Part shown: in pieces, positions 1 to 35,350 of the stretch
How the letters are laid out: every line of letters begins with the position of its first letter
How positions within the stretch are numbered: position 1 is the stretch's first letter
Source of the DNA: ANME-2 cluster archaeon
GTDB taxonomy: Archaea; Halobacteriota; Methanosarcinia; Methanosarcinales; Methanocomedenaceae
NCBI GenBank assembly: GCA_014237145.1
Contig: JAAXOC010000086.1
Location: 1 to 35,350, forward strand
Direction: 5' to 3'
Length of the DNA: 35,350 nt
The notes under the pieces: model-generated
Told to the model about the DNA's origin: nothing
The model's database searches: none
Seen by the model: the letters and a program-made list of their open reading frames with translations, nothing else
Translations under genes and position numbers: made by a program

Positions 1-111
1 TCGGCATGTGTCCCCGAACCAGTGACAGATGCCAGGCTGCGGGAGTTGACTGGTTAATGTTCATACTTCTATGGAATATTAAATGATCATCGATTTTCGG
101 GTATTGACCCG

Positions 112-840
112 CTAATCTACTGAAGTTTTTGAATAAGGAAACGTCAAAAGTTCCTCCATTGACCAGATATGATCTGTTTTTCCAGCCGCCATCATCGGTG
201 TTCTCTGGATATACTTTCGATTCGTAATATCTTCATCACCTTGATTGATTTTTAGTTTTAATCCAGAATGTGGCCTTACAAAATTAAAAAATGACTTATA
301 ATATATCATGTGCTTATTTAACCAGTAATCTTCCTTTGAAAATCCTATTGTTTTCCTTGCAAGACGTTCATTTTCTTGACGGAATGTCAAATTTTGTCGC
401 TCAATGTGAGAAGTTGTGATATCAGATGGTGATATATTTTCCATATTCCCGAATATGATCTGCTTATGTACTTTAACGAGCTTTCCCCCTTTTCGTTCTT
501 TTATTACCTGTGCATACCTTAGATTTGTTCTTGGTATCTTGTATGGTTTTTTAGGTCTTCCTCTCTTTCCAGTTTTAGGAGGCGTTACTGTCTCGTTATA
601 GAGATCAAAAAGAGCCACCCTATACTGATTATTCCCATCACTTACAAATAAAGGCAACTCATTGTCTTTATCGAGACATGAATCGATTCCCTTGATTAAT
701 TCATCAGCTGACTCTTGCATCCTTGGGCCAACAACTATGCTAAGAAGCAATCGTGACTCTTTTGCAAAACCTACCCATATCCACCGTTCTTCCTTAGGGT
801 CTGCCACTCCCGGAATTGGTTTTTTTTTACAAAAGTCCAA
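112..840 (-). CDS. IS1-type transposase, C-terminal catalytic frame (InsB-like)
   Basis: This frame encodes the DDE catalytic part of the transposase. The motif IERQNLTFRQENERLARKTIGFS (about residues 146-168) is the conserved IS1 InsB block, and VSDGNNQY (about 66-73) supplies the second acidic region. It has no good start of its own: the open frame begins at a TTG just before the A9 run. It is most likely expressed only by -1 frameshifting from the upstream frame, giving a fused protein that reads FVKKK then PIPGVADP. The frame looks intact, so the element may still be active. Confidence 0.75.
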   Translation of the reverse strand: MDFCKKKPIPGVADPKEERWIWVGFAKESRLLLSIVVGPRMQESADELIKGIDSCLDKDNELPLFVSDGNNQYRVALFDLYNETVTPPKTGKRGRPKKPYKIPRTNLRYAQVIKERKGGKLVKVHKQIIFGNMENISPSDITTSHIERQNLTFRQENERLARKTIGFSKEDYWLNKHMIYYKSFFNFVRPHSGLKLKINQGDEDITNRKYIQRTPMMAAGKTDHIWSMEELLTFPYSKTSVD

Positions 841-1238
841 AGTTCGTCTAATTCAACTTTTGAGATTTCTAGATCCTTAAGAAAGATATCATTCACCTTT
901 TCACTATGATTTGCGGCTCGGAGAAGCCAATCTCTGACTGTATCTAATTTCACATCCAATATATATGATATTTTTCTAAGAGGGATATCACTAAGAACCA
1001 TTTTTAGTGCAAGAATAAATGTATCCTTTTTCGTCCTGAGGTCGTAAAAGACCGTCTCACTCCGGCTATTGAATGATTTCCCACATGTTCTACAGATAAA
1101 TTTCCTGACTTTTTCATTTTGTGTTTCGTATGTTCCATTTCCAGCAATATTTCCCATGTCAGTCATTCCATAGTCAGGACACAAAACATTAGGGCAGGCA
1201 ATATCAGTGAATTTTGATTTTGGACCACGTGTTCCCAT
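771..1238 (-). CDS. IS1-type transposase, N-terminal frame (InsA-like)
   Basis: This is the upstream frame of the insertion sequence. It carries a zinc-ribbon with Cys pairs (CPNVLC and CRTC, roughly residues 15-70), then a helix-turn-helix region (IPLRKISYILDVKLDTVRDWL), and it ends just after the start of the catalytic domain at DELWTFV, the first DDE aspartate motif of IS1 transposases. I chose the ATG at 1238; a GTG three codons upstream is also open. The frame overlaps the next one at a nine-A run (820-828), where a -1 slip would join them into one transposase. Without the slip the product would be a DNA-binding protein with an out-of-frame tail, like InsA of IS1. Confidence 0.75.
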   Translation of the reverse strand: MGTRGPKSKFTDIACPNVLCPDYGMTDMGNIAGNGTYETQNEKVRKFICRTCGKSFNSRSETVFYDLRTKKDTFILALKMVLSDIPLRKISYILDVKLDTVRDWLLRAANHSEKVNDIFLKDLEISKVELDELWTFVKKNQFREWQTLRKNGGYG

Positions 1239-1370
1239 ATTAATCACTAATGATTATATTGTTTTGAAAGTACTTGAAACATCAGTAGATTAAGGGGTCA
1301 ATATCCAATTTCTTTGGAATGCATAAATTTCATCATAATAAATGTGAATTGATATGAAATGTCTATTTTT

Positions 1371-2660
1371 TTATTCAAAATTATCTTCGTTTATCTCTAA
1401 TTTTATTGGACTTACAATTTCAAACGTTTTATTATTTTGGATTAATTTATATATTTCTTCGTACTTATGTGTTGTTTTATTATACACATAAAGAGGATGT
1501 TTTTTTGACAAACAACGCTTTGTATAATAATATCTAAATTTTGCCTCGATTCCATACTTCGATAAGGGGGGATGTGAAATGATCTCATTTATATTTTCTT
1601 TTATGGATTTTTTGATAAGTTTCGATTCAGATTTTTTCATCATTTCAAAGAATATACTATAATTTACTTTGATGATCTTGTGTTTTACATCTGGCTCTTC
1701 ATCTGCGATTTCAACACAAATTGTCTTTATCATATCTTTAAAGTCTGATTTAATGTTTTTGTGTAAAATTTTTGCAAATTTCAAAGCTCTCAAGTTCAAA
1801 ATTGTTTCGGAAAAATTATCTTGTGCATATTTTCCACTTTTAACCAGTTGATATTTCTTTTGTCCAGATTCAAAAGTACATTGTAGATAGTTCTGGAACA
1901 TATCGATATAGCTTTCATTTAATTCCAAACCAATAAATTTTCGATTCATGTAAGCTGCTTGAGCAAGTACAGACCCTGATCCCGCAAAAGGATCTAAAAT
2001 AACATCACCTTCATCAGAAGTTAATTGTATCATTCTTCCAATCATATCGGTTGGTAGAGGGCAAAAATGTCGGATATATTTATTTCCCCAAAATCCTTGT
2101 GTTGGAATATCATAATTCCAAATTTCATCAGGAGCTTTTCCTTTAGGATTATATCGTTCAGGATATCTTATCCACCATTTTTTTAGAAACTTAGTATTAT
2201 ATTCACGCGCTTCATCTTTATAGTATTTATAGTTCTTATTTTTAATGAAAAAAAGAACGTATTCAAACTTATTTTTTGTTTGTCCTTTATGGCTCCATGG
2301 AACCGTTTTATCTTTATTCCAAATAATAATGTCATGCAGTTTCCATCCCACTTTTTTTATTGTATTTGAAAAATCAAATGGTAGCGGAACTACCTCCCCA
2401 TTATTTTTAAATGTGTCAATGACAACCCACAAACATCCTGTGTCTTTTGTGACGTGATATATTTTTTCAAAAACTCTTTCCAAATCATCAAGATACTCCT
2501 CATAGGACTGACCAAAACCAATTTGTTCACTATATCCATAATCTTTCATATTAAAATAGGGTGGAGAAGTAATAGTTATATCGACAATATTTTTTTTGAT
2601 TACTTCATCAATATTTCTGGCATCTTTATGATGCAGTTTGAATATGTTTTCTGTTGTCAT
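1371..2660 (-). CDS. DNA adenine-N6/cytosine-N4 methyltransferase, beta class, orphan
   Basis: The protein has 429 residues. Motif IV TSPPY is at 31-35 and the SAM-binding motif DPFAGSGS at 223-230. The order motif IV then motif I defines a beta-class amino-methyltransferase of the N6_N4 family, which usually protects DNA in a type II restriction system. Residues ~280-429 are Lys-rich and match nothing I know; they may help recognise the target. No restriction endonuclease gene is recognisable next to it: on one side is the IS element and on the other the repeat patch with an hsdS remnant. The gene is visibly more AT-rich than the ATP synthase operon, which suggests transfer. A TATA-like stretch at 2690-2697 on this strand would give a very short leader; I see no good Shine-Dalgarno. 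Confidence 0.85.
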   Translation of the reverse strand: MTTENIFKLHHKDARNIDEVIKKNIVDITITSPPYFNMKDYGYSEQIGFGQSYEEYLDDLERVFEKIYHVTKDTGCLWVVIDTFKNNGEVVPLPFDFSNTIKKVGWKLHDIIIWNKDKTVPWSHKGQTKNKFEYVLFFIKNKNYKYYKDEAREYNTKFLKKWWIRYPERYNPKGKAPDEIWNYDIPTQGFWGNKYIRHFCPLPTDMIGRMIQLTSDEGDVILDPFAGSGSVLAQAAYMNRKFIGLELNESYIDMFQNYLQCTFESGQKKYQLVKSGKYAQDNFSETILNLRALKFAKILHKNIKSDFKDMIKTICVEIADEEPDVKHKIIKVNYSIFFEMMKKSESKLIKKSIKENINEIISHPPLSKYGIEAKFRYYYTKRCLSKKHPLYVYNKTTHKYEEIYKLIQNNKTFEIVSPIKLEINEDNFE

Positions 2661-2689
2661 TTGTTAGCCAACATTCATGATTTAAAACC

Positions 2690-2697
2690 ATATATAG
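2690..2697 (-). promoter_or_regulatory. TATA-like element of the methyltransferase gene
   Basis: An AT-only stretch (CTATATATGG context on the minus strand) lies about 30 bp upstream of the start codon at 2660. An archaeal promoter at this spacing would start transcription only a few bases before the ATG, which fits the lack of a clear ribosome-binding site. Confidence 0.35.
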
Positions 2698-2734
2698 AAT
2701 TTGTTGTTATCGCGCGTGTTCTTCTACTCTCCTG

Positions 2735-2962
2735 CTGCCCCCTCTCACCTTCCCTCTGCCAGGGTGCCCGTCCCGCTCTGCTCCGCCCGCCCTTCTGGTG
2801 TGGGGGCTGGCAGGCGCTTTTGTGATGCCTTGTGGATGCATGGGTATCCGGGGGTACGAAGTGGATGTTATGTGGTTAGCTGCCGGCAGCAGTTAAAATA
2901 TATTATTTATGAAATACTGCGCCACAAATAACGCAAAGCCAACCCAACAGAATCCTTTGCGG
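2735..2962 (+). repeat. GC-rich intergenic repeat, copy 1
   Basis: This block is repeated about 570-580 bp downstream (3304-3543) in the same orientation. Shared blocks include GGCTGGCAGGCGCTTT, TTGTGGATGCATGGGTAT, GAAGTGGATGTTATGT, TTAAAATATATTAT and ATCCTTTGCGGT. The unit contains a dyad (GCTGCCGGCAGC, 2879-2890) followed by an AT-rich stretch. Related starts recur at ~2985-3020 and ~3590-3650. I see no convincing reading frame in it. The GCAAAG/CTTTGCG words resemble a common type of dispersed non-coding repeat, but I cannot count copies outside this window. Confidence 0.7.
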
Positions 2963-3032
2963 TGAACCAAATAGTGAAAACCAGCCCCCCTCTCGCCTTC
3001 ACTCCACCCTGGCGCCCTTGAAGATTCCCAGA

Positions 3033-3215
3033 TCACCCCGCCAGCACATGATACACAACAGCCTCCATCAATTTCCCGCCCTCGGTCTGCGCCTGAACCA
3101 GCCCGGCCTCCAGTTCATCGCAAAGGGCCATGAGCTGGTCTACTTTAGCAATGATGCGTTTTTGTTCTTCTAATGATGGAATCGGTACCAAATCCTTGTT
3201 GATTTGTGTGAACTT
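3033..3215 (-). pseudogene. hsdS remnant: C-terminal end of a type I restriction specificity subunit
   Basis: On the minus strand this frame reads LVPIPSLEEQKRIIAKVDQL and then MALCDELEAGLVQAQ, ending at a TGA (3033-3035). This is the conserved distal end of HsdS: the proline-rich entry to the target-recognition domain (P-x-P-x-L-E-E-Q) followed by the long dimerising helix. An in-frame stop lies directly upstream of 3215, and nothing of the recognition domains or of hsdM/hsdR remains in the window, so it is a decayed fragment of about 60 codons. It lies between the two copies of the GC-rich repeat, which may have taken part in the deletion. Confidence 0.8.
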
Positions 3216-3303
3216 TTAACCGCTAAGGAAGCGGATTGCGCTGAGCATTTTTAGCCTTCTCTGTGTATCTCAGCGAACTCTGCGGTTAGTATTGAACTGA
3301 TTC

Positions 3304-3543
3304 CAGCCCCTCATCGCCTTCACTCTGCCCTGTTGCCCGTCCCGGTCTGCTTCATCCGCCCTTATGGTGAGGGAGCTGGCAGGCGCTTTACTGGTGCCTT
3401 GTGGATGCATGGGTATTCGGCGGTCCCGGGGTGCGAAGTGGATGTTATGTCGGTTAGCTGCCGACAGCTGTTAAAATATATTATATATGAAATACTGCAC
3501 CGCCAAGAGCGCAAAGCCAGGGCAGTAAAATCCTTTGCGGTCT
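3304..3543 (+). repeat. GC-rich intergenic repeat, copy 2
   Basis: Second direct copy of the unit at 2735-2962, with a small insertion (CGGTCCCGG) near 3420. The dyad is kept in altered form: AGCTG at 3457-3461 and CAGCT at 3465-3469, with CCGA between. Downstream the sequence repeats the CTTTGCG word several times up to ~3560, and a partial third start (CTCTCCTGCCGCCCCCTCTC, near 3598-3617) follows. No gene is apparent from 3216 to 3706. Confidence 0.7.
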
Positions 3544-3706
3544 TTGCACCCTTTGCGGTGAGATACTAATGAACTCCAGCCCCCCTCCATTCTTCAGCTC
3601 TCCTGCCGCCCCCTCTCCCCTTCACTCCTGCCGGGTGCCCCTTACGGTCATTTTGGAATTTAGAAAAACACCTGCGCAATATAAGCTGTACATGCCTAAT
3701 AAGAGC

Positions 3707-3844
3707 CTAATAAAATAGAACATAAGCCATTATGCTATACCCCAGCACCAGCATCATCAGTGAGATGATCCAAAAATAACGAAGAATATAAGCCTTTATT
3801 TCAGGCTCGTTCAACTTCTCAATCAACTTATCCGTTAACGACAT
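3707..3844 (-). CDS. ahaG: small membrane protein at the ahaG position of the A1A0-ATP synthase operon
   Basis: This 45-residue frame starts MSLTDKLIEKLNEPEIKAY and then has one hydrophobic segment (about residues 20-45: WIISLMMLVLGYSIMAYVLF), ending at TAG. It starts 29 bp after the ahaD stop on the same strand. In Methanosarcina the ATP synthase operon ends with ahaG, a very small membrane protein of unclear role found only in this group. Position, size and shape match; I cannot align the sequence here. The Shine-Dalgarno is weak (AGGCG about 6 bases upstream). It is easily missed by gene callers because of its length. Confidence 0.7.
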   Translation of the reverse strand: MSLTDKLIEKLNEPEIKAYILRYFWIISLMMLVLGYSIMAYVLFY

Positions 3845-3873
3845 CCTAACGCCTGATGTGTCGCACAGTATAT

Positions 3874-4491
3874 CTATCCTTTGATGCGTTTGAGCCTGAA
3901 AGTGTTCTCCCTCTCCATCTCATCCAGCCTGAGCATAATAAAATCCCTAGCCTCAGTTAATTCAGGAATGACCTTAAACTCAAGTGCATTGACCCTGCGC
4001 TTGGTCTTCTCGATCTCATCCAGCAGTTTCTTTATAGTGGTCTCGATCTCGGCAGCCAGAATAATCTTTTCAACCAGCACCTCGTAGGCATCAACTGCTT
4101 CATCAATTCTACTGCTGGTGCCGATGATACCATATCCACGATCATTGATATGCTTCCTGACACTGCTTGACTCGATCTTGGGCACAACCACGCCCATTAC
4201 GTTCTTGCTCTGGACTTCCAGGGACGGTGTGTCCTTAAAAGAAAAAGCAGTGGATTTGACTGTCACAGTACCTTCCACTGACTTGGCAATATTGACCTTT
4301 TCCATTGATATATCGAACTGAACGTCAAGCTCGGTCCTGATGCTCTTAGCTTTCTCCAGTATCTCAAAGAATTCCAGAATCAACCCATCACGTTTCATCT
4401 TGAGCAATTTATGTCCACCCTCAGAGAGCTTGATCTTCTTTTTCAGCTCGATAAGTTCTGAACGTGTGGGTTTAACATCCTGTATAGCCAA
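3874..4491 (-). CDS. ahaD: A1A0-type ATP synthase subunit D (central stalk)
   Basis: Subunit D forms the long coiled coil of the central rotor shaft that turns inside the A3B3 head and links it to subunits F and C. The 205-residue protein is alpha-helical throughout, with the family start (VKPTRSELIELKKKIKLSEGGHKLLKMKRDGL) and a C-terminal helix (RRVNALEFKVIPELTEARDFI) that pairs with the N-terminal one. The start is a TTG at 4491, supported by GGAGG eight bases upstream; no ATG fits the family N-terminus. It begins 25 bp after the ahaB stop and ends in TAG. Confidence 0.95.
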   Translation of the reverse strand: MAIQDVKPTRSELIELKKKIKLSEGGHKLLKMKRDGLILEFFEILEKAKSIRTELDVQFDISMEKVNIAKSVEGTVTVKSTAFSFKDTPSLEVQSKNVMGVVVPKIESSSVRKHINDRGYGIIGTSSRIDEAVDAYEVLVEKIILAAEIETTIKKLLDEIEKTKRRVNALEFKVIPELTEARDFIMLRLDEMERENTFRLKRIKG

Positions 4492-4516
4492 AGTCTAATC
4501 CTCCAAAGATCCAGCT

Positions 4517-5893
4517 CTATTTCTTATGGGCCGGATGGTATTTCTCTATGAACTTGTTATCGATCCTGGTCAGCATCGACTCCGGGAGTTCTGAAAGCAT
4601 TTCCCACCCGATAGTGAGGGTGGTCTCGATATCCCTGTCCTCGTCCAGACCCTGCCTGACAAACCTGTCCTCGAACATATCAGCAAATTCCAGCAGTTTC
4701 TTATCCCTGTCTGACAGTGCATCCTTGCCCACAATGGCCACCAGGCCGCGCAGGTCCTTACCTTCAGCATAAGCCGCATACATCTGGTCAGATACTGCCT
4801 TATGATCGTCCCTGGTGTGACCTTCACCGATACCGCTGTTCATCAGCCTGCTCAATGACGGCAGCACATTGACAGGTGGATATATGCCCTTCATATGAAG
4901 TTCCCTCGAAATGACTATCTGGCCTTCGGTAATATAGCCGCTAAGGTCAGGAATCGGGTGAGTGATATCATCACCGGGCATGCTCAGGATACTGAACTGT
5001 GTTACTGATCCCTTCCTGCCCTTTACCACGCCTGCCCTTTCATACAAACTGGCAAGGTCAGTGTACATATAACCGGGATAGCCACGCCTGCCAGGTACTT
5101 CTTCCCTGGCTGCCCCCATCTGTCTGAGTGCTTCACAATAGTTAGTGATATCGGTCAGGATCACCAGTACATGCATATCATGTTCGTATGCCAGGTATTC
5201 GGCTGCTGTAAGTGCCATCCTCGGAGTGATCAACCTCTCCACAGCCGGATCGTTTGCCAGGTTAAGGAACACCACTGCCCGCTCTAGGGCACCTGTCCTC
5301 TCAAAATCTGCCATAAAATACTGGGCTTCCTCATTTGTGATACCCATTGCCGCAAAGACAATAGCAAAGTCCTCTTCACTGCCTGGCACTTTAGCCTGTC
5401 TTGCGATCTGCAGGGCAATCTCATTATGAGGCAGACCTGAACCTGAGAAAATAGGTAGTTTTTGTCCCCTTACCAGTGTATTTGTACCGTCAATAGTACT
5501 GATACCTGTCTGGATGAAATCCTCAGGAGGTAACCGGGAATAAGGATTAATGGCTGCACCGTTGATGTCCAGCCTGTCCTCGGGAATGATACGTGGTCCG
5601 CCGTCCAGAGGGTCGCCACTTCCTGAAAGTATCCTGCCTAACATATCAGAGGACACGGCCAGTTTAATGGTCTCCCCCGTGAACCTGACACCGCTTTCCC
5701 TGTTCAGGCCACCTGTACCCTCGAAAACCTGCACGACAACTTTGTCGTGTGAAGTATCCAGTACCTGTCCCCTCTTTGTAGAACCGTCGGGCAGGTTGAT
5801 ATTTACCAGTTCACCATAACTTACAGGTTCGGTCTTTTCCAGGAAAATAAGCGGTCCTGAGATCTCTGTGATGGTCTTGTATTCCTTAGTCAA
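4517..5893 (-). CDS. ahaB: A1A0-type ATP synthase subunit B
   Basis: Subunit B is the non-catalytic nucleotide-site partner of subunit A in the A3B3 hexamer. The sequence follows archaeal B subunits closely, from the N-terminal beta-barrel ([20 protein letters not shown]) through [20 protein letters not shown], the P-loop-like [10 protein letters not shown] and [20 protein letters not shown], to the C-terminal KYHPAH. The frame is open upstream to 5959, but the family start corresponds to a TTG at 5893, with GGAGG nine bases upstream and 8 bp of overlap with the ahaA stop. The product is then 458 residues, close to the ~460 of Methanosarcina. Translation is probably coupled to ahaA. Confidence 0.96.
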
Positions 5894-7667
5894 TTTGCTC
5901 AGCCTCCTCTGCAGTTGCTGTGGCGGCATAGTCTTCGCTCTTAAGGGAATCGAACTCATCTTCCATCTTGTCTATGACCTTTTTAAGCGCACCTTCGAAA
6001 TCGTCATCAAACCTTACCTTTCCAAGTTCATCCTTGGATTCCAGTTTGACAATGTCCTGCATCGTAACACCGGAATCAAGTGCCACATTTGCCTTATCTG
6101 CAAATTTCTGGATAGTATCAAGGAGCTTGTACTGCCTGTCCATGGGACAAAAGGTATCAACGGGGTGGAAAGCATTCTGCTGCAGGAATATCTCCCTGAT
6201 CATCCTTGTGATCTCCAGAGTCAATTGCTGGTCAGGAGGCAATGCATCCGAACCAACCAGTTGTACGATCTCCTGTAATTCTGCTTCCTGCTGGAGCAAG
6301 TCCATGGCATTATCCCTTAGTTTGACCCATTCAGGGGATACATTATCATTATACCAGTCAGCCAGTCCCTTAGTGTAGAGACTATAACTGCTCAGCCAGT
6401 TAATAGACGGGAAATGCCTCCTCTGGGCCAGCTTTGCGTCAAGTGCCCAGAACACCTTGACAATACGCAGCGTATTCTGCGTGACCGGTTCTGAGAAGTC
6501 ACCACCCGGTGGTGAAACTGCACCGATGATAGTAATGGAACCTTCAAGCTCTGCAAGTGACTTCACCCTGCCTGCCCGTTCGTAGAACTCACTCAACCGG
6601 GCTGACAGGTATGCAGGATACCCTTCCTCTCCAGGCATTTCTTCCAGCCTGGATGAGATCTCCCGCATGGCTTCGGCCCACCTGCTGGTACTGTCAGCCA
6701 TCAGTGATACATCGTATCCCATGTCCCTGTAATATTCGGCAATAGTGATGCCGGTATATACACTGGCTTCCCTGGCTGCCACAGGCATATTACTGGTATT
6801 GGCGATAAGCACGGTCCGCTCCATCAGGGGACGGCCGGTCTTTGGGTCTTCCAGTTCAGGGAACTCGGTGAGCACATCAGCCATCTCGTTACCTCTTTCA
6901 CCACAGCCGATATATACCACGATCTCGGTATCGCTCCATTTTGCAAGCTGCTGCTGGGTGACGGTCTTGCCGCTACCGAATGGACCCGGGATAGCTGCTG
7001 TACCGCCTTTGGCCACAGGGAACATTCCATCGAGAATTCGCTGACCCGTGATAAGCGGGGTATTCGGCGTTAATTTCTTGCTTACCGGCCTGGGCATCCT
7101 GACAGGCCATTTCTGCATCATCTGAAGCTCGGTACCGTCGGTCAAAGTGCAAATCGTATCAACCACTTTAAACTTTCCGTCCTTGATCTCATCAATAGTA
7201 CCTGACACATTGGGCGGGACCATTATACGTTGTTCCACATTAATGGTCTCCTGAACGGTCCCGATCACATCGCCGCCGGAAACCGCATCTCCTGCTTTGG
7301 CAGTTGATTTAAATTCCCAGAGTTTTTCCTGATCCAGGCCATCTGCCATAACTCCCCTCTCGATAAAGTCCCCCATCTTTTCCCTAAGAAGGGGCAAAGG
7401 ACGCTGTATCCCATCATATATACTCTCAAGAAGGCCAGGTCCAAGTTGAACGGAAAGTGGCATACCCGTGTTCTCTACAGGTTCTCCGGGCCTGATTCCT
7501 GCCGTCTCCTCATAGACCTGCACAATGGACCGATCCCCCTCAATTCCGATAACCTCTCCCATCAGACGTTCATGTCCTATTTTGACCACATCATACATCC
7601 GGGTATTGATGCCCTGGATTGTGACCACTGGTCCTGATATCCTATAAATCTCTCCTTTCATTTCCAC
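5886..7667 (-). CDS. ahaA: A1A0-type ATP synthase catalytic subunit A
   Basis: This is the catalytic subunit of the archaeal ATP synthase, which makes ATP at the cytoplasmic head using the ion gradient. The P-loop GPFGSGKT is at residues 228-235, preceded by the non-homologous bulge domain (about 110-195) that distinguishes A subunits from F1-beta; [14 protein letters not shown] and [27 protein letters not shown] follow. A GTG at 7667 gives the family start MEMKGEIYR and has GGTG seven bases upstream; the ATG two codons later would overlap the ahaF stop as ATGA but has poorer spacing. The C-terminus carries an acidic/Ala tail ([13 protein letters not shown]). Confidence 0.96.
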
Positions 7668-7960
7668 AGATCAACACCTACTGCTTGTTTTATTTTATCT
7701 CTTAAATTTGAACTTTCACCTGCACCGCCCAGTGCAATTGTCGTGGGCGTAACCAGTTCATCCAGCATATTCTGGAAATTCTCAGGCAAACTGGCCAGAT
7801 CATCGTTGTGGATAACTAATACTCCTATTTCCCTGTCGTTAAGTACATTCTGAATAATAGGTATAAGATCATCCTTTCCGTTTGTTTCATGGATATTTCT
7901 TATACCGGCAAGTCTGAAGCCAAGAGTAAATTCACTGCTTCCAATTACTGCTATCTCCAT
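7658..7960 (-). CDS. ahaF: A1A0-type ATP synthase subunit F
   Basis: Subunit F is a small Rossmann-like protein that binds the central stalk subunit D. The 100-residue sequence starts [20 protein letters not shown], the hallmark of the family (compare the V-ATPase F subunit), and has the [16 protein letters not shown] strand-loop region. It starts one base after the ahaC stop, with GGTGATG just upstream of the ATG, and overlaps the GTG start of ahaA. These tight junctions point to one transcript with coupled translation. Confidence 0.95.
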
Positions 7961-7961
7961 A

Positions 7962-8996
7962 TCACATCACCAGGTGTTTCTTTATGATATCATCAGACAA
8001 TGCAGATTCTTTGCCTCTGGCTATCGTTCTAAGATTGTTTATTTCATTATTCTTTCTGACTATATAATCAAAAATAGGTAAAATTGATAGTGGATAATAG
8101 TGCGATACTTTTGATGAATATTTCATTGCATATTTATCCAGTTCTGCTTCCACGTCCATAAGGGAGGGCATATCTTCACTGATCACTTCTGAAAGTGAAG
8201 ACCAATATGAATAATCTTCCTGGCTTTTAATGAAATCCGGCCATGAGAGAGAGACCAGACGACGTAGATCTCCATCTTTCAGTTCAGCTCCGCCAGGTAT
8301 TAACAGTTCCATTATCTCATCCCTGGGAAGGTCTGCCTTTTTAGTCCTGAAAAGAGTCTTAAGGTTTTTAAGGTCAATTTCGGTCCTGATGAATTTCAGG
8401 CTTAACTTTTCACCCTTGGATTTGTCCATTGAAGAAAGTATTCTGGAATAATATAACTTATCCAGATTGTTCTCGACAGTTGACAGCATTCCGCCCTGGT
8501 AATCGGAAATGACAGAATGATATGGGGTATTTTCAAGAGCAACCTTAATATCATCAATTGATTCCATACTGGCAATGGAGTTAAGTTGACGATATCCCAG
8601 TTGTCCTGCTGCCACCACGGCCTCCTGTATCTCTTCAAGAGGAGCTCCGTAATATTTTCCCCTGAGTATGGTCTTGATATTCCAAATATCCCAGTACCTC
8701 AGGTATTCTGTGATCAAATAGTGTGGTTCATCCTGGGAAATACGTAACAATTTCCTGTATGTCCTGGCAAGATTCTGATTGAGGGCATGCTCTAAAAGGT
8801 CTATGCCGCTGTATTTCTGTGCAAGCTCATCCACATCCTGTTTATATTCTGACTCACCGATAAAACGTGTGATCTCAGGAAGGTCCATGTTCATCATCTT
8901 TGGATAAACTTCCTTCTGGATCAGCTTGCTCTTCATAGCCCTGACCCGGGCCGTAATGTATGCATACTTTTTACTGCCCCGGCGATTAAAGAACAT
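7962..8996 (-). CDS. ahaC: A1A0-type ATP synthase subunit C
   Basis: Subunit C is the funnel-shaped connector between the membrane rotor ring and the central stalk D/F. The 344-residue protein is mostly helical and has the three internal repeats expected for the family, each with a YYxxL/WDIxN-type segment (for example YLRYWDIWNIKTILRGKYYGA near 95-115 and EIDLKNLKTLFRTKKADL near 205-222). GAGGT lies about six bases upstream of the ATG. It follows ahaE after a 9-bp gap on the same strand. Confidence 0.93.
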   Translation of the reverse strand: MFFNRRGSKKYAYITARVRAMKSKLIQKEVYPKMMNMDLPEITRFIGESEYKQDVDELAQKYSGIDLLEHALNQNLARTYRKLLRISQDEPHYLITEYLRYWDIWNIKTILRGKYYGAPLEEIQEAVVAAGQLGYRQLNSIASMESIDDIKVALENTPYHSVISDYQGGMLSTVENNLDKLYYSRILSSMDKSKGEKLSLKFIRTEIDLKNLKTLFRTKKADLPRDEIMELLIPGGAELKDGDLRRLVSLSWPDFIKSQEDYSYWSSLSEVISEDMPSLMDVEAELDKYAMKYSSKVSHYYPLSILPIFDYIVRKNNEINNLRTIARGKESALSDDIIKKHLVM

Positions 8997-9005
8997 CTTA
9001 ATACC

Positions 9006-9557
9006 TCATCCAAATAGTATGTCTGATACAGGTTTTAGTGTTTGTTCAGACACATCGTCCAGAATTCCGTCGAAAGTGTAGTCCAGTCGTACTGAACCGT
9101 CATCATTCTCGATGATCAGGCCGCCAATACAGTCAATCTCACCCATAAAGGTAAGGTCTGTCAATTCCTTGACCAGCTTTGTATCCCTTGTGTTGGAATA
9201 TATCCTGGCGCCTTCACTTCCATGCTCATCAAGAATTGCTTTCAACATAGATGCATTCTTGTCTGGTGGCAATGATGAGATAGCTTCTCTGGCCGACTGA
9301 TAAACACTGTCCAAGACATCCTTTTTAGCATTGAGTGCAGCTCTCTTGCTCTCAAGTTTCGCACTGGATTTTTCCTGTTTGAGCCTTCTCTGGATATTTG
9401 CCTCAACTTCGGTCTTGCTGTCAGCTAAAATCTTTTCAGCTTCATTTTTTGCTTTGTCGATTATTGCTGCAGCTTCATCCTGTGCCTCAGCTTCAATAGC
9501 GGCTACTTCTGTTTTTGCCTGTTCCAGGATATCATTTACAACATTTTCAAGTCCCAT
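9006..9557 (-). CDS. ahaE: A1A0-type ATP synthase subunit E (peripheral stalk)
   Basis: Subunit E pairs with subunit H to form the peripheral stalks. The N-terminal ~110 residues are one charged Ala/Lys/Glu-rich coiled coil (AKTEVAAIEAEAQDEAAAI), and the C-terminal ~75 residues form the globular domain that binds the head (MGEIDCIGGLIIENDDGSVRLDYT). I chose the ATG at 9557, with GGGAG seven bases upstream, over a TTG two codons earlier. The predicted product is 183 residues, normal for the family. Confidence 0.94.
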   Translation of the reverse strand: MGLENVVNDILEQAKTEVAAIEAEAQDEAAAIIDKAKNEAEKILADSKTEVEANIQRRLKQEKSSAKLESKRAALNAKKDVLDSVYQSAREAISSLPPDKNASMLKAILDEHGSEGARIYSNTRDTKLVKELTDLTFMGEIDCIGGLIIENDDGSVRLDYTFDGILDDVSEQTLKPVSDILFG

Positions 9558-9587
9558 GTCCAATCTCCCGCTGACGGGTAAATAGTC

Positions 9588-9848
9588 TTACAGGAAGAGC
9601 AACAATATGGCAACAACCAGTCCAAAGATAACAATAGTCTCCGGGATAACGGTCAGGATAAGACCCTTTCCGAACAGCTCTTCTCGTTCTGCCATTGCAC
9701 CGACAGCGGCTGCGCCGATATCCTTTTCTGCAATACCTGAAGCAATGCCGGACAGTCCTACTGCCAGGCCTGCGCCGATTGCTATAAGTCCTTTTTGATT
9801 CGCAAGAATCTGTTCTACGGTTGCATCTGCTATACTAATATCTACCAT
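9588..9848 (-). CDS. ahaK: A1A0-type ATP synthase proteolipid (c-ring) subunit K
   Basis: This 86-residue membrane protein forms the rotor ring. It is a single hairpin: helix 1 is about residues 18-42 (Gly/Ala-rich, LIAIGAGLAVGLSGIASGIA), the polar loop is near 50-60 (AMAEREELFG), and helix 2 is about 61-86. Glu70 in IPETIVIFG is the ion-carrying carboxylate. One hairpin per carboxylate is the form found in Methanosarcina, unlike the duplicated V-type. The PET context is shared by Na+- and H+-using enzymes, so the ion cannot be decided from this alone. The gene starts directly at the ahaI stop. Confidence 0.95.
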   Translation of the reverse strand: MVDISIADATVEQILANQKGLIAIGAGLAVGLSGIASGIAEKDIGAAAVGAMAEREELFGKGLILTVIPETIVIFGLVVAILLLFL

Positions 9849-11807
9849 TTATTTTACCTCTGTATATTTTCGATTATATCCGAATGGATTAAATTTACGA
9901 CCACCGCCATGGTAGAATTTTGTAAAGAATTCTACATACTGCAACCTTAATGCATGCAGTCCCGGTGCTACTACACCAAGCACGGTGTTAACAGTGTGTC
10001 CTATCAGGAGCACAATAATTCCAAGTATTATGAAAATTCCCCCTTCTGGAAAGAGCAAATTTGTCACAATATAATTTATTGCATATGCAATACCTACAGA
10101 AGACAGACCCACGGCGGCCAACCTTGTATATGACAGTGTGTTACTGAGAATTGAAGGCAGTTCAAGAATGGCTGACCCGCCTTCACCTGCAATGAGCATC
10201 ACCACACCTATCAATGATATGACTAATCCGCCGGTCTTACCAACAACAGGAATATATCCCAGGGCTGCAAGAGCAAATATGGCGATTCCCAGTTGTAGTA
10301 CCATCCAGCTTATCTTTTCCAGCACCGCAGTCTTTAGACCATGTGAGACAGCTTCGTTCCTGAAACCAAGAATGAATCCCAGATTCAGGTGCACAACACC
10401 GATAAGTGCTGATATTATCAAAAGTATGGGTATATCTTTCTCACCAAGTCTATTAAGGATGGGCAGGGCATGGAAGTTATAGAATATCCCCCCAAGGGCA
10501 CTGTGTTCACCAAAAAGTACTGCCACAATGCTATGGTGCCCAAACACATGGAAACCGAATATTTCTGCGAACAGTATACCGAATATTGTTGTAGTGATAC
10601 TGCAATAGACAAGCAGCGTTGCCAGTGGTCTCATACCGCCGGTCTTTATCTTTGCCCTGCCTACCATTCCAAGTGTAAAGAGTACCAGACCATATCCAAT
10701 ATCTCCAAGCATGAGACCGTAGAATAATGGGAATGTGAAGAAAATAATAACTGATGGGTCGATCTCCTTATAGAGTGGTCTGGAATATAAGTCCATAATC
10801 GTTTCAAGAGGCTTGACCAGTCCGGGATTATCATATTCAACCGGAATTGTACTGGATTCGATCTCTTCTTTTTCCACATCCAGTTTGGAAATCATTACAC
10901 TGCCATTGAAATTTTTCTCAAGGGTATCTTCCACCTGATGGAACTTGTCATCAGCTATCCAGCAATCAATAATAAAAGTACTCTCAGATGTTGCAAAACG
11001 CAATGGTGCTTCTGCTTTTTCTGTAGTGATCGATAATACCTCATCTGAAGCAAGGATGAAATCCATATATTTACCTTTAAGATCTGCAATTTCATCTTCA
11101 AGTGAAGTTAGTTCAAGTTGTATGTCTTCTTTCCTGTTTTTCATTCCGTTCATCATCTTTCCGGGATTGCCTTTTAATTCAGGTACATGGATATCATTAA
11201 AGTAATATTTTTCAAGAATGTCAGTGACTTGCTGCTGGTACTCAACAGGCATAAATAAGGCAATAACATTTTTTTTGTTATAGGGTGATGAGAACAGTTC
11301 ATAATTTGTTGTAATACTCCTGATCTCTTGTTCAATTCCGGATATTTCACCCTGGATATAACCTATGATGGCATTGATTGAACTATAACCCTTATAATAC
11401 TCAAGGTCCAGCGGAAGTAAAGACAGAGGTTCCAGCACGAAAATGGAATCGTCTATATTCTTTAGTTCAGTCCCAAGTACATTTTTCCGATCTAATAATT
11501 CGTTGACAATTGAATCCAGCTTTTCTAATTTTGCATCAAGTTCATTTAAAATTGCATCTTCATTTTGAAGCTTATCGGAATGTGTCGGTTTTATACCTAG
11601 AAAATTTGTAAGTGATCGTAGCTTGACCAATTTATTAGAGGCTTGTGAAGCCACTTCACCGGGTTTGCCAATAGTAAGAAATGAATCGTCTTCAGTGAAA
11701 TCTTCTACATGGATACACTGTATTGAATGCAAGATGTCCACAGTCGGATGCAATAATTTCTTATTGCCAATAATTACTGCTTTTGAAACCTTTTTGGCTT
11801 TAAGCAT
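9849..11807 (-). CDS. ahaI: A1A0-type ATP synthase membrane stator subunit I (a subunit)
   Basis: Subunit I holds the ion half-channels. The N-terminal ~340 residues are a soluble arm of coiled coils and two alpha/beta lobes that bind the peripheral stalks. The C-terminal ~300 residues contain about seven to eight membrane helices, beginning at IDPSVIIFFTFPLFYGLMLGD. The segment SNTLSYTRLAAVGLSSVGIA (about 566-585) contains the conserved Arg that faces the c-ring Glu. The start is the ATG at 11807 with GAGAGGAG upstream, giving 652 residues; it overlaps the ahaH stop by 8 bp. Confidence 0.95.
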   Translation of the reverse strand: MLKAKKVSKAVIIGNKKLLHPTVDILHSIQCIHVEDFTEDDSFLTIGKPGEVASQASNKLVKLRSLTNFLGIKPTHSDKLQNEDAILNELDAKLEKLDSIVNELLDRKNVLGTELKNIDDSIFVLEPLSLLPLDLEYYKGYSSINAIIGYIQGEISGIEQEIRSITTNYELFSSPYNKKNVIALFMPVEYQQQVTDILEKYYFNDIHVPELKGNPGKMMNGMKNRKEDIQLELTSLEDEIADLKGKYMDFILASDEVLSITTEKAEAPLRFATSESTFIIDCWIADDKFHQVEDTLEKNFNGSVMISKLDVEKEEIESSTIPVEYDNPGLVKPLETIMDLYSRPLYKEIDPSVIIFFTFPLFYGLMLGDIGYGLVLFTLGMVGRAKIKTGGMRPLATLLVYCSITTTIFGILFAEIFGFHVFGHHSIVAVLFGEHSALGGIFYNFHALPILNRLGEKDIPILLIISALIGVVHLNLGFILGFRNEAVSHGLKTAVLEKISWMVLQLGIAIFALAALGYIPVVGKTGGLVISLIGVVMLIAGEGGSAILELPSILSNTLSYTRLAAVGLSSVGIAYAINYIVTNLLFPEGGIFIILGIIVLLIGHTVNTVLGVVAPGLHALRLQYVEFFTKFYHGGGRKFNPFGYNRKYTEVK

Positions 11808-12126
11808 GTATGCTCCTCTCAAATTGTTCCACAAGATATTCTGTGGCTTTTGCTACATTGCTATTTGCCTTTGATTTTATTGATTCTGCAACAACGACTC
11901 CTTCTTTTAGCATTTTTTCTTTTTCTGATTTTATTTTCTCTTTTGCGTGGGAAATTTTTGTATCAGCAATTGCCGCACTCTCGTTCTTAACCTCATTGAT
12001 CAATTCCCTTGACCGATTCTTTGCTTCGAGAATTTTTTTAGCTTTAGCTTCATTTGCCTCAGATATCATTGTCCTTGTATCTTCTTCGGCTTTCTTGATC
12101 TGAGATAAAATATCGGCCTTTGTCAT
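11800..12126 (-). CDS. ahaH: A1A0-type ATP synthase subunit H (peripheral stalk)
   Basis: Subunit H pairs with E in the peripheral stalks. The 108-residue product is one continuous charged helix (ILSQIKKAEEDTRTMISEAN and onward, with many Ala, Lys and Glu), as expected for the right-handed coiled coil of the stalk. The frame is open 11 codons upstream, but the ATG at 12126 has GGTGA eight bases before it and gives the usual length. It is the first gene of the operon. Confidence 0.9.
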   Translation of the reverse strand: MTKADILSQIKKAEEDTRTMISEANEAKAKKILEAKNRSRELINEVKNESAAIADTKISHAKEKIKSEKEKMLKEGVVVAESIKSKANSNVAKATEYLVEQFERSIHA

Positions 12127-12165
12127 ATTATTTTCACCATTATGAAGGATTTTATTCATTCACTG

Positions 12166-12177
12166 ATATATATTTTA
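12166..12177 (-). promoter_or_regulatory. probable TATA box of the ATP synthase operon
   Basis: The minus strand reads TAAAATATATAT here, about 40-50 bases upstream of the ahaH start. With the usual ~25-base spacing, transcription would start near 12142-12145 and leave a leader of about 16-20 bases that includes the GGTGA site. The 230 bp between 12160 and 12391 contain no other recognisable feature. Confidence 0.45.
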
Positions 12178-12391
12178 GAATTACCCTTAATATTATTATT
12201 TACCAAGGATGAGCTTCGTTATTTCTGCTATATAACAATACATAAATTCCTGTTTTTTTGAAGTAATACATCACCTGGGATAAGTAAGTCTGAAATTCAA
12301 CTCTCTTTCATTAAACATATAGTAGATAAATTATTCGGTTTTACAGTATTATTCCAATAGCAGGTGGCCAATCTATCATGGATATAGATGA

Positions 12392-12871
12392 TTATTTTTT
12401 ATTGCTCCGATCAATCTCGTCTACTATAGTATCAGCAATCTCATTACATGTTGTATGCCCAGGACCATCCGCCAGATGTATCTTCAATGTTAGAATACCG
12501 TCTGCAAGTTCACTCCTGATCAGGAATGTATCGCCTCTGGTGGCGATGCGGCTGTATTTTGTATTCAGGTACGAATAAAGTATCCTAAACCTGAAATCAA
12601 TAGTGCCATTCTTATCAATGTTCAACAATATATTTTTCTGGTTTTGATTGGTCAATGGTACAAAATCTACATTTGCATCAGCGATATCAATGGCAATATT
12701 TCGTTTTGTTTTCAAGGTTTCCCCTTTATTTCCCATCAATTTGAATGACCCGGATTTCTTATTCATCCCTGCAAATGTTTCTACAAGATATGGAAGGTTG
12801 GCCCAAAAACTGTACTTTTGGGTAAAATCAACATTATGAAGGGGAAAATGATGATATTTTCTTTTTCTCAT
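12392..12871 (-). CDS. unknown 159-residue protein
   Basis: I do not recognise this protein. It starts MRKRKYHHFPLHNVDFTQKY and lacks a signal peptide, membrane segments and cofactor motifs. The middle has alternating hydrophobic strands (NIAIDIADANVDFVPL, NILLNIDKNGTIDFRFRILY), followed by TFLIRSELADGILTLKIHLADGPGHTTCNEI, so a mixed beta-rich fold is likely. The ATG at 12871 has GGTGA about 12 bases upstream, and a TTG two codons earlier is also open. It lies on the same strand as the ATP synthase operon but more than 200 bp from it, and it is the only clearly intact gene between the operon and the decaying zone upstream. Confidence 0.6.
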   Translation of the reverse strand: MRKRKYHHFPLHNVDFTQKYSFWANLPYLVETFAGMNKKSGSFKLMGNKGETLKTKRNIAIDIADANVDFVPLTNQNQKNILLNIDKNGTIDFRFRILYSYLNTKYSRIATRGDTFLIRSELADGILTLKIHLADGPGHTTCNEIADTIVDEIDRSNKK

Positions 12872-13160
12872 GTCCAAACCAAATCACCAAAGTCTATTAA
12901 ATCAAATTACATGATAAAATCATCGCAATGGATTTTACCGGAAAGTTAAATGTGTAGTATAAATCCTGAGACTCGGGGTTTTGAGGGGAACAAAAATTTA
13001 AATGATATGAAAACGCATGCAGTATAGTTGAATGAGAATTTGTAGTTAAGAAATTTGTAGTATATATATCAAAGAATATCACCTATATCTATATCGAAAT
13101 GCATTAATATTTTCCTATACGTCCAATAATGCCAGAGATTATTTGTTTTATTGTTGAGTC

Positions 13161-13526
13161 CTACATTAATTTCTTGATCTTGGCCGCTGTTTTCTCAACT
13201 TCAACCAAAATAAGGCCAAGACCTGCATCCGGTTTTGCCATGATGACAAGTAAGGCTTTAGGATCGGCTCCCATGCAGATCAGTTTTCCGGTTTGCGATT
13301 CAACAATTATCCTGCTGGGCAATCCCATATATAGTTATGTAGTAGCTGTTTCTGCAGCTCCCAGCATAGTCGCAGACATGGCAGCAAAGGTTTCACCCAT
13401 TATGCCATCAGGCATATCAGAACTCATTAGAAGCCCATCACGGCTGACAATGGCGCATGCTTCAATGCCACCAATATTTTTCAAATCAGTTATAAATTCA
13501 TGCAATATGTTCGTAGTGGTTGTCAT
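13161..13526 (-). pseudogene. Roadblock/LC7-domain protein interrupted by an in-frame TAA
   Basis: Roadblock/LC7 proteins are small dimeric partners of Ras-like GTPases, common as standalone proteins in archaea. Codons 1-63 give LHEFITDLKNIGGIEACAIV and SRDGLLMSSDMPDGIMGETF, the typical first half. Codon 64 is TAA (13335-13337). The same frame then continues with MGLPSRIIVESQTGKLICMG and KALLVIMAKPDAGLGLILVE to a TAG at 13161-13163, for 121 codons in total, the normal family length. One base change from a sense codon such as GAA would explain the TAA. TAA is not a pyrrolysine codon, so this is a nonsense mutation, a population variant or a sequence error. No ribosome-binding site is visible for a restart at the downstream ATG. 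Confidence 0.8.
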
Positions 13527-13765
13527 TTATTAACTCTTGCGTCTTTTCCCGTTTTAATCAGTATACTCTTTTGTTAAGGATTTTTTTGAGTAATAATGTA
13601 TAAACGTTTTCTTTTTAATAGTATAATAATCTATAAGATAATGTACTAAAGTAAATCCCTGGTGTCAATCTGAGGTTGGAAAATGATTCAACTTCAACCC
13701 TAAAATTTCATATTTTCGGCTTCAATCGTCCATATTGAAATTATTACCCCTAACCATAATATTAT

Positions 13766-13984
13766 GAATTTGGCCAAAAATTCGATATTGGACTGGATCA
13801 CTTAGATGGAATAAAAACCAATACTGGAGAGTTAAAAGCTACTCTTGGGGATATGAATAGTACATTAAGCAGCATTGATAATACAGTTGGATCATTTATA
13901 GTGGAGTCGAGAGGACACAACCAGTGGATGAAAGAACACAACCAGCGCCTTGAGAACATCCTTGTAAAACTGGCTGAAAGATAG
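13766..13984 (+). pseudogene. 5'-truncated coiled-coil tail, possibly from an acylphosphatase-type protein
   Basis: The frame reads EFGQKFDIGLDHLDGIKTNT then GELKATLGDMNSTLSSIDNT and HNQRLENILVKLAER before TAG. An in-frame TAA lies three codons upstream of 13766 and no ATG precedes residue ~34, so the N-terminal part is missing. Heptad-like spacing and the charged Asn/Gln-rich text suggest a coiled coil. It resembles the tails attached to some archaeal acylphosphatase-domain proteins, but that match is from memory and uncertain. I searched 13527-13765 by eye for an acylphosphatase domain and found none. It faces the minus-strand genes on both sides. Confidence 0.5.
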
Positions 13985-14002
13985 TCGTATAACCTTAACG
14001 CC

Positions 14003-14287
14003 TCAGTGGTACTGTTCTAAAATCCAATATAAGTGGTGTGTGTAGGTATTACCACACACAAAAACCACAGTTCCCGGTTCAATGGGTGTTATTCCATCAC
14101 TATCAAATGTGTTTAGTTCATCAAGATTCCAGGCACCTTTGACGTAATAATAACCATTTACTGAAACATTGTGACATACAAGATTGTCAGGTTCTTTTGT
14201 ATTTGGATAAGTAATTTTATGTTCATGCCTCATTTGTCGAAATGTGACATGAAAACAGTATATGCGCTTAAACTCATGCATAGACAT
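14003..14287 (-). CDS. unknown small protein, 94 residues
   Basis: I do not recognise this protein. The frame starts MSMHEFKRIYCFHV and ends THHLYWILEQYH. The C-terminal two thirds look like real protein with alternating strands and turns (NVSVNGYYYVKGAWNLDELN, GITPIEPGTVVFVCGN), rich in Tyr and His. It has no signal peptide or membrane helix. There is no clear Shine-Dalgarno; a TATA-like TATATTTC lies on the same strand upstream near 14316-14323. It sits among broken genes, so it may itself be a shortened remnant. Confidence 0.4.
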   Translation of the reverse strand: MSMHEFKRIYCFHVTFRQMRHEHKITYPNTKEPDNLVCHNVSVNGYYYVKGAWNLDELNTFDSDGITPIEPGTVVFVCGNTYTHHLYWILEQYH

Positions 14288-14375
14288 GATGCTCTGGATT
14301 TAAGAGTTAGCGAAATATAGGTTAGTTTACTCACGGGAAAAAGCTAAACACACCACTTCCACCTCAATTCTCACC

Positions 14376-14813
14376 TCACCTCACCTCAAACTCATCCAAA
14401 CAGACCCGTTCAGCCTGTGTCTCTTTTTCAACAGAGACCACAAAATAAAAACAATCGAACCACTGTATCTGCTGGTCCCCAAGGTTCAGCTTGACCCCAT
14501 TGACCGAAGAGTTGACATCATATTCCATAGAATAGATAAACACACGGCGATCCCCATCAACCCCATAGACACCTACATCCCAGCTTGCCCCCTCATATTC
14601 GCCTGGAAATGTAAGGTCAATATAGGCCCAGTTCTCAGAACTGTTGATGTACTGTGAGCCGTTGAACCACGAATTCTACTTTTTGTTACTATCATCTATA
14701 TTATTTTGCTGTACATTGCCCAGGTACAGCAGCACCATCGGACCGCCAACCATTAGCATCAGGCCGGCAATAGCTACAATAATAATCAGAATGAACCTGT
14801 TTTTATCATCCAT
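14376..14813 (-). pseudogene. membrane-anchored extracellular protein split by an in-frame TAG
   Basis: Codons 1-45 give a short N-terminus, one membrane helix (FILIIIVAIAGLMLMVGGPM) and a linker ending DDSNKK. Codon 46 is TAG (14676-14678). The frame then stays open for 99 more codons (NSWFNGSQYINSSENWAYID, GEYEGASWDVGVYGVDGDRR, and on to DEFEVR) to a TGA at 14376-14378. The distal part reads like a beta-sandwich domain outside the membrane. Either a Lys codon (AAG) mutated to TAG, or the amber codon is read through, for example as pyrrolysine. A TATA-like TATATATT lies just upstream of the start. I do not know the family. Confidence 0.65.
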
Positions 14814-14847
14814 TGGTGTTCAATATATAGATGACCATATCACCTAA

Positions 14848-14967
14848 TTACTCTTTCCTGCAGTACGCAAAATATGACTTTGTGTACTCGGTGACCTCTG
14901 GTGTCAACGGCGGTGTGATGCTGGTGTAGGGGACCACTATCAATAACGGTGTGAAAATAGCTATCAA
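14848..14967 (-). pseudogene. C-terminal remnant of a membrane protein
   Basis: A minus-strand frame of 39 codons starts at a TTG (14967): IAIFTPLLIVVPYTSITPPL then TPEVTEYTKSYFAYCRKE and TAA. It has the look of a last membrane segment and a soluble end. An in-frame stop lies four codons upstream, only a few bases from the left edge of the proline dehydrogenase duplication at ~14973. Its 5' part may have been lost when that segment arrived. It may have been an operon partner of the gene starting at 14813, 35 bp downstream. Confidence 0.35.
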
Positions 14968-14972
14968 AATAT

Positions 14973-15958
14973 AACATCAATCATCTGCAAACCCACTACT
15001 TCAATCCCCCTTAATAACACAAACCAATGCAGTCTTAATGTCCCGCTTCTGCTCATTGAGCCTCCGCAGGAAATAACCCAGCCAGCCCTTGCCATAGGGT
15101 ATATAACCACAGACCTTATACCCCTCCCCTGCCAGTTCCTCTTTTCGTTTGTCATGTGCCCCCATCAGCATCTGGAACTCGAAATTCCGGGGGTGTTCCT
15201 TGTTCAGTTGTATGGCCAGTTCAATAAGTTCATCATCATGGGTTGCCACTGCAATAAGTTCAAGTCCCCCCTCCCTGAACAACATCTCCAACGGGTCTGC
15301 ATAGACTTTTCTAATATCTTCATGCCTTTTAATGGCTATATCAGCCGGTTCGTTATATGCACCTTTACACAAACGTATCTTAGCGCCCATTGCCGAGAGT
15401 TCTTTCAGGTCTTCCGGTGTCCTGAACAGGTATACCTGGATGGCAATCCCAAGGTTTTTATTTTCCTTGTAGAGATGTTTGTAGATATCAATGATCTGCT
15501 GGGTATGTGTACTACCTTCCATATCCATCCATACAAAAATGCCGAGGTCGGCTGCCTTCTTTACCAGAGGCTTTATCGTCCCGGTGCACGTTGGCACATC
15601 TTTCATGAGACCCAGCTGGGTAGGTTTGATAGATATGGCGCTGTCTATTTTTTCCTGTTTGATGCCGTTAAGCAGCCGGTTATATTCTTTAGCCGAAGCT
15701 TCAATTTCTGCGATATCCTCATTATGTTCTCCCACATGGTTGATGATACCGCTAATTCCCCGACTGTTTGCGGATTTTGCCCTTTCAACAGCATCTTCAA
15801 GGTATTCGCCGGCAACCCAGCGTTTTGCCAAGTGTATCAGGATTCCCATATTATCTCCCATACTAAAATATTTATTATAACTTGTTAAACTTTGTGGTTG
15901 TATTTACTCGAAGGCGTATAATTTCTAACTGATTTACATCCGTCCCAAGCTGCCAGTA
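14973..15958 (-). repeat. segmental duplication, left copy (proline dehydrogenase gene plus upstream region)
   Basis: Bases 14973-15958 match ~22719-23700 in the same orientation. The match covers the whole proline dehydrogenase-like gene, about 20 bp downstream of its stop and about 95 bp upstream of its start (shared words such as GCGTATAAT and TCTAACTGATTTACA). The two coding copies are about 89% identical in protein by hand count (31 differences in 286). Confidence 0.85.
15001..15849 (-). CDS. proline dehydrogenase-family protein, copy 1 (substrate residues kept)
   Basis: This is a TIM-barrel, FAD-dependent proline dehydrogenase-like protein, which would oxidise proline or a similar imino acid to the pyrroline. 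Motifs along the barrel (numbered from the first ATG at 15861): SIKPTQLG with Lys79, MDMEGS at 112-117, IQVYLFRT, RLCKGAYNEP, VATHDD, FQMLMG, YIPYG and the last-helix pair Arg266-Arg267 in FLRRLNE. In E. coli PutA the equivalent Lys and Arg-Arg bind the proline carboxylate. I prefer the ATG at 15849, which has GGGAG five bases upstream, over the one at 15861. No pyrroline-carboxylate dehydrogenase gene is nearby, so the pathway is open. Confidence 0.85.
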   Translation of the reverse strand: MGILIHLAKRWVAGEYLEDAVERAKSANSRGISGIINHVGEHNEDIAEIEASAKEYNRLLNGIKQEKIDSAISIKPTQLGLMKDVPTCTGTIKPLVKKAADLGIFVWMDMEGSTHTQQIIDIYKHLYKENKNLGIAIQVYLFRTPEDLKELSAMGAKIRLCKGAYNEPADIAIKRHEDIRKVYADPLEMLFREGGLELIAVATHDDELIELAIQLNKEHPRNFEFQMLMGAHDKRKEELAGEGYKVCGYIPYGKGWLGYFLRRLNEQKRDIKTALVCVIKGD

Positions 15959-16240
15959 ATAATTGCCATACTTATTTTTCGATTTAAAGCCCTAATTTAG
16001 CTCCTTTTTCTTGGAATTTTAAATTGATGGATAGCTTATGGATGTCATCGAGGTTAATGAATATTATATGGCTTGTAACTGGATTATGGAACTGTGCCAT
16101 AAATGCAAAACAGAAACTTACATGAAATTCTTCGAATAACATGCACAAAAAGATGAAAGAACCCAAGGGTACTTTCATGCTAAATAATGAAAAGTCTCAG
16201 ATATTGGACACGATCGATATACTATTAAAAATTATAAACG
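15862..16240. other. 379-bp region without a recognised gene
   Basis: The first ~95 bp repeat the upstream region of the second proline dehydrogenase copy. An AT-rich stretch (ATAAATATTTT, 15867-15877 region) could be the TATA box of copy 1. The remainder (~15960-16240) is AT-rich and matches nothing I can place. Short frames exist on both strands (64 codons on minus, 33 on plus), but they lack ribosome-binding sites and protein-like composition. This stretch is the left junction of the regulator/ABC cassette. Confidence 0.4.
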
Positions 16241-17065
16241 CTATACCTCCACCAACTTTGCTTCTTCCCACATTTCATTGAATTTTTCTTCTATTCTTCT
16301 GGCTAACTTTTCATCCCATATTTTTGTCATAGCCAGGGTATTACTCGGGTCAGTGGGGTCGTCAACCTGTAGAACCACCTTCTCAGAGTCAATGATCGTA
16401 AAATATGTTGTTGAAATATTATTTGTTGTTCTTAGATAAATATTCTGTAATGCTTCTTTGGGGCCATTCAATTTCCTAAAAATATCCTTAAAAATATTCA
16501 TCATTTCTTCAGATGCCAATACTCTTATTTTTATACCCCGCAGTGAAGCCTTGATAACTTTATCCATGATAAAAGGCATGTTTTTCAAAAATTGAACTTT
16601 ATAAGTATGCTGATATTCATGATAGATACAAATGCATATCTCTTTTTTCGCTTCTTCGAAATTAGCACTTACCAGTTCTACTACTTCGCTGCCTACAGCC
16701 GTTGTCCAGAATATCTTTTCTTCCGGCTGTTTGACATTGATCTTATTGATCTTATCAAGCACCTGCATAATCAGATCTCTTGTTTTTTGCAGATCTTTTT
16801 CCATATCTTCCTTTTTCATTTTAAGAATATGATCAAATGCTACCTTTGCTGATCTTGCTTTATATTTCTTCGGCCTGGTATTTTGAACCTCGATCAGTCC
16901 CTTACTGATAAGTATGTTCAATGTCTCATAGATCTTTCCAAAAGGAATCTTTGCTTCTTTATATATTGTGCTTGCTTCTGCAATTCCATGTGTCAGGATA
17001 TTCAAATATGCGTCTGTTTCATATTTAGTTAATCCAAGTTCCCGTAGTGATCTTCGTAGTTCCAT
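16241..17065 (-). CDS. TrmB-family transcriptional regulator
   Basis: TrmB proteins are archaeal regulators with an N-terminal winged helix and a C-terminal effector domain. Residues ~1-75 hold the winged helix (LRELGLTKYETDAYLNILTH, STIYKEAKIPFGKIYETLNI, LISKGLIEVQNTRPKKYKA). Next is a coiled linker (~78-110) and then a PLD-like sensor domain with the segment VGSEVVELVSANFEEAKKEI (~125-145). The gene is divergent from the surface protein/ABC operon and shares a 123-bp promoter region that contains a palindrome, so it most likely regulates that operon and itself. The signal it senses cannot be read from the sequence. The ATG at 17065 has only a weak GGGT upstream. Confidence 0.85.
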   Translation of the reverse strand: MELRRSLRELGLTKYETDAYLNILTHGIAEASTIYKEAKIPFGKIYETLNILISKGLIEVQNTRPKKYKARSAKVAFDHILKMKKEDMEKDLQKTRDLIMQVLDKINKINVKQPEEKIFWTTAVGSEVVELVSANFEEAKKEICICIYHEYQHTYKVQFLKNMPFIMDKVIKASLRGIKIRVLASEEMMNIFKDIFRKLNGPKEALQNIYLRTTNNISTTYFTIIDSEKVVLQVDDPTDPSNTLAMTKIWDEKLARRIEEKFNEMWEEAKLVEV

Positions 17066-17129
17066 TTACAACAACCCGCATGTGGTAATTAAGAGTGTAA
17101 ATCATATATATTGTTAGCCCAATCTTAAT

Positions 17130-17164
17130 ACAACTGTATAGTTGTTTTAAGAACTATATAAAAT
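17130..17164 (+). promoter_or_regulatory. divergent control region with a palindromic operator candidate and TATA box
   Basis: ACAACTGTATAGTTGT at 17130-17145 has perfect 6-bp inverted arms. An overlapping second dyad is TATAGTT (17137-17143) and AACTATA (17152-17158), separated by eight bases. The right arm runs into a TATA-like CTATATAAAAT (17154-17164) about 25-30 bp before the start codon of the plus-strand operon. On the other side, ATATATA at 17104-17110 could be the TATA box for the regulator gene. A protein bound to the dyad would block TBP on the plus strand. Confidence 0.55.
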
Positions 17165-17188
17165 GTACGAATATAATGAGGAATGAAA

Positions 17189-18481
17189 ATGAAAATTAAA
17201 CAGATGAAAATCCTGGCCAAATTGACCACTTTAGTATTAATTCTAACATTAATATTAATAGTTCCTTGCGTCACTGCAAGAGGTTATGATGCTCCGTCAA
17301 ATGCTAATCTGCAGATATTAACTGCAGAAATTAATCCACAGCCTGCCAGACCAGGCGAGGATATGTTTGTAAAGATCAATATTGAGAATTATGCAAAAGA
17401 CCCTGCGTTGGATGTCGTAATAGAATTAGAAGAAATCTTTCCATTTCATTTAAAATACAGTTGCAGTGAGCATAGTGTATCAAAACACCATACAAATACT
17501 ACCTTAACAATACCAAAAATCTCTGCATTTGGCAGTTATGAAGCTTTGTATTTTTTTACTGTTGATCCAATGGCACGATCAGGAGAATATGAACTTACTT
17601 TCAAAATGGCAAGTATGCAGGGGAAGACAATCGGATCAATTAAGAATGTCAGGATTAATATTGAGGGAAATCCTGATCTGGTATTGAATAATTCATCCAT
17701 ATCCCCCCAGGTAATAACGCCCGGTGATGAATTTATATTTAGCACAGATCTTACCAGTGTAGGCACAGGCAATTCCAAAAATATAAGAGTAAGTTTAGAA
17801 TTAGATCAACTTCCTCAAATCATTCCATTAGATGACAGCAGCAGGTTCATTCAGAAATTGGATGCACAGGAATCAGAAACAGTAACATTTCGATTAAAGG
17901 TTGCCAGCGATTCTGAGCCAACTTCATATAATATTCCAATAATAATAACCGGCACTGATGAGACACAGAATCATAGTGTAACCTCAACTGAAGTTATTGG
18001 CCTTGATGTTCAGGGAAAAGCTAAACTGACAATTGCCAATATTAAAACAGATCCGCTGCTTGGTTCGGTCAATGAAGAGATGACTCTTACCATCAGGATT
18101 GAAAATGCGGGGGAAGGGGATGCAAAATCAGTTAAAATAGCTATAGTGGATCTCCCATTCCCAGGAATAAAAGAAGCTTTTCTTGGAAAAGTAGAAGCTG
18201 ATGATGACAGCCCGGCAGTGTTTACTGTAATACCTGATAAAGGCGGTGAATTCACGTACTCTCTTGTTATCACTTATGAAGATGATTTTGGAGAACATAC
18301 CAGTGTAGAAGAATTAAACCTCATGGTAAACAGTAAAAACGGGAGTATAATAAATAATATTGTCCTGATCTCTCTTTTTAGTCTGATCGGTATTGGATTA
18401 TTTTACTTCAAGAAGGAAGATGGTACGAAAAAAGAACAGATTAGGAATTTACTCAAACTGAAAAATGAAAAAGAGGAATGA
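17189..18481 (+). CDS. secreted, membrane-anchored protein with CARDB-like repeats (COG1361 type)
   Basis: The protein has an N-terminal signal segment (LTTLVLILTLILIVPCVTAR), then three repeats of an Ig-like CARDB/NEW3 fold, each opening with a phrase of the type 'P(x)PGE(D)...V.I.N.G.G.A..V' (near 45-75, 170-205 and 280-320), and a C-terminal membrane helix (IVLISLFSLIGIGLFYF) with a basic cytoplasmic tail. Such COG1361 proteins often accompany FtsX-type permeases in archaea, and this gene directly precedes one. I chose the ATG at 17189, which has GAGGA six bases upstream; an ATG two codons earlier is poorly spaced. The domain probably acts outside the cell, contacting substrate or surface layer. 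Confidence 0.75.
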   Translation: MKIKQMKILAKLTTLVLILTLILIVPCVTARGYDAPSNANLQILTAEINPQPARPGEDMFVKINIENYAKDPALDVVIELEEIFPFHLKYSCSEHSVSKHHTNTTLTIPKISAFGSYEALYFFTVDPMARSGEYELTFKMASMQGKTIGSIKNVRINIEGNPDLVLNNSSISPQVITPGDEFIFSTDLTSVGTGNSKNIRVSLELDQLPQIIPLDDSSRFIQKLDAQESETVTFRLKVASDSEPTSYNIPIIITGTDETQNHSVTSTEVIGLDVQGKAKLTIANIKTDPLLGSVNEEMTLTIRIENAGEGDAKSVKIAIVDLPFPGIKEAFLGKVEADDDSPAVFTVIPDKGGEFTYSLVITYEDDFGEHTSVEELNLMVNSKNGSIINNIVLISLFSLIGIGLFYFKKEDGTKKEQIRNLLKLKNEKEE

Positions 18482-18483
18482 AA

Positions 18484-19683
18484 ATGTTTAATAATCTCAA
18501 AGTTTCCTTTTTTTTAGCATGTAAGTCTATTCAAAGAGGAAATAAAGGAACATCTGTCCTGACAGTTTTGATCATATCACTGATATTTGTAAACCTTATA
18601 TTCTTTCCTTCGATCGTTGATGGTGTAGAGGAAACATTAATTCGGCAATCGATAGAACATGTTTGTGGTAATGTAGTCATCGAACCAAAAGATGATCAAC
18701 GCTATATAGATAATGCAGATAGTATTGAAAAAAAAATAAATAAGTTGCCGGGAGTGGTCGGAACATCATCACGTTACATGACAGGTGCTACCTTCTTCTA
18801 TAACAATAAATTAAAAAGTGGGTCAGTTCATTCGATCGATCCATCTGATGAAGAAGTTGTAACTAAATTCCATTCAGGATTGATAGCCGGTGAATACCTA
18901 GGGAAAGAGAATACCAATGAGATTCTATTAGGAATTGATATAACCGGTAAAGAAGGTGAATTGACTGGTGATTCTGATCTCGGTGGTGTACAAGTAGGTG
19001 ATAAAATTGATGTGACTTTTAGCAACGGAGTCATAAGAAAGTATAGGGTTAAAGGTATTTTTGATATTAGTTCTATAAATATCAATAGATATGCTTTTAT
19101 CACCGAAAAAGAGATGGAATCTGTACTGGGAGTTGAAAACCAGGCATCAGAGATCCTTGTTAAACTCTCCCAGAGGGAAACTGAAGAAGAGTACAGGACT
19201 AAAATCGTAGAACTTGGCATAAGTGAGGATATCAAAACCTGGGAAGAAAAGACTGCTGGAAAAATAGGGAATCTTGTGAACAGTTTTTCTCTCCTCACGG
19301 TTATTTCAACTGTTATCAGTCTTATTATGGCTGTGGTTGTAATATTTATAATCATTTATATCAATACAGTCAATAAGAAAAGGCAAATAGGCATCTTAAA
19401 AGCTATAGGAATCGAACAGAATGTGATAATAAATTCATATGTGATCCAGGTATTGTTCTACTGCTTTTGCGGTATTGCTGTAGGATTGCTCTTGTTCTGG
19501 ATTATAGCATCTTATTTGAGTGTGAATCCTATACGCTTCCCCCTGGGTTATGTTGAACCTATGGTAGAACAGATACTTATACTTCAGAACATCATCAGTC
19601 TGATTGTTTTTTCATTGATCGCCGGATTTATTCCAGCATGGAGAACAGCAAATGAGAACATCTTAAAAGCAATCTGGGGTTAA
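18484..19683 (+). CDS. FtsX/MacB-type ABC transporter permease
   Basis: This permease has the four-helix layout of the MacB/LolCE group: helix 1 near residues 24-47 (SVLTVLIISLIFVNLIFFPS), a large extracytoplasmic domain (~50-270), then three C-terminal helices (near 272-300, 322-346 and 367-390). RKRQIGILKAIG-type text (KKRQIGILKAIGIEQNVII) is the coupling helix that contacts the ATPase. Such complexes usually act as mechanotransducers or exporters, not importers. The ATG at 18484 has GAGG seven bases upstream; an ATG at 18478 overlaps the previous stop as ATGA. It is followed by its ATPase after 3 bp. Confidence 0.88.
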   Translation: MFNNLKVSFFLACKSIQRGNKGTSVLTVLIISLIFVNLIFFPSIVDGVEETLIRQSIEHVCGNVVIEPKDDQRYIDNADSIEKKINKLPGVVGTSSRYMTGATFFYNNKLKSGSVHSIDPSDEEVVTKFHSGLIAGEYLGKENTNEILLGIDITGKEGELTGDSDLGGVQVGDKIDVTFSNGVIRKYRVKGIFDISSININRYAFITEKEMESVLGVENQASEILVKLSQRETEEEYRTKIVELGISEDIKTWEEKTAGKIGNLVNSFSLLTVISTVISLIMAVVVIFIIIYINTVNKKRQIGILKAIGIEQNVIINSYVIQVLFYCFCGIAVGLLLFWIIASYLSVNPIRFPLGYVEPMVEQILILQNIISLIVFSLIAGFIPAWRTANENILKAIWG

Positions 19684-19686
19684 AAA

Positions 19687-20346
19687 ATGATAACTATAAC
19701 CAATTTAACACGGACCTATGTCATGGGAACAGTCCATGTACATGCTTTAAAAGGTATTTCCTTAAAGATCAAAAAAGGAGAGTTTATTTCAATAATGGGT
19801 GCAAGCGGCAGCGGAAAATCCACATTGCTGCATCAGTTAGGTCTGCTGGATATACCAACGCAAGGCGAGATCCTTATTGATGGGACAGATGTTTCGAAAC
19901 TGTCAGAAAAAGAAAGGTCATTGTTCAGATTAACTCAACTGGGATATGTTTTTCAGGAGTATGCGATAATAAGTGAATTGACTGCTCTTGAAAATGTATA
20001 TCTGCCTATGTTGATGATGGGAAGAAAGAAACAAGACTGTATCAACGCTGGTATTGATATTCTAAACAAGGTCGGTCTTGGAGATAGACTTGACCACCTC
20101 CAGCATGAACTATCCGGGGGACAGCAGCAGCGGGTAGCCATTGCAAGGGCTCTCGTTAATAAACCGAAAATACTCTTTGCAGATGAACCGTGTGCAAATC
20201 TGGATAGTGAATCTTCAAGACAGGTACTTGAATTATTTAAAAAATTGAATAAGGAATTAGAGCAGACCATAGTAATGGTCACTCATGAGGACTGGCATAT
20301 GGAATATACTGATCGGGTTATTCATTTGAAGGATGGTTTGATTTAA
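19687..20346 (+). CDS. ABC transporter ATPase, LolD/MacB type
   Basis: All ABC ATPase motifs are present: Walker A GASGSGKST (38-46), Q-loop FQEYAI (89-94), signature LSGGQQ (142-147), Walker B ILFADEP (162-168) and switch His200 in VTHE. The 219-residue length and the GTVHVHALKGISL opening are those of ATPases paired with FtsX-type permeases. The gene begins 3 bp after the permease stop and ends one base before the methyltransferase start, so the genes are surely co-transcribed. Confidence 0.93.
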   Translation: MITITNLTRTYVMGTVHVHALKGISLKIKKGEFISIMGASGSGKSTLLHQLGLLDIPTQGEILIDGTDVSKLSEKERSLFRLTQLGYVFQEYAIISELTALENVYLPMLMMGRKKQDCINAGIDILNKVGLGDRLDHLQHELSGGQQQRVAIARALVNKPKILFADEPCANLDSESSRQVLELFKKLNKELEQTIVMVTHEDWHMEYTDRVIHLKDGLI

Positions 20347-20347
20347 T

Positions 20348-20902
20348 ATGAACGATAAGCAAAAGTATGTATGCCCTGTTGAAAGAGCTAATGGCCTTGA
20401 TAATATTTTTAGAAAACTGGTCCAGAATCCAAAGAAGATATTAAAAGACTATGTCAAAGAAGGCATGACTGTCTTGGATGTAGGATGCGGTCCGGGATTT
20501 TTTTCAGTAGAGATGGCTGATATGGTCGGTGAATCAGGTAACGTAATCGCTGCAGATCTGCAACAAGGAATGCTTGAGAAAGTAGAGAAAAAGATTAAAG
20601 GAACCTATATTGAAAATAGAATTAAACTGCATAAATGTGAAAAGGATAGAATAGGCATTACAACAAAGGTTGATCATATCCTGGCTGTATATATGGTTCA
20701 TGAGGTCCCTGATATGGATAAGTTCCTGTCTGAAATGCACTCAATATTAAAACCCGGTGGATATTTTTACATCATAGAGCCGCCTTTTCATGTATCAAAA
20801 AAGGCATTTGAAGAAACTGTGAACAGAGCATGTGCCATAGGATTTAAAGAAATTAAAAGACCAGGAATGATCTTAAACAAGACTGTGGTTTTGGGAAAAT
20901 GA
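20348..20902 (+). CDS. class I SAM-dependent methyltransferase
   Basis: This is a 184-residue Rossmann methyltransferase. Motif I is VLDVGCGPGFF (about 42-52), the acidic end of strand 2 is in VIAADL (about 70-75), and the post-II motif region is HILAVYMVHEVPD. It is a small UbiE/Type 11-like enzyme without a recognisable substrate domain. It starts one base after the ABC ATPase stop and ends 15 bp before the convergent tfuA remnant. Its place in the operon suggests that it modifies the molecule handled by the transporter or a component of it, but the substrate cannot be deduced. Confidence 0.85.
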   Translation: MNDKQKYVCPVERANGLDNIFRKLVQNPKKILKDYVKEGMTVLDVGCGPGFFSVEMADMVGESGNVIAADLQQGMLEKVEKKIKGTYIENRIKLHKCEKDRIGITTKVDHILAVYMVHEVPDMDKFLSEMHSILKPGGYFYIIEPPFHVSKKAFEETVNRACAIGFKEIKRPGMILNKTVVLGK

Positions 20903-20917
20903 ATATTCAAACCATTT

Positions 20918-21170
20918 CTACAATCCTGCCAGTTCTTTAATCTTTTCAATAACCAGCAAGGCATCTTCACGCTTAACATCCACTTCATTATGTACCAGGT
21001 AGTCAATTACACTATCTCGCTCATTTGCAGGAATAAGGCCCTGGTCCACACTCTTCCTTACTATAGCCGCATAGGTCCTGTCAGGATAGTACATGGAGCG
21101 GGCAATCCCAAGCAGCGCATCACCCAGGGCCTGGTCCATCGGTCCCAGGGATATCCATGATTCGGTGACC
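20918..21170 (-). pseudogene. tfuA 3' remnant (C-terminal third only)
   Basis: The last ~75 codons match the C-terminus of the intact tfuA at 23892-24548: ARSMYYPDRTYAAIVRKSVD and QGLIPANERDSVIDYLVHNE compare with AKSMYYPDRTYAAMVRNSVG and QGLIPENEQDTVIDYLIHNE, ending in the identical VKREDALLVIEKIKELAGL. Upstream of about 21170 the match stops and the frame goes into unrelated sequence. The conserved TfuA core is missing, so the fragment should not work. Together with proline dehydrogenase copy 1 it marks a former duplicate of the proline dehydrogenase-tfuA segment. Confidence 0.85.
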
Positions 21171-21233
21171 GACGGCATCAGTGCCGATGACAGTAACAAG
21201 GAAAAACCGGTACAAATTCCAATTATCACTAAG

Positions 21234-21279
21234 TTATTGTGATTAACAATTATTGTGATTAACAATAACTATTAAATAC
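21234..21279 (+). promoter_or_regulatory. tandem 16-bp repeats and TATA box before the ATPase gene
   Basis: TTATTGTGATTAACAA occurs twice back to back (21234-21249 and 21250-21265) without a mismatch. Each unit contains an inverted repeat TTGT-N5-ACAA. A TATA-like ATTAAATA follows at 21271-21278, about 25 bp before the ATG at 21301, so the transcript is probably leaderless. Two adjacent identical dyads touching the BRE/TATA region look like an operator pair. Confidence 0.6.
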
Positions 21280-21300
21280 AAAGTAACTATATGCTTATAC

Positions 21301-22683
21301 ATGCAATTTTACGATCGTAAAGATGAGATCAAGAGGCTCAGAACATTGACATCGCTTGACAAGAGCACAATGATTGTGATATACGGCAGGCGTCGTGTTG
21401 GTAAAACACGGCTTGTACAGCATGTTTTTGGAAAAGACTCGTTTTACTTTTTTGTAGCAGAAAAAGAAGAACGGCTGATCCTTGCTGATTTCAGGACTAT
21501 ATTGATGGAGCGCCGTGACTATGTTCCAAACTTTACAGATTTCGATGATTTTTTTAGTTTTTTGTTTACGCTATCAGACAAAGAGATTTTCATTTTTGAT
21601 GAATTCCAGAACTTTAAAAAAATCAACACCAGCGTTTTTTCTATCATCCAGAAATATTGGGATAAATACAAAGATGAACGAAAATATTCATTTTTATTCC
21701 TTGGTTCTTACACCGGTCTTATGAAACATCTATTCAAAGAATATAAAACACCACTATTCGGACGCTCGGATGCACTGTTCAATCTAAAACCCCTGCAGTA
21801 TGATGTTTGTAAAGATATACTGGTGTATCTGGAAATCAGCACCTTTGTTGAAATATATTCCATATTCGGTGGAGTTCCAAAATACTACGAATTATTAGAG
21901 AATGTAACTGACAGAACGCTATTGAACATTATCTCAGAACAATTCCTGGACATTGGTGCCCCCCTTCTTGACGAGGGTACAAATATATTGATCAGTGAAT
22001 TCGGAACTCAATACAGGATATATTTTTCAATTTTGGAGGTAATTGCCAGCGGAGCAAGCACTTTGAATGACATAGCAAACCGTACCGGTATCAAAAATAC
22101 CAGTCTTGGACCTTACATGTCCGATCTAATTAATGAATATGAAATCCTGGTGCGCAAAGTTCCAGTGAATGAAAAAACATCCAGATCCAAAAAGGGCAGG
22201 TATTTTATCAAGGACAATTTTTTCAAATTCTGGTTTCGCTTCATTCATAAGAACCGCGGATTTATTGAGAGTGGCAGACCAGGGTATGTTCTTTCAAAGA
22301 TCGAATCAGAACTTGATCAGTACATCGGGTCGGTTTTTGAAAACATTTGTGTTGAGTTCCTGTACAGATCAAATGATGAACAAAAACTTCCATTTGTATT
22401 CCAAAATATTGGTTCATGGTGGAACCGCAAAGGTGATGAGATTGATATCGTTGCTTTAAACGATGATACAAAAGATATTCTCATAGGGGAATGGAAATGG
22501 AACAATCGCAAGATTGATGTGGATATTTTAACAAAGCTCAAAGACAAAAAGAATTTAATCAAATGGAACCTTAATGCACGTACAGAGCATTACTGCCTGT
22601 TCTCAAAAAGCGGTTTTTCAAAACGTTTACGCGATGCTGCAGAGGATGAGGATATTTTACTTTTTGCACTGGATGACTTATGA
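21301..22683 (+). CDS. archaeal STAND/AAA-type ATPase with C-terminal nuclease-like domain (ATPase_2 + DUF234)
   Basis: The 460-residue protein has Walker A YGRRRVGKTRL (28-38), Walker B IFIFDEFQN (about 96-104), a sensor strand FLFLGSY (about 131-137) and the typical ATPase_2 phrase FGGVPKYYELL (about 189-199). A winged-helix segment follows (~245-300, ASTLNDIANRTGIKNTSLGP). The C-terminal DUF234 domain carries GDEIDIVALND...ILIGEWKW, which fits the D...ExK core of the PD-(D/E)XK nuclease fold. Such proteins are abundant, variable and often mobile in archaea; their role is not established. It sits as an island between the tfuA remnant and proline dehydrogenase copy 2. Confidence 0.85.
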   Translation: MQFYDRKDEIKRLRTLTSLDKSTMIVIYGRRRVGKTRLVQHVFGKDSFYFFVAEKEERLILADFRTILMERRDYVPNFTDFDDFFSFLFTLSDKEIFIFDEFQNFKKINTSVFSIIQKYWDKYKDERKYSFLFLGSYTGLMKHLFKEYKTPLFGRSDALFNLKPLQYDVCKDILVYLEISTFVEIYSIFGGVPKYYELLENVTDRTLLNIISEQFLDIGAPLLDEGTNILISEFGTQYRIYFSILEVIASGASTLNDIANRTGIKNTSLGPYMSDLINEYEILVRKVPVNEKTSRSKKGRYFIKDNFFKFWFRFIHKNRGFIESGRPGYVLSKIESELDQYIGSVFENICVEFLYRSNDEQKLPFVFQNIGSWWNRKGDEIDIVALNDDTKDILIGEWKWNNRKIDVDILTKLKDKKNLIKWNLNARTEHYCLFSKSGFSKRLRDAAEDEDILLFALDDL

Positions 22684-22718
22684 AATTGCAGGGGAAATAG
22701 ATGCGATACAGACCTGTT

Positions 22719-23700
22719 ATTAACATCAGTCATCTGCAAACCCACTGCTTCAATCCCCCTTAATAACACAAACCACTGCAGTCTTAATATCCCTCTTCTG
22801 CTCATTGAGCCCGTGCAGGAAATAACCCAGCCAGGCCTTCCCGTAGGGTATATAACCACAGACCTTATACCCCTCCCGGGCCAGTTCCTCTTTTTGTTTG
22901 TCATGTGTCCCCATCAGCATCTGTAACTCAAAATTCCGGGGGTATTCCTTGTTCAATTGCCTGGCCAGTTCGATAATTTCATCATCATGGGTGGCCACTG
23001 CAATAAGTTCAAGTCCCCTCTTGGCAAACAGCATCTCTAACAGGTATGCATAGGCTTTTCTAATATCCTCATGCTTTTTAATGGCTATATCAGCAGGTTC
23101 ATTATATGCACCTTTACACAAACGTATCTTGGCGCCCATTGCCGAGAGTTCTTCCAGGTCTTTTGGTGTCCTGAACAGGTATGTCTGTATGGCAATTCCC
23201 AGGTTCTTATTTTCCTTGTAGAGATGTTTATAGATATCAATGATCTGCTGGGTATGGGTGCTTCCTTCCATATCCATCCATACAAAAATGCCAAAGTCAG
23301 CTGCTTTCTTTACCAAAGGCTCTATCGTCCTGGTGCACGTGGGCACATCTTTCATAAGACCCAGTTGGGTAGGGTTGATAGATATTGCGCTGTCTATTTT
23401 TTCCTGTTTGATGCCGTCCAGCAGCCGGTTATATTCTTCAGCTGAAGCTTCTATCTTTGCGATATCCTCATTATGTTCTCCCACATGGTTGATGATACCG
23501 CTAATTCCCCGATTGTTTATGAATTTTGCCCTCTCGACAGCATCTTCAAGGTATTCGCCGGCAACCCAGCGTTTTGCCAGGTGTATCAGGATTCCCATAT
23601 TATCTCCCATACTTAATTAATTATCATGACTTATTAAACTTAGTGGTTGGATTTACTCAAATGCGTATAATATCTAACTGATTTACACCCATCTTAAGGT
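22719..23700 (-). repeat. segmental duplication, right copy
   Basis: Counterpart of 14973-15958. Similarity begins near AACATCAGTCATCTGCAAAC and ends about 90 bp upstream of the proline dehydrogenase start. The remaining 190 bp up to the tfuA stop (23701-23891) show no counterpart in the left copy, and I see no gene in them. Confidence 0.85.
22750..23598 (-). CDS. proline dehydrogenase-family protein, copy 2 (substrate-binding residues replaced)
   Basis: This copy has the same length and barrel motifs as copy 1 (MDMEGS, RLCKGAYNEP, VATHDD, YIPYG), with an intact frame and the same Shine-Dalgarno before the second ATG (23598). The residues equivalent to the carboxylate clamp of known proline dehydrogenases differ: Lys79 is Asn (ISINPTQLG), and Arg266-Arg267 are His-Gly (FLHGLNE). 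Residues thought to hold FAD or shape the barrel are mostly unchanged. It lies 281 bp downstream of tfuA on the same strand. It may act on another substrate, bind flavin without this activity, or be an early stage of decay. Confidence 0.8.
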   Translation of the reverse strand: MGILIHLAKRWVAGEYLEDAVERAKFINNRGISGIINHVGEHNEDIAKIEASAEEYNRLLDGIKQEKIDSAISINPTQLGLMKDVPTCTRTIEPLVKKAADFGIFVWMDMEGSTHTQQIIDIYKHLYKENKNLGIAIQTYLFRTPKDLEELSAMGAKIRLCKGAYNEPADIAIKKHEDIRKAYAYLLEMLFAKRGLELIAVATHDDEIIELARQLNKEYPRNFELQMLMGTHDKQKEELAREGYKVCGYIPYGKAWLGYFLHGLNEQKRDIKTAVVCVIKGD

Positions 23701-23891
23701 ATCTCGCTGTATATTGGGTCAATGACGGTAGCCCGAATAAGACCGTTAATGAAGTTTAAAAAGCAGTTTCTGTAAAATGCCAGGTGGTGTTCTCCCGATA
23801 AGTAGTTCAGAATAAGGTGCATGTATGTCGGCCTGAATAGTTGAACAATTTCATTATCCTATAGTGACATCGTAAAGTACCCGAACCCGTT

Positions 23892-24548
23892 TTACAACCC
23901 AGCCAGTTCTTTTATCTTTTCAATAACCAACAAGGCATCTTCACGCTTAACATCCACTTCATTGTGAATCAAGTAATCAATGACAGTATCCTGCTCATTT
24001 TCAGGAATAAGGCCCTGTCCCACACTGTTCCTTACCATAGCCGCATAGGTCCTGTCAGGATAATACATCGACTTAGCCGCCTCAAGCAGCATATCGCTCT
24101 GGTGCTGGTCGATAATTCCTTCTTCCACAGCAAATCCAAGGGTTGTCCTCATATTGACCAGCGGGACCGACAGCGGTTCAAGCGTCTCCGGATGGAACGT
24201 GACAGCCACCTCGTCATCTGATTCCACAACCCCGTCGCGGTACCACTCATATATCCGCCCCACCCCTATAATGCCGTAAGTATCAAGTTCAGATGCCCTC
24301 AGTGCCCCCATGCTGCAGCCACCGACCACGGTAACCCCTGCCTTTATTGCACGGATTATCTCCCTGTGGGCCACTGCTGCCCTGTCAAAAAATATGCCGT
24401 CAATGATGCCTATGATGTCAGGACCCCCTTTATCCACCAGGATATTGATATCATTTCTTTTTACAGGCGGCCGGTAGTCAGCATCAAGCAACGACCCTGC
24501 TTCCTCCCAGCTAAGGCTGGTTCCGGTAAAGACCACAATCTCTGTCAT
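23892..24548 (-). CDS. tfuA: TfuA-related McrA-glycine thioamidation protein
   Basis: TfuA works with YcaO to turn the glycine of McrA into thioglycine, probably by supplying sulfide. The protein opens IVVFTGTSLSWEEAGSLLDA and has the family core GPDIIGIIDGIFFDRAAVAHREI (about 52-75) and GVTVVGGCSMGALRASELDT (about 82-101). The 218-residue length is normal. The start overlaps the ycaO stop in an ATGA-like junction (24545-24548), showing one transcript and coupled translation. The last third is also present as a remnant at 20918-21170. Confidence 0.9.
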   Translation of the reverse strand: MTEIVVFTGTSLSWEEAGSLLDADYRPPVKRNDINILVDKGGPDIIGIIDGIFFDRAAVAHREIIRAIKAGVTVVGGCSMGALRASELDTYGIIGVGRIYEWYRDGVVESDDEVAVTFHPETLEPLSVPLVNMRTTLGFAVEEGIIDQHQSDMLLEAAKSMYYPDRTYAAMVRNSVGQGLIPENEQDTVIDYLIHNEVDVKREDALLVIEKIKELAGL

Positions 24549-25831
24549 GTCACCGGCCGTGGTTTGAAGGTTCGTTTGGTCCTGGTCCTGGGTTTTCGTC
24601 CGATCTTCATGCGCTTACCCTTGCGCTCCCGGTCAAGCGTATACTGTTCAAAGGTTGGCAGGACTGCCCTTACCACTGGCAGGTTCAATGAAGTGCTGGA
24701 AATATCCACTATGACCGCATAAGGAATTATGCCGCGCAGCATATCTACAGTTGCCCGGATATCCTTAGCAGGGGTATTGGCGGATTTATCCTCAAGGTCG
24801 GACAAGGTAACTTTCTCAGCAGAATCAATATACCAGTAGCGGTTCAACCGTTTCATGGCATCGTACCCGAAGGTGCGGACCACAGATTCCCTGTCAGTAT
24901 CCTCCCTGGCACCGTGTATCTGCACTACCCTGCTCTGTGCGGCTTCGGTCAGGGCCCTCGACACCGCAATTTCAGGTATAAGGTGTGACCCCGCACCCAT
25001 GACCAGCAGGGCAGGATCTTTCAGGACCGGGTCATCCAGGGCGCAAACAACTGTGTACAGGCCGATATCGTGGGTCAGCAGCCATACTTTTGCTATGACA
25101 CCTGCAGCTTCGAATTTTTTCAACAGGCCGTAGACGACACCATCATCCGGTGTAAGTATGATCTCACGGCCAGGGTTCTTATTGTACTCGGCAATGCTAA
25201 GGGCATCCCGCTCGATCACCTCAAGCAGGCCGTGAAGTATGGTCTCTTCCATAGTATTCCCTGCTGCCAGGCCGTTGGTATTGCTGCGGAACAACTGGTG
25301 TCCCCCGTTTTTTGGGTTATAGGGATGGTATACGGCATTCGACGGTACAAGGATGTTCTCCTCTGTCAGCAGGTCATAGCCCACCATCCATTCCAGCCTG
25401 GTGTTCTTAATAACAGGCTCTGCTGTCAGCAGGTCAAGAGGATTGATGGTGTTAACCTTTTGTGAGAGATTTTCAAAAGAATCGGCAATTTTGGGCTTGA
25501 TATCTTCTTCATCCAGGTCTTTGCCCAGGTCTTTGCTTATACTTGGCTGTTCTGCACAGCAGCGCTCCACACTTTCCATGATGGCTGATATCCTGGCCTG
25601 GGTATCATCGGCACCTTTGCCGCTGTAAATGGAAACGGCACCCTCGGCCGCACTGGGCCGGATGGCAGAAAATACTGGAATTCCTATGCGGTCAAGGTCA
25701 GTGATATCAGCGATCCTGGTAACTCCCACCTTATCCAGTATGCCTGTGATATTTTCCAGGGTTTCCTCAGGACCACATACCCTCTTGGTGCCCTCTTTAT
25801 ACTTTACAGCCGGGTCGATCTCAATGTTCAT
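24545..25831 (-). CDS. ycaO: YcaO-type thioamidation enzyme (methanogenesis marker protein 1)
   Basis: YcaO enzymes phosphorylate a backbone amide with ATP; in methane-metabolising archaea the YcaO/TfuA pair makes thioglycine in McrA. The ATP/Mg motifs are present: ARISAIMESVERCCAE (about 79-94), RSNTNGLAAGNTMEETILHG and LLEVIERDALS (about 180-215). SRALTEAAQSR (about 292-302) is the further conserved helix. The last ~30 residues are very basic (KGKRMKIGRKPRTRTKR and on to PRPVT), which I do not recall from other YcaO proteins of this group. AGG lies seven bases upstream of the ATG at 25831. Confidence 0.92.
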   Translation of the reverse strand: MNIEIDPAVKYKEGTKRVCGPEETLENITGILDKVGVTRIADITDLDRIGIPVFSAIRPSAAEGAVSIYSGKGADDTQARISAIMESVERCCAEQPSISKDLGKDLDEEDIKPKIADSFENLSQKVNTINPLDLLTAEPVIKNTRLEWMVGYDLLTEENILVPSNAVYHPYNPKNGGHQLFRSNTNGLAAGNTMEETILHGLLEVIERDALSIAEYNKNPGREIILTPDDGVVYGLLKKFEAAGVIAKVWLLTHDIGLYTVVCALDDPVLKDPALLVMGAGSHLIPEIAVSRALTEAAQSRVVQIHGAREDTDRESVVRTFGYDAMKRLNRYWYIDSAEKVTLSDLEDKSANTPAKDIRATVDMLRGIIPYAVIVDISSTSLNLPVVRAVLPTFEQYTLDRERKGKRMKIGRKPRTRTKRTFKPRPVT

Positions 25832-25854
25832 ATTTAATCCTGCGTTTTCGTTTG

Positions 25855-25872
25855 TAATGGTTATATATCTTG
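25855..25872. promoter_or_regulatory. shared TATA region between ycaO and the radical SAM gene
   Basis: The 63 bp between the divergent starts at 25831 and 25895 contain one clear AT-rich core (TTATATATCTTG, 25861-25872). It lies about 30 bp from both start codons and reads as a TATA box on either strand. The plus-strand gene lacks a Shine-Dalgarno and is probably leaderless. Confidence 0.4.
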
Positions 25873-25894
25873 TGATGAATATACCTGTCTGTCA

Positions 25895-26653
25895 ATGCTA
25901 AAAACATTCAATTTCGGACATTTTATCCCTATCTCTACTGTGGATTGGCATAGCCGTTCAGTTTCGGTAATATTTTTCAGGGGCTGCCAGTTAAGGTGTC
26001 CCTACTGCCAGAACCACGCCTATATCACAGGAAGTAGTGAGATGGATATTGAAGACATGAAGTCACGGATATCCAAAACAAAACCGTTCATCAGTGCGGT
26101 AGTGTTCAGCGGAGGTGAGCCGACCCTTCAAAAGGATGCGCTGATAGAGCTTGCCGGATTTGCCAGGTCCGGCTCACTAGCTGTGGGACTTGAGACCAAT
26201 GGGTTTGGTGCGGATGTGGTAATGGAAATGCTTGATAAAGATCTGCTTGATAAGGTGTTCCTTGATGTAAAAGCACCACTTGACGACCCTGAGCAATACG
26301 CTATAGTTACCGGGTTAAATGTAGATGCAGGTTCAAAGGCGGCTGAAAACACAGCCATGACCCTGGACAAATGTATCAGGGCAGGAATTGGACTGGAGGT
26401 CAGGACCACAGTATTCAGGGGGCTCGTTGGTGCAGAAGAAGTCAGGAAGATAAGCCAGTACCTGGATGAATGTGACTGCGGTAACCTTACCTATGCAGTC
26501 CAGCAGGGTTTATCCGATAATACCCTGGATATGAAAGATACAGAGAAATTCAGCAGGCAGGAAGTGCTGGATATGGCAACAGCTATCAAAGCTGCCAATC
26601 TCAAAGACATACGGATACGGACTATAGAGAATGGAGAGGAAAGGATAGTATGA
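25895..26653 (+). CDS. radical SAM protein, anaerobic ribonucleotide reductase-activating (NrdG2) type
   Basis: The [4Fe-4S] motif C-x3-C-x2-C is in RGCQLRCPYCQNH (about 29-41), followed by the SAM-binding FSGGEPTLQ (about 70-78) and GLETNGFG (about 96-103). The 252-residue size, the N-terminal FGHFIPISTVDWHSRSVSVI and the absence of extra iron-sulfur domains fit the family annotated as activases of anaerobic ribonucleoside-triphosphate reductase. No reductase gene is in the window, so another glycyl-radical or unrelated target is possible. It overlaps the next gene by 4 bp (ATGA). Confidence 0.8.
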   Translation: MLKTFNFGHFIPISTVDWHSRSVSVIFFRGCQLRCPYCQNHAYITGSSEMDIEDMKSRISKTKPFISAVVFSGGEPTLQKDALIELAGFARSGSLAVGLETNGFGADVVMEMLDKDLLDKVFLDVKAPLDDPEQYAIVTGLNVDAGSKAAENTAMTLDKCIRAGIGLEVRTTVFRGLVGAEEVRKISQYLDECDCGNLTYAVQQGLSDNTLDMKDTEKFSRQEVLDMATAIKAANLKDIRIRTIENGEERIV

Positions 26654-27195
26654 GGATAATTGCTTTTGTGGGTATGCCGGCATCAGGCAAGGGTGAAGTG
26701 GCTGCTGTTGCAAAGGAATTGGGTTATCCGGTAGTGAACATGGGCGATGTGATACGTGAAGAGGTCCACAGGCTTGGTCTTGAACCAACAGACAAGAACC
26801 TGGGCGGCACCGGTACCAGGCTAAGAAAGGAGGAAGGACTATCAGCTATTGCCAGGCGGTGTGTTACGAAATTGCGTGCCTTAAACGGAAGTGCTGCTGT
26901 GGTGGACGGGGTAAGGAACATTGAGGAGGTACACCTTTTCAAGGGGGAGTTCGGGAACGATTTCCTGCTGATAAATGTCGAATCGTCCACAGAGGACAGG
27001 CTTACCAGGATTAGAAAACGGGGCAGGCCTGATGACAGGTTAATGGATAGGGAAAGGCTGCGCATCCGTGATAAAAGAGAACTGGGATGGGGCATGGGAA
27101 AGTCGATCCAAAATGCTGACCTTACCATTGTTAATGATGGCACAGTAGACCAGTTAAGGAAAAAGGTCCAGAAGATCATTGAGGAACAACGATGA
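26650..27195 (+). CDS. UPF0200-family nucleotide kinase-like protein
   Basis: The protein has the P-loop GMPASGKGE (8-16), then NMGDVIREEVHRLGL, a lid-like RKRGRPDD region (about 118-125) and DLTIVNDGTVDQLRKKV at the end. This pattern belongs to UPF0200, an archaeal family related to adenylate and dephospho-CoA kinases whose substrate is not known to me. It is translationally coupled on both sides (ATGA with the radical SAM gene and with the UPF0201 gene). AGGAAAGG precedes the start. Confidence 0.85.
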   Translation: MRIIAFVGMPASGKGEVAAVAKELGYPVVNMGDVIREEVHRLGLEPTDKNLGGTGTRLRKEEGLSAIARRCVTKLRALNGSAAVVDGVRNIEEVHLFKGEFGNDFLLINVESSTEDRLTRIRKRGRPDDRLMDRERLRIRDKRELGWGMGKSIQNADLTIVNDGTVDQLRKKVQKIIEEQR

Positions 27196-27614
27196 TAGCA
27201 GTGGAAGTTTCTGCACACGTCAACCCCACAGAGGACAGGGACAGGGTACAGTCTGCTATAGAGGGAATATTCCCTTATCTGGAGTATGAATTACAGGAGA
27301 AAGAAGGTTTTACTGCCAGATTGGTTGGTACGGGTGGCAGGGATTCGCTGGAACTGCTCCATGGACTGCTCAGGAGCCGTAAGATACTGGATACGGGGCG
27401 CAGGAATATACATATTGAAGGGCTTACTGTGACATTTATCCTGAACAAACAGGCTGCTACTATGGGCAAGGTCAGTTTCCCGGCAGGTGATGAGCCGCTG
27501 GGAAGTATCTGGGTGGAGATTGTTGCGCAGGATGCCGATGAGGCCGGGAGGGTGGTGGACTGGCTTGCACCGCCGACAGAGAACGGGCATCCCCAATTCG
27601 AGATAGAATTGTAG
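27192..27614 (+). CDS. UPF0201-family protein
   Basis: This 140-residue protein opens VEVSAHVNPTEDRDRVQSAI and continues with the conserved RSRKILDTGRRN (about 60-71), FILNKQAATMGKVSF (about 80-94) and PLGSIWVEI. These are signatures of UPF0201 (COG1931), an archaea-only family without a known function. It follows the UPF0200 kinase with an ATGA overlap, an arrangement common in archaea. GAGGAA lies upstream of the ATG. Confidence 0.88.
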   Translation: MIAVEVSAHVNPTEDRDRVQSAIEGIFPYLEYELQEKEGFTARLVGTGGRDSLELLHGLLRSRKILDTGRRNIHIEGLTVTFILNKQAATMGKVSFPAGDEPLGSIWVEIVAQDADEAGRVVDWLAPPTENGHPQFEIEL

Positions 27615-27653
27615 GCAACATTTTTATGTGCGGGTTACCTGATTATATTCAGG

Positions 27654-28076
27654 ATGAAGGATACTGATATAAAAAAGAGCATTAAATACCGAAGCAAGAT
27701 CCAGCGTCTGACCCGTTTGTTCAACAGCAGGAAAGCCGAACTTGCTGCCGGATACCAGGGTTACCATGAACTGTCAGGGTTTATTGACCAATGCCAGCGA
27801 TGGGGTATCACGGACCGGGGACAGGAGAAGTCCCTTGACGACTGGATCGACCTGCTTGAGCGCTGGCCTTTTGTGGGGGGTGCTCCTACCGGAACGCTGG
27901 CCCATCACCAGAGGCAGAAGACCATGGCAAGGGAACAATACAAATGTACCATGTGCGGCCGCCCGGCAGAGGAAGTGCACCATAAGGTCCCAAGGTCAAA
28001 AGGTGGTAAGAACGATTCCGGTAATCTTGTTGTACTGTGCAGGGAGTGCCATGAAATGCTGCACAGGAAAAGGTAA
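27654..28076 (+). CDS. HNH endonuclease-domain protein
   Basis: The C-terminal half is an HNH domain: Cys98/Cys101 (CTMC), His109-His110 (EVHHKVPRSKGGKN), Asn124 in DSGNLVVLC, and Cys129/Cys132-His133 (CRECH). The N-terminal ~90 residues are helical and basic, with a repeated Tyr/Trp pattern, and may bind DNA. The protein stands alone, with no intron, toxin or phage genes around it, and its gene has a short leader without a Shine-Dalgarno. A DNA repair or processing role is as likely as a mobile one. Confidence 0.85.
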   Translation: MKDTDIKKSIKYRSKIQRLTRLFNSRKAELAAGYQGYHELSGFIDQCQRWGITDRGQEKSLDDWIDLLERWPFVGGAPTGTLAHHQRQKTMAREQYKCTMCGRPAEEVHHKVPRSKGGKNDSGNLVVLCRECHEMLHRKR

Positions 28077-28214
28077 GTTGTGAAGACGTTTTTATAGTAT
28101 TATTTTTCCCCATCAAGGGCAGAATTTTGGTTACTGCATCCCTGTAAAAGATTATATATGGTTACGATAAGTTTATTGCAGTAGTATAAAAACGAGTAAA
28201 CAGGAGTGAGCACA

Positions 28215-29405
28215 TTGAAATGGTCTATTCAGATTGGCAGGATACTGGGAATACCCATAAAATTACACATAACATTTTTAATAATTCTCTTTCTATTCAT
28301 TTATTACTTTGCTGCGATCAGTTTCAAAGTCGGTGGGTTGGTACTGGGATTTAACGCACTTGATACCTCCTTTGACCTGAAACTGTTATACAGTACCATA
28401 GCATCCATCCTGTTTTTTTCCACCATCCTTTTACATGAACTAAGCCACTCATATATTGCCAGGTCAAATGGCATAAATATCCAGAGTATCACTCTTTACA
28501 TATTTGGCGGCGTGGCCCAGATGGAAGAGATTCCCCGCAACCCAAAAATAGAATTGAAAATGACAGCAGCAGGTCCGGGAATAAGTCTGTTCATCGGAAT
28601 TTTGACCTATATTCTATATGATTTTTTCGGTCCTGTTCACCTGGAAGGAGCAAACTTCTATTTTGGTGAAATAAGCCCGAATGTTATACAAATGGACCCC
28701 ATGAACGCACTGTTGATAACCCTGGGGATAATCTCCTTTTATAATATTTTTCTTGGTATATTCAACCTGCTCCCGGCTTTTCCCATGGACGGGGGCCGGA
28801 TACTAAGGGCTTTTTTAGCCATGTGGCTGCCGTATTTGGAGGCCACAAAGACAGCGGTGGCAATAGGAAAAACCTTTGCACTGCTTATGGGACTGATAGG
28901 TCTGTTGCCGCCTGTCAATCCATTTCTGGTACTTATAGCATTTTTCGTATACTTCGGTGCACAGGGTGAGGAGCGGGAGACGTACTTTGCGGTCAGCCTG
29001 GAAGGTATCAAGGTAAGTGATGTCATGACCCCGACACCCAATCTGGTCTATATACCTCCTGACTGTACCATATCCCAGCTTGTGGAAGTGATGTTCAGGT
29101 TCAAGCATATGGGTTATCCTGTCCAGGAAGACTTGTCAGGTCCACCGCTTGGAATAATAACTTTCCATGATGTCCGGAAAGTCCGGGAAGAACTGCATGA
29201 TACGGTCAAAGTAAAGGAAGTAATGTCTAAGGATATCATATCTGTAGAACCTGGTATTAATGCATACCATGCCTTGCAGATAATCGCCAAGAATCAAATC
29301 GGCAGACTCCTTGTGATACAGGACAACAAGATAAAAGGAATAATAACCATGAAGGACATTATGAGGAAAATGGAGTTCATGAATATGTATCCAAATTCAC
29401 AATGA
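28215..29405 (+). CDS. site-2 protease family zinc metalloprotease with two CBS domains
   Basis: This is an intramembrane metalloprotease of the SpoIVFB/S2P group. The zinc motif HELSH is at residues 74-78 in membrane helix 2, and the second motif LLPAFPMDGGR (about 185-195) brings the Asp ligand. About six hydrophobic helices span residues 15-250, followed by two CBS domains (about 265-325 and 333-388) that usually bind adenosyl nucleotides. The TTG at 28215 has GGAG eight bases upstream and gives the usual start (KWSIQIGRILGIPIKLH); a GTG at 28206 is open but lacks a site. Its substrate is unknown. Confidence 0.9.
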   Translation: MKWSIQIGRILGIPIKLHITFLIILFLFIYYFAAISFKVGGLVLGFNALDTSFDLKLLYSTIASILFFSTILLHELSHSYIARSNGINIQSITLYIFGGVAQMEEIPRNPKIELKMTAAGPGISLFIGILTYILYDFFGPVHLEGANFYFGEISPNVIQMDPMNALLITLGIISFYNIFLGIFNLLPAFPMDGGRILRAFLAMWLPYLEATKTAVAIGKTFALLMGLIGLLPPVNPFLVLIAFFVYFGAQGEERETYFAVSLEGIKVSDVMTPTPNLVYIPPDCTISQLVEVMFRFKHMGYPVQEDLSGPPLGIITFHDVRKVREELHDTVKVKEVMSKDIISVEPGINAYHALQIIAKNQIGRLLVIQDNKIKGIITMKDIMRKMEFMNMYPNSQ

Positions 29406-29431
29406 CCAACAAAGTGTTAAGGTGTTATCAT

Positions 29432-29845
29432 ATGGATGATTGTATTTTTTGCAGGATAATAAAAGGTGAGATTCCCAATTACACTATTTACCAGGATAAG
29501 AAGACACTGGCATTTCTTGACATTAACCCCAACACCCGGGGCCATACACTTGTAATACCAAAGAAACATGCCAGGAATATTATCGATATGGAAGATACGG
29601 ACGTAGAGGCACTATTCAGGACTGTGAAGAAAGTGGTGAGCAGTATGAAGGTCTCATTAGACCTTGATGGATTGAACCTTGTTGTAAACCAGGGTGAGGT
29701 GGCCGGACAGGTTATCCACCATTTCCACTGCCACATCATACCCCGTTATGTTGACGATGGTATAAAATATTCATCAAAAGGTTATAGCACGTCCACGGAA
29801 GAACTTGAAGAACTTGCAGGAAAAATATCAGTTAACATTAAATAA
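29432..29845 (+). CDS. HIT-family nucleotide hydrolase
   Basis: The catalytic triad motif HFHCHII (His97, His99, His101) lies in HHFHCHIIPRY, and the N-terminal CIFCRIIKGEIP carries the zinc Cys pair of HINT/FHIT-like proteins. HIT proteins hydrolyse nucleoside phosphoramidates, dinucleotides or adenylates. I chose the ATG at 29432, with AAGGTG about seven bases upstream. An in-frame ATG at 29402 overlaps the protease stop but adds ten residues not typical of the family. Confidence 0.92.
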   Translation: MDDCIFCRIIKGEIPNYTIYQDKKTLAFLDINPNTRGHTLVIPKKHARNIIDMEDTDVEALFRTVKKVVSSMKVSLDLDGLNLVVNQGEVAGQVIHHFHCHIIPRYVDDGIKYSSKGYSTSTEELEELAGKISVNIK

Positions 29846-29917
29846 CGGTTCATAGCTATTGATTTTTTTACAGTCAAACGTTGCGATGGCACACTCAACC
29901 GCAGCAGAGTATAACAA

Positions 29918-29950
29918 TTAATATAAACTATAAATTATAAACTATAAACT
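29918..29950 (+). promoter_or_regulatory. TATA-like tandem heptamers before the lipoprotein gene
   Basis: The 30 bp before the start codon are almost only A and T and contain TATAAACTATAAAT and TATAAACTATAAACT, i.e. a heptamer of the form ATAAACT repeated about four times. Several overlapping TATA boxes are possible. There is no Shine-Dalgarno, so a leaderless transcript is likely. Confidence 0.45.
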
Positions 29951-30487
29951 ATGACTCCAAAATTCTTACTAATTACAGCATTTTTGGTAATGGTAATTCT
30001 TTTAATTAGCGGATGTGTCAATGAAGAGAAAAAAGACGAACACGGTTTGACAATAATAGAAAACGTTGAATTTTCAGAAGATGAAAAAGCCAAACTATCG
30101 AGTTTGATAGAGAATATCCCGGAAGAAGTTAAGCAGGAATTCAATATTAAATATGAAGCATGGAAAGAAACTTTGGATAACCCGAATCTACGCATTCACA
30201 GTAACCCAGGAATGTTTACTCAATCCAGGCAATATGAGGAATTTCTGAGCTTCTGTAAGGAACAGGATAAAACGATATGGCCTCTCTTATTCCAAAAGTA
30301 TGAGCGAGGAGACGAACTTGTTGGAAGGACTCTCGTAAATTTAACATATAATGAATATGGTTCCTTACTGGATGAAATAAGGCAGGAAAGCGCCAAGGAG
30401 CGGTACACTGCTGAAGGTACATACATAGCCCCATCAGAGGACGCTATTAGAATGAAGTACATCAAGAAACTATTGGCATTGATATGA
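29951..30487 (+). CDS. secreted lipoprotein of unknown function
   Basis: The N-terminus is a lipoprotein signal: hydrophobic ITAFLVMVILL followed by the lipobox LISGC (Cys22). The mature part is 156 residues, charged and mainly helical (ENVEFSEDEKAKLSSLIENI, SAKERYTAEGTYIAPSEDAI), without recognisable catalytic motifs. It is a single-gene unit with its own promoter and a possible terminator after it. I do not recognise the family. Confidence 0.7.
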   Translation: MTPKFLLITAFLVMVILLISGCVNEEKKDEHGLTIIENVEFSEDEKAKLSSLIENIPEEVKQEFNIKYEAWKETLDNPNLRIHSNPGMFTQSRQYEEFLSFCKEQDKTIWPLLFQKYERGDELVGRTLVNLTYNEYGSLLDEIRQESAKERYTAEGTYIAPSEDAIRMKYIKKLLALI

Positions 30488-30497
30488 TCACAAAAAC

Positions 30498-30530
30498 TGG
30501 GAGGAAGCTATCCTCTCTCTTTTATTTTTA
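30498..30530 (+). terminator. possible hairpin terminator after the lipoprotein gene
   Basis: GGAGGA and TCCTCT (with one G-T pair) can form a short stem around AGCTA, followed by a T-rich run (CTCTTTTATTTTT). It lies about 12 bp after the stop codon. The stem is short, and the T-run alone may be enough in archaea. The rest of 30531-30777 shows no gene. Confidence 0.35.
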
Positions 30531-30777
30531 AAAAACCAAACTATAAATGACAACTCCAAAATTATCCTGACGATATCCATTTTGAGTTTAATTCGATTAT
30601 CTTTTGGATATCGCTCCTTCCATAAATAATACATAGAAGTTCTAAACAAAATGATTTGCATATTGTTGAATTCTATACCCATATACTTCCAGATTCAATT
30701 GTAAATATATGAAAATGGTAAATAATACAATCGTAATATGACCTTGCAGTAAGCACAATGGCAACTTTCTAATATAA

Positions 30778-31869
30778 TCAGTGGTCTAAATACTGATCCC
30801 TGAACTCAGCGAATCTATCCTCTGATATAGCTGTCCTGGCCCCGGTCATAAGGTCCTGCAGGAAGTGCACATTGTGTATCGATGCCAGTCGCATAGCAAG
30901 CATTTCCGATTCCTTGAACAGGTGGTAGATATACGACCTTGAAAAGTGCCTGCATGTGTAGCATTTGCATTCATCGTCTATGGGCCTGAAGTCATCCACA
31001 AGCGCTGCTCGCCGAAGGTCTATCTGCCCGTGCCTGGTCATGGCACTCTGGTGCCGGGCATTGCGTGTTGGAAAGGCACTATCAAATATATCCACGCCAA
31101 GGTATATGGAATCCAGCAGCTCTACAGGCGAGCCCACACCCATTAAGTACCTGGGCTTATCCTCTGGTATCATTGGTAAGTTCAACCTGATGGTTTCATG
31201 CATGACCTCTTTTGGTTCACCTATACTCAGTCCCCCAATCCCGTAACCATCGAAATCCATCCCAACCAGGCGCTCAGCACATTCCTCCCTCATATCCGGC
31301 AGGGTCCCGCCCTGAAGTATGGCAAATACCAGCTGCTCATCATTACATCTTGAATCAAGACTTCGCTGTGCCCAGTTCACTGTCCGGCAGACCGATTCCC
31401 GTATCTCATCACGGTTGCTGCCCCAGGGTGGGCAGTCGTCCAGCACCATAGCCACATCAGAACCCAGGGCACCCTGTATCTCCATGCACAGTTCTGGTGT
31501 GTACATGTATCGCTTTCCGTCCCTGGAATTCATATAATTGATACCCTGGTTGTTCAATTTGAACTTGAACTCCTTACGCAATATCTGGAATCCACCGCTG
31601 TCAGTGAAGATGGCACCGTCCCACCCCATGAACCTGTGCAGTCCACCCGCATTTTGTATCAGCTCATGACCAGGCCCCAGGTGCAGGTGGAAGGCATTAC
31701 TGATAATGGCCTGGGTACCCGTATCCCTTAGTTCGGTTGGGGTCAGCGTTTTGACAGTTGCCTTGGTTGCCACTGGCATGAAAGCGGGGGTATCCACAAC
31801 CTGGTGGGCGGTTGTAAGTCTTCCCTGCCTGGCACCGGACACGGTATCCTGGTGAACTACCTCAAACAT
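30778..31869 (-). CDS. tgt: queuine tRNA-ribosyltransferase, bacterial type
   Basis: Tgt swaps guanine 34 of GUN-anticodon tRNAs for preQ1 (bacteria) or queuine. The 363-residue protein has FTDSGGFQ (88-95, Asp90 base-binding), LDDCPP (143-148), LQGG (185-188), GIGGLSIGE (210-218), VDIFDSAFPTRNAR (259-272, containing the nucleophile Asp) and the zinc site Cys301, Cys303, Cys306 and His332. Archaeal archaeosine enzymes are longer, with a C-terminal PUA part; this one has the bacterial length. Cys146 in DDC equals the preQ1-pocket Cys of bacterial enzymes, as I recall. The start overlaps the queA stop by 8 bp. Confidence 0.92.
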   Translation of the reverse strand: MFEVVHQDTVSGARQGRLTTAHQVVDTPAFMPVATKATVKTLTPTELRDTGTQAIISNAFHLHLGPGHELIQNAGGLHRFMGWDGAIFTDSGGFQILRKEFKFKLNNQGINYMNSRDGKRYMYTPELCMEIQGALGSDVAMVLDDCPPWGSNRDEIRESVCRTVNWAQRSLDSRCNDEQLVFAILQGGTLPDMREECAERLVGMDFDGYGIGGLSIGEPKEVMHETIRLNLPMIPEDKPRYLMGVGSPVELLDSIYLGVDIFDSAFPTRNARHQSAMTRHGQIDLRRAALVDDFRPIDDECKCYTCRHFSRSYIYHLFKESEMLAMRLASIHNVHFLQDLMTGARTAISEDRFAEFRDQYLDH

Positions 31870-32941
31870 GTTTTCCCTCGTTATTGTTCAATATAAACAT
31901 AGCATCACCAAAACTGTAGAACCTGTATCCGGTATCGATGGCCTCCATGTATGCGTTCATAATTGTCTCCTTGCCTGCATAGGCACTGACAAGCATCAAT
32001 AGTGTGGACTTTGGCAGGTGGAAATTTGTGATAAGACCGGACATGGGTGTTTTAAATTTATAAGGAGGATAGATAAAAGAGTTGCTCCACCCCTCTGATG
32101 GCAATATACTTCCATCCTCCCATGCTGCACTTTCAAGGGAGCGCACCGAAGTCGTGCCTACAACAATAATTCTTCCTTCCCGCAATATGGTTCCATTGAT
32201 GGCATCGGCGGCAGCCCGGTCTATGATATAGTACTCGGACTCCATGATGTGTTCTTCCACATCCTCACAACGTACAGGCATGAACGTACCCACACCCACA
32301 TGCAGGGTGATGAAGACCAGCCTGACTCCCATCTCTTTGAGTCGGGACAATATCCCGGATGTGAAGTGCAGCCCTGCAGTGGGTGCGGCTATGGAACCCT
32401 CATGCCTGGAATATATTGTCTGGTACCGCTCATTATCGTCAAGTTGCTCTTTGATATAAGGTGGAACTGGCATGGCACCTATATTCTGCAGGTGAAATTC
32501 AAATGCACCATTGCACTGGAACTTAATATTGTAACGGTGCCCGGTATGTGTGTCTATCCGCTCAATTACCGTGCCCTTTACCGTGCCATCTGCTATGTCC
32601 TTTGCCGTGCCGGTAACGGCGCTGTTAAATTGAATATCGCTGCCTGGCTTTATTTTACCTCTGACCAGGCATTCATAATATTTATCTTCCAGGCGCCTGA
32701 CCAGCAGCACCTCGATTTTACCGCCAGTATCCTTGGTCCCATAGATCCTGGCAGGTATCACCCTGCTGTTGTTCATTACCAGCAGGTCGCCCGGACGTAG
32801 GAGCCGGGGAAGGTTGCTGAATTTCATGTGTTCTATGTCCTTTCCATCCAGTATCATCAACCTTGATGAATCCCTTGGTTCGACCGGGTGCTGGGCGATC
32901 ATCTCCTTTGGCAGCTGGTAATCAAAATCAGAGAGTTTCAT
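31862..32941 (-). CDS. queA: S-adenosylmethionine:tRNA ribosyltransferase-isomerase
   Basis: QueA transfers the ribosyl part of SAM to preQ1-tRNA, giving epoxyqueuosine. The protein opens MKLSDFDYQLPKEMIAQHPVEPRDSSRLM and contains VMNNSRVIPARI (about 53-64), SIAAPTAGLHFT (about 178-190), FITLHVGVGTFMPV and the C-terminal YRFYSFGDAMFI (about 337-348), all QueA signatures. The frame is open to 33037, but the ATG at 32941 has GGGGA five bases upstream and gives the family start at 359 residues. A TATA-like AAAATATATA at 33071-33080 implies a leader of about 100 bases. QueA is a bacterial enzyme, rare in archaea. Confidence 0.93.
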   Translation of the reverse strand: MKLSDFDYQLPKEMIAQHPVEPRDSSRLMILDGKDIEHMKFSNLPRLLRPGDLLVMNNSRVIPARIYGTKDTGGKIEVLLVRRLEDKYYECLVRGKIKPGSDIQFNSAVTGTAKDIADGTVKGTVIERIDTHTGHRYNIKFQCNGAFEFHLQNIGAMPVPPYIKEQLDDNERYQTIYSRHEGSIAAPTAGLHFTSGILSRLKEMGVRLVFITLHVGVGTFMPVRCEDVEEHIMESEYYIIDRAAADAINGTILREGRIIVVGTTSVRSLESAAWEDGSILPSEGWSNSFIYPPYKFKTPMSGLITNFHLPKSTLLMLVSAYAGKETIMNAYMEAIDTGYRFYSFGDAMFILNNNEGKHV

Positions 32942-33070
32942 TGCAGTCCCCGAATAGAACATAATATGTTTTAACCTTTCTGCGCCAGGAGCCTTGCAAG
33001 TTAATCCAATTAAGGGGAGCATTTTCTTGTCAATCAAATTGTCCTATGTGGCTTAAAACACCACATGAAT

Positions 33071-33080
33071 TATATATTTT
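33071..33080 (-). promoter_or_regulatory. TATA-like element of the queA-tgt operon
   Basis: The minus strand reads AAAATATATA between the sarcinarray-type gene and queA. With normal spacing, transcription would start near 33046-33050, about 105 bases before the queA ATG. I looked at this leader for a preQ1 riboswitch-like pattern and saw none I could defend. Confidence 0.35.
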
Positions 33081-33201
33081 AACTGCTATGCCCGCCGCCG
33101 GCAGTACTCAACGCACCCCCAATCCCCTGCCCAAAGTTCTTTGTGTTTCCTCTGCACCCGGTCCGCATAGCATCGGCAGGGCACCCAAAATCACTATTGG
33201 T

Positions 33202-33795
33202 TCAGTTCCGTCTTGCCATCACCACAAGTGCAATCCCCAGCAGTGCACTCGCCGCCCCGAACCCTGGCGACCCCTGGGAGGGGGGCTGGTTCGTGGACGA
33301 GGGGTCGGTGGCAGTGCGGGTGGGGACGGGGCCTGAGTAGTGTTCGTCAAGGATATAGGGGTTGGCGATAGTATACTGAACCCTGAGATTATTATTTATT
33401 TCTTTATTAAAAATAACGATAACATTAATTGGAACGCGACCACCTGTCCATTTACCGTTCGGTGCAATTGTCCATGTATAGACTTTTGTCCAACCAGGTT
33501 CTAAATCATATTCAGATACCCATTCATCAAAATTACTTGGACCTGAAATCACATCAAATGACTTTGTTACTCCAGGTTCATATAATTGCATATCAACAAA
33601 ACCGGCAATCTTTGAAGTAACTTCAACTTTAACTACTATGGGTTCATCAATTTTAATCTCTAAATCATTTACAGTAGCAGGTTCATCATTGCACCATGCA
33701 ATTGCTTTACCATAATCATTTTCTGCAGCATTACCGTTTGGAATCAATATAAAAATTAAAACCAAGAAAATTATTAATTTACCAATTTTTTTCAT
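33202..33795 (-). CDS. sarcinarray-type surface protein with PGF-CTERM sorting signal
   Basis: The protein has an N-terminal signal peptide (KLIIFLVLIFILIPNGNAA) and a beta-rich domain (~25-145) with phrases typical of the Methanosarcina sarcinarray family: VVKVEVTSKIAGFVDMQLYE, PGVTKSFDVISGPS and TWTIAPNGKWTGG. It then has a Pro/Ser/Thr linker (TRTATDPSSTNQPPSQGS) and the C-terminal signal PGF followed by a hydrophobic stretch and RRN. PGF-CTERM proteins are cut by archaeosortase A and linked to a lipid at the cell surface. It starts two bases before the stop of the upstream gene, so both are likely co-transcribed. Confidence 0.8.
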   Translation of the reverse strand: MKKIGKLIIFLVLIFILIPNGNAAENDYGKAIAWCNDEPATVNDLEIKIDEPIVVKVEVTSKIAGFVDMQLYEPGVTKSFDVISGPSNFDEWVSEYDLEPGWTKVYTWTIAPNGKWTGGRVPINVIVIFNKEINNNLRVQYTIANPYILDEHYSGPVPTRTATDPSSTNQPPSQGSPGFGAASALLGIALVVMARRN

Positions 33796-33796
33796 T

Positions 33797-35350
33797 TTAC
33801 CATCCTTCTGATTCTTCTAAAAATGGATTTGGATTTTCTGCTGTTGGCTTATCTCCTACACCCATAATTTTTCCAGAGGGGACCGCTAAAAATGTACCTG
33901 TCAAAAATGAAAAAGTAATTGGGGAATTATCTCCAATTATCCTATTAGTAGTAGGATCCCTTATTGGATCTATTCTTCGTTTATATATCTGCGCTTCATG
34001 CCCAAACATTGGATTCGGATGCACCTCATTATCAACATCCAGAACTGTAAATTCCACAATCTCCCCCTCAACTTCTATCATCCACGAATTAACTGTACAG
34101 ATCCACGGATTCATTGAAGGAAGTACATACGCCCCAGTTGATCCCAACAAGTTAATGTTCCTCAATTTCAGAGTATAGAACGACTCACCGGGATATGGTT
34201 CCATAGGGTCAAGATAATCCGGCTCCATATCCACACCCAGCGTCACATTCTCCTCCCAGTAAGCAAGATCATCCACATCATACTTTGACCCATTGTCTCG
34301 CACATGCTCTGCCCTCATGGTCAGGCCAATAGGAAAACACAGCGTAGACTTTAACAGACTGGCACCGTTATTATTTGCTTCCCGCACATCGTCTGCCGAT
34401 TCATTGAATTTCTCATCTATCTGCTCGTCAATATTCTCTGCCGCAGCCATATACTGCTCATTCACCTGGTACAGCACCTCATCCACATACCACTCCCGCA
34501 CTTGACTGATGGTTTTGGCACTGCAACTGGAATACTTCCCAGCGCTATAGTATCTGGACTTATCCACATACCTGCTCTGGTTCGCCTCGATCTTGTTCGT
34601 AAGGTCAATAGCAGTTGCCTGCATGGCATCAGCAGGATTGGGATACTCCATATAATTAATGTCCGGGCTCAGGTGCACATCACTTCGTATCTGCCAGGTA
34701 ATCTCATCCACCGCATACCTGGCCTCAGTCTCTAACCAGCCCGATGCAGTCACATCAAAAGTCCTGGGATCATAATTATCGCCATCCAAACCCATGTTCT
34801 TAACATTTGACTCCACATTGGGGTCAAAGGTATCGCTCTTATAGCTGTCATATGCCTCCTCTAGACCAGTGTCAGTATGTGCGACCACATAATCCACATC
34901 CTTCGAAGTATATGCGTCGTCAATATCATTGCCTGTGGAGATGGTTGTTCCGGCATAATTCAACGGAATAGAGGTCTTCGAATTCTCCTTTGCCTTCAGT
35001 GTAACAGTTACCCTATCCTCCCTGGTATCAATAGTCGTCTTATCGTTATGCTCGAGCCGTTGACATATACTAGGAACACCATTCTTAATACAGCCATATT
35101 CCACCCGATAATAATGCCGCCATACATGCTCCCTGGTCCATGTAACTTCCCATATCTCACCATAAAGATTTCCAGGAACATCTGCATCCCTCGGAACAGT
35201 CCCCACCTGGCTCATACTATCAGGCTCACCCCAGCTATCTATCGAGTGACTACTCTCATACCCGTCATGGTTCCCGAGTACAGTTGTCACTTGCCTATCA
35301 ATTCCAGTGGCAAGAGTTGTTGAATATACCTGGGGAATGATGTCCTGTAT
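33797..35350 (-). CDS. large unknown protein, 5' end outside the window
   Basis: The frame is open to the window edge (upstream of 35290 it continues QDIIPQVYSTTLATGIDRQ without a stop), so at least 517 C-terminal residues are seen and the true start is beyond 35350. The text is acidic and rich in Tyr, Trp, Asp and Asn, with long helical parts (EQYMAAAENIDEQIDEKFNE) and beta-like parts (GESFYTLKLRNINLLGSTGA). I see no membrane helix or sorting signal at its C-terminus (ending FLEESEGW). I do not recognise the family; a cell-surface or pilus-related role is suggested only by the adjoining PGF-CTERM gene. Confidence 0.7.
   Translation of the reverse strand: MQDIIPQVYSTTLATGIDRQVTTVLGNHDGYESSHSIDSWGEPDSMSQVGTVPRDADVPGNLYGEIWEVTWTREHVWRHYYRVEYGCIKNGVPSICQRLEHNDKTTIDTREDRVTVTLKAKENSKTSIPLNYAGTTISTGNDIDDAYTSKDVDYVVAHTDTGLEEAYDSYKSDTFDPNVESNVKNMGLDGDNYDPRTFDVTASGWLETEARYAVDEITWQIRSDVHLSPDINYMEYPNPADAMQATAIDLTNKIEANQSRYVDKSRYYSAGKYSSCSAKTISQVREWYVDEVLYQVNEQYMAAAENIDEQIDEKFNESADDVREANNNGASLLKSTLCFPIGLTMRAEHVRDNGSKYDVDDLAYWEENVTLGVDMEPDYLDPMEPYPGESFYTLKLRNINLLGSTGAYVLPSMNPWICTVNSWMIEVEGEIVEFTVLDVDNEVHPNPMFGHEAQIYKRRIDPIRDPTTNRIIGDNSPITFSFLTGTFLAVPSGKIMGVGDKPTAENPNPFLEESEGW

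What the first reader, a model, noticed from the sequence alone, without database searches (positions are those of the whole stretch)
22750..23610. Duplicated proline dehydrogenase whose second copy lost the substrate-carboxylate clamp
The two copies differ at about 31 of 286 residues, yet three of these changes hit the positions that bind the proline carboxylate in characterised enzymes (Lys329, Arg555 and Arg556 in E. coli PutA). Copy 1 keeps Lys79 and Arg266-Arg267; copy 2 has Asn79 and His266-Gly267. The rest of the barrel, the start site and the reading frame are intact. Random drift would rarely hit all three clamp residues first. This suggests selection for a different substrate or a non-catalytic flavin protein, in an organism where even the role of copy 1 is unclear.
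Basis: partly seen in the sequence, partly recalled or inferred. Interest (0 to 1): 0.68.

Follow-up and report, generated by a model that had tools for sequence, protein, structure and literature searches.

The report
Dead duplicate proline dehydrogenase in ANME-2a
A methane-oxidising archaeon carries two neighbouring copies of a proline-oxidising enzyme gene, and the second has lost the three residues that hold and deprotonate proline, most likely because it is a duplicate on its way to becoming a pseudogene, although a retained non-catalytic role is not excluded.

Summary
Window 15001-15861 (P1) and 22750-23610 (P2), both on the - strand, encode full-length proline dehydrogenases differing at 31 of 286 residues. 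P2 has Asn79, His266 and Gly267 where P1 has Lys79, Arg266 and Arg267. These align with Thermus Lys99/Arg288/Arg289, the known proline-binding residues. Of 55 positions at least 95% conserved in 46 archaeal relatives, P2 departs at exactly these three and P1 at none.

One correction: Lys329 of PutA is also the proposed catalytic base, so P2 lost base and clamp together.

The interpretation (selection for a new substrate or flavin protein) is not supported. P2's omega is about twice background (0.36-0.39 against 0.17), concentrated in the C-terminal half (0.57-0.61, not distinguishable from 1). No other genome of the family carries this variant. A congeneric MAG has only a truncated, stop-containing remnant. 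The betaine/proline-type ABC transporter beside the gene in several relatives is absent here.

Best reading: a tandem duplicate in a Ca. Methanocomedens (ANME-2a) MAG, catalytically dead for proline and being lost, its frame still intact. A non-catalytic flavoprotein or partner subunit remains possible, because the FAD-site residues, the N-terminal half and the frame are preserved.

The parts
22750..23610 (-). P2: proline dehydrogenase paralogue lacking the proline base and carboxylate clamp
   Evidence: Intact 286-codon ORF; PF01619 90 bits; omega 0.36-0.39
23374..23376 (-). P2 codon 79, AAC (Asn) in place of AAA (Lys); base position, PutA Lys329 / Thermus Lys99
   Evidence: PMC10651016, PMC6017737
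22810..22815 (-). P2 codons 266-267, CAC GGG (His-Gly) in place of CGN AGG (Arg-Arg); carboxylate clamp, PutA Arg555-Arg556 / Thermus Arg288-Arg289
15001..15861 (-). P1: proline dehydrogenase copy with all conserved active-site residues
   Evidence: Intact ORF; PF01619 104 bits; no departure at the 55 conserved sites; omega 0.14
14972..15938 (-). duplicated segment around P1, 90.7% identical to 22721-23687
   Evidence: self-BLAST
22721..23687 (-). duplicated segment around P2, including 77 nt of upstream sequence
   Evidence: self-BLAST; flank alignment
20909..21139 (-). 3' remnant of tfuA left by the same tandem duplication; its abutment on the ATPase upstream region is shared with congener G004
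21301..22683 (+). AAA/DUF234 ATPase between remnant and P2; part of the conserved ATPase-ProDH-TfuA-YcaO order
   Evidence: PF01637, PF03008; same order in G002
23892..24548 (-). tfuA, McrA-glycine thioamidation protein
   Evidence: NF033432, 295 bits, above cut-off
24545..25831 (-). ycaO, McrA-glycine thioamidation protein
   Evidence: TIGR03266, 477 bits, above cut-off
16241..20902 (.). genes lying between P1 and the tfuA remnant: TrmB-like regulator (-), S-layer-like protein, ABC permease, ABC ATPase, methyltransferase (+); no nucleotide match in the G002 or G005 contigs

Best explanation
P2 is a tandem duplicate of a monofunctional FAD-dependent proline dehydrogenase that has lost proline oxidation and is drifting towards pseudogene status while its frame is still open. 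Shown: P1 and P2 are duplicates with a tfuA remnant of the same duplication nearby, P1 kept every conserved residue, and P2 lost the lysine and both arginines that hold proline. Inferred: without Lys79 the substrate amine is not deprotonated, and without Arg266/Arg267 the carboxylate is not bound and the Arg-Glu gate (Thermus Arg288-Glu65, here Arg266-Glu45) cannot close, so P2 may still fold and bind FAD but cannot oxidise proline efficiently. P1 does whatever proline oxidation remains, to pyrroline-5-carboxylate.
For: Branch omega is 0.36-0.39 for P2, 0.17 for background and 0.14 for P1 (P2 against background LRT 5.4-5.6). In the C-terminal half P2 omega is 0.57-0.61, not distinguishable from 1 (LRT 1.1-1.7), but above background (LRT 6.1-6.8). 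Private codon changes in that half are 13 nonsynonymous to 5 synonymous, against 1 to 4 for P1. The clampless form occurs in one of 17 genomes of the family. Congener G004 keeps only a C-terminal ProDH fragment with an in-frame TAG. Several family members have no ProDH hit, two of them over 90% complete. The betaine/proline-type ABC binding protein encoded beside ProDH in relatives is absent from G000 and G002. Neutral evolution with 45 substitutions would leave no stop in 21.5% of cases, and indels are rare here (2 per 97 substitutions), so an open frame is no strong argument against decay.
Against: Over the whole branch omega = 1 is rejected (LRT 7.3-9.7), also without the three clamp codons (LRT 9.0-11.6). 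The N-terminal half shows no relaxation (0.18-0.21), though it may have been homogenised with P1. All other conserved residues, including the FAD site, Tyr253, Tyr263 and Glu270, are kept. That only the three substrate residues were hit is unusual for drift. P2 is predicted to fold like Thermus ProDH as well as P1 does (pLDDT 88.6).
Confidence: 0.58

Rival explanations
1. P2 is a retained pseudoenzyme: a ProDH barrel that keeps FAD but not proline, acting as a non-catalytic subunit with P1 (hetero-oligomer) or as a flavin-based regulatory protein.
For: Every FAD-site and fold residue is conserved and only the three substrate residues changed. Whole-branch omega is below 1. The frame is open. 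Thermus ProDH is oligomeric (PMC6017737). The C-half tree places P2 outside the P1/G002/G005 clade, so the copy may have been kept for some time.
Against: The C-terminal half is nearly unconstrained; the variant is found in a single genome; no expression data.
Confidence: 0.25
2. P2 has been selected for a different substrate, for example an amine without a carboxylate, still oxidised by FAD.
For: Loss of exactly the carboxylate clamp while the flavin site and the ring-contacting Tyr253 and Tyr263 remain.
Against: Lys79, the proposed base, is lost too (PMC10651016). No branch or half shows omega above 1. The variant is not conserved anywhere else, and no linked gene suggests a new pathway.
Confidence: 0.08
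3. The clamp changes are an artefact of metagenome assembly, for instance a chimera with a divergent strain.
For: The genome is a MAG in 118 contigs. P2 is mosaic: the N half groups with P1 and the C half lies outside the genus clade.
Against: The contig runs through both copies with the flanking gene order found in G002. The frame is intact across 31 residue differences, and no relative supplies the H-G or N states.
Confidence: 0.06

Closest known systems
Monofunctional proline dehydrogenase (Thermus thermophilus ProDH 2ekg/2g37; Deinococcus radiodurans ProDH 4h6q)
   Same: Same fold (P1 TM 0.85, P2 TM 0.87), about 30-33% identity, same FAD-site residues.
   Different: P2 lacks the Lys99, Arg288 and Arg289 equivalents; P1 has them. 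Both archaeal proteins score far below the NCBIfam Thermus equivalog cut-off (about 161 of 500 bits).
PutA proline dehydrogenase domain (E. coli 1tiw, 2fzn; Geobacter 4nma)
   Same: Barrel superposes; K329, R555 and R556 correspond to positions 79, 266 and 267.
   Different: P1 and P2 are stand-alone proteins with no P5C dehydrogenase domain.
Truncated Thermus ProDH variant deltaABC, which lost Arg288-Arg289 (PMC6017737)
   Same: Lacks both clamp arginines; reported catalytically impaired and poorly reactive with N-propargylglycine.
   Different: It also lacks the N-terminal arm and the rest of the C-terminal tail, so the arginine effect is not isolated; P2 keeps the helix and changes single residues.
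Single-copy ProDH of Ca. Methanoperedens and ANME-2a
   Same: 42-45% (Methanoperedens) and 94-95% (ANME-2a) identical to P1; Lys and Arg-Arg invariant.
   Different: No clampless second copy found.

Membership tests
Proline dehydrogenase (PF01619) as a sequence family | Profile score above the curated cut-off (27 bits) | tested here: met
   P1 103.6 bits, P2 90.3 bits
Proline dehydrogenase (PF01619) as a sequence family | Distorted TIM-barrel fold of ProDH | tested here: met
   AlphaFold models with pLDDT 84 and 89; best PDB matches are ProDHs
Catalytically competent proline dehydrogenase | Lysine base at the position of PutA Lys329 / Thermus Lys99 | tested here: not met
   P2 Asn79; met in P1 and all alignable relatives
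Catalytically competent proline dehydrogenase | Arg-Arg carboxylate clamp on helix alpha8 | tested here: not met
   P2 His266-Gly267, in the predicted helix 260-270; met in P1
Catalytically competent proline dehydrogenase | Conserved residues at the FAD site and ring-contact tyrosines | tested here: met
   D113, Q142, R163, K166, Y169, H208, Y253 and Y263 kept in P2; role assignments partly from knowledge of PutA
Catalytically competent proline dehydrogenase | Proline oxidation with flavin reduction | not testable with these tools
   needs purified protein
Pseudogene | Disrupted reading frame | tested here: not met
   no stop or frameshift in P2
Pseudogene | omega close to 1 | tested here: inconclusive
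   rejected for the whole branch, not rejected for the C-terminal half
Pseudogene | No expression | not testable with these tools
   no transcript or protein data

The most novel reading that the evidence does not exclude
P2 is a selected ProDH pseudoenzyme: an FAD-binding barrel stripped of proline binding by loss of exactly the base and both clamp arginines, kept as a regulatory or structural partner of P1 in an anaerobic methanotroph.
Probability: 0.2. Interest if true: 0.6.

Novelty: new member of a known kind. Interest (0 to 1): 0.3.

Why it matters
If P2 were a retained pseudoenzyme it would be, as far as I know, the first in the proline dehydrogenase family, and would show how a flavin barrel can be kept without its substrate. 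If it is decaying, as I think, it is a clear example of a gene losing catalysis before its frame, and of proline oxidation being dispensable in some ANME-2a lineages. In either case P2 should not be annotated as a second proline dehydrogenase.

Tried and rejected
Recent single-genome duplication as a simple story: rejected in part. The tfuA remnant abutting the ATPase upstream region is shared with G004, and the C half of P2 falls outside P1/G002/G005 (lnL difference about 7) while the N half groups with P1 (difference about 2.5), so the copies are older and partly homogenised, or mosaic.

Positive selection on P2: no branch or half gave omega above 1.

The same loss in other relatives: no relative outside this genome carries N79 or H266-G267.

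Linked P5C dehydrogenase: the one strong aldehyde dehydrogenase in the genome lies on another contig and reaches no P5CDH cut-off; its best models are alpha-ketoglutarate-semialdehyde and betaine-aldehyde types. Its role in proline breakdown is unknown.

Published ANME/Methanoperedens proline dehydrogenase work: none of the 20 papers listed mentions the enzyme. Published PutA K329/R555/R556 mutants: no open paper found with those terms.

The first residue-table script misread minus-strand loci and was redone. The tfuA tree included unaligned flanks and is not used for branching order.

Full report
What is there. The window lies in a MAG (2.97 Mb, 118 contigs). Its genus includes Ca. Methanocomedens sp. 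S7142MS1: the G005 contig of 10,021 bases equals PYCK01000131, which PMC9012536 lists as ANME-2a, Methanocomedenaceae. On the - strand, 15001-15861 (P1) and 22750-23610 (P2) each encode 286 codons, with 31 residue and 77 nucleotide differences. They are the only two proline dehydrogenase genes found in the genome. Both match PF01619, and their AlphaFold models match Thermus and Deinococcus ProDH at TM about 0.85-0.87.

The active-site claim. Alignment to solved ProDHs places positions 79, 266 and 267 on Thermus Lys99, Arg288 and Arg289 (the published numbering assumes a 20-residue tag in the 2ekg chain). In the models Lys/Asn79 follows the strand 74-78 and 266-267 lie in helix 260-270, as expected. 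PMC6017737 calls Arg288/289 proline-binding, Lys99 a ligand of the carboxylate, and Arg288-Glu65 an active-site gate; it also describes a truncated variant missing both arginines that is catalytically impaired, although it lacks other parts too. PMC10651016 treats PutA Lys329 as the catalytic base and Arg555/Arg556 as the carboxylate clamp. So P2 lost base and clamp. Among 46 archaeal relatives (ANME-2, Methanoperedens, other Euryarchaeota, Nitrososphaerales), 55 positions are at least 95% conserved. P1 departs at none and P2 at K79N, R266H and R267G only.

How surprising is it? Reconstructing the P2 branch gives 45 nucleotide and 20 residue changes. Twenty random residue changes would hit 3.9 of the 55 conserved sites, and 3 were hit. 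The number is therefore what drift gives; the identity is not. This exact trio among three hits has probability 3.8e-5. Any three from 14 substrate or flavin residues has 1.4%, and treating adjacent R266-R267 as one event raises it to about 6%. Because the trio was picked after seeing it, I take the last two figures as fairer.

Selection. I fitted a codon model with branch-specific omega to seven sequences. P2 omega is 0.36-0.39, background 0.17, P1 0.14. Both omega = background and omega = 1 are rejected for P2 as a whole; the first is marginal (LRT about 5.5), and without the three clamp codons it is no longer significant at 5% (LRT 3.4). Split in two, the N-terminal half is constrained (0.18-0.21) and the C-terminal half nearly free (0.57-0.61, omega = 1 not rejected). 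The split at codon 150 was my choice after seeing site patterns, so it is exploratory. The N half favours P1 and P2 as sisters, and the C half places P2 outside the genus clade, which suggests past homogenisation between copies or a mosaic origin.

Origin of the copies. In G002 the order ATPase-ProDH-TfuA-YcaO is single-copy and matches P2's surroundings. In the window a 3' tfuA remnant (20909-21139) precedes the ATPase, and P1 lies beyond a regulator/ABC/methyltransferase block. The remnant's abutment on the ATPase upstream region is shared with congener G004. An ATPase-ProDH-TfuA tandem duplication followed by losses explains this, but the direction of each step is inferred.

Context of function. 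In G005, G006 and G014 a quaternary-amine/betaine-proline type ABC transporter (ProV- and OsmF-like; the G005 ATPase is above the TIGR01186 cut-off, the binding protein below its equivalog cut-off) is divergent to ProDH; its binding protein is missing from G000 and G002. P5C reductase (proline synthesis) is present in all four genomes checked. No aldehyde dehydrogenase reaches a P5C dehydrogenase cut-off. G004 keeps only 85 codons of ProDH with an in-frame TAG. Proline oxidation therefore looks dispensable in parts of this genus, though MAG incompleteness (G004 is 79% complete) limits that inference.

Verdict. The interpretation as adaptive re-specialisation is not supported. The most likely reading is a duplicate that is dead for proline and under relaxed constraint, its frame still open. 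A retained non-catalytic flavoprotein is the main rival, because whole-branch omega is below 1 and the FAD site is intact.

Noticed in passing
20909-21139: 3' remnant of tfuA, 83-88% identical to the intact tfuA at 23892-24548, marking a tandem duplication also visible in G004 (L031).
   Followed up: yes
L025:4078-7432, L027:3756-7114, L029:8935-12261: Betaine/proline-type ABC transporter (two permeases, ATPase, OsmF-like binding protein) divergent to ProDH in relatives; binding protein absent from the window's genome and G002.
   Followed up: partly
L027:8174-11806: HdrA-, HdrB- and HdrC-like genes convergent with ProDH in G006, with similar neighbours in G009 and G014; a possible electron-transfer link, judged by eye only.
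   Followed up: no
L023 (G056:C79:111934-112119): An N-terminal ProDH fragment about 860 bases before a complete ProDH in Methanoperedens BLZ2, an independent partial duplication.
   Followed up: no
L027 and L028 (G006 C24 and C38): ProDH occurs with equal scores and coordinates offset by 106 bases on two contigs of G006; probably a repeated region or duplicated assembly.
   Followed up: no
112-1247: Two overlapping - strand ORFs that look like an insertion-sequence transposase split by a frame change.
   Followed up: no
2739-2963 and 3307-3541: Direct repeat of about 230 bases, 83% identical, mostly outside predicted genes.
   Followed up: no
27654-28076: Small protein whose C-terminal HNH part resembles IscB (42 bits, far below cut-off).
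   Followed up: no

Follow-up and report, generated by a model that had tools for sequence, protein, structure and literature searches.

The window analysed here is a stretch of 35,350 nucleotides from an ANME-2 cluster archaeon (contig JAAXOC010000086.1). It carries queA (31862..32941, minus strand), which encodes an S-adenosylmethionine (SAM):tRNA ribosyltransferase-isomerase of 359 amino acids counted from a conserved ATG, and tgt (30778..31869, minus strand), which encodes a bacterial-type tRNA-guanine(34) transglycosylase of 363 amino acids. The two genes overlap by 8 bases (31862-31869), with the start of tgt lying inside queA. The queA open frame is extendable upstream as far as a TTG at 33037; we took the ATG at 32941 as the start because conservation with three congeners fits that codon. 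In profile searches, QueA scored 434.9 bits against NF001140 (frame from 32965; cut-off 324) and 396.9 bits against TIGR00113 (cut-off 267.45), and a Pfam search gave 416.1 bits to PF02547. Alignment and its relatives in the PDB (1yy3, 1vky and 1wdi) point the same way. The match is full length and above the curated equivalog cut-off, and catalysis on preQ1-tRNA is predicted. Tgt has a single TGT domain (PF01702, 470.2 bits in the Pfam search) and 2ash as its nearest PDB sequence; it scored 446.7 bits against TIGR00430, the tRNA guanosine(34) transglycosylase model (cut-off 306.75), and only 145.7 bits against the archaeal TgtA model (cut-off 350).

The Tgt zinc set C301/C303/C306/H332, the pocket residue Cys146 and the GGLSIGE loop are invariant in all ten archaeal copies that we aligned. 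An earlier note, made from the letters of this DNA, had described a bacterial-type Tgt with a pocket cysteine and the zinc site overlapping an intact QueA, and the family matches, the overlap and the invariant residues bear that description out. Cys146 and the bulky residue Ile216 occupy what we take to be the places of Cys158 and Val233 in the Zymomonas enzyme. According to PMC3660597, those two Zymomonas residues are tied to the use of preQ1 rather than queuine. With Cys and Ile at these places, a preQ1 pocket is therefore expected in the window Tgt. Both genes are under purifying selection, with dN/dS against three congeners of 0.18-0.28 for QueA and 0.11-0.15 for Tgt.

Inspection by eye located a proximal TATA-like box at 32960..32974 (minus strand), which places it 33 to 19 bases upstream of the ATG of queA. 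It is found in four of four congeners, two of which show a single substitution and one a single-base insertion, in agreement with the archaeal expression signal that had been proposed upstream of queA. This box would imply a nearly leaderless transcript, which fits an archaeal promoter. A distal TATA-like box (33071..33080, minus strand), also found by eye and kept in three of the four congeners, would be an alternative promoter. An Rfam search of the window returned zero matches, hence none for a preQ1 riboswitch upstream of queA, and no tRNA genes were found in the window.

The same 35 kb contig encodes A-type ATPase subunits, read from translations, and the McrA-glycine thioamidation genes YcaO and TfuA, identified by profile matches, and these mark it as archaeal DNA. 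Directly upstream of queA, a sarcinarray/MAST-domain protein and one that contains the end of DUF7286 (33202-35350, minus strand) reach the contig end. Elsewhere in the window, two proline-dehydrogenase-like proteins of 286 amino acids each (15001-15861 and 22750-23610, minus strand) share 89% identity and are a recent duplication. A frame of 115 amino acids (20918-21265, minus strand) shares 76% identity over its last 78 residues with the C-terminus of a TfuA-related protein (23892-24548), and appears to be a truncated copy derived from the same segment that was duplicated. A small HNH protein (27654-28076, plus strand) matches the HNH part of IscB weakly, at 42 bits for a cut-off of 175.

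Of 237 genomes in the class, 49 encode QueA, and all 49 belong to three families of a single order: 15 of 17 genomes in the window's own family (f1), 1 of 6 in f2 and 33 of 34 in f4, where family totals were counted from the genomes listed in the QueH search. Elsewhere in the class there were none, and family f3 had QueA or QueH in 0 of 17 genomes. In a phylum-wide sample, QueA was found in 9 of 392 genomes, all nine in the same order. The families f1 and f4 (Methanoperedenaceae) are separate within that order, and f4 includes Ca. Methanoperedens; the QueA of one f4 genome (G057) is identical to that of JAPZAV010000068.1. Among 75 genomes searched, QueH was present in 44 of the 49 with QueA and in 4 of the 26 lacking it. 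Nine genomes are discordant for the two genes, and eight of these have completeness values of 57-84%. The remaining one (G024), at 99% completeness, has QueA with neither QueH nor QueG, which counts against a uniform pathway.

Gene neighbourhoods in other archaea added several observations. In three Methanoperedenaceae genomes (L054, L055, L056), the neighbourhood of queH includes genes for a GMP-synthase-type subunit and for RaSEA, the radical SAM enzyme of archaeosine synthesis, and in one of them (L055) tgt-queA stands beside this group. A SAM hydroxide adenosyltransferase (PF01887/PF20257) is encoded upstream of queA in seven of the ten Methanoperedenaceae loci read (L049-L054, L056). On a Woesearchaeota contig (L135, 6045-8990), genes for QueG (PF08331), tgt and queA stand in a row, so that some archaea would seem to use QueG in place of QueH.

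To place the pair among its relatives, we drew on ten further archaeal QueA contigs found among the best 80 of 590 matching stretches, with patterns built from archaeal proteins; they come from Woesearchaeota, Hydrothermarchaeota, Thermoplasmatota (including a Methanomassiliicoccales bin) and others. In a quick tree of 107 rows (34 from the order, 10 from the further archaea and 63 from bacteria), a branch with an SH-aLRT of 97 has all 44 archaeal rows on one side. A careful tree of 57 rows hand-chosen from the 107 gave the archaeal branch a bootstrap of 95 and an SH-aLRT of 92. For Tgt, with Methanoperedens thinned to 11 rows and loci lacking a long enough Tgt dropped, a branch with a support of 100 separates the 32 archaeal rows from the 27 bacterial ones. 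Within the sample, archaeal QueA and bacterial-type Tgt thus form archaea-only clades apart from the bacteria, with the caveat that archaeal query patterns and the best 80 of 590 could have missed a bacterial sequence nested among archaea. The trees are unrooted and do not say which way, or how long ago, the first transfer took place.

The best explanation is that queA-tgt belongs to a long-standing archaeal lineage which the order has maintained, and is not a recent gain from bacteria. A recent bacterial transfer is not supported, given the archaea-only clades within the sample and the presence of the pair in three families of the order. The earlier note had envisaged a functional, adapted acquisition; the conserved sequence and archaeal signals uphold the functional part, and the idea of a private or recent gain is not supported. 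QueA was also found in 22 phage records, all less than 60% identical, and in 5 viral contigs; a virus-borne origin was rejected, as the trees give no call for it.

Bacterial contamination or chimeric assembly as the origin of the stretch, a concern that the earlier note had proposed to settle by QueA and Tgt phylogeny, is hardly credible. The source genome is in 118 contigs (99.95% complete, 1.92% contamination), and most genomes used here are likewise in contigs, which leaves some room for such errors. Against this stand the archaeal genes flanking the pair, the recurrence of QueA in 49 genomes of the class, including one single-contig genome (G008), and the clades of both proteins. These results confirm an intact queA-tgt pair on genuine archaeal DNA.

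We then asked what else of the pathway the source genome encodes, along lines suggested in the earlier note (queG or queH, queDCEF and the archaeal tgtA). A TGT family search returned three genes: the window Tgt, TgtA (622.7 bits to TIGR00432, cut-off 350) and ArcS (670.6 bits to NF040592, cut-off 440). With tgtA and arcS present, queuosine is predicted in addition to archaeosine, which supports the first half of the suggestion that queuosine occurs in addition to or instead of archaeosine. QueH is encoded on a contig other than the window's; in the PDB it lies closest to QueH entries such as 7lc5, scoring 118 bits against TmQueH. QueG was found in none of the 75 genomes searched, the source genome included. 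Because queH is present, queuosine is predicted and not only epoxyqueuosine. Of the queDCEF set, queC was found, on the same contig as arcS, and QueF was not. ARAGORN recognised genes for tRNA-Asn(GTT), tRNA-His(GTG) and tRNA-Asp(GTC) in the source genome and none for tRNA-Tyr.

Taken together, these observations make it likely that queA-tgt represents the half of a queuosine pathway that acts on tRNA, and that this pathway stands beside the one for archaeosine. The presence and intactness of the genes, the selection on them, their co-occurrence with queH and their clades are what was observed; the chemistry and the tRNA product are predicted from the sequences. Tgt would exchange G34 for preQ1 in tRNAs with a GUN anticodon, and QueA would add and isomerise the ribosyl part of S-adenosylmethionine to give epoxyqueuosine, which QueH would reduce to queuosine. 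In parallel, TgtA and ArcS would make archaeosine at position 15 from preQ0. Cells with both gene sets would draw on a single precursor pool to supply two tRNA positions, and the two sets would add a translation trait to uncultured methane oxidisers.

This scheme needs a supply of preQ1. We looked for QueF in 149 of the order's genomes, drawn evenly from a larger set. Matches occurred in three, and none was on an archaeal chromosome among the 149. The sole match over the cut-off lies on a contig of a Methanoperedens genome (L065, G051:C66:1-20000) that also carries genes for a UvsX-like recombinase, a DnaB-like helicase, a DNA polymerase and a clamp, together with QueC-, QueE- and FolE-like genes. 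The contig is viral, so its QueF was rejected as the missing enzyme; its gene content suggests 7-deazaguanine DNA modification. The weak matches were FolE in G046, a second match on the phage contig within the FolE-like gene, and one in G072 with a size and score like the FolE ones. The importer family QPTR (PF02592) was found in 0 of 75 genomes, and the PF12822 carrier is absent from the source genome and over the cut-off in 5 of 65 genomes. With neither QueF, QPTR nor PF12822 in the source genome, the substrate preQ1 has no known source there. From the presence of QueC, we infer that the archaea of the order with QueA make preQ0, and G046 has a QueD-QueE-FolE run.

Other organisms with QueA provide a comparison. 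In the ten other archaeal QueA genomes (among the best 80 of 590), QueF is encoded in five (G237, G241, G246, G247, G248) and QPTR in three (G242, G243, G244), so that eight of the ten have one or the other; G245 and G249 have neither, and none has both. QueF adjoins queA in L066 and L107, and QPTR lies near queA in L073 and L093. The Methanoperedenaceae genomes G238 and G240 have neither. In a control of 13 bacterial genomes with QueA, two have QueF, three have QPTR and eight have neither. A bacterial genome with neither is accordingly no rarity; the oddity in the archaea studied here is that both are missing although the cell would make preQ0. We infer that preQ1 comes either from an importer not yet tied to these genomes or from a preQ0 reductase not yet recognised.

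The first of these options, in which preQ1 is salvaged from surrounding bacteria through a carrier family not yet tied to these genomes and Tgt-QueA-QueH acts as a salvage module, has close to an even chance of being right. It is consistent with the presence of QPTR and lack of QueF in three of the ten other archaea (best 80 of 590), in two cases near queA, with the bacterial genomes that lack both families, and with PMC11130926, which reports preQ0 and preQ1 transport by several families of carriers. It has to contend with the distribution of the carriers, QPTR being missing from all 75 genomes searched and PF12822 missing from the source genome if not from all, and with loci that, as far as read, have no carrier gene clustered with queA, tgt or queH. 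Moreover, these archaea would make their own preQ0, and import of preQ1 would therefore be odd.

The second option, that the archaeon reduces its own preQ0 by an enzyme unrelated to QueF, is the less likely of the two. It would draw on preQ0 made in the cell, as the QueC genes and the QueD-QueE-FolE run indicate, and it agrees with the failure to find QueF on any archaeal chromosome in the 149 genomes. The QueF genes of five of the ten other archaea (best 80 of 590) argue that preQ0 reduction belongs to the archaeal pathway elsewhere. However, the neighbours of queA, queH and queC, read for a reductase, belong only to general families such as FMN reductase and nitroreductase, and we know of no second kind of preQ0 reductase. 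The PF01887 SAM hydroxide adenosyltransferase was rejected as the missing reductase because of the known chemistry of that enzyme. The fuller proposal, that these methane-oxidising Methanosarcina relatives make queuosine alongside archaeosine from their own preQ0 through an unrecognised non-QueF reductase, is for now rather doubtful. The gap points either to a new nitrile reductase or to archaeal dependence on bacterial neighbours for a tRNA base.

The same gap could mean that the pair no longer makes queuosine and that Tgt and QueA persist because they act on a different base or substrate or have a different role. We regard this as improbable, given the conserved pocket and zinc residues, the purifying selection and the tracking of the pair with queH.

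How does this pathway compare with known systems? Tgt, QueA and QueH match the families of the bacterial queuosine pathway at curated or structural level. That pathway has QueF, and QueG or QueH, whereas here QueF and QueG were not found and the proteins form archaeal clades. The archaeosine pathway (TgtA, ArcS, RaSEA) has preQ0 and the TGT fold in common with it, and TgtA and ArcS occur in the same genome; it differs in that position 15 is modified from preQ0 and QueA is not used. The QPTR/YhhQ module for preQ1 salvage likewise combines QueA and Tgt in the absence of QueF, an arrangement seen in G242, G243 and G244, but QPTR is missing from the 75 genomes here and the cell would make its own preQ0.

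The two modifications are still commonly divided by domain: PMC13329287 (July 2026) assigns queuosine to Bacteria and Eukarya and archaeosine to Archaea. The earlier note had likewise supposed that archaea normally do without QueA. PMC8204110 (2021) already reports QueA, QueH and Tgt in 34 archaeal genomes, from DPANN and some Methanosarcinales. These are the same three enzymes, and Methanosarcinales, named in the legend of its Figure 4, is the order to which the relatives of Ca. Methanoperedens belong. The main text of that paper mentions neither QueF nor preQ1. The core observation is thus known; in our searches of open-access PubMed Central papers, and judged against the main text of PMC8204110, the preQ1 gap and the clade structure appear unpublished. 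What our analysis adds to the account in that text is the pair beside TgtA and ArcS in one genome, the archaea-only clade and the lack of a known preQ1 source. Set against these systems, the pair is part of an under-noticed archaeal queuosine pathway, built of ordinary parts and holding one real puzzle, where its preQ1 comes from.
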